A stretch of 64,000 bases of DNA from Microbacterium natoriense (GTDB taxonomy: Bacteria; Actinomycetota; Actinomycetes; Actinomycetales; Microbacteriaceae). A program made the position numbers and the translations under genes. Where the stretch lies: contig NZ_JAUSXV010000001.1 of assembly GCF_030816295.1 (NCBI RefSeq), forward strand, positions 310,001 through 374,000, given 5' to 3'. Under the pieces are notes generated by a model, which was not told the origin of the DNA, did no database searches, and worked only from the letters and a program-made list of their open reading frames with translations. Below, in pieces: positions 1 through 64,000 of the stretch. The stretch's first letter is position 1. Each line of letters begins with the position of its first letter.

Positions 1-33
1 CGAGTGGCTTGTGCATGCCTCCACTCTAAACGC

Positions 34-51
34 TAATGAGAACCATTATCA
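34..51. promoter_or_regulatory. Fur/Zur-family operator-like palindrome at the left edge
   Basis: The 15-mer TGAGAACCATTATCA (37-51) matches 12 of 15 positions of the actinobacterial Zur-type box TGAAAATCATTTTCA as I remember it, inside an AT-rich patch in otherwise GC-rich DNA. The next minus-strand purine-rich stretch is GGAGG at 18-22, so the site probably controls a gene that starts at or beyond the left edge. That target is not visible. The metal specificity (zinc or iron) cannot be decided from the sequence. Confidence 0.45.
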
Positions 52-76
52 ACTCGGCGGAAACAACCCCGTAGCC

Positions 77-224
77 GGTCGTTGAGCGAGCGATGGTCGT
101 TGAGCGAGCGAAGCGAGACGAAACGCAGCATCCGCCCTACGGGTAGGACACAGGCGTTTCGTCACTTCGACTCGCTTCGCTCGCTCAGTACGGCGCTCGT
201 CGCTGCGCTCCTCGCTCAACGACC
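77..224. repeat. Palindromic intergenic repeat, family A (GGTCGTTGAGCGAGCG)
   Basis: Two direct copies of GGTCGTTGAGCGAGCG lie at 77-92 and 95-110. The second runs on into AAGCGAGACGAAACGC. The complementary arm follows: GCGTTTCGTCACTTCGACTC from 154, then CTCGCTCAACGACC at 211-224. The whole region can fold into a long imperfect hairpin. It lies downstream of the GH13 gene, and a further copy lies upstream of that gene at 1982. No convincing protein-coding gene is seen in 1-256. Confidence 0.75.
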
Positions 225-256
225 GGCACACACGAGGCGCTGCGAGAGTCCTGGCG

Positions 257-1930
257 TCAGCCGATCAGGCCCGCCGGCGCGATCCACACCGTCGAGTCCC
301 CCGGCAGCGCCCCCTCGGTCACCGGTCCGAGCACGACGTCCGCGGCATCCGCTCCCAGGTCGAAGGACTCAGAGCCGAAGTTCGTCACGACCTGCCATCC
401 GTTCGGTCGCGCGAACCGCAGCACGTCGGCACGGCCCGTCTCGATCCACTCCAGGGTCTCGTCCGCCTGCAACCGGCGGCGCAGCCGCAGAGCCTCGCGA
501 TACAGCGACAGCGTCGATGCGGGGTCCGCGGCCTCGACGTCGACCGCGTAGTCCGCGAACCAGGCCGGCTGCGGCAGGTGGGCGTCGCCGCCGAATCCGA
601 AAGACGATCCGGATGCCGTCCACGGCAGCGGCACGCGGCATCCGTCCCGCCCGAGCCCGTCGAACTCGCCGCCGCGGAAGAACGCCGGGTCCTGGCGCTG
701 TTCGGGCGCGATCTCGGCGACCTCCTGCAGGCCGAGCTCCTCACCCTGGTAGAGATACGCGCTGCCGGGCAGGCCGAGCAGCAGCAGCGTGGCGGCGTGC
801 GCACGGCGCAGACCCTGTTCGAGATCGATGCCGTCGGCCGGTCCGCCTGCGGCGACCCACTCGGTGCCCTGCTTGACCGCTCGTCCTTCGAGAGCCGGCA
901 ACCCGTAGCGGGTCGCGTGCCGGGTGACGTCGTGGTTCGAGAGCACCCACGTCGTCGACGATCCGCTCATCTGCGACTGCGCGAGGTTCTCGGCGATCAC
1001 CGAGCGGAACTGCCCCGCATCGAAGTCCGCGACCAGCAGGTCGAAGTTGAACGCCTGGCCGAGCCCCTCCGCCGATGCGTACCGCGCGCGACGCTCAGGC
1101 GTCGACACCCACGCCTCGGCGACCGCGGTGCGGGGCGGGTCGTACTCGTCGAAGACCCGACGCCACTCCGCGTAGATCTCGTGCACATCGTCGCGGTCGA
1201 TCAGCGGATGCTTGCCGTCCTGCGGGAGCGCATCGAGCTCGGCCCGACTGGGCAGGGGCTCGGTGAGATCCTTCGTGAGCATGTGCGCCACGTCGATGCG
1301 GAAGCCGTCGACGCCGCGGTCCGACCAGAAGCGCAGGGTCTTCAGGAAGTCGGCCCGCACCTCGGGGTTGTCCCAGTTCAAGTCGGGCTGCTCGGTGGCG
1401 AAGTTGTGGAAGTACCACTGGCCGTCCTCGACGCGCTCCCACGCCGGGCCGCCGAACACCGAGACCCAGTCGGTCGGCGGTTCGGAGCCGTCGGGGCCCG
1501 TGCCCTCGCGGAAGATGTAGCGCTCCCGCGCGGCCGAGCCGCGCCCTGCGGCGAGCGCCTCCTGGAACCACTCGTGCAGGTCGGAGGTGTGGTTGGGGAC
1601 GATGTCGACCACGACGCGGATGCCGCGCTCGTGGAGAGCGGCGACCATGTCGTCGAAGTCGTCGAGCGTTCCGAGCCGCGGGTCGACGTCGCGGTAGTCG
1701 GCGACGTCGTATCCACCGTCGGCCAGCGCCGAGGGGTAGAACGGGCTGAGCCAGACGGCGTCGACTCCGAGGTCGGCCAGGTAGTCGACACGGGAGACGA
1801 TGCCGGGGATGTCGCCCAGTCCGTCTCCGTTCGCATCGGCGAAGCTCCGCGGGTAGATCTGGTAGACGGCGGCCTGACGCCACCATGCGGCGGCGTCGAC
1901 CTTGCGGGTCTCGACGAGAGCGTCGGTCAT
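257..1930 (-). CDS. GH13 alpha-glucosidase / oligo-1,6-glucosidase
   Basis: A 557-residue cytoplasmic glycoside hydrolase family 13 enzyme that should hydrolyse alpha-glucosidic bonds in imported oligosaccharides. The N-terminus has the family hallmark AVYQIYPRSFADANGDGLGD. The catalytic residues are visible: nucleophile Asp213 in GFRIDVAHM, acid/base Glu272 in VAEAWV and the transition-state Asp334 in LSNHD. The length fits oligo-1,6-glucosidases and alpha-glucosidases, and no signal peptide is present. It is the last gene of a minus-strand cluster after the binding protein and two permeases (87 bp gap with a repeat), so the substrate is probably the imported maltose, isomaltose or related glucoside. 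Exact linkage specificity cannot be read from the sequence. Confidence 0.9.
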   Translation of the reverse strand: MTDALVETRKVDAAAWWRQAAVYQIYPRSFADANGDGLGDIPGIVSRVDYLADLGVDAVWLSPFYPSALADGGYDVADYRDVDPRLGTLDDFDDMVAALHERGIRVVVDIVPNHTSDLHEWFQEALAAGRGSAARERYIFREGTGPDGSEPPTDWVSVFGGPAWERVEDGQWYFHNFATEQPDLNWDNPEVRADFLKTLRFWSDRGVDGFRIDVAHMLTKDLTEPLPSRAELDALPQDGKHPLIDRDDVHEIYAEWRRVFDEYDPPRTAVAEAWVSTPERRARYASAEGLGQAFNFDLLVADFDAGQFRSVIAENLAQSQMSGSSTTWVLSNHDVTRHATRYGLPALEGRAVKQGTEWVAAGGPADGIDLEQGLRRAHAATLLLLGLPGSAYLYQGEELGLQEVAEIAPEQRQDPAFFRGGEFDGLGRDGCRVPLPWTASGSSFGFGGDAHLPQPAWFADYAVDVEAADPASTLSLYREALRLRRRLQADETLEWIETGRADVLRFARPNGWQVVTNFGSESFDLGADAADVVLGPVTEGALPGDSTVWIAPAGLIG

Positions 1931-1981
1931 GAGAGGTGGTGCTCCTTGTTTCTTGTAGGTGGTTCTTCGACCGGAACGCCC

Positions 1982-2005
1982 GGTCGTTGAGCGAGCGAAG
2001 CGATG
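1982..2005. repeat. Family A repeat copy between GH13 gene and permease
   Basis: A third copy of GGTCGTTGAGCGAGCG (1982-1997) followed by AAGCGATG, in the same orientation as the two copies near position 80. It fills most of the 87 bp gap inside the transporter-glucosidase cluster. No matching inverted arm is seen here, so it is a partial element. Confidence 0.65.
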
Positions 2006-2017
2006 CGAGACGCGGGC

Positions 2018-2896
2018 TCAGCCCTTGACGGCGCCCTGCGTGACGCCCTCCATGACCCAGCGCTGCGTGAACAGGTAGGCCACGATAGCGGGTGCCATCG
2101 CCATGAGGTACGAGGCGAACGAGACGTTGTAGTTGTTGCTGAACTGGGTCTGGAACAGGTTCTGCCGCACCGGCAGGGTCTGCAGCGCCGGGTCGGAGAT
2201 GATCAGCGACGGCATCATGAAGTCGTTCCAGGCGTAGAGGAAGGCGAAGATCCCCACCGTGGCGCTCATCGGCGCGAGCAGCGGGAAGATCAGCTTCCAG
2301 AACGTCTGCCAGGTCGTCGCACCGTCGATACGCGCGCTCTCCTCGAGCTCCAGCGGGATCGACCGCAGGAACGCGGTGAACAGCAGCACGCTGAAGCTCA
2401 GCTGGAACATCGTGGCGAGGATGATCACGCCTGCCGGGTTGTCGAGACCGACCCGTCCGGTGAGCTGGATCTGCGGCAGCGCGACGACGGGGAACGGGAT
2501 GAACATGGCCGCGAGCAGGTAGAAGAACGAGTAGCGGAACAGCCGGCGGTCCCAGTTGCGGACGATCGCATAGGAGGCGAAGGCCGCCAGCACGATCGTG
2601 GCGATCACGGTGCCGGCCGTCACGAGCAGCGAGATGCCTGCTCCGACCGGGAACTTCGTGAGGTTCCACGCCGCGATGAAGCCGTCGATGCTGAACGGCG
2701 CCGGAAGCGAGAAGGCGTTGCCGTCGACCGCCTGACCGTTGGTCTTGAACGCCATCGAGATCGTGACGTACAGCGGCAGCAGCACGGTGACGGCGCACAG
2801 GATCAGGATGATCGTGCCCGACCAGTTGACACGCTCCATCCTGACGCGGGGCTTGCGGCCGGAGGCGGTGACGGTGGTGAGTGTCTGCGTCGACAT
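2018..2896 (-). CDS. Carbohydrate ABC transporter permease (MalG type)
   Basis: A 292-residue inner-membrane permease of the MalG/CUT1 class. It has about six hydrophobic segments and the cytoplasmic EAA loop EESARIDGATTWQTFWKLIF that docks to the ATPase. The ATG at 2896 was chosen because it overlaps the TGA of the upstream permease by one base and gives the expected short N-terminal cytoplasmic tail. It forms the channel together with the preceding MalF-type permease. No ATPase gene lies in the cluster, so a shared MsiK-type ATPase encoded elsewhere is likely, as is usual for actinobacterial CUT1 importers. Confidence 0.9.
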   Translation of the reverse strand: MSTQTLTTVTASGRKPRVRMERVNWSGTIILILCAVTVLLPLYVTISMAFKTNGQAVDGNAFSLPAPFSIDGFIAAWNLTKFPVGAGISLLVTAGTVIATIVLAAFASYAIVRNWDRRLFRYSFFYLLAAMFIPFPVVALPQIQLTGRVGLDNPAGVIILATMFQLSFSVLLFTAFLRSIPLELEESARIDGATTWQTFWKLIFPLLAPMSATVGIFAFLYAWNDFMMPSLIISDPALQTLPVRQNLFQTQFSNNYNVSFASYLMAMAPAIVAYLFTQRWVMEGVTQGAVKG

Positions 2897-3807
2897 CAGA
2901 GTGCGTTCCTTCCGCGAGTCATCGAGAGTTGGAGCAGCGAGATGAGGATGGCGACGATGAAGAAGATGGTCGCGTTGGCCATCTGATAGGCGTAGTCGCC
3001 GCCGTTGAAGCCCGCGATGATCGTCATCGCGACGCTGCGGGTGGAGGTGCCGGGGCCGCCGTTGGTGAGGCCGATGATGATGTCGTAGGCGTTCAAGAAG
3101 CCCTTGAAGCCGAGGATGATGTTGATCACGACGTAGCCGGCGACGAGCGGGACGGTGATGCGCAGCAGCTGCTGGCTCTTGTTCGCTCCGTCGATCGAGG
3201 CCGCCTCGTACACCTCGCCGGGCACAGACAGCAGCCCGGCGATGTAGATGAGCAGCGTGCCGGGTACCGCCTGCCAGGCGGTGACGATCACGATCGCGAT
3301 CCACGCGAGGTCGGGATTCGCCAGCAGGCTGGTCTCCAGCCACGGGATGCCGGTGGCCGCACCCGCCGCGGGGAGCGAGTTCGAGAACAGGAAGTTGAAG
3401 ACGTAGGCGATGATGATGCCCGAGATCACCATCGGGATGACGAAGATCGTGCGCAGTCCGGTCTTGAAGCGGATGCGCGAGGTGAGACCGACCGCGAGCA
3501 GGAACGCGACCACGTTCACCACGATCACGGTGGCGATCGAGAATCCGAACGTGAACAGGTAGCTCTGCAGAACAGCCGGATCGCTGAAGATGGCGATGTA
3601 GTTGGTCAGCCCGTTGAAGCTCCAGTCGCCGATGCCGATGGAGTCGGTGAAGCTGAAGAAGATGCCGATCACGCCGGGCAGGGTGATCGCCAGGGTGAAC
3701 AGCAGCAGCGTGGGCAGCAGGAAGAGGTAGTAGATCGGCTCGACCCGACGTGAGCTGCGGCGTGCGATGCGATCGCCTCGTGTGACGATCGTGGTCGTGG
3801 TGCTCAT
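2896..3807 (-). CDS. Carbohydrate ABC transporter permease (MalF type)
   Basis: A 303-residue CUT1-family permease with about six transmembrane segments, the first after a basic tail that ends in RRSSRRVEP. The EAA loop is YEAASIDGANKSQQLLRITV. The start overlaps the stop of the binding-protein gene by 4 nt, and the stop overlaps the next permease by 1 nt, so translation is coupled. Together with the MalG-type partner it should form the membrane channel of an alpha-glucoside or related oligosaccharide importer. The substrate is inferred from the GH13 enzyme, not from the permease itself. Confidence 0.9.
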   Translation of the reverse strand: MSTTTTIVTRGDRIARRSSRRVEPIYYLFLLPTLLLFTLAITLPGVIGIFFSFTDSIGIGDWSFNGLTNYIAIFSDPAVLQSYLFTFGFSIATVIVVNVVAFLLAVGLTSRIRFKTGLRTIFVIPMVISGIIIAYVFNFLFSNSLPAAGAATGIPWLETSLLANPDLAWIAIVIVTAWQAVPGTLLIYIAGLLSVPGEVYEAASIDGANKSQQLLRITVPLVAGYVVINIILGFKGFLNAYDIIIGLTNGGPGTSTRSVAMTIIAGFNGGDYAYQMANATIFFIVAILISLLQLSMTRGRNAL

Positions 3808-5102
3808 TCGCCGGACTCCTCTGTCTCGGTCTTCACGACGGGTGCGCGGAACGCGACGCGCGCCCAGTCGGCATCCATCGTGCTGAGTGTCTTGCGCGGG
3901 TCGGCTCCCAGCACCATCGCCTGGGCGTAGTTGAAGACCGGGATGGTCTTCGGCACGAGCACCGACGGGCCCTGGTAGATCTTCCCGTCGTCGTAGTAGT
4001 CGATCATTCCGGCGATCCGCGGATCGCTCGGTGCGGGAGCGTTCTTGGTCGGCGTGAACCCGAGCTGGGACTCGTTGTAGGCCTCGATGTGCTCGGGTTG
4101 ATACAGGTACTCGAGGAAGTCGCGGGCCGCTTCCTGGTGGCGCGAGCCCTCGGGGATCATCGCTGCGAGATCCATGTTGACCCGCACGGCCAGGTCGGAC
4201 GCGTCGTCGGTCATGGGCAGCGGGAATGTGCCGAGCTGCAGGTCGGGCGCGGTCTTGGCGATCTCACTGAAGGCCCACGGGCCCTGCAAGTACATGGCCG
4301 CCTCGCCCTTCGAGAATGCGAGGTTGCCGTCGCCGTAGCCGCGGCTCGCCGCGTCGTCATTGACGTAGCCGCCGGTGAGCTGCAGCATCCGATCGATCGG
4401 CTCGGCGAAGTCGTTCTGGAACGACGCCGACGACTCGGGCCCGACGTCTGCGCCCTCCGCGTTCAGCTGGTCGAAGAAGTCGATCACGTCGGTCGAGCCG
4501 CCGATCGAGTAGTCGTACCAGCCCTGGCCGATGGTCCAGTCGTCCTTGAAGGTGGCGTAGAACGGCGTGATCCCTGCGGCTTTCAGTTGATCGCACACGG
4601 CGATGAGCTCGTCCCAGGTGGTGGGCACCTCGAGTCCCTGAGCCTCGAAGATCTCCTTGTTGTAGATGACGGATGCGGCCATCACCGAGTAGGGCAGCGC
4701 ACTGGTGCGCCCCTCGCACGAGCCGTACTGGTCCATCAGGGGCTGCAGGTCGTCGCGGACGGATGCCGCGGCATCCGTGTCGGAGAGGTCGGTCAGCGCG
4801 CAGCGCTGCACGAAGCGGGCGACCTCCATGTTGTAGTTGGCGAGCATGATGTCGGGCGGGTTGCCCCGGACGAAGCTGGCCGAGACGACGTCGACGCCGG
4901 AGGTGTCGATCTCGACGCGCACGTCGTCCTGCGATGCGTTGTAGTCGGCGACGAGCTCGGTCATGAACTCGATCGCCTCGCGTTTGCTGAATGTGAAGCG
5001 GATGGTCTCGCGGCCGTCGCCGGCCGCGCATCCGGCGAGGGCCGTGCCGAGCAGGGCCAGCGCTGTGGCGCCGGCCGCGGCGCGTAGGGGTTTGGGAGAC
5101 AC
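3804..5102 (-). CDS. Extracellular sugar-binding lipoprotein of CUT1 ABC importer
   Basis: A 432-residue solute-binding protein (bacterial extracellular family 1). The first 25 residues are a lipoprotein signal with lipobox LAGC, giving lipid-anchored Cys25. The mature part follows the MalE-type two-lobe plan. It is the first gene of the importer, and the intergenic region upstream carries an inverted repeat shared with the divergent ROK regulator gene. Ligand-binding residues cannot be assigned by eye. A maltose, isomaltose or trehalose-like ligand is inferred only from the GH13 enzyme in the operon. Confidence 0.9.
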   Translation of the reverse strand: MSPKPLRAAAGATALALLGTALAGCAAGDGRETIRFTFSKREAIEFMTELVADYNASQDDVRVEIDTSGVDVVSASFVRGNPPDIMLANYNMEVARFVQRCALTDLSDTDAAASVRDDLQPLMDQYGSCEGRTSALPYSVMAASVIYNKEIFEAQGLEVPTTWDELIAVCDQLKAAGITPFYATFKDDWTIGQGWYDYSIGGSTDVIDFFDQLNAEGADVGPESSASFQNDFAEPIDRMLQLTGGYVNDDAASRGYGDGNLAFSKGEAAMYLQGPWAFSEIAKTAPDLQLGTFPLPMTDDASDLAVRVNMDLAAMIPEGSRHQEAARDFLEYLYQPEHIEAYNESQLGFTPTKNAPAPSDPRIAGMIDYYDDGKIYQGPSVLVPKTIPVFNYAQAMVLGADPRKTLSTMDADWARVAFRAPVVKTETEESGE

Positions 5103-5119
5103 CGTCGTCCTTCCGATTG

Positions 5120-5156
5120 CTAGATCCGTTGAGTAAATCTAGTGAGCGAATTTACT
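5120..5156. promoter_or_regulatory. Probable ROK-repressor operator
   Basis: A perfect inverted repeat, AGTAAAT (5132-5138), 11 nt, ATTTACT (5150-5156), lies between the binding-protein start (5102) and the ROK regulator. A second, overlapping pair, CTAGA (5120-5124) and TCTAG (5138-5142), is present. The AT-rich palindrome in GC-rich DNA and its place between a sugar operon and a divergent ROK gene fit an operator controlling both. Binding is inferred. Confidence 0.6.
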
Positions 5157-5203
5157 TCGTCCGGGGGTACTCTCTCATTGGGGAGAGGGACGGGTCAAGA
5201 GTC

Positions 5204-6424
5204 GTGACAGAAGTTTCCGCAGGTCTGGGTACCGGTCGCGCGAGCGTCGGGGCCGTTCTCGACTTCGCTTGGGCCGCCGGGGAGTTCACCGCCACCGAGG
5301 TCATGGCAGGCACCTCTCTCACCCGCTCGACCGCGATAGACGCGGTCGACACCCTGGTCAGCGCCAAGATCCTGCGCGAGCTGCCGAACGCCCGCGCCGC
5401 GGGCGCCTACCGCTCGGGGCGCCCCGCCCGCCGCTTCGTGCTCTCCCCCGACCTCGGGGTCGTGATCGGCGTGGATGCCGGAGACACGCACCTCGCGGTG
5501 ACCGTCGCCGACCCCCTCGAGTCCACCCTCGTGAGCCATCGGACACAGCTCGATCCCACCCACTCCCCCGCCGAACGCCGCGCGGCGATCCTCGAGCAGC
5601 TCGCGGCCGCCCTCGCCGAGGCCGGCCGCGACCGCGACGACGTGCTCGCGATCTGCGTGGGAGTCGCCGCCCCCGTCGACCGCGACGGGATCTCACCTCC
5701 GCATCCCGACGGATTCTGGGAGCGCACGAATCCGGGCCTCGCAGCAGCGCTGAACGACTGGGCGCCCGTCGTCGAGGTCAAGAACGATGCGCTGCTCGCG
5801 GCCGTCGCCGAGGGCTCGCAGGGCGCGGCGATCGGATGCCGTGACTACGTCGCCCTGCTCGCGGGAGAGCGCTTCGGCGGAGGGGTCGTCGTCGACGGTC
5901 ACCTGCTGCACGGAGCGCACGGCGGCGTCGGCGAGGGCGTCGTCTTCGACCACATCATCGGCGTCGGATCGGCCTTCGGCCTCAGTTACGCCCTGCAGGA
6001 CGAGGTGCGCGCAGCGGTGTCGAGCGGCGAGATCGCCCGCGACGGATTCATCGGCCGGCTGGCGGGGGCCCGACGAGTCGACCCCCGCGCGGTGCTCGCC
6101 CTGGCTGCCGACGGAGACGCGGATGCCGCACTCGTCAGCTCACGCGTCGGCGAGACCCTCGCTCGTGTGGTCGGCGTGCTCGGCAGCATGTACGACCCGG
6201 CGCGCGTGATCATCTGCGGCGCCGTCGCGGAGAGCATCGAACCGGTGCTCTCGGCCGCACGGCACGTGCTGCCCTCGCAGCTGCATCTGCCCGCCCCCGA
6301 GCTGCTCGCCTCGTCGCTGGGGGCCGAGGTCGTGTCGCTCGGCGCGGTCGCGACAGCTCGGCGTGCGGCGCAGGAGCGTGCCGTACCGCTGCTCGCGGAG
6401 CGGCGGCTGGCGGTGCGGGCGTAG
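5204..6424 (+). CDS. ROK family transcriptional regulator of the glucoside operon
   Basis: A 406-residue ROK protein with an N-terminal winged helix (about residues 15-65) and a C-terminal sugar-kinase-like ROK domain beginning at VVIGVDAGDTHLAV. An in-frame extension back to 5117 is possible, but it would read through the operator palindrome, so I prefer the GTG at 5204, preceded by GGGAGAGGGA. The zinc motif CxCGxxGCxE usual in ROK repressors is absent: after HGAHGGVGEGVVFDHIIG the sequence goes on without the cysteines. It is divergent from the importer-glucosidase cluster and is its likely repressor. The missing zinc site suggests an atypical sensor. Confidence 0.8.
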   Translation: MTEVSAGLGTGRASVGAVLDFAWAAGEFTATEVMAGTSLTRSTAIDAVDTLVSAKILRELPNARAAGAYRSGRPARRFVLSPDLGVVIGVDAGDTHLAVTVADPLESTLVSHRTQLDPTHSPAERRAAILEQLAAALAEAGRDRDDVLAICVGVAAPVDRDGISPPHPDGFWERTNPGLAAALNDWAPVVEVKNDALLAAVAEGSQGAAIGCRDYVALLAGERFGGGVVVDGHLLHGAHGGVGEGVVFDHIIGVGSAFGLSYALQDEVRAAVSSGEIARDGFIGRLAGARRVDPRAVLALAADGDADAALVSSRVGETLARVVGVLGSMYDPARVIICGAVAESIEPVLSAARHVLPSQLHLPAPELLASSLGAEVVSLGAVATARRAAQERAVPLLAERRLAVRA

Positions 6425-6425
6425 C

Positions 6426-6443
6426 GCCCACCTGCGGGTGGGC
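6426..6443 (+). terminator. Hairpin after the ROK gene
   Basis: GCCCACC, loop TGCG, GGTGGGC: a perfect 7-bp GC stem immediately after the ROK stop codon. There is no following T-run. It lies between the converging ROK and E2 genes, so it may act in both directions. Confidence 0.5.
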
Positions 6444-6543
6444 AGCCGTCCGCGGGTGCGCAGCCGCTGTCGGTCTGGTCGCGTCTGGCACGGCCCGATA
6501 CGAGTCCCGTCGCCGGAGCGGCGGGCGAGCGTCGGGACAGAGC

Positions 6544-7899
6544 TCAGTCGACGAGCAGTGCGGGCTCCTCCAGCACCGACGCGACGTCGGCGATGAAGCG
6601 GCTCATGCCGTCGCCGTCGATCACGCGGTGGTCGAACGAGCCGGCGACCGTGGTCACCCAGCGGGGGCGCACCTCGCCGTCGACGACCCACGGCTTCTGA
6701 CTGATCGTGCCCATCGCGATGATGCCGGCCTCGCCGGGGTTGATGATCGGAGTGCCCGCATCCATCCCGAACACGCCGATGTTCGTGATCGTGATGGTGC
6801 CGCCCTGCTGATCGGCAGGGCTGGTCTTGCCCTCGCGCGCCGTGAGGGTCAGACGGTTCAGAGCGCGAGCGAGGTCTTTCATGCCGAGGTCCTGCGCGTC
6901 CTTGATGTTCGGCACGAGCAGACCGCGCGGCGTGGCCGCGGCGATGCCGAGGTTCACGTAGTGCCGCACGACGATCTCGGCGCCGTTGTCGGTCTCGACC
7001 CAGGCGGCGTTCACCATCGGGGTGCGGCGGGCGGCCCAGATCACGGCGCGCGCCATGATGAGAAGCGGGGAGACGCGGATGTCGGCGTAGTCCGGCGAGG
7101 CCTTCAGGCGCTTGACGAGCTCCATGGTGCGGCTCGCGTCGATCTCCTTCCACACCGTCACGTGCGGCGCGGAGTAGGCGCTCTGCACCATCGCCGACGA
7201 GGTCGCCTTGCGCACGCCCTTCACGGGGATCGACTCGGTGCGCGAGTCGTCGACGGGAGCGGATGCCGGAGCCGGCGCGACCCCACGGGCGAGGCCGGCG
7301 GGCGCCGCCTGCGGTGCGGGCACGGTCTCCTCGCGCACGGCGCCCCACTCGGGGGTCTGGATGTTGCGGAACACGCTGGCCTGCGAAGCGTGGTTCACCA
7401 CGTCGTCGCGGGTGACCTCGCCGTCGGCACCCGTGGGGGTCACGGAGGTCAGGTCGACCCCGAGGTCGCGCGCGAGCTTGCGGATCGGGGGCTTCGCGAT
7501 CACGCCGACCGACGAACGGACGGGACGTTCGGCCGGACGCTTGCGACGAGAGGTCGCACCGCCGCCGGTGCCGTAGCCGACGAGCACCGAGCCGCCACCC
7601 TCTTCGGGAGCCGGGGCCTCGGCCGTCACGACGTGGCCGGGACCTGCGTCGTCTCGAGCATCCGTCACGAACGTGATGATCGGCGTGCCGACCTCGACCG
7701 TCGCGCCCTCGGCGACGAGGAGCTCGCCGACGACACCCGCGTGCGGTGACGGCAGCTCGACGAGCGACTTCGCCGTCTCGATCTCGCAGATCACGTCGTT
7801 GATCGCGACCGAGTCGCCGGGGGCGACCTTCCAGGTGACGATCTCGGCCTCGGTCAGACCCTCGCCGACGTCCGGGAGGGTGAAGTTCTGCGTGCTCAT
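6544..7899 (-). CDS. bkdC: Dihydrolipoyl acyltransferase (E2) of 2-oxoacid dehydrogenase
   Basis: A 451-residue E2 core of a branched-chain 2-oxoacid dehydrogenase-type complex. Residues 5-75 form one lipoyl domain with the lipoylated Lys44 in [11 protein letters not shown]. Residues about 137-170 are the peripheral subunit-binding domain ([14 protein letters not shown]). The remainder is the acyltransferase domain ending in [15 protein letters not shown], which holds the catalytic His and Asp. The ATG at 7899 gives the canonical lipoyl N-terminus. It lies 22 nt after the E1 beta gene in one operon. No E3 gene is in the window, so lipoamide dehydrogenase must be shared from elsewhere. Branched-chain specificity is inferred from the split alpha/beta E1. 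Confidence 0.9.
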
Positions 7900-7921
7900 G
7901 GGTGGGGTCCCTTCAGAACGA

Positions 7922-8902
7922 TCAGTAGGCGAGCGAACGGTCGACGGCTTCGAGGATGCGGTCGGCATCCGGAAGGTAGGAGCCCTCGAGCTTCGCGGGC
8001 GGGAACGGGGTGTCATAGCCCGACACCCGCAGCACGGGCGCTTCGAGAGCGTAGAACGCGCGCTCCATGACGGTCGCCGCGACCTCGCTGCCGACGCTCG
8101 TGAAGCCCTGCGCCTCCTGCGCGTAGACCATGCGGCCGGTCTTGCGCACGGAGTCGAGGATCGGCTCGTAGTCGATCGGCGACAGCGAGCGCACGTCGAC
8201 GACCTCGCAGCTCGTGCCCTCGGCTTCGGCGAGCGCCGCGGCCTGCAGCAGCGTGGTGACCATGGCGCCGTGACCGACGAGCGTGACGTCGCTGCCGGTC
8301 CTGACGACGCGAGAAGCATGCAGCGGGGCGGCCGACGCATCCAGTTCGACCTCGCCCTTGGGCCAGTAGCGGCTCTTCGGCTCCATGAAGATCACGGGGT
8401 CGTTCGAGGCGATCGCCTCCTGGATCATCCAGTACGCGTCGTTCGGCGTCGACGGGCTCACCACCCGCAGACCCGGAGTGTGCGCGAAGTACGCCTCGGG
8501 GCTCTCCTGGTGGTGCTCGACGGCGCCGATGTGTCCGCCATAGGGGATGCGGATCACGATCGGGAGCGAGAGCTTCCCCTCGTGGCGGTTCGTGAGCTTC
8601 GCGAGCTGCGTGGTGATCTGGTCGAAGGCCGGGAAGACGAACCCGTCGAACTGGATCTCGATCACGGGACGGAATCCGACCATCGCGAGACCGATCGCGG
8701 TGCCGACGATCCCCGACTCGGCGAGCGGGGTGTCGAGCACCCGCTTCTCTCCGAAGTCGCGCTGCAGGTGCTCGGTCACACGGAACACGCCGCCGAGCTT
8801 GCCGATGTCCTCACCCATGAGCAGTACCTTCTCGTCGTCCTCCATGGCGCGGCGGAGTCCTGCGTTGAGAGCCTTGCTGAACGGCATCGTCTCGAGAGTC
8901 AT
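7922..8902 (-). CDS. bkdB: 2-oxoacid dehydrogenase E1 beta subunit
   Basis: A 326-residue transketolase-like E1 beta subunit ([19 protein letters not shown] near the N-terminus; C-terminal transketolase domain with [12 protein letters not shown]). With E1 alpha it decarboxylates 2-oxoacids using thiamine diphosphate and acylates the E2 lipoyl group. The ATG at 8902 lies 2 nt after the E1 alpha stop, which fixes the start against an in-frame extension into the neighbour. In actinobacteria pyruvate dehydrogenase usually uses a single-chain AceE, so this heterotetrameric E1 more likely serves branched-chain oxoacids that supply primers for iso/anteiso fatty acids. Confidence 0.9.
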
Positions 8903-8904
8903 GA

Positions 8905-10029
8905 TCAGTTGCCTCCTTCGAACGACGCCTCGTAGGCGGCGCGCCACGCCTTCTGCTCAGCGATGAGCGGATGCGGTTCGCTGTACACGTGGTCGAACAT
9001 CTTGTCTGCGCTGGGCGGGCCGAGCTCGACCGTGCGGGCGCGGAGGTCTTCGGCAGCATCCGCCGCCTCGGCCTCGACCTCGGCGAAGAAGCCCTCTGCC
9101 GCTCCCCTGTCCGACAGGAACGCGCGCATGCGGGCGATCGGATCGCGCTGTGCCCACGACTCCTCTTCCTCGGAGCCGCGGTACTTCGTGGGATCGTCGC
9201 TCGTGGTGTGCGCGCCGACGCGGTAGGTCACGGCCTCGATGGCTCGAGGGCCTTCGCCGTTGCGGGCCTCGTCGAGGGCGATGCGCGACACGGCGTAGCT
9301 GGCGAGGACATCGTTGCCGTCCACGCGGACGCTGGGGATGCCGTAGCCCGCGCTGCGCTGAACCAACGGTACGCGCGACTGGGTCGACACGGGCACCGAG
9401 ATCGCCCAGTGGTTGTTCTGCAGGAAGAAGACCGTAGGGGACTGGTAGCTCGCGGCGAAGACCATGGCCTCGTGCACATCGCCCTGGCTGGATGCGCCGT
9501 CGCCGTAGTAGACGATGACGGCCTCGTCGCGGTCGGGGTCGCCGGTTCCGCTGCGGCCGTCGAACGACAGCCCCATCGCGTAGCCCGTGGCGTGCAGCAC
9601 CTGCGAGCCGAGCACCAGGGTGTAGAGCCGGGTGTTGCCGTTCTTCGGGTCGGTCGGATCCCAGCCGCCGTGCGAGACGCCGCGCATGAGCTTGATGATG
9701 TCGACCGGGTCGACGCCGCGGATGCGGGTGACCGCATGCTCGCGGTACGACGGGAAGATCGTGTCCTGCGCGCGGGCCGCGCGGCCGGAGCCGACCTGCG
9801 CGGCCTCCTGCCCGCGAGACGGCGGCCAGAGCGCGAGCTGGCCCTGCCGCTGCAGGTTGGTGGCCTGGGTGTCGATCGCCCGGATGACGACCATGTCGCG
9901 GTAGAACTGCTCGAGTTCCGCGTCGCTGATCTTCTCGATCAGCGGGAGGTAGCGCTCGGCGGCCTGGGACGGGGCGAACCGTCCGGCTGCGTCGAGGACT
10001 TGCACGAGGGGGGTCTCGGAGGTGGTCAC
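8905..10029 (-). CDS. bkdA: 2-oxoacid dehydrogenase E1 alpha subunit
   Basis: A 374-residue thiamine-diphosphate-binding E1 alpha subunit. The ThDP motif is visible as GDGASSQGDVHEAM through FFLQNN, and the phosphorylation-loop-like stretch YRVGAHTTSDDPTKY is present. It is the first gene of the E1 alpha - E1 beta - E2 operon, with 2 and 22 nt gaps. The start ATG at 10029 is followed by MTTSETPLVQVLDAAGRF, the usual short tail before the catalytic domain. An aminotransferase gene lies 83 bp upstream on the same strand. Confidence 0.92.
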   Translation of the reverse strand: MTTSETPLVQVLDAAGRFAPSQAAERYLPLIEKISDAELEQFYRDMVVIRAIDTQATNLQRQGQLALWPPSRGQEAAQVGSGRAARAQDTIFPSYREHAVTRIRGVDPVDIIKLMRGVSHGGWDPTDPKNGNTRLYTLVLGSQVLHATGYAMGLSFDGRSGTGDPDRDEAVIVYYGDGASSQGDVHEAMVFAASYQSPTVFFLQNNHWAISVPVSTQSRVPLVQRSAGYGIPSVRVDGNDVLASYAVSRIALDEARNGEGPRAIEAVTYRVGAHTTSDDPTKYRGSEEEESWAQRDPIARMRAFLSDRGAAEGFFAEVEAEAADAAEDLRARTVELGPPSADKMFDHVYSEPHPLIAEQKAWRAAYEASFEGGN

Positions 10030-10112
10030 GTGCCCACGCTACCCGCGCCCGCATTCCCGGGCACGCATACCTAGGACGCCCTTGTATCTGTCGGGAAACC
10101 GGAGGATTGCGC

Positions 10113-11180
10113 TCAGCGAGCGGTCCGCGCGACCTCGAGCACGCGTCCGATGGACGCTTCTTCTCCGACCGAGATGCGGATGCCGTCGCCCGAGAACGGA
10201 CGCACGACGAGGTCGTTCTGGGCGAAATGGGCGGCGACGGCATCCGTCTGCTCCCCCGTCGGCAGCCACACGAAGTTGCCCTGCGCATCGGGCACGTCCC
10301 AGCCTTGAGCCCGCAGACCGTCGACCAGGCGCGTGCGGCGCTCGGCGATCTGGGCGACGCGCTTGAGCAGCTCGGGTTCGGCGTCGAGGCTCGCGATCGC
10401 GGCGTTCTCGGCGGAGGAGGTGACCGACAGCGGGATGCCGGTGCTGCGGGCGGCGTTCAGGACGGTCTCGTTGCCGACCGCATAGCCGATGCGGAGGCCG
10501 GCGAGTCCGTAGGCCTTCGAGAAGGTGCGCAGCACGACGACGTTCGGGTGCCGCTCGAACACGCGCTCGGCGAGGCCGTCGACGGCATCGGGAGCCGTGA
10601 CGAACTCGGCGTACGCCTCGTCGAGGACGATCAGGACGTCGCCGGGCACGCGGGCCACGAAGTTCGCGAACTCGTCGCTCGTGATGATCGGCCCGGTCGG
10701 GTTGTTGGGAGTGCACAGGATGATCGCGCGCGTGCGCTCGGTCACGGCATCCGCCATCGCGTCGAGGTCGTGACGGAAGTCGGCGGTCAGCGGGACCTGG
10801 ATGCCGGTGGCTCCCGCGACCAGCGGCAGACTCGGGTAGGCCTCGAAGGAACGCCACGCGTAGACGACCTCGTCGCCGACGGACGCAGTGGCGAAGATCA
10901 GCTGGTGCAGGATCGACACGCTCCCTGCGGCGACATGCACCTGGTTCGGGTCGACGCTGAAGCGCATGCCGAGACGTTCGCGCAACCGGCCGGCCGTGGC
11001 GTCGGGGTAGCGATTGATCGGCGTCGTGTGCTGGAGGGCCTCGAGGACCGACGGGAGCGGCTCGAACGGGTTCTCGTTGCTCGAGAGCTTGAACGCTTCG
11101 GGACCAGCCTGCTTGCCCTGACGGTACGGCGCGAGGGCGGCGATGGCGGGGCGGATGCGGGGCAGGATCGGGTCGGTCAC
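10113..11180 (-). CDS. hisC: Histidinol-phosphate / aromatic aminotransferase
   Basis: A 355-residue fold-type I PLP aminotransferase of the HisC family. Visible motifs are the substrate/PLP segment KLSSNENPFEPLPSV, TPNNPTGPI, the Asp-containing LDEAYAEF and the PLP lysine Lys222 in RTFSKAYGLAGLRIGY. It is isolated from any his operon, so it could be the Pat-type aromatic (phenylalanine/tyrosine) aminotransferase found in actinobacteria rather than the biosynthetic HisC. Sequence alone does not separate the two. It lies just upstream of the E1 alpha gene on the same strand and diverges from the next small membrane protein. Confidence 0.8.
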   Translation of the reverse strand: MTDPILPRIRPAIAALAPYRQGKQAGPEAFKLSSNENPFEPLPSVLEALQHTTPINRYPDATAGRLRERLGMRFSVDPNQVHVAAGSVSILHQLIFATASVGDEVVYAWRSFEAYPSLPLVAGATGIQVPLTADFRHDLDAMADAVTERTRAIILCTPNNPTGPIITSDEFANFVARVPGDVLIVLDEAYAEFVTAPDAVDGLAERVFERHPNVVVLRTFSKAYGLAGLRIGYAVGNETVLNAARSTGIPLSVTSSAENAAIASLDAEPELLKRVAQIAERRTRLVDGLRAQGWDVPDAQGNFVWLPTGEQTDAVAAHFAQNDLVVRPFSGDGIRISVGEEASIGRVLEVARTAR

Positions 11181-11255
11181 GGTTCCGAGTCTAGAGATTC
11201 CGAGATCATGACACCCGCTGACATCTCAGGCCGGGCGTGTGAGACTGAGAGGACT

Positions 11256-11660
11256 ATGCGCTTCATCATCAGAGTCGTCGTGAACGCGTTCGCCCTGTGG
11301 GTCGTGACGCTGATCCCCGCCTTGCAGGTGACCGTGACGGCGTTCCCGCCCGGCGAGACGCTGCAGCTCGTGCTCACCCTGCTCGCCGTCGCCGCGATCT
11401 TCGCGCTCGTCAACACGATCATCGGCACCGTGGTGAAGATCGTGGCGTTCCCGCTCTACATCATCACCTTCGGACTGATCGGCTTCGTGATCAACGGCTT
11501 CCTGCTGTGGCTCACCGCCTGGATCACGCAGTCGTTCGGCTGGGGTCTCACGGTCGGCGACTTCTGGTGGGGCGTGCTGGCCGCACTGATCATCTCGGTC
11601 ATCAACGGCGTCTTCGGCTTCATCCTGCGCCCGCAGGCGAAGCGGGCGCGCCGCGACTGA
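11256..11660 (+). CDS. Small four-helix membrane protein (phage-holin-4 superfamily type)
   Basis: A 134-residue protein with four predicted membrane helices, starting MRFIIRVVVNAFALWVVTLI and ending with the basic tail RPQAKRARRD. The pattern matches the actinobacterial 4-TM family annotated as Phage_holin_4_2, which is a chromosomal membrane protein family of unknown function rather than a proven holin. No phage genes lie nearby. The ATG at 11256 is preceded by GAGAGGAC. It is divergent from the aminotransferase. Confidence 0.75.
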   Translation: MRFIIRVVVNAFALWVVTLIPALQVTVTAFPPGETLQLVLTLLAVAAIFALVNTIIGTVVKIVAFPLYIITFGLIGFVINGFLLWLTAWITQSFGWGLTVGDFWWGVLAALIISVINGVFGFILRPQAKRARRD

Positions 11661-11682
11661 TCGACCGCCGCCGCCCGCTCGT

Positions 11683-12153
11683 TCAGCGCATCGCCGACAC
11701 GAGTCCGGCGATCACCACGATCACCGCGATGCCCGCCCACGCGAACGCGAGGTACTGCATCGGGATGAAGAACAGCGTGTGCACGTTGTAGGCCTTCTTG
11801 GTCTGCTCGACCTCGTGCGCGAGCACGGCATCCGCCATCTGCCGCGCCTCCTCGAGAGACGTGGGCTGCGGCTGACCGGGACCGAGTGAGAACCGACCGG
11901 TCGCGACGAGTTCGTCGAGCTGAGCGCGGCGGCCCTGAGCCCAGGCGTCGATCTTGCGCTGCGGACCGGTGCGGTTCATGGCGATGCCCGTGAACCAGGT
12001 CGCTGCAGCTGCGCCCAGGAGGCCGACCGCGGCGGTGAAGGGCAACGCCGCATCTGGAACGAGCGTCGACGCGAGCCCCAGGAAGAGCATCATGGCGACC
12101 GCGGCGTAGATGAACGCCAGAATCCCCCACCCGCGCCAGATGATCATCAGCAT
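11683..12153 (-). CDS. Hypothetical membrane protein, three TM segments
   Basis: A 156-residue protein I do not recognise. Two hydrophobic helices lie at residues about 5-28 and 36-58. A polar middle follows (about 60-120, with LEEARQMADAVLAHEVEQTKKAYNV-like helical character), and one C-terminal helix at about 127-152. It lies tail to tail with the four-helix membrane protein and is downstream of the hydrolase pair on the same strand. No function is proposed. Confidence 0.7.
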   Translation of the reverse strand: MLMIIWRGWGILAFIYAAVAMMLFLGLASTLVPDAALPFTAAVGLLGAAAATWFTGIAMNRTGPQRKIDAWAQGRRAQLDELVATGRFSLGPGQPQPTSLEEARQMADAVLAHEVEQTKKAYNVHTLFFIPMQYLAFAWAGIAVIVVIAGLVSAMR

Positions 12154-12203
12154 TCCCCCCGGTCGTGCTCGCTCCCGACGCGCATGCGCCGTTGCGCACC
12201 ACC

Positions 12204-13481
12204 CTATCCATTCCGCTCAGCGTGATACTCGGTCCTCTCGATCTTGACGGCCTCGCTCAGGCCCGCCCAGAAGTCGTCGAGGGACTCGACCCGGGGATCG
12301 CCCGACTTCTCGGCCAGCTCGGCCGACTCGATGTACGAGTCGAGCATGTGCGTGTCGAGCAGCAGATCCTGCAGCCCGGCTCCGGGGTCGCCCTCCCTCG
12401 TGACCGTGAAGCTGCCGGGGCTTCCGCTGGCGCCGGGCGATCCCCCGCCGGACAGACTGCTGACGACGTCGTCGGTGTGCCGGAACTGCACGAGGATCTG
12501 GTCGTCGCCGACGGTCGGCTCGACCGGGCTGCCTGCCGTGATCTGCACACGCACATCGAACTCGCTCTCCATCGAGAGATGCGCCGCGATCATCCCCGAC
12601 TGCGAATGCGCCACGATGTCGACCTCGTCGCCCGGTCGCGCGCCTGCCGCGTCGAGGGCATCGAGCGTCGCCTGGTACGACGCCGACGTCTTGCCGCCGT
12701 ACAGCTCGGTGTTCGACGCCATGTCCCATGGCTCTTCGCCGCCGAAGCCGACGCTCTGCGTGCCCTTGAGGTACGCCACGTACTTCGCGCTGCCGTCTTC
12801 CATCGTGTACTTCTCGACGGCCACCTGCGCGCCGTCGCTCTGCGGCATCCGCCGGAAGGCCTCGGGAATGCTCACCGGTGCACCGGTCGGCGACGTGGTC
12901 TTCACCGGGCACACCTGGACCTTGTGGAACAGGTGCGTGAGACGCATCCCCGGCCAGATCTTGCCGAAGCCGGCGTGGGCGCCGACGAGGCCGCCCATGC
13001 CGAACAGCACGCCCAGCCCGCCCGGGATGAACTGGCTGTCGAGCCCCTCGAAACGAGCATCCTCCCAGCCCTGCACGAGCATGGTCGACATGTCCACCAC
13101 GCGAGGCTCCGTTTCGGCGAGCGCCTCCATCCGCAGATACAGGGCGTCTGCGGCCGCCCGATCGCTCAGCGCCAGCGCGTCGGCCTCGGCCTTGAGCTCG
13201 GTGTACTCGTAGACGTCGGCCATGAGCCGCGTGCCGACGACGGCCGACTCGCAGTCCGCGCGGAGCTGATCGGCCGCGTCTCCGCTGGCCCACAGAGCGA
13301 CAGTGTCGACCTGTTCGCTGAGGCCGGCGGTGTCGACGACGAGCTGATGCGCGGTGCGGATCGCGGAGCACGCGTCGTCGAAGTCGCCTCCCAGGCCCAC
13401 CATCCGCGCCGCCACGTCGCGCAGCGCCGCGGGATCGACCGAGATCGCCCCGCCGTAGCCGATGTCGATGCCGGCACTCAC
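12204..13481 (-). CDS. Alpha/beta-hydrolase (lipase-like) with WXG/LXG-like N-terminal helices
   Basis: A 425-residue protein. Residues 1-130 are Ala/Asp/Glu-rich and helical, resembling the WXG100/LXG-type targeting region. The C-terminal half contains a lipase-like nucleophile elbow in VDIVAHSQSGMIAAH with Ser-His-Asp-fold spacing. The GTG at 13481 overlaps the TGA of the upstream 86-residue gene by 4 nt (GTGA), which fixes the start and couples the two. The pair resembles a type VII secretion substrate (small partner plus effector-like hydrolase), but no secretion genes are in the window. An immunity gene is not obvious unless it is the downstream membrane protein. Function is unproven. 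Confidence 0.7.
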   Translation of the reverse strand: MSAGIDIGYGGAISVDPAALRDVAARMVGLGGDFDDACSAIRTAHQLVVDTAGLSEQVDTVALWASGDAADQLRADCESAVVGTRLMADVYEYTELKAEADALALSDRAAADALYLRMEALAETEPRVVDMSTMLVQGWEDARFEGLDSQFIPGGLGVLFGMGGLVGAHAGFGKIWPGMRLTHLFHKVQVCPVKTTSPTGAPVSIPEAFRRMPQSDGAQVAVEKYTMEDGSAKYVAYLKGTQSVGFGGEEPWDMASNTELYGGKTSASYQATLDALDAAGARPGDEVDIVAHSQSGMIAAHLSMESEFDVRVQITAGSPVEPTVGDDQILVQFRHTDDVVSSLSGGGSPGASGSPGSFTVTREGDPGAGLQDLLLDTHMLDSYIESAELAEKSGDPRVESLDDFWAGLSEAVKIERTEYHAERNG

Positions 13482-13738
13482 GACAGCGCCCGATCGAGTT
13501 CCCAGGCACGGCTGCTGAGCCGGCCGACTTCGACACCGGCCGCCGTCTGGAACGCCGCGAGCGTGTCGTGAAGCGCCCTCACGCCGTCGGACTGCCACTG
13601 GGTGTCGACCGTGAGACCGACGAGCGCGGCGCCTGCGGCGTTCAGGGCGGAGATCGCCTGGTCGACGGCGGACGCCGCCTGCAGGCAGGCCCAGGCGTCG
13701 GCGGAGGTTCCGGATTCTGCGATTGCGAAGGAGTGCAT
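13478..13738 (-). CDS. Small WXG100-like helical protein
   Basis: An 86-residue, mostly helical acidic protein with a central TQWQSDGVRALHDTLAAF segment, a W-x-S/G turn between two amphipathic helices as in WXG100 (Esx) proteins. It directly precedes and overlaps the hydrolase gene by 4 nt. The size and the helix-turn-helix arrangement suggest a secretion partner or chaperone for the larger protein. The start ATG at 13738 is the only good one in frame. Confidence 0.65.
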   Translation of the reverse strand: MHSFAIAESGTSADAWACLQAASAVDQAISALNAAGAALVGLTVDTQWQSDGVRALHDTLAAFQTAAGVEVGRLSSRAWELDRALS

Positions 13739-13866
13739 GCCGACAGCATCCGCTTCTCGGACCCGGCTCCGCTCCCGGAAATCGGCCGATCCGCATGTCC
13801 TGTGGAGAGCCCGCGACCGAGGCGGACTGTGCAGGAAGACAGCACGACCGGCAGAATGGGTGAGTG

Positions 13867-14376
13867 ATGTCCCCGGATCCCTTCCGCGTGCTCTTCGTGT
13901 GCACGGGGAACATCTGCCGATCGCCGATGGCGGAGGTGGTGTTCCGCGATCTCGCCGAGCGCCAGGGACTCGGCACGCGCATCGTCTCGCGCAGCGCGGG
14001 AACCGGCGACTGGCACCTCGGCGAGCGGGCCGACGAACGCACGATCGAGTCTCTCGCGCGTCGAGGATACGACGGCTCTCAGCACCGGGCCAAGCAGTTC
14101 ACCGCCTCGTCGTTCGCCGACAACGATCTGATCGTCGCCCTCGATCGCACTCACGAGCGCATCCTGCGCGAGTGGGCGCACGACGAAGACGAAGAGGGAA
14201 AGGTCACCCTGCTCCTCGCCTTCGACCCGGATGCGTCGACTCAGGACGTGCCGGACCCGTACTACGCGGGCACCGAGATGTTCGATTCCGTGCTCGGTAT
14301 GATTGAGGCGGCGACCCGCGGCCTGTTCCGTCAGCTCGAACCGGCCCTCCGCGCCCCTCGCACGCCCCGCGCTTAG
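13867..14376 (+). CDS. Low-molecular-weight protein-tyrosine phosphatase
   Basis: A 169-residue LMW-PTP. The P-loop CTGNICRS near the N-terminus gives nucleophile Cys12 and Arg18, and the general acid Asp is in DVPDPYY near the C-terminus. It dephosphorylates phosphotyrosine or, in some family members, phosphoarginine or small phosphoesters. GTG at 13864 directly precedes the ATG and is an alternative start. The purB gene follows 22 nt after the stop, suggesting co-transcription. No tyrosine kinase lies nearby. Confidence 0.9.
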   Translation: MSPDPFRVLFVCTGNICRSPMAEVVFRDLAERQGLGTRIVSRSAGTGDWHLGERADERTIESLARRGYDGSQHRAKQFTASSFADNDLIVALDRTHERILREWAHDEDEEGKVTLLLAFDPDASTQDVPDPYYAGTEMFDSVLGMIEAATRGLFRQLEPALRAPRTPRA

Positions 14377-14386
14377 GGGCCCTATC

Positions 14387-14401
14387 AGGAGGACTCCCCT
14401 G
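14387..14401 (+). promoter_or_regulatory. Strong ribosome-binding site that selects a CTG start for purB
   Basis: AGGAGG at 14387-14392, a 6-nt spacer, then CTG at 14399-14401. No ATG, GTG or TTG lies at a suitable distance in the purB frame: the next in-frame codons encode TFQPSLPPQPLSPLDGRYR, already conserved PurB sequence. The CTG is therefore the likely initiator. Confidence 0.65.
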
Positions 14402-15781
14402 ACTTTCCAGCCCTCTCTCCCGCCGCAGCCCCTGAGCCCTCTCGACGGCCGCTACCGCGCCGCCGTCACCGGCCTCGCCGACTTCCTCTCGGAGGCGGGT
14501 CTGAACCGCGCTCGCGTCGAGGTCGAGGTCGAGTGGCTGATCGCGCTCACCGACCGCTCGCTCTTCGAGACCTCACCGCTGTCGGATGCCGACAAGGAGC
14601 GCCTGCGCGCCCTCTACCGCGACTTCGGACAGGCCGAGATCGACTGGCTCGCCGAGAAGGAAGCCGTCACCCAGCACGACGTCAAGGCGATCGAGTACCT
14701 GGTGCGCGACCGCCTGTCGACTCTCGGGCTCGACGCGATCGCCGAGCTCACGCACTTCGCGTGCACGAGCGAGGACATCAACTCCGCCTCGTACGCGCTC
14801 ACCGTGAAGCGCGCGGTCGAGGAGGTCTGGCTTCCGGCTCTCGACACCGTGATCGCGAAGCTGCGCGAACTCGCCGTCGAGCACGCCGACGCCGCCATGC
14901 TCTCCCGCACGCACGGTCAGCCGGCGACCCCGTCGACCATGGGCAAGGAGCTCGCCGTCTTCGCGTGGCGCCTCGAGCGCGTGCGCGGCCAGATCGCGGC
15001 ATCCGACTACCTCGCGAAGTTCTCGGGCGCGACGGGCACGTGGTCCGCCCACCTGGCCGCCGACCCGGATGTGAACTGGCCCGAGGTCGCCCGCGAGTAC
15101 ATCGAGGACCTCGGTCTCGGCTTCAACATCCTCACCACCCAGATCGAGTCGCACGACTGGCAGGTCGAACTCTACGACCGTGTGCGTCACGCAGGCGGCA
15201 TCCTGCACAACCTCGCCACCGACATCTGGACCTACATCTCGCTCGGCTACTTCGCGCAGATCCCCGTGGCCGGCGCGACCGGCTCGTCGACGATGCCGCA
15301 CAAGATCAACCCGATCCGCTTCGAGAACGCCGAGGCGAACCTCGAGATCGCAGGCAGCCTGCTGAACTCGCTGTCGCAGACCCTGGTGACCTCGCGCATG
15401 CAGCGCGATCTCACCGATTCGACGACGCAGCGCAACATCGGGGTCGCGTTCGGCCACTCGCTGCTCGCCCTAGACAACCTGCGCCGCGGACTCAACGCGA
15501 TCTCGCTGTCGCGCGACGTGCTGCTCGCCGACCTCGACGTGAACTGGGAGGTCCTCGCCGAGGCGATCCAGACCGTCATCCGCGCCGAGGTCGTCGCCGG
15601 ACGCTCGACGATCAGCGACCCCTACGCGCTGCTCAAGGAGCTCACGCGCGGTCACCGCGTCGGCGCCGCCGACCTCGCGGAGTTCGTCAAGGGGCTCGAG
15701 ATCGGCGATGCCGCGAAGCAGCGCCTGCTCGAGCTGACCCCCGCGACCTACATCGGCATCGCCGAGCAGCTCGCGAAGTAA
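14399..15781 (+). CDS. purB: Adenylosuccinate lyase
   Basis: A 460-residue fumarase/aspartase-superfamily enzyme that cleaves SAICAR and adenylosuccinate in purine synthesis. Recognised by LSPLDGRYRAAV at the N-terminus, the TSEDINSASYAL segment, the catalytic-His region LSRTHGQPATPSTMGKEL, and the signature GSSTMPHKINPIRFEN. The length is normal. Translation appears to start at CTG 14399, six bases after AGGAGG. An upstream in-frame start would run back through the phosphatase gene, and downstream starts would cut conserved sequence. A DivIVA-domain gene follows after 5 nt. Confidence 0.92.
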   Translation: MTFQPSLPPQPLSPLDGRYRAAVTGLADFLSEAGLNRARVEVEVEWLIALTDRSLFETSPLSDADKERLRALYRDFGQAEIDWLAEKEAVTQHDVKAIEYLVRDRLSTLGLDAIAELTHFACTSEDINSASYALTVKRAVEEVWLPALDTVIAKLRELAVEHADAAMLSRTHGQPATPSTMGKELAVFAWRLERVRGQIAASDYLAKFSGATGTWSAHLAADPDVNWPEVAREYIEDLGLGFNILTTQIESHDWQVELYDRVRHAGGILHNLATDIWTYISLGYFAQIPVAGATGSSTMPHKINPIRFENAEANLEIAGSLLNSLSQTLVTSRMQRDLTDSTTQRNIGVAFGHSLLALDNLRRGLNAISLSRDVLLADLDVNWEVLAEAIQTVIRAEVVAGRSTISDPYALLKELTRGHRVGAADLAEFVKGLEIGDAAKQRLLELTPATYIGIAEQLAK

Positions 15782-15786
15782 CCCGG

Positions 15787-16116
15787 ATGGACAGCGCACA
15801 GCTCGCCGGGGCGACGCTGCCGCTGCGTCGCACCGGAAGCCGGTACGACGTCGAGGAGGTCGACGCCTTCCTCGCGTGGTGCGTGGACGCGCTGAGGTCC
15901 GGGGAGCGCGGGTTGCGCCCCGCGCTCCGAGTGGATGAGATCGTGCTCGCCCAGTTCCGAAACGTGCCGTTCTTCGGCGCCGGCTACGACGCGGATGCAG
16001 TGGACAACCTGCTCGACGAGGTCAGCGTGCGGCTGCGCGCGTACGACCCGGAGTCGGCGCAGGAGGCCGAGCTCCGCGCCATGCTCGACGACATCAAGAA
16101 GCGCCCCCGGAGCTGA
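15787..16116 (+). CDS. DivIVA-domain protein
   Basis: A 109-residue protein carrying two short DivIVA-type motifs: RTGSRYDVEEVDAFLAWCVD near the N-terminus and GYDADAVDNLLDEVSVRLRA in the second half. Such YD-x-x-EVD-x-FL motifs mark the membrane-targeting end of DivIVA/Wag31 proteins, but the long coiled coil is absent, so this is a minimal relative rather than the main DivIVA. It starts at an ATG 5 nt after purB and is probably translated from the same mRNA. Confidence 0.75.
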   Translation: MDSAQLAGATLPLRRTGSRYDVEEVDAFLAWCVDALRSGERGLRPALRVDEIVLAQFRNVPFFGAGYDADAVDNLLDEVSVRLRAYDPESAQEAELRAMLDDIKKRPRS

Positions 16117-16144
16117 CCCGCGCTCCCTGCGTCGCGCCGCCGCC

Positions 16145-16221
16145 GTCGAGTGCACGTGAACTCGTCGAGCGCACGGCATCCTCGCGCCGAGAACCCGTGC
16201 ATTCGACGACTTCACGTGAAG
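16145..16221. repeat. Palindromic intergenic repeat, family D
   Basis: GTCGAGTGCACG near 16146 pairs with CGTGCATTCGAC near 16196 (one mismatch), with nested GTGAACTCGTCGAGCGCACG-type sequence. The same vocabulary (cacgtgaactcg, gagcgcacg, gtgcactcg) recurs in the gaps at about 58.2 and 59.1 kb. It lies between two convergent genes, where it may also act as a terminator. Confidence 0.6.
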
Positions 16222-16250
16222 CCGACACGACCCTGGGGCGCGAGAGGGAG

Positions 16251-17684
16251 CTAGCGCGCCTCTCCGGAGTGCTCCTCCACGGAGTCGCGCGGCATGAAGA
16301 ACGCCGCAGCCAGGGTCAGCGCCGCGACGACGGCGGCGCTCACGAAGACCCAGACGGATGCCGAGACGATCGTCGCGGGATCGTCGGGCCCCGCGCCTCG
16401 AGCGATGACCGCGTTCGAGATCGCCCCGAAGACGGCGACGCCGAGGGCGCTGCCGGCTGAACGGGCGAAGGCATTCATGCCCGTCACGGCTCCGCGCTCG
16501 CCCCAGCCCACCGAGGCCTGCGCCGCGATGAGCGTCGGCGCGGCGCTCCAGCCCAGTCCGAAGCCCAGGACGAACGCGATCCCTGCGACCGAGAACGGGT
16601 TCGGCCACGGCGACACCGCGGCGAGGGCGATCGCGGCGATCGTCGTGATGCCCATGCCGGTGAGGGTCGTGCGGCGGAAGCCGATGCGCAGGTACAGGCG
16701 TCCGGCGTTGGCCGCCGAGATCGGCCAGCCGAGCGTGAGCGCCGCGACCGCGAGGCCAGACAGCAGCGGGGCGATGCCGATCGACCCCTCGAGATAAGCC
16801 GGCGCGAAGCTCGTGACGCCGGTCATGAGAGCGCCGATGCCGAGCGACACGATGGTCGTGGTGAGGATGAGCGGCCGGGCCGCGAGCCGCAGATCGACGA
16901 TCGGCTCGGCGGCCCGGCGCTCGACCAGGCCGAACGCCACGAGCGCGAGCGCACCGATTCCGAAGCACAGAGCGCTCGGCGCCGAGATCCAGTCCCAGGC
17001 GTTGCCGCCCTCGAGCATGCCGAGGATCAGGCCGGTGAGGCCCACCGTGAGCAGTGCAGCGCCGGCGTAGTCGATGCGGTGCTTCTGCGTCTGCTTCTTC
17101 TCGTGATATTCGCGCAGCAGCATCCATCCTGCGATCAGACAGAGCGGCACATTGACCCAGAAGATCCAGCGCCAGGCGTCGAGCTGGGCGAAGATGCCGC
17201 CGAGGGCGGGACCGACGACCGACGAGATCGCCCACACCGAGGCGATGTACCCCTGCACCTTGGCGCGCTCGGCCACCGTGTAGATGTCGCCCACGATCGT
17301 CATCGACATCGGCGCGACCGCGCCGGCTCCGAGACCCTGCACGATGCGGAACAGGATCAGCGCGGGCATGCTCCACGCGACGCCGCAGAGGATCGATCCG
17401 AGCAGGAACAGTCCGATGCCGAGCAGGATGATGGGCTTGCGTCCCACCGTGTCGGCGAAGCGCGAGTAGATCGGCACGCTCACCGCCTGCGCCAGCAGGT
17501 ACACCGAGAACAGCCACGGGAACTGCTGGTAGCTGCCGAGGTCCCGCACGATGCTGGGCACAGCGGTGGCGAGGATGGTCGCATCGATCGCGATGAGGCC
17601 GGTCGACAGCATGAGCGCAGCGAGCACCGGACCACGCTCGGATCTCAGCCCGATGGAGGCGCGGTCGACGGAGGCGGTCACCAC
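16251..17684 (-). CDS. MFS drug exporter, DHA2 (EmrB/QacA) type
   Basis: A 477-residue major-facilitator protein with about 14 hydrophobic segments. The antiporter motif C is VVGPALGGIF, and the loop 2-3 motif A appears as RFADTVGRKPII. TM1 carries the family LMLSTGLIAIDATILATAVP. Such proteins export drugs or metabolites with proton antiport. It lies between a repeat-filled gap and two small membrane-protein genes on the same strand, 82 bp upstream. No dedicated regulator is adjacent. Confidence 0.88.
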   Translation of the reverse strand: MVTASVDRASIGLRSERGPVLAALMLSTGLIAIDATILATAVPSIVRDLGSYQQFPWLFSVYLLAQAVSVPIYSRFADTVGRKPIILLGIGLFLLGSILCGVAWSMPALILFRIVQGLGAGAVAPMSMTIVGDIYTVAERAKVQGYIASVWAISSVVGPALGGIFAQLDAWRWIFWVNVPLCLIAGWMLLREYHEKKQTQKHRIDYAGAALLTVGLTGLILGMLEGGNAWDWISAPSALCFGIGALALVAFGLVERRAAEPIVDLRLAARPLILTTTIVSLGIGALMTGVTSFAPAYLEGSIGIAPLLSGLAVAALTLGWPISAANAGRLYLRIGFRRTTLTGMGITTIAAIALAAVSPWPNPFSVAGIAFVLGFGLGWSAAPTLIAAQASVGWGERGAVTGMNAFARSAGSALGVAVFGAISNAVIARGAGPDDPATIVSASVWVFVSAAVVAALTLAAAFFMPRDSVEEHSGEAR

Positions 17685-17766
17685 AAGGACAAGGCGCGAG
17701 CAGCCTGTCGTATTCCTTCGACGACGACGGATGCCGCGACGCGAGCGGGTCGTGCCCGCGAAGGGG

Positions 17767-18120
17767 CTATGAAGCGGAGGGCCCGCCGGTCGAGCCTGTG
17801 GTCGCGTCGTCGTCGGACTCGGCGTCGTACAGCACGGGACGGTCGATCGTCTTGGTGACCTTGTTCGGATCGACGGCCAGGATCAGCATCGACAGCATCA
17901 GCAGCGTCACGATGAACGCGCCGCCGCCGACGACCAGACCCAGCGCGAGGGGCGTGAGCCCCTGGTACGTGCCGTCGATGATCGCGTTGTTGACTCGGGC
18001 GGTGAAGGCGCCGGTGGAGACCAGGGTCACCAGGGCGGCGAACACGCCGCAACCCAGGGCGATGCCCAGTAGGTGCAGAGGCCGCAGGATGTCCCGGCGG
18101 GTGGGCTTCTCGTCGCTCAT
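17767..18120 (-). CDS. Small membrane protein, function unknown
   Basis: A 117-residue protein with two membrane helices (about 15-37 and 57-82), a cytoplasmic basic N-terminus MSDEKPTRRDILRPL and an acidic disordered tail. I do not recognise a family. Its ATG overlaps the stop of the preceding membrane-protein gene by 4 nt (ATGA), so the two are translationally coupled and may work together in the membrane. Confidence 0.7.
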   Translation of the reverse strand: MSDEKPTRRDILRPLHLLGIALGCGVFAALVTLVSTGAFTARVNNAIIDGTYQGLTPLALGLVVGGGAFIVTLLMLSMLILAVDPNKVTKTIDRPVLYDAESDDDATTGSTGGPSAS

Positions 18121-18767
18121 CGCTCTCCTCCGGGCGCGATCTCGCTCGCGCTCCGTTCGTTCTCGGATGCCCTGGCGATGGCATCCGCTCGCTGCGGGGT
18201 GAGACCGGCGATGCCGAGGAAGACGGCCACGATCGCGGCGTATCCGCCGAACATCCCCACCCCGAGGATGATGCCGGTCAACAGGAACTCGCCCGCGTCT
18301 TTGATGGCGTACGGCTGCGCGAGCCCTGCGGGGATCGCGAGAAGCGCGACGCCGAGGATAAGCCCGAAGGCGCCCACCGTGATCGAATCGCGTGCGGTTT
18401 GCTCACCGGCGCGCCGCGCGCGGAGACCAGCGATCAGCTCGATCGCTCCCGTGATCAGACCCCATGCGACGACAACGCCGAAGAACACGTCGTTCGTGCG
18501 CCAGGCGGGAACGCCGCCGGCCATGCCCGCGAGGAGGTCGACGGCGGCCAGCATCACATACGGCCAACGTCCGCCGGCGGGGAGCACCAGCCATGCGGAG
18601 AGCGCGAGCACCAGGGCCGTCGCGATCGCGAATCCGCTGAAGACCGACAGGCCGATCGCGGCCGAGTGGTCGGGAGAGAAGGTGATCATCGCTGCGGCCG
18701 CGGCGGCGAACAGCGCGCGCACGAGTTGAACGTTGCGCACGGTGAACGTGCGAGCAGGGGCAGACAT
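18117..18767 (-). CDS. Polytopic membrane protein (HdeD/DUF308-like)
   Basis: A 216-residue protein with about six hydrophobic helices and a charged C-terminal tail ending EIAPGGER. The arrangement of short paired helices resembles DUF308/HdeD-type membrane proteins, which have no settled function in actinobacteria. The start at 18767 is an ATG before SAPARTFTVRNVQLVRAL. An in-frame extension upstream lacks membrane-protein character. It forms a two-gene operon with the next small protein. Confidence 0.7.
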   Translation of the reverse strand: MSAPARTFTVRNVQLVRALFAAAAAAMITFSPDHSAAIGLSVFSGFAIATALVLALSAWLVLPAGGRWPYVMLAAVDLLAGMAGGVPAWRTNDVFFGVVVAWGLITGAIELIAGLRARRAGEQTARDSITVGAFGLILGVALLAIPAGLAQPYAIKDAGEFLLTGIILGVGMFGGYAAIVAVFLGIAGLTPQRADAIARASENERSASEIAPGGER

Positions 18768-19063
18768 GACGGTTCTCGGTCCTCCGGGGTGGTGTTCCCA
18801 GTCTACGCGCGGGCGCGAGACGCCGCCGCCGGAGACGTTCGTGGGGTCCGGGCGGATCTCCCCAGATCGTCCACCGGACCCCACGAGATACGCAGCGAGG
18901 GGGGCATCACTGCGTGAAGCTGTTCGTCCGCAAGGTCGGGCACCCTGCTTGCGCCGAGACAGCCAATCGACCCCACGAAGTGCGCCCGGTCCCCTGAGAC
19001 GCATGCGTGCGGTCGTATGCTCACTCTAGAGCGCAGTTCTTCACATACCGGAGGGGGTCTGTG

Positions 19064-19987
19064 ATGAGTTCGAGAAACGAACTCCGCAGGGCGCGGGCGG
19101 ATGCTTTCGCCAGCGCCCTCCGTGACGGCATCAACGCGCGCGGAGTCACGCTCGCCTGGCTGCAGGAGAACCTGCGGCTGCGCGGCAACACCGTGTCGAT
19201 GGCCACTCTCAGCTACTGGCGCTCCGGAGCACGGCGCCCCGAGGGAGCGCAGTCGATGGCTGCTCTGGGCGACATCGAGTCGCTGCTCGGCCTCACCGCC
19301 GGCGCCCTCACAGGGTTGCTCGGCAGCACCAAGCGAACCGGTCCGCTCGGGCCGAACCAGTTCCCGATCGACGAGGCCGCTCTCGAGCAGATGGTGAAGG
19401 ACGCGTTCGCCGCCCTCGGCACGCCCTACCCCGACACCAGTCGCGAGGTGACCACGCACTCGGTGACCGACGTCGACGCCGACGGCAACGTGTCGCACTG
19501 CATCACGCGCAGCGTCGTGCAGTCGACGGTGGGCACCGTGACCGCGATCCCGTTCCTCGAGCTGAGCCCCGGGGTGAGCACGCCCGCCCCCGTGCTGTCC
19601 GCCGTCTCGGGCGGACGCATCTCTGCGCGATACTCGCATCCGAGCGGCGAGGTGCACGGCGCGCTGTTCGAGCTCGAGGCACCGCTGACGGCTCCCGGCA
19701 CCGCGGTGATCGAGTGGTCAGTCGGCTTCCCGCCCGGCTACCCGCCCACGCAGGAGACCGGCCATGCGGTGGCGCGGCAGTGCCGCGAGCTGATGGTGTG
19801 GACGCGCTTCCACCCTGATGCGCTGCCCGACTGGGTGGAGGAGAAGATCGAGACGCCGACCGGCATCCGCCTCGCTCCGCTGTCGTTGGCCGGCCGCACC
19901 TCGGTCCATCAGGTGCGCAGGGCTTTCGGACCGGGAGCGATCGAGCTGCGCTGGGGATACGGTGAGCGCGCGGATCAGCCCGGCTGA
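19064..19987 (+). CDS. HTH-domain protein with large C-terminal region
   Basis: A 307-residue protein. Residues about 8-75 resemble an XRE-type helix-turn-helix (ARGVTLAWLQENLRLRGNTVS, then ATLSYWRSGARRPE), as in phage-like and actinobacterial regulators. The C-terminal 200 residues are beta-rich, contain no motif I can name, and probably sense a ligand or partner. RBS GGAGGGGG lies at 19049-19057. GTG 19061 directly precedes the ATG. Its 3' end overlaps the convergent rhodanese gene by 13 bp. Target genes are unknown. Confidence 0.75.
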   Translation: MSSRNELRRARADAFASALRDGINARGVTLAWLQENLRLRGNTVSMATLSYWRSGARRPEGAQSMAALGDIESLLGLTAGALTGLLGSTKRTGPLGPNQFPIDEAALEQMVKDAFAALGTPYPDTSREVTTHSVTDVDADGNVSHCITRSVVQSTVGTVTAIPFLELSPGVSTPAPVLSAVSGGRISARYSHPSGEVHGALFELEAPLTAPGTAVIEWSVGFPPGYPPTQETGHAVARQCRELMVWTRFHPDALPDWVEEKIETPTGIRLAPLSLAGRTSVHQVRRAFGPGAIELRWGYGERADQPG

Positions 19988-20811
19988 TCACCCGTAGCGA
20001 CGGGACGACCGGGCGTGTTCGACCACTGACTCCATGAGCCGGGGTAGACCTTCAGCGGAATGCCCACCTCGTCGGCGACGAGGGCGGTGTGCGCGGCGGT
20101 CACGCCAGAGCCGCAGTACGCGGCGACCGGGATGCCGGGGGTCACGCCGACCCCGGCGAAGGTCTGCTGCAGCGTGTCCGTGTCGAGGATCTTGCCGTCG
20201 GCATCGAGATACGCCGCCATCGGCACGTTGAGCGCTCCGGGGATGTGCCCGGCCGCCGGATCGTAGGGCTCGGTCTCGCCGCGGTATCGCTCGGGGGCCC
20301 TCGCGTCGAGGAGGATGCCGGATTCGGGGAACGCGGCCGCCTCGTCGATCGAGATCGCATCCGCGCCGATCTCCTCGAGAACCGCATCGCCCGGTACGGG
20401 AACGACGTCATCGGTCGCGATCTCGAACCCGGCGGCCTTCCACGCACGGATGCCGCCGTCGAGCACGCGCACGTCGACGCCCGCCTGCCGTAGCAGCCAC
20501 CATGCACGTGCAGCTCCGAGACCCTTGGAGTCGTCATAGGCGATCACGATGTCGCCGTGGTTCACACCCCAGCGGCGCGCGGCGTTCTGCAGCTCCTCGG
20601 TGGACGGGAGCGGGTGCCGGCCGTCGGCGGCTTCGCCGTGCGTGGCGAGTTCGGTGTGCAGCGGAACGAAGACGGCCCCCGGCACGTGGCCGGAGAGGTA
20701 CTCGCCGCACCCGTCCGGACGATCGAGGCTCCAGCGCACGTCGATGACGCGCACCGGGGAGCCCGAGGAGAGGAGGTCTTTCAGCTCGGCGGCGGAGACG
20801 AAGTTGCTCAT
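19975..20811 (-). CDS. Sulfurtransferase (two-domain rhodanese, mercaptopyruvate type)
   Basis: A 278-residue tandem rhodanese. The C-terminal domain has the active-site loop CGSGVT with Cys233, the version typical of 3-mercaptopyruvate sulfurtransferases. The N-terminal domain has Asp (IVIAYDDSKG) where a catalytic Cys would sit, as expected for the inactive structural half. It transfers sulfane sulfur to cyanide or thiols. The start ATG at 20811 gives MSNFVSAAEL. A short in-frame extension upstream has no RBS. It is divergent from the EamA exporter. Confidence 0.88.
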   Translation of the reverse strand: MSNFVSAAELKDLLSSGSPVRVIDVRWSLDRPDGCGEYLSGHVPGAVFVPLHTELATHGEAADGRHPLPSTEELQNAARRWGVNHGDIVIAYDDSKGLGAARAWWLLRQAGVDVRVLDGGIRAWKAAGFEIATDDVVPVPGDAVLEEIGADAISIDEAAAFPESGILLDARAPERYRGETEPYDPAAGHIPGALNVPMAAYLDADGKILDTDTLQQTFAGVGVTPGIPVAAYCGSGVTAAHTALVADEVGIPLKVYPGSWSQWSNTPGRPVATGDQPG

Positions 20812-20973
20812 GATCCCGAGCGTACCCGGGCTCGATGAGCCGTCGCCCGCCACGGATGTCGGCGGGTTCCACAGATGTCAGCCGAGAACGGCGATCCGGA
20901 CCGGCATCCGTGATCTGGGCCGACAAGTGCGCCGAACGATATCCTCGATTCGGCAGATCGAGAAAGGCTCCGT

Positions 20974-21885
20974 ATGCCCTCCCGTCTGCGTCTTCTGCGC
21001 TTCCGCCCTCAGGAAGCCGCCCTCGTCGCGATCACAGCGGTGTGGGGCAGCACGTTCCTCCTCGTGCACTGGGCGATGGAGCATTCGGGTCCGTGGTTCT
21101 TCATCGGCATCCGCTTCCTGGTCGCCGGGCTCATCAGCGTGATCATCTTCCGCCGCTCGATGCGCGGCATGCGCTGGTCGGACATCGGCGCCGGCGCCGC
21201 GATCGGCCTGATGATCCACCTCGGCTACGGCCTGCAGACCGTGGGGTTGCAGACGATCGAGTCGAGCACCTCGGGCTTCATCACCGCGATGTACGTGCCG
21301 CTCGTGCCGTTCGCGCAGTGGGCCGTGTTCCGCAAGAGACCGCCGGCGATGGCGTTCGTCGGGGCCGGTCTGGCGTTTCTGGGCCTTCTGCTGATCGCCG
21401 GCCCCGAGGCGATCGTCACGCTCAGCCTCGGGGCCGGCGAGGTCGCCACGCTCATCGCCACGCTGCCGATCGCTGCGGAGATCATCCTCATCAGCGTGTT
21501 CGCCGCGAGGGGCGTCGACCTCGGGCGCGTCACCGTGGTGCAGCTGTTCACGGCCGGTCTGCTCGGCATCCTCACGATGCCCATCGCGCGCGAGGCGGTG
21601 CCCTCGTTCAGCTGGGTGTGGCTCGGCGCGGCCGTGGGGCTCGGGGCGGCGAGCTGCGTCATCCAGCTGACCATGAACTGGGCGCAGAAATCGGTGTCGC
21701 CGACCCGCGCGACGATCATCTATTCGGCGGAACCGGTCTGGGCAGGCGTGGTCGGACGCATAGCCGGAGAGCGCCTCCCCCTCACCGCGCTGATCGGCGG
21801 CGGACTCGTCGTGCTCGGCATCCTGGCGAGCGAGCTGCGCATCGTCCGCCGCCGCGCAACGCCGGTGGACGACGACAGTTCCTGA
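20974..21885 (+). CDS. EamA-family (DMT) transporter
   Basis: A 303-residue drug/metabolite-superfamily exporter with ten hydrophobic segments in two EamA repeats. The first begins ALVAITAVWGSTFLLVHWAM, and the repeat-2 motif YSAEPVWAGVVGRIAGERLP is typical. It probably exports amino acids or other small metabolites. It starts a three-gene run with ribA (12 nt gap) and a MarR regulator (4 nt overlap), which suggests co-regulation with flavin precursor synthesis or simple co-transcription. Confidence 0.88.
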   Translation: MPSRLRLLRFRPQEAALVAITAVWGSTFLLVHWAMEHSGPWFFIGIRFLVAGLISVIIFRRSMRGMRWSDIGAGAAIGLMIHLGYGLQTVGLQTIESSTSGFITAMYVPLVPFAQWAVFRKRPPAMAFVGAGLAFLGLLLIAGPEAIVTLSLGAGEVATLIATLPIAAEIILISVFAARGVDLGRVTVVQLFTAGLLGILTMPIAREAVPSFSWVWLGAAVGLGAASCVIQLTMNWAQKSVSPTRATIIYSAEPVWAGVVGRIAGERLPLTALIGGGLVVLGILASELRIVRRRATPVDDDSS

Positions 21886-21896
21886 CGGAGGTCCGG

Positions 21897-22613
21897 ATGC
21901 CGCCTCGTGACGCACCGGGAATAGATCCGCACGAACCCCGGGTTGCACCCGACATGATTGAAACTTCAACCGTCGTTCCGGTCGTCACCGAGCGGACTCG
22001 CGTGCGAGTGCCGATGCAGTTCGCCGACGGGTTCGCCACCACGGCCGACGTGATCACGTTCGACGGTCTCGTCGACGGCCGCGAGCACCTGCTGCTCGGT
22101 CTCGGCGATTGGCGCGCGGCGCTCGAGCGCGCAGCCGACGGCGGCGAGGCTCCTCTGGTCCGCCCGCACAGCGAATGCCTGACCGGCGACGTGTTCGGCT
22201 CCCAGCGCTGCGACTGCGGCCCGCAGCTGCGCGAGGCGGTCGAGCGCATCGCGACCGAGGGCGGATTCCTGCTCTACCTGCGCCAGGAGGGCCGGGGCAT
22301 CGGCCTGTACGCCAAGCTCGACGCCTACGCGCTGCAGGACACGGGTCTCGACACCTACGAGGCGAACGTCGCCCTCGGCCACGGCGAGGACGAGCGCGAT
22401 TACACGGTGGCCGCGCAGATGCTGCAGGCGTTGGGCGTCGACACCATCCGCCTGCTCAGCAACAACCCCGACAAGGCTCTTCAGCTCGAGGTCCTCGGCA
22501 TCCGCGTCGCAGAGAGCGTCCGCACGGGGGTGCACCTGTCAGAGGCGAACACCCGCTACCTGCAGGCGAAGCGCGACCACACCTCGCACACGCTCGACCT
22601 GTCCGCAGCGTGA
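21897..22613 (+). CDS. ribA: GTP cyclohydrolase II
   Basis: A 238-residue (or 219) stand-alone RibA that converts GTP to the first riboflavin intermediate. Zinc ligands appear in SECLTGDVFGSQRCDCG, followed by the catalytic LYLRQEGRGIGLYAKLDAYALQD and LLSNNPDKALQLEVLGI. The DHBP-synthase (RibB) half is absent, so this is not the usual fused RibBA. I chose ATG 21897 because GGAGGT ends 4 nt before it. ATG 21954 is an alternative with a weaker RBS that keeps the whole catalytic domain. It is coupled to the downstream MarR gene by a GTGA overlap. Confidence 0.88.
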   Translation: MPPRDAPGIDPHEPRVAPDMIETSTVVPVVTERTRVRVPMQFADGFATTADVITFDGLVDGREHLLLGLGDWRAALERAADGGEAPLVRPHSECLTGDVFGSQRCDCGPQLREAVERIATEGGFLLYLRQEGRGIGLYAKLDAYALQDTGLDTYEANVALGHGEDERDYTVAAQMLQALGVDTIRLLSNNPDKALQLEVLGIRVAESVRTGVHLSEANTRYLQAKRDHTSHTLDLSAA

Positions 22614-23068
22614 ACGAGCGGCGGCTCGATGACGCCGAGATGGCGACGTGGCTGCCGACGATCCGGTTCGTGCAGCTGCTTCCGCAGGTGCTCGATCGCG
22701 CTCTGAAAGCCGAGACTGGCCTGAACCACGCGCACTACGCGATCCTCATCACCCTCGCGAACGACTCGGAGAAGGCGATCCCGATGACCGAGCTCGCGCG
22801 CATCGCGGGGCTGAGCCGCTCGCGTCTCAGCCACGCGATCGACTCGCTCGAGGAGCGCGGGTGGGTCACCCGCACATCCTGCAGCAGCGACAAGCGCACG
22901 CTCACCGCAGCCCTGACGGATGCCGGACGCGAGCTGCTCCGATCGGCGGCGCCCGTGCATGTGGCGCAGATCCGCGAGCTCGTGCTCGACCCCCTGAGCG
23001 CCGAGGAGCGCGAGCAGCTGGGCAGCATCGTGTCGAAGCTGCTGCCGGGCATCACCGCCGCCCTGTAG
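22610..23068 (+). CDS. MarR-family transcriptional regulator
   Basis: A 152-residue winged-helix regulator. The recognition region reads MTELARIAGLSRSRLSHAIDSLEERGWV, with the wing RTSCSSDKRTLTAALTDAGREL. The GTG start at 22610 overlaps the ribA stop by 4 nt. It probably represses its own operon (EamA exporter and ribA) in response to a small aromatic ligand, as MarR proteins commonly do. The ligand cannot be inferred. The region beyond it holds repeats. Confidence 0.85.
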   Translation: MNERRLDDAEMATWLPTIRFVQLLPQVLDRALKAETGLNHAHYAILITLANDSEKAIPMTELARIAGLSRSRLSHAIDSLEERGWVTRTSCSSDKRTLTAALTDAGRELLRSAAPVHVAQIRELVLDPLSAEEREQLGSIVSKLLPGITAAL

Positions 23069-23086
23069 GCCTGCTCGTTCGGGAGG

Positions 23087-23188
23087 GGACTCGCGCTCGG
23101 GAGGACGGATGCCGTCCTCGTGCCCGCTCGTTCGGGAGGAGATCTCACGTTCCGAAGGACGGATGCCGTCCTCGGCTCCTCCCGAACG
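23087..23188. repeat. Palindromic intergenic repeat, family E
   Basis: CGTTCGGGAGGAG (23129-23141) and its exact reverse complement CTCCTCCCGAACG (23176-23188) form a 13-bp stem. Within and before it the 18-mer GGACGGATGCCGTCCTCG occurs twice (23103-23120 and 23157-23174), each copy itself palindromic. A diverged left half (CGTTCGGGAGG) begins near 23085. No ORF of note lies in this 215 bp gap. Confidence 0.65.
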
Positions 23189-23283
23189 TGCGATCTCCTT
23201 CGGATCGTGTGGACCGATCGACCGACCAGGGTGTTTCCACCAGTACCTGTCTCGGGCGAGACGAAAGGCGTAGCGTCGACGGC

Positions 23284-24195
23284 ATGGACACACGCAGCGA
23301 CGTGCGCGAATTCCTCTCGTCGAGGCGCGCGCGCCTCACCCCCGATCAGGCGGGCCTTCCTGCGTTCGGCGGCAATCGCCGGGTACCCGGGCTGCGCCGC
23401 GAAGAGGTGTCGCTGCTCGCCGGGGTCAGCGTCGACTACTACACGAGGCTCGAGCGCGGTGATCTGTCGGGCGTATCGAACACCGTGCTCGATGCGCTCG
23501 CCCGCGCGCTGCAACTCGACGACGCCGAGACCGCGCATCTGTTCGACCTCGCCCGCACGGCCAACGCCTCACCGGTGGCACGCAAGCCGCGCAAGAAGGC
23601 CACCGGGCTGCGCCCCAGCATCCTGCGCCTGCTCGACGCGATGACCGAGGCGCCCGCCGTCGTGCGCAACAACTACTTCGACTACCTGGCGGGCAATGCG
23701 CTCGGGCGCGCCTTGTATCTGCCGGTCTTCGCGTACCCGGCGCCGAACAGTGCGCGTTTCGCGTTCCTGGATCCGGCAGCCCGTGACTTCTACCCGGAGT
23801 GGGAGCGCAACACACGTGAGCTCGTCGCCGCCATGCGGGGCGACGCCGGTCGCGACCCGTACGACAAGAAGCTCACCGATCTGGTCGGCGAGCTCTCGAC
23901 GCGCAGCGAACGGTTCCGCACGCTGTGGGCGGCACACGACGTGCGCTACCACCGCACCGGAACCAAGCGCATCAACCATCCGATCGTCGGCGAGATGGAA
24001 CTGACATACGAGGCGTTCGAGCTTCCCGCCGATCCGGGCCTGCAGCTGTCGACCTACACCGCCGAACCCGGCACGTCGTCGGCGGAGAAGCTGACGCTGC
24101 TGGCCAGCTGGGCGGCGACGGATGCTGCGGCACCCGCTCCGACCGGGGCCGACACCGCTTCGCCCGCATCGGCCCCCGACCACGCCGAGGCCTGA
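23284..24195 (+). CDS. XRE regulator with MmyB-like ligand domain
   Basis: A 303-residue actinobacterial regulator. The N-terminal HTH (residues about 10-80) contains GLRREEVSLLAGVSVDYYTRLERG, and the rest is an MmyB-type PAS-like ligand-binding domain (RNNYFDYLAGNALGRALY; HPIVGEMELTYEAFELP). Family members bind fatty-acid-like ligands and often control an adjacent oxidoreductase gene, but none is present here. The tail is Ala/Pro-rich. ATG 23284 gives MDTRSDVREFLSSRRARL, the usual start. Confidence 0.88.
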   Translation: MDTRSDVREFLSSRRARLTPDQAGLPAFGGNRRVPGLRREEVSLLAGVSVDYYTRLERGDLSGVSNTVLDALARALQLDDAETAHLFDLARTANASPVARKPRKKATGLRPSILRLLDAMTEAPAVVRNNYFDYLAGNALGRALYLPVFAYPAPNSARFAFLDPAARDFYPEWERNTRELVAAMRGDAGRDPYDKKLTDLVGELSTRSERFRTLWAAHDVRYHRTGTKRINHPIVGEMELTYEAFELPADPGLQLSTYTAEPGTSSAEKLTLLASWAATDAAAPAPTGADTASPASAPDHAEA

Positions 24196-24229
24196 TTCGC
24201 GCCCCGACGCATTCAGCCGATGCACTCCG

Positions 24230-24296
24230 GGGGGCGACGCGCCAGATCGGGGGTCCGTTTCGCGATTCCGTCCCCCGATCTGGCGTGTCGACCCCC
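24230..24296. repeat. Palindromic repeat, family B, copy 1
   Basis: Left arm CGACGCGCCAGATCGGGGG (24235-24253), 18-nt loop containing CGTTTCGCG, right arm CCCCCGATCTGGCGTGTCG (24272-24290). That gives a 19-bp stem with one mismatch, flanked by G and C runs. It lies 58 bp upstream of the ClgR/PopR-like gene. Confidence 0.75.
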
Positions 24297-24353
24297 GTTC
24301 TGCTCTGAGCAGAACTGCTTCGACCGAGGCGCGGGTGCGGATTATCGTGAGGC

Positions 24354-24689
24354 ATGGCCGACATCGTCCCGTTCCCCCATGCACCCCGTCGTCCCGCCGA
24401 CCCGGAGCCGCTGTGGCGGCACCTGCTCGGCGATCAACTGCGCCGCCGCCGACATGACCGCGAGGAGACGCTGACCGAGACCGCCGAGAAGGCGGGCGTC
24501 TCACCGCAGTACCTCTCTGAGGTCGAGCGCGGACTGAAGGAGCCGTCGAGCGAGATGATCGCAGCGATCGCGGGGGCACTCGACGCGTCGCTCATCGAGC
24601 TCACGAGCTCGGTCGCCGACGAACTGCGGTCGGCGCCGGCATCAGCCGCCGTGTCCTCCGGACGCGGAGCCTTCGCGCTGGCCGCCTGA
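24354..24689 (+). CDS. popR: ClgR/PopR-like activator of clp genes
   Basis: A 111-residue XRE regulator. The HTH reads TLTETAEKAGVSPQYLSEVERGLKEPSSEMIAAIAGAL, close to ClgR of mycobacteria/corynebacteria (LREVSDAARVSLGYLSEIER-type) and to Streptomyces PopR. It lies convergent to the two clpP genes. PopR activates clpP3clpP4 in Streptomyces and is itself degraded through a C-terminal Ala-Ala. This protein ends FALAA, a similar hydrophobic-Ala-Ala tail. It is therefore likely an unstable, Clp-controlled activator of the adjacent operon. The choice between ClgR and PopR is uncertain. Two copies of a 70-bp palindrome flank it in opposite orientation. Confidence 0.75.
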   Translation: MADIVPFPHAPRRPADPEPLWRHLLGDQLRRRRHDREETLTETAEKAGVSPQYLSEVERGLKEPSSEMIAAIAGALDASLIELTSSVADELRSAPASAAVSSGRGAFALAA

Positions 24690-24780
24690 GCCTGCCCGTC
24701 ATTCGGCCGGACGCCGGCTCGCATTCACCGGCATCCGCCTCGCATCCGCCCTTGGGGCCGTCCCCGGCCACACCGCTCCC

Positions 24781-24847
24781 GGGGACGACACGCCAGATCC
24801 GTGGACGAGACCGCGAAACGGTCCCCCGATCTGGCGCGTCGGCCCCC
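24781..24847. repeat. Palindromic repeat, family B, copy 2 (inverted)
   Basis: GACGACACGCCAGATCCGTGG on the left pairs imperfectly with CCCCCGATCTGGCGCGTCG (24823-24841). The loop carries CGCGAAACG, the reverse complement of the copy 1 loop, so the whole unit is inverted relative to copy 1. It lies between the 3' ends of the regulator and the second clpP gene. Confidence 0.75.
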
Positions 24848-24883
24848 GAAGTAGGGCGCCCGGGGAGCGGTCGCCCGTACCGC

Positions 24884-25477
24884 TCAGGCGTCGCGCGCGC
24901 CCAGCACCGAGTCGATCAGCCCGTACTCCAGGGCGGCGGATGCGGTGAACACGCGGTCCCGGTCGGTGTCGGCGCGGAGCTCTTCGAGCCTGCGGCCGGA
25001 ATGCCTGGCGAGCACAGACTCCATGTCGGCACGCACCCGCACCACCTCGTCGGCCGCGAGGATCAGGTCGGGGATCGCCCCGCGCGACTGCCCGGCCGGC
25101 TGATGCAGCACGATGCGGGCGTGCGTGAGCGCCGACCGCTGACCGGACGCACCGGCCGCGACGAGCAGAGCCGCCGGGCCGATCGCCTGTCCGACGCACG
25201 TCGTCGCGATCGCGGGGCGGATGTGCTGCATGGTGTCGTAGATCGCCAGCGCCGCACCCGGATCACCGCCTTCGCTGTTGATGTAGAACTGCACAGCGCT
25301 CTCCGGACTGTCGCCGTCGAGGTGCAGCAGCTGGGCGATCAGGGCGTTCGCGACTCCGGCGTCGATACCGGTGCCGAGGTAGACGACCCGCTCGGCGAGC
25401 AGGTGCGAGTAGACGTCCATCACGCGTTCGCCGCGCGGATGCTGCGCGATGACGTTCGGGATCGTGTAGCTGCTCAT
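24884..25477 (-). CDS. ClpP-family subunit lacking the nucleophilic serine
   Basis: A 197-residue ClpP-fold protein, second of two overlapping clpP genes. His125 (IVLHQPAGQ) and Asp160 (RADTDRD) of the triad are present, but the nucleophile position in the GQAASM-type motif reads GQAIGPAALL: Gly100, codon GGC, complement of 25178-25180. The oligomer-building glycines (NSEGGDPGAAL) and overall length are normal, so it should still form rings. It is probably a catalytically silent partner, as ClpR is in plastids and cyanobacteria, that needs the upstream ClpP for activity. The ATG at 25477 overlaps the upstream stop by 4 nt. Confidence 0.88.
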   Translation of the reverse strand: MSSYTIPNVIAQHPRGERVMDVYSHLLAERVVYLGTGIDAGVANALIAQLLHLDGDSPESAVQFYINSEGGDPGAALAIYDTMQHIRPAIATTCVGQAIGPAALLVAAGASGQRSALTHARIVLHQPAGQSRGAIPDLILAADEVVRVRADMESVLARHSGRRLEELRADTDRDRVFTASAALEYGLIDSVLGARDA

Positions 25478-26088
25478 GCGTCCACCCCCAGGCCGACACG
25501 AGCCTTCCGCCGCGGCATCACCTCGGCGAACGACGAGACGATCTCGTCGATGAAGCCGTAGTCCTTCGCCTGGGGCGCGGTGTACCAGCGGTCGTGCAGG
25601 GAGTCCTCGAAGATGCGATCGCGTGGCTGACCGGTGTCGTCGGAGATGAGCCCGAGCACGGTGTCGCGCATGTGCCGCAGATCGTCCGCCTGCGTCTCGA
25701 TCTCGACAGCGGAGCCGCCGATGCCCGCCGATCCCTGATGCATGAGGATCCGCGCGTGCGGCAGCGCTCGACGTTTTCCTGCGGTCCCCGCGGAGAGCAG
25801 GAACTGACCGGCGCTGCAGGCGAGCCCGAGCGCGAGGGTCGAGACGTCGTTCGGCACGAGCTTCATGAGGTCGCGGATCGCGAGCATCGACGGCACCGAG
25901 CCGCCGGGCGAATGGATCCACAGGGCGATGTCGGCTATCGGGTCCTCGGCCGACAGGGTGAGCAGCTGCGTCATCAGCAGCGTGCCGTTGTCGTCGTCGA
26001 GGGCTCCGTCGAGCACGAGGATGCGCTCGTGGAACAGCGCCCTGCGGGCTTCGGGTCCGAACTGCGGGATGGGGTTCTCTTCGCTCAT
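25474..26088 (-). CDS. clpP: ATP-dependent Clp protease proteolytic subunit
   Basis: A 204-residue ClpP with an intact triad: Ser92 in LACSAGQFLLSAG, His117 in RILMHQGSAG and Asp162 (FEDSLHDRW, aligned with the E. coli ERDTERDRF region). It is promoter-proximal and coupled to the second, Ser-less subunit by ATGA. The sequence departs from house-keeping ClpP1/ClpP2 (MHQGSAGIGGSAVEIE rather than MHQPLGG), which with the adjacent ClgR/PopR-like gene suggests the accessory ClpP3/ClpP4 class. It assembles with an AAA+ unfoldase, not encoded here, in the cytoplasm. Confidence 0.88.
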   Translation of the reverse strand: MSEENPIPQFGPEARRALFHERILVLDGALDDDNGTLLMTQLLTLSAEDPIADIALWIHSPGGSVPSMLAIRDLMKLVPNDVSTLALGLACSAGQFLLSAGTAGKRRALPHARILMHQGSAGIGGSAVEIETQADDLRHMRDTVLGLISDDTGQPRDRIFEDSLHDRWYTAPQAKDYGFIDEIVSSFAEVMPRRKARVGLGVDA

Positions 26089-26140
26089 GGGCCCAGCATC
26101 CCCCGCTCCCCCCGGCCCCGCTCCGGAATCCGCCCTGAGC

Positions 26141-26161
26141 GGCTCTGCCGACAGCGGAGCC
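26141..26161. promoter_or_regulatory. ClgR-box-like inverted repeat upstream of clpP
   Basis: GGCTCTGC, CGACA, GCGGAGCC: an 8-bp inverted repeat with one mismatch, about 53 bp upstream of the first clpP start. Its core TGCCGACAGCG (26146-26156) fits the corynebacterial ClgR core CGCYNANRGCG, as I recall it, at all but the first base. A role in binding the neighbouring ClgR/PopR-like protein is inferred. It also lies between divergent genes, so it could influence the thioesterase. Confidence 0.45.
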
Positions 26162-26205
26162 GGGCTGTAACACCCCCGACTCACGACCCTCCTACCCTCG
26201 GAGAC

Positions 26206-26667
26206 ATGGCGAAGCAGAAGGAACCGACATGGTCGGAAGACGGGCTGAACTTCCGCACGCGCAAGTGGGTTCGGCCCGAGGATCTCAACGCGAACGGCTC
26301 GCTGTTCGGCGGAAGCCTCTTGAAATGGATCGACGAGGAAGCGGCCATCTACGCGATCGTCCAGCTCGGCAACCATCGGGCGGTGACCAAGCACATCTCG
26401 GAGATCACCTTCGAGGCATCCGCGGTGCAGGGTGATCTGATCGAGATCGGCCTGAAGGCCACGCACTTCGGCACCACCTCGCTCACGATGCGCGCGGTGG
26501 CTCGCAACATGATCACGCGCAAGCGGATCCTCACGATCGACAAGATCGTGTTCGTGAGCCTGGGCGACGACGGCAAGCCGACGCCGCACGGCTACCGCGA
26601 GATCACCTACGACCGCGATCGGATGCCGACGGAGCACGCGGTGACCGGGACGATCCGCCTGCCGTAG
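26206..26667 (+). CDS. Acyl-CoA thioesterase (hotdog fold, YciA type)
   Basis: A 153-residue hotdog-fold thioesterase. The helix motif NANGSLFGGSLLKWIDEEAAIYA carries the Asn/Asp catalytic region of the YciA/4HBT class. SEITFEASAVQGDLIEI and LGDDGKPTPHGY complete the fold. It hydrolyses acyl-CoAs. The chain length is not predictable. It is divergent from the clpP operon and convergent with the trans-sulfuration enzyme (11 bp gap). Confidence 0.88.
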   Translation: MAKQKEPTWSEDGLNFRTRKWVRPEDLNANGSLFGGSLLKWIDEEAAIYAIVQLGNHRAVTKHISEITFEASAVQGDLIEIGLKATHFGTTSLTMRAVARNMITRKRILTIDKIVFVSLGDDGKPTPHGYREITYDRDRMPTEHAVTGTIRLP

Positions 26668-26678
26668 CGGGGTTGCTC

Positions 26679-27929
26679 TCAGCGCACCGCGTGCAGCTCC
26701 TCCGGGGCCGCCCCGGCGGTCTCGTCGGCAGGCAGTGCAGCGAAGGCCCGGGCGAGATCGGCGATGAGATCGTCGGCGTTCTCGAGCCCGATCGACAGCC
26801 GCAGCACGTCGGCGGCGGGACGCGCCTCCGGCGGCACCGGCCGGTGGGTGAGCGCCGCCGGATGCTGGATGAGAGAGTCGACTCCGCCCAGCGACACGGC
26901 GTGCGTGAACAGCTCGGTGGCGGAGGTGACGGCGGATGCGGCGGCGAAGCCGCCCCGCATCCGCATCGCGATCATCGCGCCTGTTCCGCGCATCTGTCGT
27001 TCGAGGATGCCGTGCTGATCCCCGTCGAGTCCGGGGTAAGACCCCTTGCTTCTAAGCCCGGGGTACCATACCTCGGCGACCTCCGGCCGATCGATCAGCC
27101 ACTGCACGATGCGACGAGCGCTCTCCTGCTGGGCCCGCATGCGCACGGGCAGGGTCGTGAGCCCGCGGTGCAGCAGGTACGCGCCGAGCGGATGCAGCAG
27201 TCCTCCGGTGACGGCGCGCACCCGCCGCAGCGCCTCGGCGGTCTGCTCGCTGCACGCGACCACGCCGGCGATCACGTCGCCGTGCCCGCCGAGGTACTTC
27301 GTCGCGCTGTGCAGCGACATGGCCGCGCCCAGGTCGATCGGGTTCTGCAGCACAGGCGTCGCGAAGGTGTTGTCGACGACCACCGGAACGCCGCCGGCCT
27401 GCGCGACGACGGCCGCGATGTCGGCGATGTCGAGTGTGGGGTTCGCCGGGGTCTCGACGACGACGAGACCCGTGTCGGGTCGGATGCTCGACGCGACCTC
27501 GTCAGGCTCGCAGTACGTGGTCTCGACTCCCAGCAGCCCGGAGCCGAGCAGGTGATCGGTGCCGCCGTAGAGCGGACGCACGGCGACCACGTGGCGCTTC
27601 CCCGCGGCGGCGCCGTGCGCGAGGATGACCGCGGTCATGGCCGCCATGCCCGAGGCGAATGCGACCGACGCCTCCGCGTGCTCGAGCTCGGCGAGCGCCT
27701 CTTCGAAACGGGCGACCGTGGGGTTCCACAGCCGCGCGTAGACCATGCTGCCGTCGGCCGGCGGGCGTCCGCCCGTGGCCATGGCCTCGTACGACTCGCC
27801 GCCCCGTTCGATGTCGGGAAGCGGGTTCGTCGTCGAGAGGTCGATCGGCAGCGCATGGACCCCGAGACCTTGGAGGTCGGAACGGCCGCTGTGGACGGCG
27901 ACGGTATCAGGATGCAGCGGTGCAGTCAT
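26679..27929 (-). CDS. Cystathionine gamma-lyase-type PLP enzyme
   Basis: A 416-residue Cys/Met-metabolism PLP enzyme. The PLP lysine is Lys211 in LHSATKYLGGHGDVIAG, with the phosphate-binding YARLWNPT and the ASGMAAMTA segment. It could be cystathionine gamma-lyase, gamma-synthase or methionine gamma-lyase. Motifs alone do not settle it. The ATG at 27929 gives MTAPLHPDTVAVHSGR, the standard start. It is divergent from an Lrp-family gene across 112 bp, the classical position for an Lrp-type regulator of an amino-acid enzyme. Confidence 0.85.
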   Translation of the reverse strand: MTAPLHPDTVAVHSGRSDLQGLGVHALPIDLSTTNPLPDIERGGESYEAMATGGRPPADGSMVYARLWNPTVARFEEALAELEHAEASVAFASGMAAMTAVILAHGAAAGKRHVVAVRPLYGGTDHLLGSGLLGVETTYCEPDEVASSIRPDTGLVVVETPANPTLDIADIAAVVAQAGGVPVVVDNTFATPVLQNPIDLGAAMSLHSATKYLGGHGDVIAGVVACSEQTAEALRRVRAVTGGLLHPLGAYLLHRGLTTLPVRMRAQQESARRIVQWLIDRPEVAEVWYPGLRSKGSYPGLDGDQHGILERQMRGTGAMIAMRMRGGFAAASAVTSATELFTHAVSLGGVDSLIQHPAALTHRPVPPEARPAADVLRLSIGLENADDLIADLARAFAALPADETAGAAPEELHAVR

Positions 27930-28041
27930 GCTTCCACGTTGCCTGAATCTCAATGAATGCGCTCTGATTCGACAGCATCCGTGATCAATCGTGTGATTCT
28001 CGCTATTCTGAGCCGACACGGGCATCCGAGGAGGGATACGG

Positions 28042-28510
28042 TTGGCGAAAGCGCAACTCGATGAGGTCGATCTCGAGATCCTCGCGATCCTGACCCGCGA
28101 CGCCGAGATCACGAACAAGTCCCTCGCGCACCGGCTGGGTCTCGCCGAGTCGACGTGCGCACACCGGGTGCGGGCGCTGCGCGAGCGCGGCGTCATCCGC
28201 GACACCCGCATCCGCGTCGACGGCGCCGCCCTCGGATTCCCGCTGCAGGCGATCATCAAGGTGCGTCTCGCGAACCACACCGGGGAGAAGGTCACGGCGC
28301 TGTTCGACGCGCTGGTGAGCATCCCCCGGCGTGCTGCAGGTGTTCCACGTCGCGGGGGTCGACGACTTCCTCGTGCACGTCGCCGTGCAGGACGCGACGG
28401 CGCTGCGTGACATCGTGCTCGAGCACATCACCGTCCACCCCGTCGTGCGCGGCACCGAGACGCAGCTCGTGTTCGAGCTCCGCGACGGCGGCGGGCTTCT
28501 CGCGCGCTGA
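28042..28510 (+). pseudogene. Lrp/AsnC family regulator, interrupted by a +1 frameshift
   Basis: Starts at TTG 28042 after GAGGAGGG. The N-terminal HTH is intact (DVDLEILAILTRDAEI-type region and NKSLAHRLGLAESTCAHRVRAL), and the RAM domain reads normally to ALVSIP. The frame then shifts at CCCCC (28323-28327). Deleting one C restores GVLQVFHVAGVDDFLVHVAV through to the stop at 28508-28510, giving a normal 155-residue Lrp protein. As written, translation ends at 28410 with an unrelated tail. It may be a sequencing error or a real lesion. It is divergent from the cystathionine-lyase-type gene, its probable target. Confidence 0.85.
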
Positions 28511-28535
28511 CCCGCGTACGGATCGCGGAGCCGAT

Positions 28536-28598
28536 GACGAATCGCGGATGCCGTCACGCAGAAGAATCCGTGAATCGTCACCGCATCCGCGATTCGTC
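28536..28598. repeat. Palindromic intergenic repeat, family C
   Basis: GACGAATCGCGGATGC (28536-28551) and its exact reverse complement GCATCCGCGATTCGTC (28583-28598) form a perfect 16-bp stem with a 31-nt loop containing CCGTGAATCGTCAC. A related copy with arms GACGAATCACGG occurs at 62495-62575. It sits between the Lrp gene and the acyl-CoA synthetase. Confidence 0.75.
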
Positions 28599-28667
28599 GC
28601 GCCGCGCTCGCGCGTCGCCGCGGTGAACGCCAGGATGGAACCGGCACATGAAGCAAAGGAGCACCGA

Positions 28668-30371
28668 ATGAGCCGCAGAGCCACCGCAGCGACGACCGCG
28701 ATCCGCGACATGCGCGACTTCCTGTTCGCGAACGCCACCGACTACGAGGCGGCGCGGGCGGGCTTCTCGTGGCCGCGCCCGAGCGAGTTCAACTTCGCGC
28801 TGGAGTGGTTCGACGTCGTCGCCGGCGAGAAACCCGACCGCCCCGCCGTGCAGATCGTCGAGGCCGACCTGTCGCTGCACGCATGGACCTACAGCGAACT
28901 CTCCGCCCGATCCGACCAGGTCGCGAACTGGCTGACCGGCATCGGCGTCCGCCGTGGGGACCACGTCATCGTGATGCTCGGCAACATGATCGAGCTGTGG
29001 GAGGTGATGCTCGCGATCACCAAGATCGGCGCGGTCTCGATCCCCACCTCGACGCTGCTGTCGGCATCCGATCTGGCCTACCGCATCGAGCACGGCCGCG
29101 CTCGCGCGGTCGTGACCCTGGGTTCGCTCGCGAGCCGGCTCGACGGCGTCGACGTGCTGCGCATCGGCGTGGGAGACGACGTCCCGGTCGACTGGATGCG
29201 GTTCGAGGACTCGGCGGACGCGCCGACGGCGTTCGAACCGGAGGCGGCGACCCCGGCATCAGACACCGCCCTGCTCTACTTCACGAGCGGCACCACCAGC
29301 CGGCCCAAGCTCGTGCAGCACACCCACGTGTCGTACCCGATCGGGCATCTGTCGACCATGTGGTGGCTGGGCGTGCGGCCCGACGACGTGCACCTGAACA
29401 TCTCCTCCCCCGGCTGGGCGAAGCATGCGTGGTCGAGCTTCTTCTCGCCCTTCCTCGCCGAGGCGACCGTGTTCGTCTACAACTACGACCGCTTCGACGC
29501 GAACGCCCTCATGCAGGTGATGGACGCGCATCACGTGTCGACGTTCTGCGCTCCGCCGACGGTGTGGCGGATGCTGATCCAGGCCGATCTCGGCCGGCTC
29601 ACCCATCCGCCGCGCGAGCTGGTGGGGGCCGGAGAGCCGCTGAATCCCGAGGTGATCGAACGGGTGCAGGGCGCCTGGGGTGGCACGATCCGCGATGGCT
29701 TCGGACAGACGGAGATGACGGCCTGCATCGGCAACTCCCCCGGCCAGCCCGTCAAGATCGGCTCGATGGGCCGACCTCTTCCGGGTTATCCGGTCGTGCT
29801 GCTCGACCCGGTGACGGGTGCTGTGGCGGATGCCGAGGGAGAGATCGCCCTCGACTTGTCGCAGCCGCCGCTCGGGCTGATGGCCGGCTACTACGACGAT
29901 GCGGACAAGACGGCGCAGTCCCGCACCGGCGGATTCCACCACACCGGCGATATCGCCACGCGTGACGCGGAGGGCTATCTGACCTACATCGGGCGGGCGG
30001 ATGACGTCTTCAAGGCCTCCGACTACAAGATCTCGCCGTTCGAGCTCGAGTCGGTGCTGCTCGAGCACGACCTCGTCGTCGAGGCGGCCGTGATCCCCAG
30101 CCCCGATCCCACGCGGCTCGCGGTGCCGAAGGCGTACGTGTGCCTTCGGGCGGATGCGACGGATGCCGAAGCGGATGCCGCCCGCGCGATCTTCGCCTAC
30201 GCACACGACCGCCTGTCGTCGCACCTCTGGGTGCGGATCATCGAGTTCGTGCCGGAACTGCCCAAGACCATCTCGGGCAAGATCCGTCGCGTCGAACTGC
30301 GTGCGCGCGAGGCGGCACGTGTGGGCTCGGGAGACGAGGCCGGCCAGCACCGCGACCGGGACTACCGCTGA
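28668..30371 (+). CDS. AMP-dependent acyl-CoA synthetase (medium-chain type)
   Basis: A 567-residue ANL-superfamily ligase that activates a carboxylic acid to acyl-AMP and then acyl-CoA. The P-loop motif is LLYFTSGTTSRPKLVQHTH, the hinge TGDIATRDAEGYLTYIGRADD, and the catalytic C-terminal lysine is in ELPKTISGKIRRVEL. Overall layout matches ACSM/butyryl-CoA synthetase relatives. The ATG at 28668 has AAAGGA at a 7-nt spacing. It stands alone between the broken Lrp gene and a convergent small membrane protein. Confidence 0.9.
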   Translation: MSRRATAATTAIRDMRDFLFANATDYEAARAGFSWPRPSEFNFALEWFDVVAGEKPDRPAVQIVEADLSLHAWTYSELSARSDQVANWLTGIGVRRGDHVIVMLGNMIELWEVMLAITKIGAVSIPTSTLLSASDLAYRIEHGRARAVVTLGSLASRLDGVDVLRIGVGDDVPVDWMRFEDSADAPTAFEPEAATPASDTALLYFTSGTTSRPKLVQHTHVSYPIGHLSTMWWLGVRPDDVHLNISSPGWAKHAWSSFFSPFLAEATVFVYNYDRFDANALMQVMDAHHVSTFCAPPTVWRMLIQADLGRLTHPPRELVGAGEPLNPEVIERVQGAWGGTIRDGFGQTEMTACIGNSPGQPVKIGSMGRPLPGYPVVLLDPVTGAVADAEGEIALDLSQPPLGLMAGYYDDADKTAQSRTGGFHHTGDIATRDAEGYLTYIGRADDVFKASDYKISPFELESVLLEHDLVVEAAVIPSPDPTRLAVPKAYVCLRADATDAEADAARAIFAYAHDRLSSHLWVRIIEFVPELPKTISGKIRRVELRAREAARVGSGDEAGQHRDRDYR

Positions 30372-30399
30372 GACGCGTCGAACCAGGGGGCGGACGGGC

Positions 30400-30416
30400 A
30401 CGCCGAAGAACGGCGT
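30400..30416. terminator. Hairpin between convergent genes
   Basis: ACGCCG, AAGAA, CGGCGT: a perfect 6-bp stem in the 58 bp between the acyl-CoA synthetase and the convergent membrane-protein gene. No clear T-run follows. A bidirectional terminator is plausible. Confidence 0.45.
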
Positions 30417-30429
30417 CAGTAGCGCTCGA

Positions 30430-30837
30430 TCAGGCCGCGCGCACCGGATTCGATCGTGCCAGCACGGGCACCGACGTCGTCGTGGGAGCAGAAGCCGTCG
30501 TCGGCGCTTCGGCGGGAGCATCGGCGTCGGCCTTGCGCCGGGGCAACTCGATGCCCTTCGCATTCATGACCCCGCGCACCACCGCACCGATCGCCAGCAT
30601 GCCCACGAGCGCAGCGCTCGACAGCAGCAGCGGCATCCACTGATTAGCGAATCCGGCCACCGAGCTGAGCATCGCCGCGGGGATCCAGATTCCCACAGCT
30701 CCACCACACAGGCCACTGGCCCTTCGCACGATCGCGATGCCGGCGACCAGAGCGCACAGCCCTGCGATCACCGCTCCGACCACGCCGATCGGCACCATGA
30801 TGGCCGCCAGATCGCTGGCCACCCTCCATGTCGTCAT
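30430..30837 (-). CDS. Hypothetical membrane protein
   Basis: A 135-residue protein with three hydrophobic helices (about 10-38, 43-65, 70-90) and a Lys/Arg-rich, then Ala/Thr/Pro-rich cytoplasmic tail ending in NPVRAA. I recognise no family. It is convergent with the acyl-CoA synthetase and upstream of nothing obviously related. Confidence 0.65.
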   Translation of the reverse strand: MTTWRVASDLAAIMVPIGVVGAVIAGLCALVAGIAIVRRASGLCGGAVGIWIPAAMLSSVAGFANQWMPLLLSSAALVGMLAIGAVVRGVMNAKGIELPRRKADADAPAEAPTTASAPTTTSVPVLARSNPVRAA

Positions 30838-30935
30838 GACGACCCCCCGTCAACGGACCTTCCGCACCTTCGAAGTTACGCCGATCCTCAGACGTCGGCA
30901 TCCCTCTGAAGGATGATGTTTCCTACAACGACAGG

Positions 30936-32399
30936 TTAACGCCGCCTCAGTCGTGAGCGCTTCACCACGCGCAGGGGCTGCGTGACGACGGCATCCACGA
31001 CCATCGAACCGTCGACGGGACCGACGATCGCGATCGCCGAGGTCTCGGTCGCCTCGACCGGGTTCACGGGCATGCGCCCCAGGTCGCGGTGCGCGCGGAT
31101 GTACGCCGGCACCAGCAGCAGGATCGCGCTGACCCAGGCGAGCGGGTTGCTGAGCGCGACGCCTGTGAAGTCGATCATCGCGCCGAGGATCACCGCGGCG
31201 GCGACGCGCGCGACGAGCTCGATCACGCCCGTGACGGTCGGCACCAGCGTGTGCCCGAGTCCCTGCAGCGCGCCGCGCAGCACGAACAGCACTCCGAGCG
31301 CCCAGTAGCCGAGCCCGTTCACGATGAGCATGAGATGGGCGAGCTCGACGACGTGATCCGAGCCGTCTCCGACGAACAGGCGCACCATCGGCACGCCGAA
31401 CGCGATGATGAGCGCGCCGATCGCCGCACCGCCCGCGATCGCCATCCAGGTCGCCTCCACGACGCCCCGGCGAATGCGGTCTGGGCGTCGGCCGCCGAGG
31501 TTCTGCGCGGCGTACATAGACACCGCGAGCCCCAGCGACGACAGGAACGCGACGCCGAGGCTGTCGACGCGTGCACCTGTCGTGTAGGCGGCGACGGCCT
31601 CTGCGCCGAGCGTGTTCAGGGCGACCTGCACGGTCAGTGTGCCGATCGCGATGATCGAGGCCTGGAAGCCCATGGGCAGGCCGAGACGCAGATGCTCGGC
31701 GATGTCGCCGCGTGTGATCCTCCAGTCGATCCGGCGCAGATGCAGCAGGGGAAGGCGGCGACGCACGAACTCGAGGCACAGCAGCACCGAGACCGCCTGC
31801 GCGACCACGGTCGCGATCGCCGCGCCCGCAACGCCCCACTCGAGCGGTCCGACCATGAGGATCACGAGACCCGCGTTCAGGGCGCACGAGACCGTGAGGA
31901 AGATCAGCGGAGTGCGGGAGTCGCCGATCGCCCGGATGATCGCCGAGAGGAAGTTGAAGAACATCGTCGCGCCCGCGCCGATGAAGCTGATCTGCGTGAA
32001 GACCGTGGCCTCGGCCATCAGCTCGGGAGGCGTCTGCAGAAGCGCCAGCAGCGGCGCAGAGATGAGAGGCGCGACGATGGTGAGCACGACGCTCGTGATG
32101 CCGGTCAGCAGCACCCCGGTCGCGACGGATCGCCGCACGGCGGCGTCGTCACCAGCGCCGAACGCCTGGGCGATCGGAATCGCGAAACCGCTGGTCAGGC
32201 CCCACGCGAAGCCGAGCAGAAGGAAGAGCAGAGGTCCGGTCGCGCCGACGGCGGCGAGCGAGTCGACACCCAGATGGCGCCCGACGACGATCGCGTCGAC
32301 GAACTGGTACAGCTGCTGGACGACGTTGCCAAGCAGGAGAGGGACGGAGAAGGCGAGGATGACACGCCACGGGCGGCCCGTGGTGAGGGAGGTGGCCAT
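30936..32399 (-). CDS. MATE-family efflux transporter
   Basis: A 487-residue multidrug and toxin extrusion protein with about twelve membrane helices in two MatE repeats. It begins TTGRPWRVILAFSVPLLLGNVVQQLYQFVDAIVVGR-like sequence (VPLLLGNVVQQLYQFVDAIV is diagnostic). The ATG at 32399 was chosen over a longer in-frame extension because the hydrophobic repeat starts 12 residues later. It probably exports cationic compounds by Na+ or H+ antiport. It diverges from the sugar importer operon across a 319 bp regulatory gap. Confidence 0.88.
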   Translation of the reverse strand: MATSLTTGRPWRVILAFSVPLLLGNVVQQLYQFVDAIVVGRHLGVDSLAAVGATGPLLFLLLGFAWGLTSGFAIPIAQAFGAGDDAAVRRSVATGVLLTGITSVVLTIVAPLISAPLLALLQTPPELMAEATVFTQISFIGAGATMFFNFLSAIIRAIGDSRTPLIFLTVSCALNAGLVILMVGPLEWGVAGAAIATVVAQAVSVLLCLEFVRRRLPLLHLRRIDWRITRGDIAEHLRLGLPMGFQASIIAIGTLTVQVALNTLGAEAVAAYTTGARVDSLGVAFLSSLGLAVSMYAAQNLGGRRPDRIRRGVVEATWMAIAGGAAIGALIIAFGVPMVRLFVGDGSDHVVELAHLMLIVNGLGYWALGVLFVLRGALQGLGHTLVPTVTGVIELVARVAAAVILGAMIDFTGVALSNPLAWVSAILLLVPAYIRAHRDLGRMPVNPVEATETSAIAIVGPVDGSMVVDAVVTQPLRVVKRSRLRRR

Positions 32400-32718
32400 G
32401 AGGAAGCGGCTCGCAGAACTGAGGGGCGGATCGGGGGACGACCAGCTTATCGAATCGATTCGGCAAGCGGTATCCCGAACCATCGAGCCCGACTCGCATA
32501 GCACACGTTGACTTCGACACTCGAACCGATTCGACCCGACGACGCCGCTTCGTGCACGAATGAGAGCGGACACATCCGGGAATCACGAATTGATCACGAA
32601 CACTTGACTTCGAGACTCGAACTCAAGGAAAGTATCTGCGGAGCCAGTCCCGAACGACGGGGATTCCGGTCTCGGGGCAAAGGCGCCGAAGACGCATTGC
32701 ACAGCGAAGGAGCTCGTG
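32400..32718. promoter_or_regulatory. Divergent regulatory gap with repeated TTCGA palindromes
   Basis: No gene is seen in these 319 bp. TTCGAGACTCGAA (32609-32621) is a perfect 13-bp palindrome. TTCGACACTCGAA (32513-32525) is the same site with one change. Each is preceded directly by TTGAC, so the 18-nt unit is repeated 96 bp apart. A third palindrome, CGAATCGATTCG, lies at 32451-32462 near the MATE start. The sites probably bind the ROK regulator encoded in the downstream operon. Confidence 0.6.
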
Positions 32719-33870
32719 ATGAAGAAGAAGTACGCACTGGCCGCACTCGGCCTGGTCGGAGCGCTCGCCCTGGCGGGTTGCGGCGGAGCCGGAGCCGGAT
32801 CGACCGGGTCGGAGGGCTCGGGCAGCACCGACAAGGGCGACATGCTCATCGGCGTCTCGATGCCGACCGAGACCTCTGAGCGCTGGATCGCGGACGGCAA
32901 CGCCGTGCAGTCCGGCCTCGAAGACGCCGGCTATCAGGTCGAGCTGCAGTACGCGGGTGACGACATCCCCACCCAGGGTCAGCAGATCGACCAGATGATC
33001 ACGAAGGGCGCCGACCTGCTGATCATCGCCGCCATCGACGGCACGGCCCTGTCGTCGCAGCTCGATGCCGCAGCCGCAGCGAAGATCCCGGTGATCTCCT
33101 ACGACCGCCTGATCCGCGACAGCGACCACGTCGACTTCTACGTGACGTTCGACAACTACAAGGTCGGCGTGCAGCAGGCCACCTCGCTCCTCACAGGTCT
33201 CGGCGTCCTCGACGCCGACGGCAAGGAGACCGGAGAGAAGGGCCCGTTCAACATCGAGCTGTTCGCCGGATCGCTCGACGACAACAACGCGCACTTCTTC
33301 TGGCAGGGCGCGATGGACACGCTGCAGCCGTTCATCGACGACGGCGTCCTCGCCGTTCCCTCGGGCCAGGTCAAGATCGAGCAGGCCGCGACTCTGCGCT
33401 GGGCACAGGAGACCGCGCAGAAGCGCATGGAGGACCTGCTCACCGCCACGTACGGCAACGGCACCAAGCTCGACGGCGTGCTCTCGCCCTACGACGGCAT
33501 CTCGCGCGGCATCATCACGGCGCTGCAGGGCACCGGCGGCTACGGCGCCACCATCGCCGACGGCCTGCCGATCGTCACGGGTCAGGATGCGGAGATCGCG
33601 TCCGTCGCCCTGATCAACCAGGACGTGCAGTTCGCCACGATCTTCAAGGACACCCGCAAGCTCGCCGAGCAGTCGGTCGTCGCCGCGGAGGCCATGCTCG
33701 AGGGCGACGACCCCGAGGCCAACGACACGAAGACCTACGACAACGGCGTGAAGGTCGTGCCGTCGTACCTGCTGCAGTCGGACATCGTCTACAAGGACAA
33801 CATCACCTCGCTCCTCGTCGACTCCGGCTACTGGACGCAGGCCGAGGTCGACTCGGGCGTCGCCGAGTAG
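32719..33870 (+). CDS. chvE: Multiple-monosaccharide ABC transporter binding protein (ChvE family)
   Basis: A 383-residue lipoprotein (signal with lipobox LAGC, anchored at Cys21) of the ChvE/MmsE-type periplasmic-binding family: IGVSMPTETSERWIADGNAV and YDRLIRDSDHVDFYVTFDN are characteristic. It should bind pentoses or hexoses such as xylose, arabinose or galactose. GTG 32716 immediately precedes the ATG. It is the first gene of the chvE-gguA-gguB-ROK-ATPase operon, separated from gguA by a strong hairpin. Confidence 0.9.
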   Translation: MKKKYALAALGLVGALALAGCGGAGAGSTGSEGSGSTDKGDMLIGVSMPTETSERWIADGNAVQSGLEDAGYQVELQYAGDDIPTQGQQIDQMITKGADLLIIAAIDGTALSSQLDAAAAAKIPVISYDRLIRDSDHVDFYVTFDNYKVGVQQATSLLTGLGVLDADGKETGEKGPFNIELFAGSLDDNNAHFFWQGAMDTLQPFIDDGVLAVPSGQVKIEQAATLRWAQETAQKRMEDLLTATYGNGTKLDGVLSPYDGISRGIITALQGTGGYGATIADGLPIVTGQDAEIASVALINQDVQFATIFKDTRKLAEQSVVAAEAMLEGDDPEANDTKTYDNGVKVVPSYLLQSDIVYKDNITSLLVDSGYWTQAEVDSGVAE

Positions 33871-33879
33871 TCTCCTCCC

Positions 33880-33916
33880 GTCGGGGCGTGCGGCCGGCAA
33901 GGCCGCACGCCCCGAC
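33880..33916 (+). terminator. Strong intercistronic hairpin between chvE and gguA
   Basis: GTCGGGGCGTGCGGCC (33880-33895), loop GGCAA, GGCCGCACGCCCCGAC (33901-33916): a perfect 16-bp GC-rich stem. It lies between the binding-protein gene and its ATPase gene, where such hairpins usually stabilise or attenuate so that more binding protein is made. The following CTCTTC is only weakly T-rich. Confidence 0.75.
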
Positions 33917-33939
33917 TCTTCACGAAAGGACATCGGGTC

Positions 33940-35481
33940 ATGACGACACCGGTTCTGCAGATGCGGGAGATCGAGAAGAGCTTCCCGGGTGTGAAGGCGC
34001 TCCAGGGCGTCAGCCTCGATGTGAACCGCGGCGAGATCCTCGCGATCTGCGGCGAGAACGGCGCAGGCAAGTCCACTCTCATGAAGGTGCTGTCGGGCGT
34101 GTACCCCCACGGCGCCTATGAGGGCGAGATCATCTACGAGGGAGAGGAGGCGGCCTTCGGTTCGATCAACGACTCCGAGCAGAGGGGGATCGTGATCATC
34201 CACCAGGAGCTCGCCCTGATCCCCTACCTCAGCGTCGCCGAGAACATCTTCCTCGGCAACGAGCGGCGCGGGAAGAACGGTCTGATCGACTGGGATCGGG
34301 CGAATGCCGAAGCATCCGCTCTGCTCGCCCAGGTGGGCCTCGACGAGAACCCGACGACCCCTGTCGCCCAACTCGGCGTCGGAAAGCAGCAGCTCGTCGA
34401 GATCGCCAAGGCACTCTCGAAGAACGTGCGTCTACTGATCCTCGACGAGCCGACCGCCGCCCTCAACGACACCGACTCGGCGCACCTGCTCGACCTGCTG
34501 CGCCGACTGCGCGACGAGGGCATGACGTCGATCATCATCTCGCACAAGCTGAACGAGATCGCCGAGATCGCCGACCGCACCACGATCATCCGCGACGGCA
34601 AGTCGATCGAGACGCTCGACATGAAGGATCCGGCCTCCACGCAGGATCGCATCATCCGCGGCATGGTCGGCCGCGACCTCGCCCACCGCTTCCCCGAGCG
34701 CACCTCGAACCCGGGCGAAGAGGTGCTGCGCATCGAGAACTGGTCGGTGAACCATCCGACCCAGCCCGGTCGGGTCATGGTCGAAGACGCTTCGCTCACC
34801 GTCCGCGCCGGAGAGGTCGTCGGCATCGCCGGCCTCATGGGCGCCGGCCGCACCGAGCTCGCGATGAGCGTGTTCGGGCGCACCTACGGCAGGCACGCCC
34901 GCGGCAAGGTGTTCGTGCGCGGCAAGGAGGTCGACACCTCGACCACAAGCGCCGCCATCCGCGCGGGCATCGCCTACGCCACGGAGGACCGCAAGAAGTT
35001 CGGGCTCAACCTGATCGACGACATCCGGCACAACATCACGATGGCCTCGCTTCGGCTGATCAGCCCGGGCGGCTGGATCAACGCGAACCGCGAACTGCAG
35101 GTCGCAGAGCAGTACCGTGCCGACATGAACATCAAGAGCCCCAGCGTGCTCCAGCTCGTCGGCAACCTCTCCGGAGGGAACCAGCAGAAGGTCGTGCTGA
35201 GCAAGTGGATCCAGACGGCGCCCGACGTCTTGATCCTCGACGAGCCGACGCGAGGAATCGACGTCGGAGCCAAGTACGAGATCTACACGATCATCAACCG
35301 CCTGGTCGCAGAGGGGAAGGGCGTGCTGGTGATCTCCTCCGAGCTCCCCGAGCTCCTCGGCATCTGCGACCGCATATACACCCTGGCTTTCGGGAGGATC
35401 ACCGGTGAACTCCCCACCAGCGAAGCCACACAGGAGAACCTCATGCACCTCATGACCCTCGAAAGGACGGCCGCGCGATGA
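33940..35481 (+). CDS. gguA: Multiple-monosaccharide ABC transporter ATPase (two NBDs)
   Basis: A 513-residue fused ATPase. NBD1 has Walker [10 protein letters not shown] and Walker [15 protein letters not shown]2 has the degenerate Walker [12 protein letters not shown], an intact signature [14 protein letters not shown], and Walker [13 protein letters not shown], as in RbsA/MglA/GguA. It energises uptake with the ChvE-type binding protein and the GguB permease. RBS AAAGGA lies 7 nt before the ATG. Its stop overlaps gguB by 4 nt. Confidence 0.92.
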
Positions 35482-36656
35482 CCGGCGTCAGCAACCTCTT
35501 CAGCCTCGCCACGCGGAACCTCCGTCAGAGCGGCATCCTGGTCGCCTTCATCGCGATCGTCGCGTTCTTCGCGATCCTCAACCCGACGTTCCTCTCGCCG
35601 GGCAACCTCACGAACATCGTGCTGCAGTACTCGTACATCCTGATCCTCGCGATCGGCATGGTGATCGTGATCATCGCCGGGCACATCGATCTGTCGGTGG
35701 GATCGGTCGTCGCCCTCACCGGAGCGACGGCAGCCGTCATCGTGATCCGCGGGCAGCAGCCGTGGTGGGTCGGCGTGCTCGCGGCGATCGCCGTCGGCCT
35801 GCTCGTCGGAGCCTGGCAGGGCTTCTGGGTCGCGTACGTCGGGATCCCCGCGTTCATCGTGACTCTGGCGGGCATGCTGCTGTTCCGCGGCCTCACCTTC
35901 ATCGTGCTCAGCAACGTCTCGCTGTCGCCGTTCGGCGGCACCTACTACTCGATCGCGAACGGCTTCTTCAACGGGTTGCTCGGCGGATACGGGGTCGACG
36001 TGTTCACGCTCGTGATCTTCGCGATCGGCGTGGTCGGCTACGCCGTGTGGCAGGTGCGCAGCCGCCGCTCGAAGCTCGCGCACCAGCAGTCGGTCGAGGC
36101 TCTCGGCTGGTTCATCGCGAAGATCGCCATCATCGCGGCCGTGGTGATGTGGTTCGGCTACCAGCTCGCCACCAGCCGCGGCCTGCCGTTCGTGCTGATC
36201 ATCCTCGCCGTGCTGATCATCGCCTACTCCGTGATCACGCAGAAGAGCGTGTTCGGCCGCCACGTCTACGCGATCGGCGGCAACCTGCACGCGGCACTGC
36301 TCAGCGGCGTCAACGTGCGCAAGGTCAACTTCTGGATCTTCGTGAACATGGGACTCCTCGCCGGCATCGCGGGCGTCGTGTTCTCCTCGCGCACCAACGG
36401 CGCGCAGCCGGGCGCGGGAAACATGTTCGAGCTCGACGCGATCGCCGCCTGCTTCATCGGCGGTGCGGCGGTCACCGGCGGTGTCGGCCGGGTTGGCGGC
36501 GCGATCGTCGGCGGCCTGATCATGGCCGTGATGAGCAACGGCATGCAGCTGATGGGACTCGACCAGGCGACCCAGCAGGTCGTCAAGGGCCTCGTGCTGC
36601 TGATCGCCGTGGCCTTCGACGTCTGGAACAAGCGTCGGGCGGGCGCCGCCCGTTGA
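35478..36656 (+). CDS. gguB: Multiple-monosaccharide ABC transporter permease
   Basis: A 392-residue CUT2 permease with about ten membrane helices; [24 protein letters not shown] and the C-terminal [23 protein letters not shown] are family hallmarks. A long charged cytoplasmic loop ([12 protein letters not shown]) is typical of the GguB/MmsB subgroup. It is translationally coupled to gguA (ATGA) and followed by a ROK regulator after 37 bp. Confidence 0.92.
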
Positions 36657-36693
36657 CCACGATGACGGCGTCGACCCGCGATATGCTCCCGCT

Positions 36694-37872
36694 ATGAGCA
36701 GATGGTCCGGCGGATCCCAGTCGGGGTTGCGCGAGGCCAACACCGCGAAGATCGTCGACGCCGTCAAACGCTTCGGCGGGCTCACCCAGGTCGAGCTCGC
36801 CGAAGCGACCAGCCTGTCGACGGCGACCGTCTCGGCCATCGTCAAAGAGCTCAGCCTCTCGGGTCTCGTCGAGACCCACCCGACGTCGCGCAGCGGCCGC
36901 CGGGCGCAGCTGGTCACGATCGCCCGAAGGGCAGGTCTCGTCGCCGCGGTGCAGATCGGCAGCCGCAGCATGCGGGTGCGGCTGTCGGATGTCGGGCAGG
37001 ACGTGCTGGCCGACCGGTCGATGCCCTTGCCGACCGATCACGCCGAAGACACCGTGCTCGATCGCATCACCCTGCTCATCATCGACATGCTGGGGATGAT
37101 CGCCGCCGACCCCGGCGACCTCATCGGGGTGTGCATCGCGCTGCCGGCGCCGGTGGATCCGACCACCGGACTCATCGCGTACCGCGGGGTCATGCGCCGG
37201 TGGGAGACGCAGCCCGTCGCCGAAGTCGTCGAGCAGCGCATCGGCTGCCCGGTGCTCGTCGAGAAGGATGCGAACCTCGCGGCCCTCGCCGAGGCGACGC
37301 TCGGCACGGCCCGCGACGTCAAGGACAGCCTGTTCGTGCACGCCTCGTACACGATCAGCGCCGGTGTGATGCTGAACTCGCAGATCTACCGAGGGCGCGC
37401 CGGGACGGCCGGCGAGATCGGCCACGTGCAGGTCGACCCGGCGGGCTCCATCTGCGCCTGCGGACAGCGAGGCTGCCTGGAGACGATCGCCGGCGCCGAG
37501 GCCGTCACCGCACCGCTGCGGGCCACATTCGGTCAGGTGACGTTCAAGGACGTCATCGCCCGGGCGGCGGCGGGCGACCCCGGATGCGCTCGCGTCGTCT
37601 CCGACGCCGCCACCGCTCTCGGGCGCGTGGTCGCCGCAGCGCATCAGTCGCTCGCTCCCGAAGTGATCACCGTCGGCGGCGAGCTCGCCGAAGCCGGCCC
37701 CATCTTCCTGCTGCCCTTCGCGACCGCCGTGCGCGACAACGCACCCCAGGGGCGCACCCCCCGCCACGACCCGGTGCCCTCCTCGTTCGGCAAGGACGCC
37801 GTGCTGGTCGGGGCGACGATCCACATCCTGCAGTCGACAGACCCGTCTCAGCTGCTCGAGGACCGCTCATGA
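36694..37872 (+). CDS. ROK family repressor of the monosaccharide operon
   Basis: A 392-residue ROK regulator: N-terminal HTH (GLTQVELAEATSLSTATVSAIV) and a ROK domain with the complete zinc motif CACGQRGCLE after GEIGHVQVDP. It is of the XylR/NagC kind and probably releases operators when a sugar binds. Its gene follows gguB and overlaps the next ATPase by 4 nt, so it is auto-regulated with the operon. The TTCGAGACTCGAA palindromes upstream of chvE are its probable binding sites. Confidence 0.85.
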   Translation: MSRWSGGSQSGLREANTAKIVDAVKRFGGLTQVELAEATSLSTATVSAIVKELSLSGLVETHPTSRSGRRAQLVTIARRAGLVAAVQIGSRSMRVRLSDVGQDVLADRSMPLPTDHAEDTVLDRITLLIIDMLGMIAADPGDLIGVCIALPAPVDPTTGLIAYRGVMRRWETQPVAEVVEQRIGCPVLVEKDANLAALAEATLGTARDVKDSLFVHASYTISAGVMLNSQIYRGRAGTAGEIGHVQVDPAGSICACGQRGCLETIAGAEAVTAPLRATFGQVTFKDVIARAAAGDPGCARVVSDAATALGRVVAAAHQSLAPEVITVGGELAEAGPIFLLPFATAVRDNAPQGRTPRHDPVPSSFGKDAVLVGATIHILQSTDPSQLLEDRS

Positions 37873-38645
37873 GCCTCACCGCTGCGCAGGCCGAGCCCCT
37901 GCTCACCCTGCGCGGGGTCTCGAAGAGGTTCGGGGCCGTCGAGGCCCTCACCGACGTCGATTTCACCGTCAACGCCCGCGAGGTCGTCGGTCTCGTGGGT
38001 GACAACGCCGCCGGCAAGTCGACTCTCGCGAAGATCATCGCCGGCGCGCTCACACCGACCTCGGGCGAGATCCGCATCAACGGCGAGCGCGTGGAGATCT
38101 CGAACCCCGCGGAGGCGAACCGGCTGGGCATCGCCACGGTCTTCCAGGACCTCGCGGTGTGCGAGAACCTCGACGTGACCGCCAACGTGTTCCTCGGGCG
38201 CGAGCTGCGCACCCACAACGGGATGCTGCGCGAAGGCGAGATGGAGCAGGCGACCAGACAGGCGCTCAGCGACCTCGCCGCGAACATCCCCTCGATCCGC
38301 TCGCCACTGAACACCCTCTCCGGCGGCCAGCGTCAGGCCGTCGCGATCGCCCGCACGCTCATCAGCCAACCGCGACTCGTCGTCCTCGACGAACCCACCG
38401 CATCACTCAGCGTCGCGCAGACCGCCGACGTGCTCACGCACATCGAGCAGCTCCGCGAGCTCGGTCTGGGCGTGGTCTTCATCAGCCACAACATCGCCGA
38501 CGTCCAGGCGGTGTCCGACCGCGTCGAGGTGCTGCGCCACGGCCGCAACAACGGGTCGTTCGCGAGCCAGGACGCCGCCTACTCCGACCTCATCGCCGCC
38601 ATCATCGGGACCTACCGCAGACCGGACTCGAGCCGACGGCGCTGA
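37869..38645 (+). CDS. Single-domain sugar ABC ATPase without a partner permease
   Basis: A 258-residue CUT2-type ATPase: Walker A GDNAAGKST, signature LSGGQRQAVAIAR, Walker B LVVLDEPTAS, and the H-loop FISHNIADV. It is coupled to the ROK gene by ATGA. The preceding importer already has a two-domain ATPase, and the convergent importer has its own single-domain one, so this protein lacks an adjacent permease. It may serve the convergent permease or a distant one. Confidence 0.88.
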   Translation: MSLTAAQAEPLLTLRGVSKRFGAVEALTDVDFTVNAREVVGLVGDNAAGKSTLAKIIAGALTPTSGEIRINGERVEISNPAEANRLGIATVFQDLAVCENLDVTANVFLGRELRTHNGMLREGEMEQATRQALSDLAANIPSIRSPLNTLSGGQRQAVAIARTLISQPRLVVLDEPTASLSVAQTADVLTHIEQLRELGLGVVFISHNIADVQAVSDRVEVLRHGRNNGSFASQDAAYSDLIAAIIGTYRRPDSSRRR

Positions 38646-38705
38646 CTCGCGGCGGATGGCGGCGAGGGCGTCGGAATGATCGGATGCGTGCTTCTCGCGG
38701 CGCAA

Positions 38706-38740
38706 CGATCGGCCGGCGCCGTGTGCGCGCCGGCCGATCG
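38706..38740. terminator. Bidirectional hairpin terminator
   Basis: CGATCGGCCGGCGC (38706-38719), 7-nt loop, GCGCCGGCCGATCG (38727-38740): a perfect 14-bp stem between two convergent ATPase genes. A poly-U tail is lacking on either side. Confidence 0.65.
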
Positions 38741-38746
38741 CAGGCC

Positions 38747-39646
38747 TCAGGCGGATGCCGTCGGCGAAGAGGCGGACGGCTCCCCAGCGCCCTCGATCCG
38801 CCTCGACTGCTCCGCTTCCCTGACGACCTCCTGCACGACCGGCGAGTCCTCTCCGATCTCGCGCTGCAGCTCGTGGGCGAGCGAGTCGAGCTCGGCCCCG
38901 CCGGCCATCATGCTGGTCAGCTGCGAGAGGGAGATCTCTTCCTTCTCGAAGTTGCCGATGCTCGTGCCGCGGTTGAGCAGCAGGAACCGATCGCCGACCG
39001 GATAGGCGTGGTGCGGGTTGTGCGTGATGAAGACGACACCGAGTCCTCGGTCGCGAGCCCTGGCGATGTACTTCAGCACCACACCGGACTGCTTCACACC
39101 CAGCGCCGCAGTCGGCTCGTCCAGGATCAGCACCCTGGCCCCGAAGTACACGGCGCGGGCGATCGCGACGCACTGGCGCTCTCCGCCGGAGAGCGTGCCG
39201 ATCGGCTGATTCACATCGCGCAGGTCGATGCCCATGTTCGCAAGCTCGGTGTATGTGATCTGCTTCATGCGCTTCACGTCGAGCCGCCGGAGCGGGCCCC
39301 ATCCCGTCGTCAGCTCCGACCCGAGGAAGAAGTTGCGCCAGACCGGCATCAGCGGCACCACGGCGAGATCCTGGTAGACCGTCGCGATCCCGGCATCCAG
39401 CGCCGCCCGAGGCGACGAGAACGTCGCCGGTTCGCCGTCGACGAGCAGTTCGCCGCTCGACGGCGTGTGCGCTCCCGCGAGCATCTTGATGAAGGTCGAC
39501 TTGCCGGCGCCGTTGTCGCCGAGCACGCACGTGACCTGTCCCGCGTTCACGGTCGTGCTGACGCCGGCGAGCGCGTTCACCGGCCCGTAGCTCTTGCCGA
39601 TCTCCCGCACCTCGACGACGGGAACGGCCGTGCTGACCCCGCTCAT
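38747..39646 (-). CDS. Sugar/inositol ABC transporter ATPase
   Basis: A 299-residue CUT2 ATPase (FrcA-like, single NBD): Walker [10 protein letters not shown], signature [13 protein letters not shown], Walker [13 protein letters not shown]-loop FITHNPHH, and a C-terminal extension of about 60 residues after [11 protein letters not shown]. The ATG at 39646 overlaps the permease stop by 4 nt. Position at the end of the binding protein - permease - ATPase cluster beside the iol genes suggests myo-inositol uptake. The substrate is inferred from context. Confidence 0.9.
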
Positions 39647-40686
39647 TTCACTCCTCCCGCTCGCAGCCGCACCCAGTGGTTCAGGAACACCGCGAGCAGC
39701 AGCATCGCCCCCAGGAACGTGCGCAGCCAGTTCGTGTCCCACTGGGCGAAGGTGATGCCCTGGAAGACCATGCCGTAGATGAGAGCGCCCAGCGCCGCCC
39801 CGATCGCCGATCCGAATCCCCCGGTCATCAGGCAGCCGCCGACCACCGCGCAGATGATGTAGATGAACTCCTGGCCGACACCCGTGTTCGCCTGCACCGT
39901 CGAGGTGCGGAACAGCGAGATCATCCCCACCAGCCACGCAGCACCGGCCGTGACCATGAACAGTCCGATCTTGGTCCGCAGCACCGGAACACCCACCTGA
40001 CGCGACGCGGTCGCCGCTCCGCCGACCGCGAAGATCCAGTTGCCCGGTCGCGTTCTCAGCAGCACCCACGTGGCGACGGCCGTGACGACGAACCACCAGA
40101 GCACTGAGACGTAGAACGTGCCTCCGCCGATCGAGATCGACGAGCCGAACAGCGGCTGGATGCTGTCGTAGTACGGCACCTTCGTCATGCCCTGGATGGC
40201 GACCTGTCCCGTGATGAGCTTGGTCACTGCCAGGTCGATACCGGCGAGCACGAAGAACGTGCCGAGCGTGATGATGAAGCTCGGAAGGCCGGTCTTCATG
40301 ACGAGGAAGCCGTTCAGGGCGCCGATCGCGAGGGCCAGCACCAGCGAGACGAGTACCGCGACCCAGATGTTGAGCCCGTACTTGGTGGTGAGGACGCCGA
40401 CCACGAGTGCTGTGAAGCCGGTGAGCACACCGGCCGACAGGTCGAACTCGCCGCCGATCATCAGAAGCGCGACAGCCACGGCCATGATGCCGAAGGTCGA
40501 CGCCGATTCCAGCCAGACGCCCGCCCCTGCGGCCGTCATGAAGCTCTTGGTGTAGACCGAGAAGAAGATCATCACCGCCAGCGCGGCGACGAGTGCGCCC
40601 ATCTCGGGCCGTACGAGCAGGTTGCGCAGGGGGCGCCGTTCGAGACGCGGCCTGTTCCCCATCGTGACGATGTCGGTCGTTGTCAT
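39643..40686 (-). CDS. Sugar/inositol ABC transporter permease
   Basis: A 347-residue CUT2 permease with about ten helices: [40 protein letters not shown] and [20 protein letters not shown]. The start at 40686 has AAAGGA with a 6-nt spacer (CAGAAG); an in-frame extension upstream would overlap the leader and is not membrane-like. It works with the adjacent binding protein and ATPase, probably for myo-inositol or a related cyclitol or sugar. Confidence 0.9.
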
Positions 40687-40741
40687 CTTCTGTCCTTTCA
40701 CACCGGAAGGGGGCGGGACCCGCCCACCCCCTGACGGATGC

Positions 40742-41725
40742 TTAGCGCGTGCCCTTCTTGGCGAACTCCGCGACCTGTGCCGCGTTGTCCTTCGTGACGA
40801 ACGCAGGTCCGGAGTAGACCGGCTGACCGCCTCCGATGTCATTGCCGTTGGTGCTCTTGAGGTACAGCGCCGTCACCCCGAGGAAGCCCTGGACATAAGG
40901 CTGCTGGTCGACCGCGAAGAGGATCTTCCCGTCGGCCACGGCTGTCACGACGTCTTCCGAGAGGTCGAAGGTCGCGACCTTCGCCGCGCTGCCGGACTCC
41001 TCGACCGCGCCCACTGCGTCGATCGCGTACTGGCCGCCCAGCGTCAGCACCGCGTCGATGGTGGGGTCAGCCTGCAGCTTCGACTTGATCGTCGCCTTGA
41101 CCTCGGCGTCGTTCGTGCCGTCGACCTGCAGGTTCGCCATCGTGCCCGCGAACGCCCCTGCCGCAGAAGAGCAGCGCTCCTCGAGGCCGATGTTGCCCGC
41201 CTCCTGGATCACGCAGAGGGCGTTGGTCGCACCCTCATCGCTGAGGCGCTCACCCACCGCGGCACCGGCGATCGATTCGCTCTGTCCGATGTGCGTGATG
41301 GCGCCGAACTCGGCGAACTTCTCGATGCCGGAGTTGATGGTGACGACGGGGATGCCCTCAGCGACGGCGCGCTCGACGCTCGCCTGCACGCCATCGGGAT
41401 TCGCCATCGAGACCACGATCCCGTCGACGCCCTGCGCGATCGCGTTGTCGATGAGCTGCGACTGCTTGGCCGGGTCGGGGTCGGAGTTGTACGTGATGGC
41501 GGCGCCGTAGTCGGAACCGGCCTGCTCCGCGCCGGACTTGACGCGATCCCAGAATGCGTCGCCGGGTGCTGCGTGCGTGACCACGGCGTAGCTCAGACCC
41601 GAGGACTCCGTGTCGCCGCCGCCTTGGGTGTCGGTCGTCGGTTCCTGCCCTGTTCCGGAGCATGCCGAGAGCAGCAGCGCGGCTGTCGCGGCGATCCCCA
41701 GAACGCCGATGAGGCGCTTCTTCAT
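40742..41725 (-). CDS. Sugar/inositol-binding lipoprotein of ABC importer
   Basis: A 327-residue periplasmic-binding-protein-like (RbsB/IbpA class) lipoprotein: signal with LLSAC lipobox, lipidated Cys22, then the two-lobe fold (LSYAVVTHAAPGDAFWDRVKSGAEQAG region; IVSMANPDGVQASVERAV). It is the first gene of the importer, 55 bp before the permease. Upstream lie a TGT-N4-ACA box and a repeated TTGACA. It probably delivers inositol to the permease. Ligand identity needs a binding test. Confidence 0.88.
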   Translation of the reverse strand: MKKRLIGVLGIAATAALLLSACSGTGQEPTTDTQGGGDTESSGLSYAVVTHAAPGDAFWDRVKSGAEQAGSDYGAAITYNSDPDPAKQSQLIDNAIAQGVDGIVVSMANPDGVQASVERAVAEGIPVVTINSGIEKFAEFGAITHIGQSESIAGAAVGERLSDEGATNALCVIQEAGNIGLEERCSSAAGAFAGTMANLQVDGTNDAEVKATIKSKLQADPTIDAVLTLGGQYAIDAVGAVEESGSAAKVATFDLSEDVVTAVADGKILFAVDQQPYVQGFLGVTALYLKSTNGNDIGGGQPVYSGPAFVTKDNAAQVAEFAKKGTR

Positions 41726-41819
41726 TTCGGTTTCCCTTCGATGCGGAGGCTGTCGACGTCGACGCGTCCCACATTGATGACGTCGGTGTCAGGGCGAGTT
41801 TGGCATCGGCGACTTTAAA

Positions 41820-41840
41820 TGTCAATACATTCTGTCAACA
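41820..41840. promoter_or_regulatory. TGT-N4-ACA box and repeated TTGACA upstream of the inositol importer
   Basis: TGTCAATACA (41820-41829) is a TGT-N4-ACA box of the sort also found at the iolC-iolR promoter. On the minus strand TTGACA occurs twice, 13 bp apart (41838-41833 and 41825-41820). The second could be a -35 element for the importer, with CAAACT 17 bp further as a weak -10. The region is shared with the divergent dehydrogenase gene. Confidence 0.5.
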
Positions 41841-41884
41841 TCTCCATTCGGGGTATACGCTGTGTCCAACGGAAGGAGTCGCCC

Positions 41885-43071
41885 GTGGTGACGAAGAAGC
41901 ACATCGGCGTCGGTCTGGTCTCGGTCGGATGGATGGGTCGCCTGCACTCACGTGCGTACCTGGAGGCGCATCGGCACTACCCCGAGCTGCCCGTCGTGGC
42001 CGATCTCGCCGTCGCCGCCGATCCGGATGCCGGTGGGCGGGAGCATGCCGTCGACGTGCTCGGCTACCGCGAGACCGTGTCTGACTACCGCGAGCTGATC
42101 GCACGTCCCGACGTCGATGTCGTCTCCATCTGCTCTCCGAACTTCCTGCACCACGAGATCGCGCTGGCCGCGATCGGCGCCGGCAAGCCCTTCTGGATCG
42201 AGAAGCCGATGGGCCGCGGAGCCGGCGAATCGCGAGAGATCGCGCAGGGCGCGCTTGACGCGGGTCTCGTGACCTCTGTGGGCTTCAACTACCGGCACGC
42301 CCCGGCCATCGCGCACGCCAGACGCCTGGTGCGCGAAGGCGCGCTCGGCACCATCACGAACGTGCGCGTGGCGCTGCTCGCCGACTACTCGGCCGACCCC
42401 GACGGCGCCCTCACCTGGCGGTTCAGCCGCGACCGCGCCGGCAGCGGCGTGCTCGGCGACCTGCTCTCGCACGGGGCTGACCTCGCGCAGTACATCGTCG
42501 GGCCGGATCAGCTCCGTCAGCGGGCTCACCGAGACCTTCATCCGCACCCGCCCCCTGCCCTCCGCAGGCGCCGTGAGCCACTTCAGCAAGGGCGCCGACG
42601 ACGGGCCCCGTGGCGACGTGGAGAACGAGGACTACGCCGCGATCCTCGCCCGTTTCGATTCCGGCGCGGTCGCCGTGCTGGAGTCCAGCCGCGTCGCGAT
42701 CGGCCCCCGCGCCGAGTACCGCATCGAGGTGTATGGCACGAAGGGCTCACTGCGCTGGGACTTCCAGCGGCTGAACGAGCTCCAGCTCGCCGATGACACC
42801 TCCGGCTATCGCACCGTGATGGCAGGTCCCGACTACGGCGACTTCGCCCGCTTCCAGCCGGGCGCCGGCACCGGCATGGGCTTCGACGACCTGAAGACCA
42901 TCGAGGCGTCGCTGTTCCTGCGCTCAGTCGCAGAGGGCAGGCAGCTCGCACCGTCCGCCTCCGACGCCTGGTCGGCGGCGGAGATCGTGGATGCGGCGCT
43001 GGCGGAGCACGGCATCCGGGGCCTGGGAGACCGTGCCCGAGGTGACGGGGCCGACGACGTACGACGCGTGA
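41885..43071 (+). pseudogene. Gfo/Idh/MocA inositol dehydrogenase-like gene with two +1 frameshifts
   Basis: Begins at GTG 41885 after GGAAGGAG. The N-terminal Rossmann part is intact (GLVSVGWMGRLHSRAYLEAH, FWIEKPMGRG). The frame is lost after DLAQYIVGP at CCGG near 42505; dropping one G gives ISSVSGLTETFIRTRPLPS and rejoins the frame that contains SHFSKGADDGPRGDVENEDY. A second extra G in GGGG (43018-43021) hides the normal ending AWETVPEVTGPTTYDA and stop at 43069-43071. The corrected protein has 394 residues and resembles scyllo/myo-inositol dehydrogenases. It lies between the inositol importer and the iol operon. Confidence 0.88.
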
Positions 43072-43077
43072 GAAAAA

Positions 43078-43106
43078 GTGAGGCCGGCGCATCGCGCCGG
43101 CTTCAC
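43078..43106 (-). terminator. Rho-independent terminator of the iol operon
   Basis: GTGAGGCCGGCGC, ATC, GCGCCGGCTTCAC: a 13-bp stem with one G-T pair. On the minus strand it is followed by TTTTT (complement of AAAAA at 43073-43077), a classic intrinsic terminator after iolH. It also lies right after the corrected stop of the convergent dehydrogenase gene. Confidence 0.8.
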
Positions 43107-43123
43107 TCACCATCCGCAGAGCC

Positions 43124-43921
43124 TCAGGCCCCGAAGGCACTCCGGAACGCGTCGAGCGCAGCATCGGTGTCATGCCGCGCCCAGCCCTCGAGGCCGATCA
43201 CGCCGTCGTAGCCGAGCTCGCGCAGCGCCGCGGCGATCGCCTCGTAGCGGATCTCCCCCGTGCCCGGCTCGCAGCGACCCGGCACATCGGCCACCTGGAT
43301 CTCGCCGACCCACGGCAGCGCCTCCCGCACCAGCTCGATCAGGTTCCCCTCGCCGATCTGCGCGTGGTACAGGTCGAGGTTGAGCCGCAGCCACGGCGAA
43401 TCCACGGCTTGCGCGAGGCGGAGCGTGTCGGCGGCGCGGGCGAACGGGGTGCCGGGGTGGTCGACGGCGGTGTTCAGGTTCTCCAGCGTGAACACGCATC
43501 CCTCGCGCGCACCCAGCGCGGCCAGCCGCGCGAGGGTCTCTGCCGCGATCTCCCACTCGTGCGGGGTGACCTCGGTCTGCGGACGCACCGGCAGACCGCC
43601 GGGAGCGAGGCCCGTGCCGTGCAGGTTCAGCCGGGGCACATCGATCAGCTCGGCCATCCGCAGCGATTCCTCGGCAGTGGCCACCAGTTCGGCGATGCCG
43701 TCGGGGGTCGTGAGGTCGCCGCGTAGGTACCCCGTCATCGATGAGAACGTCGCCCCCGTCGCCGCAAGCGCCGCGAGGTCCTTCGTGCTCCAGTCCCAGA
43801 TCTCGACCTCGAAGCCGCGCTCGTGCAGGCGGCGCACCCGCTCCACGAAGTCGAGGTCGGTGTAGAGCATCTCCGCCGAAGCGGCGAGCCGGTACCGCGC
43901 GGTCTGCTCCGAGGCGCTCAC
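43124..43921 (-). CDS. iolH: Sugar-phosphate isomerase/epimerase family protein (IolH-like)
   Basis: A 265-residue xylose-isomerase-like TIM-barrel protein, related to hydroxypyruvate isomerase and IolH/IolI: metal-site segments LENLNTAVDHPG, LNLDLYHAQIGEG, IQVADVPGRCEPGTGEI and VIGLEGWAR. The GTG at 43921 overlaps the iolG stop by 4 nt (GTGA). It is the last gene of the iol operon, the position of iolH in Corynebacterium glutamicum. It may isomerise inosose or a similar intermediate. The exact reaction is uncertain. Confidence 0.8.
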   Translation of the reverse strand: MSASEQTARYRLAASAEMLYTDLDFVERVRRLHERGFEVEIWDWSTKDLAALAATGATFSSMTGYLRGDLTTPDGIAELVATAEESLRMAELIDVPRLNLHGTGLAPGGLPVRPQTEVTPHEWEIAAETLARLAALGAREGCVFTLENLNTAVDHPGTPFARAADTLRLAQAVDSPWLRLNLDLYHAQIGEGNLIELVREALPWVGEIQVADVPGRCEPGTGEIRYEAIAAALRELGYDGVIGLEGWARHDTDAALDAFRSAFGA

Positions 43922-44928
43922 GCCAGATCCACCGGCACGACGACGCGCTCGGTCGCAGAGCGCTGCGCGGCATCGGCGAGGATCAGGGCTGCCCGGCCGT
44001 CTTCGAACGTCGGGCTGGTCGATTCCTCTCCACGGGCGAGCCGGATGAACTCGTGCAACTCGGCGGCGTAGGCGGCGGCGTAGCGCTCCAGGAAGAACAG
44101 CTCGTACGGGGGCTTCGCCTCGACGGCCGACGCGTTCGACAGGCTGACGAGGCTCGTCGGCGCATTCGCGACCTGCAGCATCCCGGTGCCGCCGAACGCC
44201 TCGATGCGCTGGTCGTAGCCGACCGCGCTGTGCCGCGAGTTCACGATCGTGACGAGGGCGCCTGATGCCGCGCGCAGTGTCGTGATCGCGGTGTCGAAGT
44301 CGCCGTGCTGCGCGGCGCCGGCGTCGAAGGTCGTCGAGCCGGATGCCGAGACCTCGACGATCTCGGGCAGGAAGAACCGCGCCATGTCGAAGTCGTGGAT
44401 CGTCATGTCGCGGAAGATCCCGCCGGACACCGCGACGTAGTCGGCCGGTGGAGCGGAGGGGTCGCGGCTGATGATCGTGAGCTGCTCGAGCGCGCCGATC
44501 TCGCCTGCGGCGACGCGAGCCCTGGCCGAGGCGAACGCGGGATCGAAGCGGCGGTTGAACCCGAGCGCGACCGGCACGCCGGCTGAGGCGATCCGCGGGC
44601 GCAGTGCTTCGACGCGGGCGATGTCCAGGTCGATCGGCTTCTCGCACAGCACGGGGATGCCGGCATCCACCGCCTGCGCGATGAGGTCGACGTGCGTCGG
44701 AGTCGGCGAGGCGATCAGTATCGCGTCGACCTCACCCGAGGCGAACACCTCGTCGGGGGTGTCGGTGGCCGTACCGCCGAACGTCGCGGCCACACGGCGC
44801 GCGCCGTCGACGAACGGGTCGGCGACCCAGGAGAGCTGCGCGTCGGGGTCGGCGGCGATACTCGCGGCGTGCACCTGGCCGATGCGTCCGGTGCCGATCA
44901 GGCCGAAGCGGAGGGGAGCGTGTGACAT
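43918..44928 (-). CDS. iolG: Inositol 2-dehydrogenase
   Basis: A 336-residue NAD-dependent Gfo/Idh/MocA enzyme oxidising myo-inositol to 2-keto-myo-inositol (scyllo-inosose), the first catabolic step. Rossmann motif GLIGTGRIGQVHA, conserved lysine in LCEKPIDLD, and catalytic Asp/His in RDMTIHDFDMARFF. It sits 28 bp after iolE and overlaps iolH. The intact gene contrasts with the frameshifted paralogue beyond the terminator. Confidence 0.92.
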   Translation of the reverse strand: MSHAPLRFGLIGTGRIGQVHAASIAADPDAQLSWVADPFVDGARRVAATFGGTATDTPDEVFASGEVDAILIASPTPTHVDLIAQAVDAGIPVLCEKPIDLDIARVEALRPRIASAGVPVALGFNRRFDPAFASARARVAAGEIGALEQLTIISRDPSAPPADYVAVSGGIFRDMTIHDFDMARFFLPEIVEVSASGSTTFDAGAAQHGDFDTAITTLRAASGALVTIVNSRHSAVGYDQRIEAFGGTGMLQVANAPTSLVSLSNASAVEAKPPYELFFLERYAAAYAAELHEFIRLARGEESTSPTFEDGRAALILADAAQRSATERVVVPVDLA

Positions 44929-44956
44929 CGTGCGGTCCTTCGTGGTGGATGGGACG

Positions 44957-45874
44957 TCACGCCCAGGGGCGCAGCGCCTCGCGGTTGCGGATCTGATCGG
45001 CCCCGCGTGCGGCGCGGAACTCGGAGAGGGAGACGTCGGGGCCGTTCAGTACGTCCTGCTCGACGACGATCCAGCCGTCGAAGCCGCGGGCGTCGACGGC
45101 GTCCATCACCCCAGCGAGGTCGATGTCGCCCTCGCCGAACGCGACGAAGGAACCCGACGACCAGACCTCGCGCATGCCGCCGCCCGCGGAGAGCACGCGG
45201 GTCAGTTCGCCGAGGTCGACGTCCTTCAGGTGCAGGTGGTTGATGCGGTCCCCCCACCGGTGCACGGCGTTGAGCGGGTCTCCGCCGGCGATGAAGAGGT
45301 GACCGGTGTCGAGGGTCAGGTCGACGTCGACGTTCGCGAGAAAACGGTCGATCTCGTCGGGAGATTCCACGAACGTGCCGGCGTGGTGGTGGAAGGTCGG
45401 CTCGAAGCCGGCGGCGCGCACGATGGCCGCGGCGCGTTCGGTGTTCGCGAGGAGCCGACCCCAGGCGGCCTCGGCGAGCGGGTCGACCTCGTCGCCGCGT
45501 CCCGGCGCTCCCTGGCGGAGCGCTGAGCCGCCGTCGGCGAGCGTGGGCAGCGGCAGCCGGTCCGGTCCGTCCTGCGCGGCGTCGGAGAAGGCGCGCAGCG
45601 CCTCGTGCAGCTCGGGCAGCGCGGCCTCGAACGCCTCGTCGTCCGAGAACGGCAGTTGCACCCAGCCGCCGGCGAGTTCCAGCCCGTGGCTCCGCAGCCG
45701 CTCTCGCAGCCTCACGCCCTGACCGAAGAACCCGGACGGGCCGAGGTCGACGCCGCGGTAGTCGGACTCCGCGAGCGTCGCCAGCAGGTCGTCGGGGCTG
45801 ATCGTCTCCGCACCCTCGGGGGTCAACTCGAACACGCCGAAGCTCACCGGGGCACCGGCCACCGTCGCCTTCAT
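44957..45874 (-). CDS. iolE: myo-Inosose-2 dehydratase
   Basis: A 305-residue TIM-barrel dehydratase (VSFGVFELTPEG at the N-terminus; metal-binding FHHHAGTFVES, LTLDTGHLFIAGGDP, HLHLKDVDLGEL, IVVEQDV) acting after IolG to give 3D-trihydroxycyclohexane-1,2-dione. The ATG at 45874 overlaps the iolD stop by 4 nt and matches the usual MKATVAGAPVSFG start. Confidence 0.9.
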   Translation of the reverse strand: MKATVAGAPVSFGVFELTPEGAETISPDDLLATLAESDYRGVDLGPSGFFGQGVRLRERLRSHGLELAGGWVQLPFSDDEAFEAALPELHEALRAFSDAAQDGPDRLPLPTLADGGSALRQGAPGRGDEVDPLAEAAWGRLLANTERAAAIVRAAGFEPTFHHHAGTFVESPDEIDRFLANVDVDLTLDTGHLFIAGGDPLNAVHRWGDRINHLHLKDVDLGELTRVLSAGGGMREVWSSGSFVAFGEGDIDLAGVMDAVDARGFDGWIVVEQDVLNGPDVSLSEFRAARGADQIRNREALRPWA

Positions 45875-47796
45875 GCCTCTCCTCCGTCTTCTGCGCCCAG
45901 CAGCGGACGCTGCGCCGTGCGACGCTGTTCGTATTCGCGACGCGCTCGTCGCGTCGACGGCAGCGATGCCTCCTCCGGCACCGGCACATCCCACCACCCC
46001 TCGCCGTCGGGGGCGTAGAGCAGCGGATCGCTCTCGATGTGGATCACGGTCGATCGCGGCGAGGCCTTCGCCGCGGCGAGCGCGGCCGACAGGTCGTCGA
46101 TCGCGGATGCCGTCGCGGGGATCTCCACGACGTCCAGTCCGTAGCTGCGCGCGTTCATCGCCAGGTCGACCGGCAGCAGCCGCTCGACCTGTGCGGGGTC
46201 GTCCTGCATCCGATACCGCGTGCCGAACCGCTCCGACCCGACCGTCTCCGACAGGTGGCCGATCGAGGCGTAGCCGTGGTTCTGCACGATCACGACGATC
46301 AGCTTGATGCCCTCTGCGACGATCGTCGCGAGCTCGGAGCTCAGCATCAGGTACGAGCCGTCGCCGACCATCACGACCACGTCGCGATCCGAGCCGTCGG
46401 CGAGCGCGCCGCGCTTCGCACCGAGGCCGCCCGCGATCTCGTATCCCATGCACGAGAACGCGTACTCGACGTGATAGCCGAGCGGGTCGCGCACGCGCCA
46501 GAGCTTGTGCAGATCCCCGGGCAGCGACCCCGCGGCCTGGACGATCACGTCCTCCGGGTCGGTGGCCGCCTGCACCGCGCCGATGATCTCGGACTGGCCT
46601 GGTCGCGCGAGGCTCGAGGGGGCGAATGCGGCGTCGACCGCGGCATCCCACTCCCGCTTCTCCCCCGCGATGCGCGTCGCGTACTCCTCGCTCACCAGGC
46701 CGTCGGGAAGCGCCGCGGCGAGCGCCATCAGCGTTTCGCGCGCGTCGGCGATCACGGGCAGCTGCGTACCGTGCTTGTACGCGTCGAAGGAGGCGACGTT
46801 GATGTTGACGAACTCGACGCCCGGGTGCTGGAACGCGGTGCGGGACCCGGTGGTGAAGTCGCTGTAGCGCGTGCCGATGCCGATCACGAGATCAGCCTCG
46901 GCGGCGAGCCGGTTCGCCGCCGTCGAGCCGGTGGCTCCGACGCCCCCGAGGTACTGCGCGTGATCCCAGGCGAGGCTGCCGCCACCGGCCTGCGTCGTGC
47001 CGACGGGGATGCCGGTGACCTCGACGAGGGCTCGCAGCTGCTCCTCGGCGCCCGAATAGATCACGCCGCCGCCTGCGACGATGAACGGACGCTTCGCGGC
47101 GCGGATCGCTCGCACGGCCCGCTCCAGCGCTCCCCGCTCGGGGACGGGACGGCGCACATGCCACTCGCGCTCAGCGAGGAACGACAGCGGCACGTCGATG
47201 CCCTCGGCCTGCACGTCCTCCGGCAGTGCGATCGTGACGGCGCCGGTCTCGGCGGGGTCGACGAGCACGCGGAGGGCATTCAGCGCGATGGAGAACAGCT
47301 GCTCCGGCCGCTGCACGCGATCGAAGAAGCGCGAGAGCGGACGGAAGGCGTCGTTCACGGTGAGCCCGATGTCCCAGGGCTGCTCGAGCTGCTGCAGCAC
47401 AGGGTCGGCCACGCGGGTCGCGAAGGTGTCGCTCGGCAGCAGCAGTGCGGGCAGCCTGTTCGTCGTCGCGAGCGCGGCGCCCGTGAGCATGTTGGTCGCA
47501 CCAGGGCCGACGGATGCCGCGGAGGCGAACGTCGCCCTGCGCCGGTGCATGCGCGCGAATCCGACGGACTGGTGCACCATCGCCTGCTCGTTGCGGGCCT
47601 GGTGGTACGGCATGAGGCCGGGGCGCTCGACATCGAGCTGGCGCAGCGCCTGCCCGATTCCGGCGACGTTGCCGTGCCCGAAGATGCCGAACACTCCGGG
47701 GATCGTCCGCTCGCGGATGTCGCCGTCGACCGTCCACTGGTTCGCAAGGAACTCGATCAGCGCCTGGCTGACCGACATCCTCCTGGTCGCCGTCAT
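45871..47796 (-). CDS. iolD: 3D-(3,5/4)-trihydroxycyclohexane-1,2-dione hydrolase
   Basis: A 641-residue thiamine-diphosphate enzyme that opens the inositol-derived ring to 5-deoxy-glucuronate. It has the three-domain acetolactate-synthase-like layout: N-terminal PYR domain (GIFGHGNVAGIGQAL), central domain and C-terminal PP domain with the ThDP motif VVMVGDGSYLML and IVVIVQNHGYASIG. Overlaps iolE (4 nt) and iolB (4 nt), so it is tightly co-translated. Confidence 0.93.
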   Translation of the reverse strand: MTATRRMSVSQALIEFLANQWTVDGDIRERTIPGVFGIFGHGNVAGIGQALRQLDVERPGLMPYHQARNEQAMVHQSVGFARMHRRRATFASAASVGPGATNMLTGAALATTNRLPALLLPSDTFATRVADPVLQQLEQPWDIGLTVNDAFRPLSRFFDRVQRPEQLFSIALNALRVLVDPAETGAVTIALPEDVQAEGIDVPLSFLAEREWHVRRPVPERGALERAVRAIRAAKRPFIVAGGGVIYSGAEEQLRALVEVTGIPVGTTQAGGGSLAWDHAQYLGGVGATGSTAANRLAAEADLVIGIGTRYSDFTTGSRTAFQHPGVEFVNINVASFDAYKHGTQLPVIADARETLMALAAALPDGLVSEEYATRIAGEKREWDAAVDAAFAPSSLARPGQSEIIGAVQAATDPEDVIVQAAGSLPGDLHKLWRVRDPLGYHVEYAFSCMGYEIAGGLGAKRGALADGSDRDVVVMVGDGSYLMLSSELATIVAEGIKLIVVIVQNHGYASIGHLSETVGSERFGTRYRMQDDPAQVERLLPVDLAMNARSYGLDVVEIPATASAIDDLSAALAAAKASPRSTVIHIESDPLLYAPDGEGWWDVPVPEEASLPSTRRARREYEQRRTAQRPLLGAEDGGEA

Positions 47797-48740
47797 CGCG
47801 GCCCTCCTTCGTCGTGCTCGTCATCGTTGTCGTGTCCGTGCGGACCGGCGGCCGCGAACGGCAGCCGTGGGTCGATCGGCTGCGACGCCCAGGCGTCGCG
47901 CACCCAGGCGTGCGCCGGATCGTCGGCGATCAGCCATTCACGTTCGGGATCGGGACCCGCCATCACGTTCAGGTAGTAGAGGTCGTAGCCGGGCGCAGCG
48001 ACAGCAGGGCCGTGATACCCGTAGGGCACCAGGGCGATGTCGCCCGTGCGCACCATCGCGTCGATCTCGATGTCGCCAGCGGGAGAGGAGTATGTGCTGA
48101 ACAGCCCGAACGCGGCATCCGCGCCCTGCGCCGACCGATCCGCACGCGCCGCCTCGAAGTAGTAGATCTCCTCGAGCCTCGACTCGTGCCCCGGCACATG
48201 CTCGTCATGCTTGTGCGGCGGATACGACGACCAGTTGCCCGCGGGCGTGATGACTTCGCAGACGATCAGTCGCGCGGCATCCAAGGCCTGCGGCGTGCCG
48301 AAGTTGTGCACCTGACGGCTCGACGGCCCCGCCCCTCGGAGCTCGACCGGGGTCTCGCTCGCCGCGATCCTACGGGTCGGCCGGATCTCGGTCGTCGGAG
48401 ATGATGCCACCGCGACTCTTCCGCTCCCGCGCACTGTCGCCGTGGCATCCGCTGAGAGGTAGAGAACATCGGTCGGGCCGTCGAAGACCGACCTCCTACC
48501 CGCGAGCTCGATCGTCGACACGACCCCTTGTTCGGTCACCTCGACCGTGAAGCTCCCGGCGAGCGGCACGACGATGCGCTCCTGTCCGCCCTCGTCCACT
48601 GCGAGTGCGGTGCCCTCTTCCAAGACGCCGATGCGCAGACCCGTGTGCTGCCAGCCGGGGATGCCGTCGTCGACGACGCTCTCCCACCCCTCGCCGGCGA
48701 GCGCGCCGCGGCGATGGAACCATCCGGTCTCGTCGTTCAT
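47793..48740 (-). CDS. iolB: 5-Deoxy-glucuronate isomerase
   Basis: A 315-residue bicupin that isomerises 5-deoxy-glucuronate to 2-deoxy-5-keto-gluconate. Metal-binding cupin motif YPPHKHDEH with EEIYYFE, then VPYGYHGP and YYLNVMAGP near the end. The His/Asp-rich C-terminal tail (HGHDNDDEHDEGG) is unusual and may bind metal. The ATG at 48740 sits 7 nt after the iolA stop. Confidence 0.9.
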   Translation of the reverse strand: MNDETGWFHRRGALAGEGWESVVDDGIPGWQHTGLRIGVLEEGTALAVDEGGQERIVVPLAGSFTVEVTEQGVVSTIELAGRRSVFDGPTDVLYLSADATATVRGSGRVAVASSPTTEIRPTRRIAASETPVELRGAGPSSRQVHNFGTPQALDAARLIVCEVITPAGNWSSYPPHKHDEHVPGHESRLEEIYYFEAARADRSAQGADAAFGLFSTYSSPAGDIEIDAMVRTGDIALVPYGYHGPAVAAPGYDLYYLNVMAGPDPEREWLIADDPAHAWVRDAWASQPIDPRLPFAAAGPHGHDNDDEHDEGGPR

Positions 48741-48747
48741 GCGCCCC

Positions 48748-50301
<1,554 letters not shown>

Positions 50302-50311
50302 GGCGTGCTCC

Positions 50312-51211
50312 TCAGATCAGTGCGGGGTGGACGAGTCGGGCCGCGATGTCGACGGCCGCAGCGACGTCGCCGTCGGGCGGGTAGAGAAGGGTGCGGCCGG
50401 CGGTGAGCCCGCGCACTCCGGGGAGGGACAACGCGTCCTCCCATGCGGCGAAAGTCTCGTCGGGGTCGTCGGGCGAGTCGCCGCCGAGCAGCACGGTCGG
50501 CATGGTCGTCGCCGCCATCACACGCTCCATGTCTGCGACGACGGGCAGCTTCATCCAGGTGTACGCGCTGCTGCCGCCGAGGCCGGCGGCGATCGCGATC
50601 GAGCGGATGACAGCGTCCGGGGTGAGGTCGTTGACGACGTGGCCGTCCTTCCACTCGCTCACGAAGGGCTCCAGCATGATGGGCAGACGAGCGGCGGCCG
50701 CCTGAGTGACGGCACGCGCGGTGGCCTCGAGCGTCGCCGAGGTCCCCTCGTCGTCGAAGTTGATGCGCATGAGCGTCTTCGCGAAGTCGAGGCGGGAGTC
50801 GATCAGGCTCTGCACGTCGTAGCCGGTGAAGCGGTCGTCCATCTCGAAAGATGCGGAACGGAGGCCGCCCCGGTTCATCGAACCGACCACGACCTTGCCG
50901 TCGAGCAGACCGAGGGCCGCGAGATCGTCGATGATGTCGGGTGTGCCGAGCACGCCGTCGACCCCGGGGCGGGAGAGTGCCGTGGCGAGACGGTCGAGCA
51001 GGTCGTACCGGTCGGCCATCGCCGTCGCGTCGGGTCCGACCGCGAGCGCGCCCCTGGCCGGGTGATCGGCGGCGACGATGAACATCCGGTCGTCATCGCC
51101 GAGGATCTCGCGTCTCGTGCGCGCACGCAGCGCGTCGACGATCTCGTGAGGGCGTCGGGAGCGCACCTCGCGCAGCCGGGCGAAGTCGGATGCGGTCAGC
51201 ATGCCGCCCAT
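50312..51211 (-). CDS. Class I aldolase-like protein (Cgl0158 family, IolJ role)
   Basis: A 299-residue TIM-barrel aldolase of the family found in actinobacterial iol operons (deoxyribose-phosphate/FBP class I aldolase superfamily). It starts MLTASDFARLREVRSRRP and contains FIVAADHPARGAL, a lysine-bearing AYTWMKLPVV and GGDSPDDPDETF. In C. glutamicum the gene occupies the same place between iolC and iolA. It probably cleaves 2-deoxy-5-keto-gluconate 6-phosphate to malonate semialdehyde and DHAP, replacing IolJ. The role is inferred from context. Confidence 0.8.
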   Translation of the reverse strand: MGGMLTASDFARLREVRSRRPHEIVDALRARTRREILGDDDRMFIVAADHPARGALAVGPDATAMADRYDLLDRLATALSRPGVDGVLGTPDIIDDLAALGLLDGKVVVGSMNRGGLRSASFEMDDRFTGYDVQSLIDSRLDFAKTLMRINFDDEGTSATLEATARAVTQAAAARLPIMLEPFVSEWKDGHVVNDLTPDAVIRSIAIAAGLGGSSAYTWMKLPVVADMERVMAATTMPTVLLGGDSPDDPDETFAAWEDALSLPGVRGLTAGRTLLYPPDGDVAAAVDIAARLVHPALI

Positions 51212-51212
51212 G

Positions 51213-52169
51213 TCAGTTCTCCCCTGCCATCACCGCGTCGACCTCTGCCGTCGTCGGCATGGCCGTGGAGCATTCGAGGCGCGAGGCGACGATCGCCCCG
51301 GCCGCGTTCGCGAACCGGATGATCCGCTCGAGTTCCCAGCCGCTCAGCAGCCCGTGGCACAGCGCTCCGCCGAAGGCGTCGCCCGCGCCGAGGCCGTTGA
51401 CGACGTCGATGATCACCGGAGGAACTTCCACCTCTTCCTCACGGGTTTTGGCGAGCACGCCTCGGGGCCCCTGCTTCACGATCGCGAGCTCGATCCCGCG
51501 ATCCAGCAGCGCGTCGGCGGCGCGATGCGGGTCGGTCTCGCCCACCGCGATCTCGCACTCCTCGCGATTTCCGACGGCCACCGTGACATGATCGAGCACG
51601 GCGTCGACCTGAGCGGATGCCGATGCCGGATCGCTCCAGAACATCGACCGGTAGTCGAGATCGAGCACCGTGTGCTTGGCGCGGCCTCGCGCCGCGAGCG
51701 CTGCGAGGTGTGCGGAACGGCTCGGCTCCTGACTGAGGCCAGTGACCGTCAGCCACAGCAGATCGGCCGCACGCACGGCCTCGAGGTCGAGCTGGTCTGC
51801 GTCGATGTTCAGGTCGGGCGCTTTCGGATCCCGGTAGAAGTAGAGCGGGAAGTCGTCGGGTGGGAAGATCTCGCAGAACGTCAGCGGCGTCTTCAGCAGT
51901 GGATCGACGGCCACGCCGGCGCGATCGACACCGAGACGGTCGAGCTCGCGGTGCAGATAGCGGCCGAAAGGATCGTCTCCCACACGGGAGACGAGGGCCG
52001 GCCGGCGACCGTGCCGAGCGGCTGCGACGGTCACGTTCGCCGCGCTGCCGCCGAGATACTTGCCGAAGCTCGCCACGTCTTCGAGGCCGACCCCGCTCTG
52101 GAGCGGATAGAGGTCGACTCCGAGGCGTCCCAAGGCGATGATCTCGGGTGCATCCTGCGTCTCGGTCAT
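51213..52169 (-). CDS. iolC: 5-Dehydro-2-deoxygluconokinase
   Basis: A 318-residue PfkB-family kinase phosphorylating 2-deoxy-5-keto-gluconate. N-terminal IIALGRLGVDLYPLQSGVGL, substrate GG in YLGGSAANVTVAAARHG, and the C-terminal catalytic GLGAGDAFGGAL with the general base Asp. I prefer ATG 52169 (AGAGAGG upstream) over the in-frame ATG 52199, because the longer form would reach towards the operator and adds no conserved sequence. First gene of the operon; the aldolase gene starts 1 nt after its stop. Confidence 0.88.
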   Translation of the reverse strand: MTETQDAPEIIALGRLGVDLYPLQSGVGLEDVASFGKYLGGSAANVTVAAARHGRRPALVSRVGDDPFGRYLHRELDRLGVDRAGVAVDPLLKTPLTFCEIFPPDDFPLYFYRDPKAPDLNIDADQLDLEAVRAADLLWLTVTGLSQEPSRSAHLAALAARGRAKHTVLDLDYRSMFWSDPASASAQVDAVLDHVTVAVGNREECEIAVGETDPHRAADALLDRGIELAIVKQGPRGVLAKTREEEVEVPPVIIDVVNGLGAGDAFGGALCHGLLSGWELERIIRFANAAGAIVASRLECSTAMPTTAEVDAVMAGEN

Positions 52170-52216
52170 GAGCCCGAACACCTCTCTGTACGACGGCATC
52201 CGCTTCGATGCTCGAA

Positions 52217-52294
52217 TGTCCTAACAATAGCACATGGGCCCTTCGATGCAAGGGATTCGGCGATGGCACATGCGGACGTAAGATTGTCGGAACA
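52217..52294. promoter_or_regulatory. Pair of TGT-N4-ACA boxes in the iolC-iolR divergent promoter
   Basis: TGTCCTAACA (52217-52226) matches the corynebacterial IolR consensus KGWCHTRACA at every position, as I recall it. TGTCGGAACA (52285-52294) shares TGT-N4-ACA and eight of ten positions. They lie between iolC (start 52169) and the GntR gene (start 52329). They are probably the operators by which the GntR protein represses both directions. Confidence 0.65.
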
Positions 52295-52328
52295 TGAACC
52301 CGTGAACGCGCGGGGCGGGGAGGGAACG

Positions 52329-53090
52329 ATGGCCGGCGAAGAGCCCCATTGGCCGGACGAGCTGTTCGCCGACCTCGATCGCACCGGCCCCGTGCCGCTG
52401 TACTACCAGGTGTCCAGCCGCCTCGAAGCCGCCATCCACTCCGGGGCGATCCCCGCCGGCGCGCGCCTCGAGAACGAGATCGCGATCGCCCAGCGCCTCG
52501 GCCTGTCCCGGCCGACCGTCCGCCGCGCGATCCAAGAGGTCGTCGACAAGGGCCTGCTCGTGCGACGGCGCGGCATCGGCACGCAGGTGGTCCAGGGCCA
52601 GGTCACGCGTCAGGTCGAGCTCACGAGCCTCTACGAGGATCTGCAGGGCTCGCATCACGAACCGGGGACACGCGTGCTCGCCCACGAGGTCGTCCCCGCG
52701 ACGGACGCGGTCGCGATCGGCCTCGGAGTCGCCGTCGGCGCGGACGTCGTCTACATCCGCCGTCAGCGCAGCACCGACGGGCTGCCTGTCGCTGTGCTGG
52801 AGAACTACCTCCCCCCGGAGTTCCGCGACATCACCACCGACGACCTCGGCACCCGCGGGCTGTACCAGATCCTCCGCGCGCGCGGAGTGACGATCAGGAT
52901 CGCGAAGCAGAAGATCGGCGCCCGTCGTGCCGAGGGCGACGAGAGCGAGCTGCTCGACATCGACGACGGCGGCCCCGTCCTCACGATGGAGCGCATCGCC
53001 TTCGACGACTCTGGCAGAGCCATCGAGTACGGCCACCACTGCTACCGCCCCGACATGTACAGCTTCGAGACCACCCTCGTCGCGAAGTAG
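52329..53090 (+). CDS. iolR: GntR/HutC-family repressor of inositol genes (IolR-like)
   Basis: A 253-residue regulator with an N-terminal GntR winged helix (YYQVSSRLEAAIHSGAIPAGARLENEIAIAQRLGLSRPTVRRAI spans the HTH) and a UTRA effector domain (RQVELTSLYEDLQ; VYIRRQRSTDGLPVAVLENYLP). ATG 52329 has GGGAGGGAA upstream. Divergent from iolC with two TGT-N4-ACA boxes between them, the same arrangement as iolR-iolC in C. glutamicum, so it is probably the inositol-responsive repressor. The effector is unproven. Confidence 0.8.
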   Translation: MAGEEPHWPDELFADLDRTGPVPLYYQVSSRLEAAIHSGAIPAGARLENEIAIAQRLGLSRPTVRRAIQEVVDKGLLVRRRGIGTQVVQGQVTRQVELTSLYEDLQGSHHEPGTRVLAHEVVPATDAVAIGLGVAVGADVVYIRRQRSTDGLPVAVLENYLPPEFRDITTDDLGTRGLYQILRARGVTIRIAKQKIGARRAEGDESELLDIDDGGPVLTMERIAFDDSGRAIEYGHHCYRPDMYSFETTLVAK

Positions 53091-53196
53091 CCGATCCGGC
53101 TGACCTTCGGCGGATCACCCCGGTGACGGCATCCGCGTGCACTAGCCTGCACACCGTGCCCGCTCGCGGGCTGCAGCCGACGACCGGAGGACGACA

Positions 53197-54516
53197 GTGA
53201 CGAATCAGCACGCAGGGGGAACGGCGACGGGAGCGGGCGAGGAGGAGCACCTGCGGCGAGCGCTGAGCAACCGTCACATCCAGCTGCTCGCGATCGGCGG
53301 AGCGATCGGCACCGGCTTGTTCATGGGCAGCGGAAAGACCATCTCGGTCGCCGGGCCCTCGGTGATCTTCGTCTACATGATCATCGGGTTCATGCTCTTC
53401 TTCGTGATGAGGGCGATGGGCGAGCTGCTGCTGTCCAACCTCAAGTACAAGTCCTTCAGCGACTTCGCGAGCGATCTGCTCGGTCCGTGGGCCGGGTTCT
53501 TCACCGGCTGGACCTACTGGTTCTGCTGGGTCGTCACCGGCGTCGCCGACGTGATCGCGATCGCCGGATACACGGATGCCCTGATCCCCGGCATCCCGCT
53601 GTGGATACCCGGACTGCTCGTCATCGTCATCCTGCTCGCGCTGAACCTGCCAACGGTCGCCGCGTTCGGCGAGATGGAGTTCTGGTTCGCGCTGATCAAG
53701 ATCGTGGCGATCGTCGCGCTGATCATCACCGGCCTCGTGATGATCTTCACGGGCTTCCAGCACGACGCGGGCACGGCATCCTTCGCCAACCTGTGGGATC
53801 ACGGCGGCATGTTCCCGCACGGCTTCATGGGCTTCGTCGCCGGCTTCCAGATCGCGGTGTTCGCGTTCGTGGGCATCGAGCTCGTCGGCACGGCCGCGGC
53901 CGAGACCAAGGATCCGGAGCGCAATCTGCCCAAGGCGATCAACGCGATCCCGATCCGCGTGCTGCTGTTCTACGTCGGCGCGCTGATCGTGCTGATGGCG
54001 GTCACCCCGTGGACCGAGTACGTCGCCGGGGAGAGCCCTTTCATCGCGATGTTCGCCCTCGCCGGGCTCGGGATCGCCGCCACCGTCGTCAACCTCGTGG
54101 TGCTGACCTCGGCGATGTCGAGCGCGAACTCCGGCATCTACTCGACCTCGCGCATGGTGTTCGGCCTCGCGCAGGATGGCGACGCCCCGCGCATGTTCGG
54201 CCGGCTGTCGCGGCGCAAGGTGCCGCAGAACGCGCTGTTCCTCTCTTGCATCCTGCTGCTGTCGGGCGTCGTCCTGCTGTACGCGGGCAAAGACATCGGC
54301 ACGGCCTTCGACATGGTGACCACGGTCTCTGCCGTGTGCTTCATGTTCGTCTGGACGATCTTCCTGATCAGCTACATCGTGTACCGCCGCACTCGGCCGG
54401 AGAAGGCGGCATCCTCGCTGTTCCGGATGCCGGGCGGACTGTTCATGCCCTACGTGGTGCTCACGTTCTTCGTGTTCATCCTCTGGGCGCTGACGACGCA
54501 GCCCCCGACACGCTGA
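53197..54516 (+). CDS. APC amino-acid permease with frameshifted C-terminus
   Basis: A CycA/AnsP-like amino-acid transporter. The motif QLLAIGGAIGTGLFMGSGKTI opens TM1, GIELVGTAAAETKDPERNLPKAI marks the conserved loop, and about eleven helices can be counted. As written it ends at 439 residues. The C-run CCCCC (54502-54506) shifts the frame. Adding one C, or removing two, continues into DTLTALLVTPIWFALLVVAWLF and the last TM, with a stop at 54645-54647 and about 483 residues. Expected in the membrane as an amino-acid/H+ symporter. Confidence 0.85.
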   Translation: MTNQHAGGTATGAGEEEHLRRALSNRHIQLLAIGGAIGTGLFMGSGKTISVAGPSVIFVYMIIGFMLFFVMRAMGELLLSNLKYKSFSDFASDLLGPWAGFFTGWTYWFCWVVTGVADVIAIAGYTDALIPGIPLWIPGLLVIVILLALNLPTVAAFGEMEFWFALIKIVAIVALIITGLVMIFTGFQHDAGTASFANLWDHGGMFPHGFMGFVAGFQIAVFAFVGIELVGTAAAETKDPERNLPKAINAIPIRVLLFYVGALIVLMAVTPWTEYVAGESPFIAMFALAGLGIAATVVNLVVLTSAMSSANSGIYSTSRMVFGLAQDGDAPRMFGRLSRRKVPQNALFLSCILLLSGVVLLYAGKDIGTAFDMVTTVSAVCFMFVWTIFLISYIVYRRTRPEKAASSLFRMPGGLFMPYVVLTFFVFILWALTTQPPTR

Positions 54517-54647
54517 CCGCACTGCTCGTGACGCCGATCTGGTTCGCGCTGCTCGTGGTCGCCTGGCTGTTCGTGCGCAGGTCTCCGCACCACATCTCCC
54601 GCCACGAGGCGCATATCGCGCACCTGCGCGACGACTCGACGGAGTAG
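54502..54647 (+). other. Displaced 3' end of the amino-acid permease
   Basis: The frame beginning after CCCCC encodes DTLTALLVTPIWFALL, a final membrane helix and the charged tail SRHEAHIAHLRDDSTE, which fits the end of CycA-type permeases. It is out of frame with 53197-54516 by one base. Confidence 0.75.
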
Positions 54648-54657
54648 CGGCGCGGGA

Positions 54658-55092
54658 TCAGGCGGATGCCGCGACCGCAGGCTTCGCGGCGAACAGGCGT
54701 GTGCGCAGGGCGAGGAACAGCAGCACCATGCCCGCTGAGAGGAGGATGTGCCCGGTGCCGGCGATCCCGGAGATCATGGCGGACGAGTCCTGACCCAGCA
54801 CGGTCAGGCACCCGTGCCACACGAGCATGGCCGACGTGAGCACGAGTCCGGCGTTGTAGATCCAGAAGAACCAGCCGAACAGGCGGCTCTCGCTCAGCGC
54901 GAACGCCTTCTCGAGCAGCAGCACGATCAGCAGCACGACGAAGCCGAGCACCAGCAGGTGCGTGTGCACGAGTCCGAGCTGTGTCGCCTGCCCCTCCGGG
55001 AAGCCGTTGGCCTTGGTGAACTCGCGATAGAAGAGTCCGGAGAGCACGCCGACGAGCATGTAGGCGAACGCGGCGTAGAAGAGCTTGCGCAT
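54658..55092 (-). CDS. DUF2871-type membrane protein
   Basis: A 144-residue protein with four membrane helices: MRKLFYAAFAYMLVGVLSGL, then LVHTHLLVLGFVVLLIVLLL, with conserved His residues in LGLVHTHLLVLGF, and LTSAMLVWHGCLTVLG. These histidines suggest a heme or metal site related to heme-copper oxidase subunit I-like families, but the role is unknown. The ATG at 55092 follows AAAGGACACCCCTC. A short in-frame extension overlaps the response-regulator gene and is unlikely to be used. Confidence 0.75.
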   Translation of the reverse strand: MRKLFYAAFAYMLVGVLSGLFYREFTKANGFPEGQATQLGLVHTHLLVLGFVVLLIVLLLEKAFALSESRLFGWFFWIYNAGLVLTSAMLVWHGCLTVLGQDSSAMISGIAGTGHILLSAGMVLLFLALRTRLFAAKPAVAASA

Positions 55093-55168
55093 GAGGGGTG
55101 TCCTTTCGAGGCTGATTCCAGACTCGCCGGACTCGCCCGCGCCCGGATCCATCGAACGGTTGACCCGA

Positions 55169-55792
55169 TCAGAGGATGCCGGTGTCCCGCGCGATCGCGA
55201 TCGCACGGGCGCGGCTGTCGGCGCCCAGCTTCTCGAAGATGTGCACGAGGTGCGTCTTCACGGTGGCCTCGGTGACGAAGAGGTTCTTCGCGATCTCGCG
55301 GTTCGACGATCCGGTGTCGAGCAGCCGCAGCACGTCGAGCTCTCGATCGGTGAGCCGCACCCTAGGCGCCCGCATGACCTCGACGACGCGCTCGCTGAGC
55401 TCGGGAGTGAGTACGAGCCCGCCCGCCGCCGCCTGACGGATCGCCTGCACGATCGCCTCCGGTGCGACGTCCTTCAACAGGTATCCGGCAGCGCCCGCCT
55501 CGATCGCTCCGAGGATCTCGGCATCACGATCGAAGGTCGTGAGGATGATGACGGCGGGAGGCGGATGCTGCGCCCGCAGCGCCGCCGTCGTCTGCACACC
55601 GTTCATACCGTCACCGAGGCGCAGATCGCACAGCACGACGTCGGGATGGAGATGCCGGGCGAGCGCGAGCGCCTCCTCGCCCGACGCCGCCTCCCCCACG
55701 ACCTCGACGTCGTCGCGCCGGTCGAACAGCGAGCGCACTCCTGCGCGGACGATCGGATGATCGTCGACGAGCAGCACGCGCACGGCGGTCAT
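55169..55792 (-). CDS. LuxR/NarL-type response regulator
   Basis: A 207-residue regulator with an N-terminal receiver domain, phosphoacceptor Asp56 in VVLCDLRLGDG and acidic pair DD in LLVDDHPIVR. The C-terminal LuxR HTH reads REIAKNLFVTEATVKTHLVHIF. It is downstream of and overlaps the histidine kinase gene by 4 nt, so they form one two-component system. The adjacent DUF2871 membrane gene is a candidate target. The signal is unknown. Confidence 0.92.
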   Translation of the reverse strand: MTAVRVLLVDDHPIVRAGVRSLFDRRDDVEVVGEAASGEEALALARHLHPDVVLCDLRLGDGMNGVQTTAALRAQHPPPAVIILTTFDRDAEILGAIEAGAAGYLLKDVAPEAIVQAIRQAAAGGLVLTPELSERVVEVMRAPRVRLTDRELDVLRLLDTGSSNREIAKNLFVTEATVKTHLVHIFEKLGADSRARAIAIARDTGIL

Positions 55793-57057
55793 GATGCGTC
55801 CCCGTCATCCGGGCGATCCGGTCGCTCGGGCGCCGCGCTCCTGGGTCCGAGCGGCACGTACGCCGAGAGCGCGGTGCCGTCACCCGGCGCGCTCTCGACG
55901 TCGAGTCCGCCGCCGAGTTCGCGCAGCCGGGCGCGCATGGCTCGCAGACCGTAGCCGCCGCCGAGCCCTCCGGCTTCGAGTCCCGCGGGCTCAAAGCCGC
56001 CTCCGTCGTCGACGACGTCCAGACGAACGGCGTCACCGGCGTCCGCCAGCGTCACCACCACCCGGGAGGCGCCCGAATGCGAGCGCACGTTCGCGAGGGC
56101 CGACTGCGCGGTGCGCAGCAGCGCGACCTCGGCGTCGAGGCCGAGAGCCGGCAGATCGTCCGCCTGCAGGGTCGCCGTGATCCCTGCTTCCTCCGACAGC
56201 CGCACCAGCATCCTCTCGAGCGCGTCTCCAAGCGCGGTCTGCTCGAGCTCCGCCGGCATGAGATCGTTCACGATGCGGCGGGCGTCGGCCAGCCCTTCCG
56301 CGGCGAGCGACGCGATCTGCTCGAGCGCGCGGGCGGTGTCCGCATCCGCCTCCCTCGCCATCCGCGCCAGCATGCCGATCGACGCCATGCTCTGAGCGAC
56401 CGTGTCGTGGATGTCGCGCGACACTCTGGTTCGCTCGGCGCTCGCCCCTGATTCGCGCTGCGTGCGTGCCAGCTCGTCCTGCAGCGCGGCCATCTCGTCC
56501 TGCGTGGCGACCAGCGAGGCGATGAGCCGGCGTCGTTCGCGCGCGTCGCGCACGAGTTCGAGGTAGCCGCGCGAGATGCCGAGCGCGAAGACTCCGCCCA
56601 CGAGGGGCCCGATCACGTTCGCGTAGCTGGTCGTGCCGTGATGCAGCACCGGGGCGGCGATGACGACCGCCAGGATCAGGATGCTCAGGGCCGCAGCCCA
56701 CCGCATCCGCAGCACGAATCCGGCGAGCAGCCACAGGGCGAAGGCGAGCCAGACGTACTCCGGCGACAGCGCCACGGCGCCGAACCAGATCAGCGTGAGT
56801 CCGAGCAGCCAGCCGGCGGCGAGGCGCCGGTCGTCGGTGCGATCGCTGAGCAGCAGCCCGCCCCCGTACCAGCCGAGGAAGACGAGGCTGATCGCGAGCA
56901 CCCACGGCAGCGGCACCCCGTCGAGGGCCGCGCGCCACGACCCGATCGCGACGAGCACCACCGTGATCGCAGCCTGGCCGATCCGCACCGAACCGATCAG
57001 CCCGGCCCAGGTGCGCGCGCGCACGGGCTCGACGGCGGAACGATCGTCAGACGGCAT
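55789..57057 (-). CDS. Sensor histidine kinase (HisKA_3 / NarL type)
   Basis: A 422-residue membrane kinase. Five to six hydrophobic helices (about 20-165) are followed by a coiled-coil, the H-box RVSRDIHDTVAQSMAS with phosphoacceptor His217, and an ATPase domain with LDVVDDGGGFEPAG and GYGLRAMRARLRELGG. No large extracellular sensor domain is present, as in liaS-like intramembrane sensing kinases. The start at 57057 was chosen because longer in-frame starts overlap the divergent aldo/keto reductase promoter. Confidence 0.88.
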   Translation of the reverse strand: MPSDDRSAVEPVRARTWAGLIGSVRIGQAAITVVLVAIGSWRAALDGVPLPWVLAISLVFLGWYGGGLLLSDRTDDRRLAAGWLLGLTLIWFGAVALSPEYVWLAFALWLLAGFVLRMRWAAALSILILAVVIAAPVLHHGTTSYANVIGPLVGGVFALGISRGYLELVRDARERRRLIASLVATQDEMAALQDELARTQRESGASAERTRVSRDIHDTVAQSMASIGMLARMAREADADTARALEQIASLAAEGLADARRIVNDLMPAELEQTALGDALERMLVRLSEEAGITATLQADDLPALGLDAEVALLRTAQSALANVRSHSGASRVVVTLADAGDAVRLDVVDDGGGFEPAGLEAGGLGGGYGLRAMRARLRELGGGLDVESAPGDGTALSAYVPLGPRSAAPERPDRPDDGDAS

Positions 57058-57151
57058 CCTCACATTCTTCCCCCGCGCGGGTCGACGCGCCTCCATCGAT
57101 CGGTTGAGGGGTTCCATCAGCCCCTCCCACGAGACGGCGCACCGGGCGTAG

Positions 57152-58168
<1,017 letters not shown>

Positions 58169-58233
58169 CGCGCCTGCGCCCGGGTGCGTCGCGCGGGTGC
58201 GTCGCCCGGGTGCGTCGGCGGGTGCGTCGACGT

Positions 58234-58299
58234 CACGTGAACTCGGCGAGCGCACGAGATCTCGACGTCGACAGACCGTGCGCTCGGCGAGGTCGCGTG
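58234..58299. repeat. Palindromic intergenic repeat, family D
   Basis: CACGTGAACTCGGCGAGCGCACG (58234-58256 in two words: CACGTGAACTCG and GCGAGCGCACG) pairs with CGTGCGCTCGGCGAGGTCGCGTG (58277-58299) with three mismatches in 23. It shares vocabulary with the repeats at 16.1 and 59.1 kb. The 195-bp gap between the reductase and the YigZ gene holds no other feature, except GTGCGTCG tandem repeats at about 58185-58228. Confidence 0.65.
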
Positions 58300-58363
58300 C
58301 ACTCGGCGCGGACCGGCGCGGACCGCGGCGGCCCGCGGCATCCCGCGGCGGTAGCGTGGCCGG

Positions 58364-59017
58364 GTGAGCACAGACCGCCGATATCCGGCCACGATCGCCG
58401 CGGCCGTCGAGAACGAGCTGACCGTCAAGAAGTCCCGCTTCATCGCCCGCATCGAGCCGGTCTCGGATGCGGCGGACGCGGATGCCGTCATCGCCGGCAT
58501 CCGCAAGAGGTTCTGGGATGCCAGGCACAACTGCAGCGCGATGATCACGGGTCTGCTCGGCGACCAGGCGCGTTCCTCGGATGACGGCGAGCCCTCGGGC
58601 ACGGCCGGCATGCCGATGCTCGAGGTGCTGCGGCGGCGCGAGCTCACCGACGTCGTGGCGGTGGTCACCCGGTACTTCGGCGGAGTGAAGCTCGGCGCAG
58701 GAGGCCTGGTGCGCGCCTACTCCACGGCGGTCTCGGAGGCCCTGGATCTCGCGACGCTCATGCGCCGCGAATCGCTCACGCAGGTGAGCATCGACGTTCC
58801 GCACGGGGATGCGGGGCGCTACGACAATCTGCTGCGCGACTGGGCGGGCCACCACGGCGCCACGCTGGGCGAGCCGCGATACGCGGCGGCTGCCACTCTG
58901 GAGCTGTGGGTTCCCGCGGCGGAACTCTCGGCCCTCGCAGACGAACTCGCGGCAGCATCCGCCGGTGCGGTCGCACCCGTGGTCGGAGTCGAGCGCATCG
59001 TCGACGTCGCGGTGTGA
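58364..59017 (+). CDS. YigZ/IMPACT-family protein
   Basis: A 217-residue UPF0029/IMPACT-fold protein: KKSRFIARIEPV, NCSAMITGLLGDQARSSDDGEPSGTAGMP and VVAVVTRYFGGVKLGAGGLVRAY. The C-terminal DUF1949-like region follows. Family members bind ribosome-associated or translation-related partners, but function is not settled. GTG at 58364 is the start; the usual N-terminal SxKxS pattern lies 20 residues in. Confidence 0.88.
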   Translation: MSTDRRYPATIAAAVENELTVKKSRFIARIEPVSDAADADAVIAGIRKRFWDARHNCSAMITGLLGDQARSSDDGEPSGTAGMPMLEVLRRRELTDVVAVVTRYFGGVKLGAGGLVRAYSTAVSEALDLATLMRRESLTQVSIDVPHGDAGRYDNLLRDWAGHHGATLGEPRYAAAATLELWVPAAELSALADELAAASAGAVAPVVGVERIVDVAV

Positions 59018-59028
59018 GAGTGCTCGAC

Positions 59029-59114
59029 GTGCCGAGTGCACGGCCGCGCGCCGAGTGCACGGGTTCCTGACGTCACCAGGGGGTGCGCTCGACAGCATCC
59101 CGTGCACTCGGCAC
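59029..59114. repeat. Palindromic intergenic repeat, family D
   Basis: GTGCCGAGTGCACGG (59029-59043) and its exact reverse complement CCGTGCACTCGGCAC (59100-59114) form a perfect 15-bp stem. GCCGAGTGCACGGG is repeated directly at 59050-59063. It lies between the YigZ and DnaJ-domain genes. Confidence 0.7.
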
Positions 59115-59159
59115 CGAAGATCGCCGGATACGCTGGATTCCGCGGTCGGAAGGAGCGAG

Positions 59160-60074
59160 ATGTTCGACAGCCCGCTCTCGGCCTCGGCGTACGAGGTGCT
59201 CGGCGTCGACCCCGCGGTCGACCACGACGAGTTGCGACGCGCGTACCGGCTGCGCCTGCGGCAGACGCACCCCGACACGGGCGGCGACGCGGCCGTGTTC
59301 ATCCAGGTGCAGCACGCGTGGGAACTCGTCGGCACGCCCGAGAGTCGCGCGGCGTACGATCGCGGGCACGGCTTCGCGGAAGAGAACGAGTGGAGCGGAT
59401 GGCGCGTGCAGACCGTGCGCGCCGACACCCGCCCCCGCGCACGCTCGTATGGGCAGCCCGGCGGATGGCGCAGGGAGCGCTATCTCACCCTCATCCGCGA
59501 GTGGGCCGGGATCGGCGCCGAAGTGCCGGATCCTTACGACCCGGCGCTCGTGCGCCAGGCGCCACGGGAGCTGCGGCGACTGCTCGCCGACGCACTGGCC
59601 GAGGAGGCCACGGCCCGCACCGTCGCCGACCTCGGCATGGGCTTCACGGTCTGGCACGACGTCGCCGCCGGATCCGACCCCGAGGAGAAGCTCGACCATG
59701 TCGTGCTCAGCCCCTCGGGTCTGTACGGCGTGATGTCCGAGGACTTCGGCGGAGTCGTCGGCTTCCGCCGCGGCGAGATCACGGGTCCGAGTCTGGGAGT
59801 CCGCGCGCCGATCACCGCCCTGCTCGCGCGCATGCGCGTCACCGCACGTGCCGCACGCGTGCGGTTCGGCGGCGCGATCGTCGTGCTCCCCGATGACGAC
59901 CTCGTGCAGGCCGTCACGCCGATGGGCACGGTGCGCGGCGTCCCGGTCGTGGTCGTGCGCCGCAGTGCACTCGGCATGGTGCTCCGCCAGGGCGTCCCCG
60001 GAGTGCGGGCGATCGGCGGCAACGAGCTGTTCGACGTGCGAACACGCCTGCAGCAGACCGTGCGCTTCGTCTGA
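59160..60074 (+). CDS. J-domain protein with NERD-like C-terminus
   Basis: A 304-residue protein. Residues about 8-72 are a J domain with the HPD motif (RLRQTHPDTGG), which should stimulate a DnaK. The C-terminal part (about 165-300) contains KLDHVVLSPSGLYGVMSEDFGG and VRGVPVVVVRRSALGMVL, similar to NERD (nuclease-related) domains, though the catalytic residues are not obvious. GGAAGGAG lies 4 nt before the ATG. This fusion is odd but common to several actinobacteria, as I recall. Confidence 0.75.
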   Translation: MFDSPLSASAYEVLGVDPAVDHDELRRAYRLRLRQTHPDTGGDAAVFIQVQHAWELVGTPESRAAYDRGHGFAEENEWSGWRVQTVRADTRPRARSYGQPGGWRRERYLTLIREWAGIGAEVPDPYDPALVRQAPRELRRLLADALAEEATARTVADLGMGFTVWHDVAAGSDPEEKLDHVVLSPSGLYGVMSEDFGGVVGFRRGEITGPSLGVRAPITALLARMRVTARAARVRFGGAIVVLPDDDLVQAVTPMGTVRGVPVVVVRRSALGMVLRQGVPGVRAIGGNELFDVRTRLQQTVRFV

Positions 60075-60165
60075 GCACGGCCCGGCATCCGCCTTCTCCC
60101 CGCTCTTCCGCCTGGCGCACCCGACGCGATAGCGTGCGCTGACGACGTTCGCCGAGGAGGCATCG

Positions 60166-60630
60166 ATGACCGATCTGATCAGCGTGTTCGAGCAGCAGGA
60201 GCGGGAGCTCGTCTTCGACGGCTTCGACCACGCCGACGCCTGGCGGCTGGGCACGCGCATCACCGAGATCGCTCAGGCGGCAGGTCACGGCGTCGGCATC
60301 GACATCCGCCGCCCCGGGCTCATCCTGTTCCGCGCGGCGCTGCCCGGGATAACGCCCGACCAGGAGGTCTGGATCGCTCGCAAAGCGGCGCTCGTTCTGC
60401 GGATGGAGACGAGCAGCGCTCTCGTGGACGCCCGACTCACCGCGGCCGGCATCGACGCGGCCGGATCCGGCTGGCTGGGAGACGACTACGCCATCACGGG
60501 CGGTTCGTTCCCGATCCGCGTGCGCGGCGTGGGAGTCGTCGCGGCGGCGACCGCGTCGGGCCTGTCCTCGCAGGACGACCACGACCTCATCGTCGAAGGC
60601 ATCCGCTCCCACCTCGCGGAGCGGGCATGA
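60166..60630 (+). CDS. UPF0303 / HbpS-GlcG-like protein
   Basis: A 154-residue GlcG/HbpS-fold protein (UPF0303 group): FDHADAWRLGTRITEIAQAAGHGVGIDIRR and the C-terminal GGSFPIRVRGVGVVAAATASGLSSQDDHDLIVEGI. It may bind haem or a small ligand, as HbpS does, but key residues were not assigned. It overlaps the next gene by 4 nt (ATGA). Confidence 0.8.
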   Translation: MTDLISVFEQQERELVFDGFDHADAWRLGTRITEIAQAAGHGVGIDIRRPGLILFRAALPGITPDQEVWIARKAALVLRMETSSALVDARLTAAGIDAAGSGWLGDDYAITGGSFPIRVRGVGVVAAATASGLSSQDDHDLIVEGIRSHLAERA

Positions 60631-61505
60631 ACCGCGGGCGCGAGCTCCGACCGGGCCAGACGTGCCGCATCCGCGTGTGGGAGCGGGAGACCGGCGGCAT
60701 CCGCACCGTCTTCGAGTCGCACGATCTGCTCTACGAGGCGCCGAACTGGACCGACGACGACCGGCTGCTCGTCAACGGCGACGGCAGGCTGTGGCTGCTG
60801 CCCGTCGACGGTTCGGCGGAGCCCAAGGAGCTCCGGGCCGAAGGACTGCCCGACGCGAACAACGACCACGTGCTCGCGCCCGGCGGCGAGACGGTGTTCG
60901 CCTCGGCGAACGACTGGCATGTCTGGCGGGTTCCGGTGGCCGGAGGCGCGGCGCAGCGCGTGACCGCCGACGACGGGGCGATGCACTTCCTGCACGGGGT
61001 GAGTCCCGACGGTCGCCGGCTGGCGTACGTGCGGCTGCAGCCGGAGGGCGAGAACTGGTGGGCGTCGGCGACGATCCACACGATCGGCGTCGACGGGCGG
61101 GATGACAGGGCGGTCACGACTCATCCGGGTCCGGCGGACGGATGCGAGTGGACGCCCGATGGCGAGTGGATGCTGTTCAACACCGAGCAGTTCTCGCCCG
61201 GCCACGCCCAGATCGCACGGGTACGACCCGACGGGTCCGAATTGACGCAGCTCACCTTCGACGAACGGGTGAACTGGTTCCCGCACACCTCCCCCGACGG
61301 CGAGGTGGCGGTTTACCTGAGCTATCCGCCGGGCACGACTGGGCACCCCGCCGACCTGCTCGTCGAGCTGCGGCTGGTGTCGACCGACGACTGGGGCACG
61401 CCGAGGATCCTCGCCGCGCTCGAGGGCGGACAGGGAACGATCAACGTGCCGAGCTGGGCGCCCGATGGTTCGGCATTCGCCTTCGTGGACTATCCGATCG
61501 GCTGA
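60627..61505 (+). CDS. TolB-like beta-propeller protein
   Basis: A 292-residue protein with PD40/WD40-like repeats: SPDGRRLAYVR, TPDGEWMLFN, SPDGEVAVYLSY and APDGSAFAFVD. No signal peptide is seen, so it is probably cytoplasmic, unlike periplasmic TolB. It overlaps the UPF0303 gene and precedes the toroid-fold gene. Its role may be binding or catalysis by a six-bladed propeller. No partner system is visible. Confidence 0.8.
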   Translation: MNRGRELRPGQTCRIRVWERETGGIRTVFESHDLLYEAPNWTDDDRLLVNGDGRLWLLPVDGSAEPKELRAEGLPDANNDHVLAPGGETVFASANDWHVWRVPVAGGAAQRVTADDGAMHFLHGVSPDGRRLAYVRLQPEGENWWASATIHTIGVDGRDDRAVTTHPGPADGCEWTPDGEWMLFNTEQFSPGHAQIARVRPDGSELTQLTFDERVNWFPHTSPDGEVAVYLSYPPGTTGHPADLLVELRLVSTDDWGTPRILAALEGGQGTINVPSWAPDGSAFAFVDYPIG

Positions 61506-61543
61506 TCCTTCCGCTCCTCGGAGCACTGGGGTACCGTCCTCGC

Positions 61544-62515
61544 ATGACGATCGAACCGCGTCTTCGCGAGTGGCTGCTCGACTCCGACCCCGCACTGCGC
61601 TGGCAGGTCGAGCGCGATCTGCTCGGCCTGCCTGCCGAGGCCTGGGTGCTGACGAGGTCCCGTGTCGCTCGAGAGGGGTTCGGAGCGACGCTGCTCTCGC
61701 ATCAGGATCCGGACGGGCAGTGGGCCGGCGGCGCTCATTTCCCGGCGGGATTCTTCGACGACGTCGACCGCGAGCCGGGCCAGCCGTGGGTCGCCACGAG
61801 CTGGTCCCTGAAGGACCTCAGGGAGTGGGGAGCGGATGCCGCCGCCCTCGGCGACACGGCGGCACGTCTCGACGCCAGCTGTCGATGGGAGTACGACGAC
61901 CTGCCGTTCTGGGGCGGAGAGGTCGACGTGTGCATCAACTCCTACACGCTCGCGGCTGGTGCCTGGCTCGGGGCGGATGTGTCGGCCCTCGCCCGTTGGT
62001 TCGTCGAGCATCGTCTCGATGACGGCGGCTGGAACTGCGAGGCCGAGGAGGGCCACTCCGTACGCTCGTCGTTCCATTCCACGCTCAACGCGGTGCGAGG
62101 CCTGCTCGACTACGAACGCCGCACCGGCGACGCCTCGGTGCGCGACGCCCGGCGCGGCGGCGAGGAGTATCTGCTGCGTCGGCGGCTCATGTTCCGCGAG
62201 TCGACCGGGTCTCTCGTCGACGGTTTCGTCACCGAGTTCGTGTATCCGTACCGGCACCGGTACAGCGCCCTCACCGCGCTCGACCACTTCCGTGAAGCGG
62301 CGCTGTTCGAGGGCAGCGCCCCGGATGCTCGGCTGGCGGAGGCCGTCGAGGCGGTGCGCGCGGCCCGGCAGCCCGACGGCACCTGGCTGCAGGGCGCTCC
62401 GCTTCCAGGGCGCACGTGGTTCGACGTGGATGCCCCGGAGGGCGAGCCGTCCCGCTGGCTCACGCTGATCGGCACGCGCGTGCTCGCCTGGTGGGACGAA
62501 TCACGGTCCCGGTGA
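61544..62515 (+). CDS. Alpha/alpha-toroid (prenyltransferase/cyclase-like) protein
   Basis: A 323-residue helical protein with QW-like turns: HQDPDGQWAGG, LDDGGWNCEAEEGHSVRSSFHST and RQPDGTWLQG, the pattern of squalene-cyclase/prenyltransferase toroids. It has no DXDD or DxDDxA cyclase motif that I can see, so enzymatic activity is doubtful. ATG 61544 follows the TolB-like gene by 38 bp. Function unknown. Confidence 0.75.
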   Translation: MTIEPRLREWLLDSDPALRWQVERDLLGLPAEAWVLTRSRVAREGFGATLLSHQDPDGQWAGGAHFPAGFFDDVDREPGQPWVATSWSLKDLREWGADAAALGDTAARLDASCRWEYDDLPFWGGEVDVCINSYTLAAGAWLGADVSALARWFVEHRLDDGGWNCEAEEGHSVRSSFHSTLNAVRGLLDYERRTGDASVRDARRGGEEYLLRRRLMFRESTGSLVDGFVTEFVYPYRHRYSALTALDHFREAALFEGSAPDARLAEAVEAVRAARQPDGTWLQGAPLPGRTWFDVDAPEGEPSRWLTLIGTRVLAWWDESRSR

Positions 62516-62575
62516 CGATCCACGGATTGATTCGGCGAGAGCATCCGCTTTTCGTCACCCCGTCCGTGATTCGTC
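62495..62575. repeat. Palindromic repeat, family C, second copy
   Basis: GACGAATCACGG (62495-62506), inside the 3' end of the toroid gene, pairs exactly with CCGTGATTCGTC (62564-62575). The inner part, GTGACGATCCACGG, resembles the loop of the copy at 28.5 kb. The element overlaps the stop codon of the gene. Confidence 0.6.
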
Positions 62576-62619
62576 GACTCTCGGATCCATCGCCCCCAAC
62601 CGACATGCCGATACTTCTT

Positions 62620-62647
62620 TTGAACGGCTAAAAATAACGTGTACAGT
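62620..62647 (+). promoter_or_regulatory. Probable leaderless promoter of the Fur-family gene
   Basis: TTGAAC (62620-62625), 16 nt, TACAGT (62642-62647), then the ATG at 62654. The AT-rich CTAAAAATAACG between them is unusual in this genome and could hold the Fur auto-operator. The spacing leaves almost no 5' leader and no Shine-Dalgarno, as known for mycobacterial furA. Confidence 0.55.
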
Positions 62648-62653
62648 CGAGAC

Positions 62654-63082
62654 ATGGACACCGACCTCGACTCCGCGCTTCGCGACGCGGGACTGAGGGC
62701 GACCGCAGGCCGGGTCGCCGTTCTCGAGGTCCTCGATTCCATGGCCCACACGGATGCCGAGCGGGTCTACCGCGCGGTGTCGGACGTGCTGCCGACCACG
62801 TCGATCCAGTCGGTGCACAACATCCTCGCGGACCTGACGACGGCGGGTCTCATCCGCCGGATCGAACCGGCAGGTTCCGCGGCGCTCTACGAGCGACGCA
62901 TCGGAGACAATCACCACCACGTCGTCTGCACCTCCTGCGGGGCGATCGGCGATGTGGACTGCGTCACCGGCGTCGCGCCGTGCCTCACCCCCTCGGACAC
63001 GGGGGGGATTCACCGTCCAGACAGCAGAAGTCACCTTCTGGGGCCTGTGCCCCAGTTGCCAGAACGCCGCACGGTAGCGTGA
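62654..63082 (+). CDS. furA: Fur-family regulator with frameshifted C-terminus
   Basis: A Fur-type metalloregulator: HTH (LRATAGRVAVLEVLDSM; TSIQSVHNILADLTTAGLIRR) and the metal site NHHHVVCTSCGAIGDVDC. The G-run GGGGGGG (63001-63007) shifts the frame. With six Gs the protein reads GFTVQTAEVTFWGLCPSCQNAAR and stops at 63075-63077, which restores the second zinc CxxC. As written the tail is unrelated. It is upstream of a catalase gene, the furA-kat arrangement. GTG 62639 is a less likely start. Confidence 0.82.
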   Translation: MDTDLDSALRDAGLRATAGRVAVLEVLDSMAHTDAERVYRAVSDVLPTTSIQSVHNILADLTTAGLIRRIEPAGSAALYERRIGDNHHHVVCTSCGAIGDVDCVTGVAPCLTPSDTGGIHRPDSRSHLLGPVPQLPERRTVA

Positions 63083-63148
63083 CGCCCGCCACCCGCCCTC
63101 CCCAGAAGGGCAGGGGTGTTCGTCGCGCCCGTGCGCAGAAGGAGAATC

Positions 63149-64000
63149 ATGACCGAGCCCACCACCACCCAGACCGGAACACCGGTCGCGAGCGACGCGC
63201 ACTCGCTCACGGTCGGCGCAGACGGCCCCACCGTTCTGCATGACCGATACCTCGTCGAGAAGCTCGCCTCGTTCAACCGCGAGCGCGTGCCGGAGCGCAA
63301 CCCGCACGCCAAGGGCGGCGGCGCGTTCGGCACGTTCACCGTGACCGAAGACGTGTCGGCCTACACCCGCGCCGCGGCGTTCCAGCCGGGTGCCGTGAGC
63401 GAGACGCTGCTGCGCTTCTCGTCGGTCGCCGGCGAGCAGGGTTCCCCCGACACCTGGCGCGATGTGCGCGGCTTCGCGCTGCGCTTCTACACGAGCGAGG
63501 GCAACCTCGACATCGTCGGCAACAACACTCCGACCTTCTTCCTCCGCGACGCGATGAAGTTCCCCGACTTCATCCACTCGCAGAAGCGACTCGGCGACTC
63601 GGGTCTGCGCAACGCCGACATGCAGTGGGACTTCTGGACGCTCTCCCCCGAGACCGCCCACCAGGTCACCTACCTCATGGGCGACCGTGGTCTGCCGGCA
63701 TCCTGGCGTCACATGAACGGCTACGGCTCGCACACCTATCAGTGGGTCAACGCGGCGGGCGAGCGCTTCTGGGTGCAGTACCACTTCCTGTCGAAGCAGG
63801 GCGTGGAGCGGATGGATGCCGCCGAGGCCGAGAAGCTCGCGGGCTCCGATGCCGACTACTACCGCCGCGACCTCTTCGACGCGATCGCGCGGGGCGACAA
63901 CCCGTCGTGGGACGTCTTCGTGCAGGTCATGCCGTACGAGGAGGGCAAGACCTACCGGTTCAACCCGTTCGACCTCACCAAGACGTGGTCGAAGAAGGAC
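63149..64000 (+). CDS. katA: Catalase (monofunctional, haem), 3' end outside the window
   Basis: 284 residues of a clade 3-like catalase, cut by the window end. The distal haem residues are His53 in [12 protein letters not shown] and Asn125/126 in [31 protein letters not shown] and [14 protein letters not shown] sequence ([12 protein letters not shown]) are typical. RBS AGAAGGAGA ends 4 nt before the ATG. It decomposes hydrogen peroxide. It lies 72 bp after the Fur-family stop and is probably co-regulated by it. Confidence 0.93.

Follow-up and report, generated by a model that had tools for sequence, protein, structure and literature searches.

An Incomplete Catalytic Triad in ClpP4 of a Putative PopR-Controlled Clp Peptidase of Microbacterium and Other Actinomycetes

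Introduction

In the window analyzed here, a stretch of 64,000 nucleotides from Microbacterium natoriense, the second of two adjacent clpP genes encodes a protein with glycine in place of the nucleophilic serine. This locus raises the question of what a ClpP paralogue without its nucleophile contributes to a Clp peptidase, and how widespread such paralogues are. The PopR-controlled ClpP3P4 backup system of Streptomyces is already known, and the viability of S. lividans requires either clpP1P2 or clpP3P4, according to excerpts of PMC9765437. Among 121 prokaryotic Clp-protease-like proteins, 21 putative inactive homologues were counted (PMC2605481, in excerpt). The literature searched, which consisted of partial texts and did not extend to the founding Streptomyces paper, yielded neither a statement that ClpP4 is missing catalytic residues nor a report of the pattern of triad loss described below.

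Results and Discussion

The clpP3–clpP4 Locus and the ClpP4 Active Site

The two genes are co-oriented on the minus strand (C1:334884–336088), apart from clpP1clpP2 at C1:3.106–3.108 Mb of the 4.19-Mb genome. We assigned the first as clpP3 (positions 25474–26088 of the window; P0002, 204 aa), which encodes a protein with a short N-terminus, and the second as clpP4 (24884–25477; P0001, 197 aa). Both proteins matched the Pfam CLP_protease family (PF00574; 1e-52 and 6.3e-58, respectively), and the reading frames share four bases, ATGA, in agreement with the sequence-only reading, which had described a translationally coupled pair. That reading had also named the catalytic residues. For ClpP3, its Ser92 (25813–25815) and His117 (25738–25740) were retained, and the catalytic Asp was relocated from residue 162 to Asp166 (25591–25593, all on the minus strand); with this triad, ClpP3 is predicted to be catalytically intact. 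For ClpP4, the codon check verified GGC, the complement of 25178–25180, as Gly100 at the nucleophilic Ser position. The catalytic His125 (25103–25105, minus strand) was present as claimed, but residue 160, proposed as the catalytic Asp, is a Ser, and the alignment assigns this role to Asp174 (24956–24958, minus strand). ClpP4 is thus a match to the S14 peptidase family that retains the catalytic His and Asp and lacks the nucleophilic Ser. Our triad assignments are consistent with S111, H136, and D185 of the E. coli ClpP precursor (excerpts of PMC2605481).

The stretch around the nucleophile position reads CVGQAIGPAALL, with Gly100-Pro101 (Pro101 at 25175–25177, minus strand) where ClpP has Ser-Met. 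Proline offers no backbone NH, and in active ClpP the backbone NH at this position presumably contributes to the oxyanion hole. Position 101 is Pro in 46, Val in 52, and Ala in 1 of 99 congeners. Additionally, ClpP4 carries SEGG at the position of the SPGG motif, which we take to include the oxyanion Gly. SEGG or CEGG was found in most of the clade of Ser-less ClpP4 proteins, and SPGG in the Streptomyces, family f19, and housekeeping rows. The AlphaFold models were too low in confidence to be used, with a mean pLDDT of 47.3 for ClpP4 and 65.9 for ClpP3.

One of the two observations that the sequence-only reading had named as refuting its claim was conservation of the nucleophilic Ser in the second protein. 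We looked for this and found Gly in 92, Ser in 5, and Ala in 2 of the 99 Microbacterium ClpP4 proteins (the window's included), so the claim stood. An isolated local mutation was ruled out by the same count. A 99% identical ClpP4 is encoded in G225, another genome of this species, and its Gly, together with the use of four Gly codons across the genus (GGC 50, GGG 17, GGT 14, and GGA 11), ruled out a base-calling slip.

Survey of ClpP Triads Across Actinomycetes

Triads are given below as three-letter codes of the residues at the Ser, His, and Asp positions. The sequence-only reading had described the lost serine in one actinobacterium and had asked whether Streptomyces ClpP4 or other Microbacterium ClpPs share it. 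The loss is no local oddity: the triad was broken in 249 and intact in 27 of the 276 ClpP4 proteins surveyed, in sets that include 80 named loci (the best 80 of 538 confirmed), and all 275 ClpP3 partners surveyed retained Ser-His-Asp. The loss is real, conserved, and more general than had been supposed. In Microbacterium, where matches at E up to 1e-68 occurred in 99 of 198 genomes and all 99 were read, ClpP4 was GHD in 89, SHD in 5, AHD in 2, and GDD, GND, and GHG in 1 each, the GHG protein being encoded at a contig end; ClpP3 was SHD in 99/99. For the named set from other Actinomycetes, which comprised the top 80 of 538 confirmed loci when ordered by identity to an Ala-type query, ClpP4 was AHD in 75, GHD in 2, and SHD, ADD, and DHD in 1 each, alongside 80/80 SHD for ClpP3. 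The Streptomyces set (50 of 52 strong matches read, from 121 genomes) lacked the catalytic His of ClpP4 in 50/50 cases (SGD 48, SGE 2), again with SHD in every ClpP3. Streptomyces ClpP4, which kept the Ser and has Gly for His, is the converse of the window's protein, in which the Ser was lost and the His kept, and is thereby recast as a probable pseudopeptidase. The genus in both the Microbacterium and Streptomyces sets was assigned via named relatives.

Two further families showed other patterns. Family f19, sampled as the 30 matches closest to an intact query and hence biased toward intact triads, had SHD in 21, SHN in 7, and SHS in 2 ClpP4 proteins, and SHD in all 30 ClpP3 proteins. In family f22, with 17/17 matches read, ClpP4 was EHN in 6, EHH in 5, SHN in 4, SHS in 1, and AHD in 1; ClpP3 was SHD in 16/16, one further locus being cut off ahead of clpP3. 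Presumed housekeeping ClpP2 differs in being SHD in 48/48 loci, with upstream partners SHD in 46 and SHE in 2; the 19 class-sample loci (L017–L019 and others) were labeled housekeeping from sequence and the absence of popR.

The 27 intact triads bear on whether ClpP4, if only in certain lineages, might still cleave peptides in an unconventional way. As described in excerpts of PMC9765437, Listeria monocytogenes ClpP1, likewise one of two ClpPs with a degenerate triad, has its catalytic Asp replaced by Asn and gains activity in complex with ClpP2, and the SHN and SHS lineages of ClpP4 may for this reason not be dead. Listeria ClpP1 differs, however, in retaining its nucleophile; Gly is no nucleophile, and Pro101 and SEGG would damage the site of the window's protein further. 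We regard residual peptidase activity of ClpP4 as very improbable.

Clp cassettes also occurred in records of unusual context. In the clpP3-clpP4-HTH cassette borne by Prescottella equi plasmid p1-WH99 (L039), the ClpP4 triad is broken in yet another way, with Gly at the Ser position and Gln at the Asp position; this ClpP4 is too diverged to place. A Tsukamurella record labeled as a plasmid (NZ_LR134452.1; L036) has a clpP3-clpP4-HTH cassette beside obgE and proB, and may on account of these neighbors be a chromosomal piece.

History of the Losses

We built a 70-row ClpP tree after removing the triad columns. Near-duplicates, L016, L039 (Gly/His/Gln, long branch), L006 (an AHD ClpP4), our own duplicates, and L239–L250 were left out; a separate alignment set of 237 proteins comprised the top entries of two match lists (120 Gly, 106 Ala, and 11 Ser). 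ClpP4, including that of Streptomyces, was split from four housekeeping ClpP2 rows with a support of 100/97. Three broken clades were recovered: the His-less (His to Gly) clade of Streptomyces (100/99), an Asp-less clade of f19 and f22 (Asp to Asn/Ser/His; 100/92) with the Ser-to-Glu rows nested within it, and a Ser-less clade (Ser to Ala/Gly; 100/100, branch 0.65) that contains the window's ClpP4, Microbacterium, and many families. The intact rows branch close to the base of the tree, and the branching order of the three broken clades had a weak support of 80/53. Because each broken clade retains the residues missing in the others, at least three separate first losses are the simplest account.

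The Ser-less clade also holds six intact ClpP4 proteins (L107, L188, L191, L255, L256, and L259; four were tree rows). All six use TCG for the Ser, one step away from the GCG Ala codon of their relatives, and a regain of Ser is possible on this ground. Since 27 of the 276 proteins are intact, six of them within this clade, silence of ClpP4 is not obligatory.

On balance, we favor the interpretation that silencing of ClpP4 recurs in the PopR-controlled Clp system across Actinomycetes, with a different triad residue lost first in each lineage and ClpP3 always spared. Streptomyces ClpP4 would itself be a pseudopeptidase, and the backup protease a naturally half-dead barrel, paralleling ClpP/ClpR in bacteria but of independent origin.

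The PopR-Like Regulator and Its Putative Boxes

The sequence-only reading had noted an adjacent ClgR/PopR-like regulator, which our search bore out. The gene (24354–24689, plus strand; P0003, 111 aa) encodes an HTH protein that matched the NCBIfam ClgR model at 4e-18, yet stayed under the cut-off (65.5 of 170 bits), and for this reason a ClgR paralogue such as PopR is a fitting assignment. The gene faces clpP4, an arrangement conserved in 231 of the 233 loci where both genes were read. The predicted protein ends in ALAA; a C-terminal LAA was found in 64 of the 66 congeners for which the sequence examined included popR, as well as in 74/76 loci of the named set (best 80 of 538).

The PopR box has been published as TCTGCC-N3-GGCAGA (PMC9775585, in excerpt). 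A PopR-box-like site, TCCGCTGTCGGCAGA (26144–26158, minus strand), lies 56–70 bases upstream of the clpP3 start, and matches 10 of 12 positions at −70. Counting boxes with at least 10 of 12 matching positions, and taking the expectation from shuffles, we found a box ahead of clpP3 in 88/99 Microbacterium congeners (1.2 expected), 48/50 Streptomyces (0.6), 72/80 named loci from the best 80 of 538 (0.9), 20/30 in f19 (0.3), and 15/16 in f22 (0.1). A second PopR-box-like palindrome, TCTGCTCTGAGCAGA (24299–24313, plus strand), lies 41–55 bases upstream of the popR start, and a box at this place was found in 55/65 Microbacterium congeners (0.4 expected), 8/45 Streptomyces, 29/76 of the named set (best 80 of 538), 3/29 in f19, and 1/15 in f22. 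As popR-side boxes are scarce in the other groups, autoregulation of popR would at best be a Microbacterium trait. A degenerate form of the box, composed after the clpP3 site had been seen, had two matches in the window, one ahead of clpP3 and the other ahead of popR, with 0.16 expected, and 1 of 100 shuffles gave two matches.

The convergent popR ending in ALAA, together with PopR-box-like sites upstream of both clpP3 and popR, marks the locus as a backup Clp system of the PopR-controlled type described in Streptomyces. By homology with Streptomyces, housekeeping ClpP1P2 would normally destroy PopR via its -AA end; upon failure of ClpP1P2, PopR would build up, bind the sites upstream of clpP3 and of its own gene, and turn the operon on. 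In S. lividans, ClpP3/ClpP4 are also able to degrade PopR. The sequence-only reading had likened the pair to plastid ClpP/ClpR, but the Streptomyces ClpP3P4/PopR system is closer. It shares the clpP3-clpP4 pair accessory to clpP1P2, the convergent popR ending in -LAA, the box before clpP3, and a ClpP4 that falls in one clade apart from housekeeping ClpP2; the window differs in having the additional box before popR. As in cyanobacteria and plastids, an inactive ClpP paralogue, here judged by its triad, is paired with an active one, and clpP4 corresponds to the description of ClpR as a ClpP paralogue without a complete triad next to an active ClpP. ClpR differs in phylum, partner, and regulator, and excerpts of the literature report that the ClpP3/R rings are mixed.

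Two 46-base palindromic hairpins (CGCCAGATC...GATCTGGCG) lie on either side of popR (24240–24285 and 24791–24836). Their exact-arm pattern occurs in three copies in this genome, three in G225, and none in the two other species tested.

Constraint and Proposed Division of Labor Between ClpP3 and ClpP4

A broken triad could mark clpP4 as a decaying duplicate on its way to being lost, and the listed matches of 4/99 congeners contain an in-frame TGA. The dN/dS values of clpP4 against five other species were, however, 0.07, 0.096, 0.074, 0.14, and 0.094, below those of clpP3 against the same species (0.146, 0.112, 0.176, 0.159, and 0.173), indicating that clpP4 is under purifying selection; comparison with G225 gave 0.237 for clpP4 and 0.053 for clpP3, from too few changes. 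The full-length frame, the operon, and the boxes are furthermore conserved across families, and decay is accordingly a highly unlikely account.

Alignments of ClpP4 to solved ClpPs begin at residue 5 or 6, and its match to the ClpP model covers the N-terminal segment, while the match of ClpP3 begins only at profile position 29. The N-terminal gate segment is thus present in ClpP4 and absent from ClpP3. At the docking positions, defined as those mutated in S. hawaiiensis (PMC9765437, in excerpt), Microbacterium ClpP4 has Q, Y, and H, and the named loci (best 80 of 538) have Q, Y, and Y/H/F. These are close to housekeeping ClpP2 (T/I, Y, Y); housekeeping ClpP1 has Y, Y, F, and ClpP3 has A, W, L. 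The third position in Microbacterium ClpP4 is His, not an aromatic residue, in 86/99, a point against the docking role proposed below. The inter-ring Arg/His positions (173 in ClpP4 and 165 in ClpP3) showed lineage patterns, but a clear pairing was not found. According to excerpts of the respective papers, the Ser of ClpP1 alone is required in S. hawaiiensis ClpP1P2, the Ser of Streptomyces ClpP2 being dispensable, and the ATPases dock via ClpP2 (PMC9765437); ClpP2 is likewise the only docking side for ATPases in M. smegmatis (PMC6889138). By analogy with this similarly asymmetric two-subunit core, in which cleavage falls to ClpP1 and ATPase docking to ClpP2, we infer that ClpP3 would cut and ClpP4 would dock.

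The most likely reading, well supported by homology and one we hold with fair confidence, is therefore that the cassette is a PopR-controlled backup Clp peptidase in which ClpP3 is the sole cutter and ClpP4 a silent gate and ATPase-docking ring. The two-subunit core with one silent subunit, as originally predicted, is supported by the triads. The assembly, ring arrangement, and docking proposed here draw on Streptomyces and mycobacterial ClpP1P2. All peptide-bond cleavage would come from ClpP3, and ClpP4 would be a structural subunit, most likely in a heptameric ring of its own, that keeps the gate segment and the docking face. With catalysis confined to ClpP3, the ClpP4 triad would have been free to go, and it has repeatedly been lost. 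The retention of His125 in 96 of 99 Microbacterium ClpP4 proteins counts against this reading, because the catalytic His would be superfluous in a subunit with a structural role alone.

Alternation of ClpP3 and ClpP4 inside each heptamer has a precedent in Synechococcus ClpP3/R, where each ring combines three ClpP3 with four ClpR subunits (excerpts of PMC4673316), and the translational coupling of the two genes (4-base overlap in 90/99 congeners and in 79/80 named loci, best 80 of 538) would favor equal dosage. We nevertheless consider mixed rings unlikely, since the actinobacterial two-ClpP cores described in the literature passages have one ring of each kind, and the N-termini of ClpP3 and ClpP4 differ as those of ClpP1 and ClpP2 do. 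Alternatively, ClpP4 could join housekeeping ClpP1 or ClpP2 and disable or retarget it under stress, in the manner of S. hawaiiensis ClpP_ADEP, which disrupts ClpP1 complexes and forms a new core with ClpP2 (PMC12607617, in excerpt). A poison would have no need of a dedicated catalytic partner, and clpP4 lies beside an intact clpP3 in each of the 275 loci with a readable clpP3, making this option more doubtful still.

If ClpP3 cuts and ClpP4 is silent, these loci supply many natural single-active-ring Clp proteases, with which the role of the second ring in ClpP heterotetradecamers is testable without engineering. The separation of cutting and gating would have evolved repeatedly beyond cyanobacteria and plastids. 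The arrangement also bears on the workings of the ADEP-insensitive backup and on the question of which subunit is accessible to active-site inhibitors.

Housekeeping clpP2 and Other Observations

The strain's own housekeeping clpP2 (C1:3106501–3107128; L001 780–1429, minus strand) contains an extra G (CACCGGGCAAGAC) that places a stop ahead of the catalytic Asp. The gene is intact in G225, and several further one-base differences from G225 occur over approximately 35 kb compared, including one G too many in a run of Gs at about window position 28328, inside an apparently (by eye) frameshifted Lrp/AsnC-type regulator gene (28042–28410), itself a possible homopolymer error. Based on the intact G225 gene and these differences, the extra G in clpP2 is more probably an error of assembly than a genuine mutation, and the idea that the strain lives on ClpP3P4 owing to a broken housekeeping clpP2 is accordingly disfavored. 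G225 additionally has an extra ClpP match on contig C83 (L299, 6537–7014), which is in two pieces and apparently broken.
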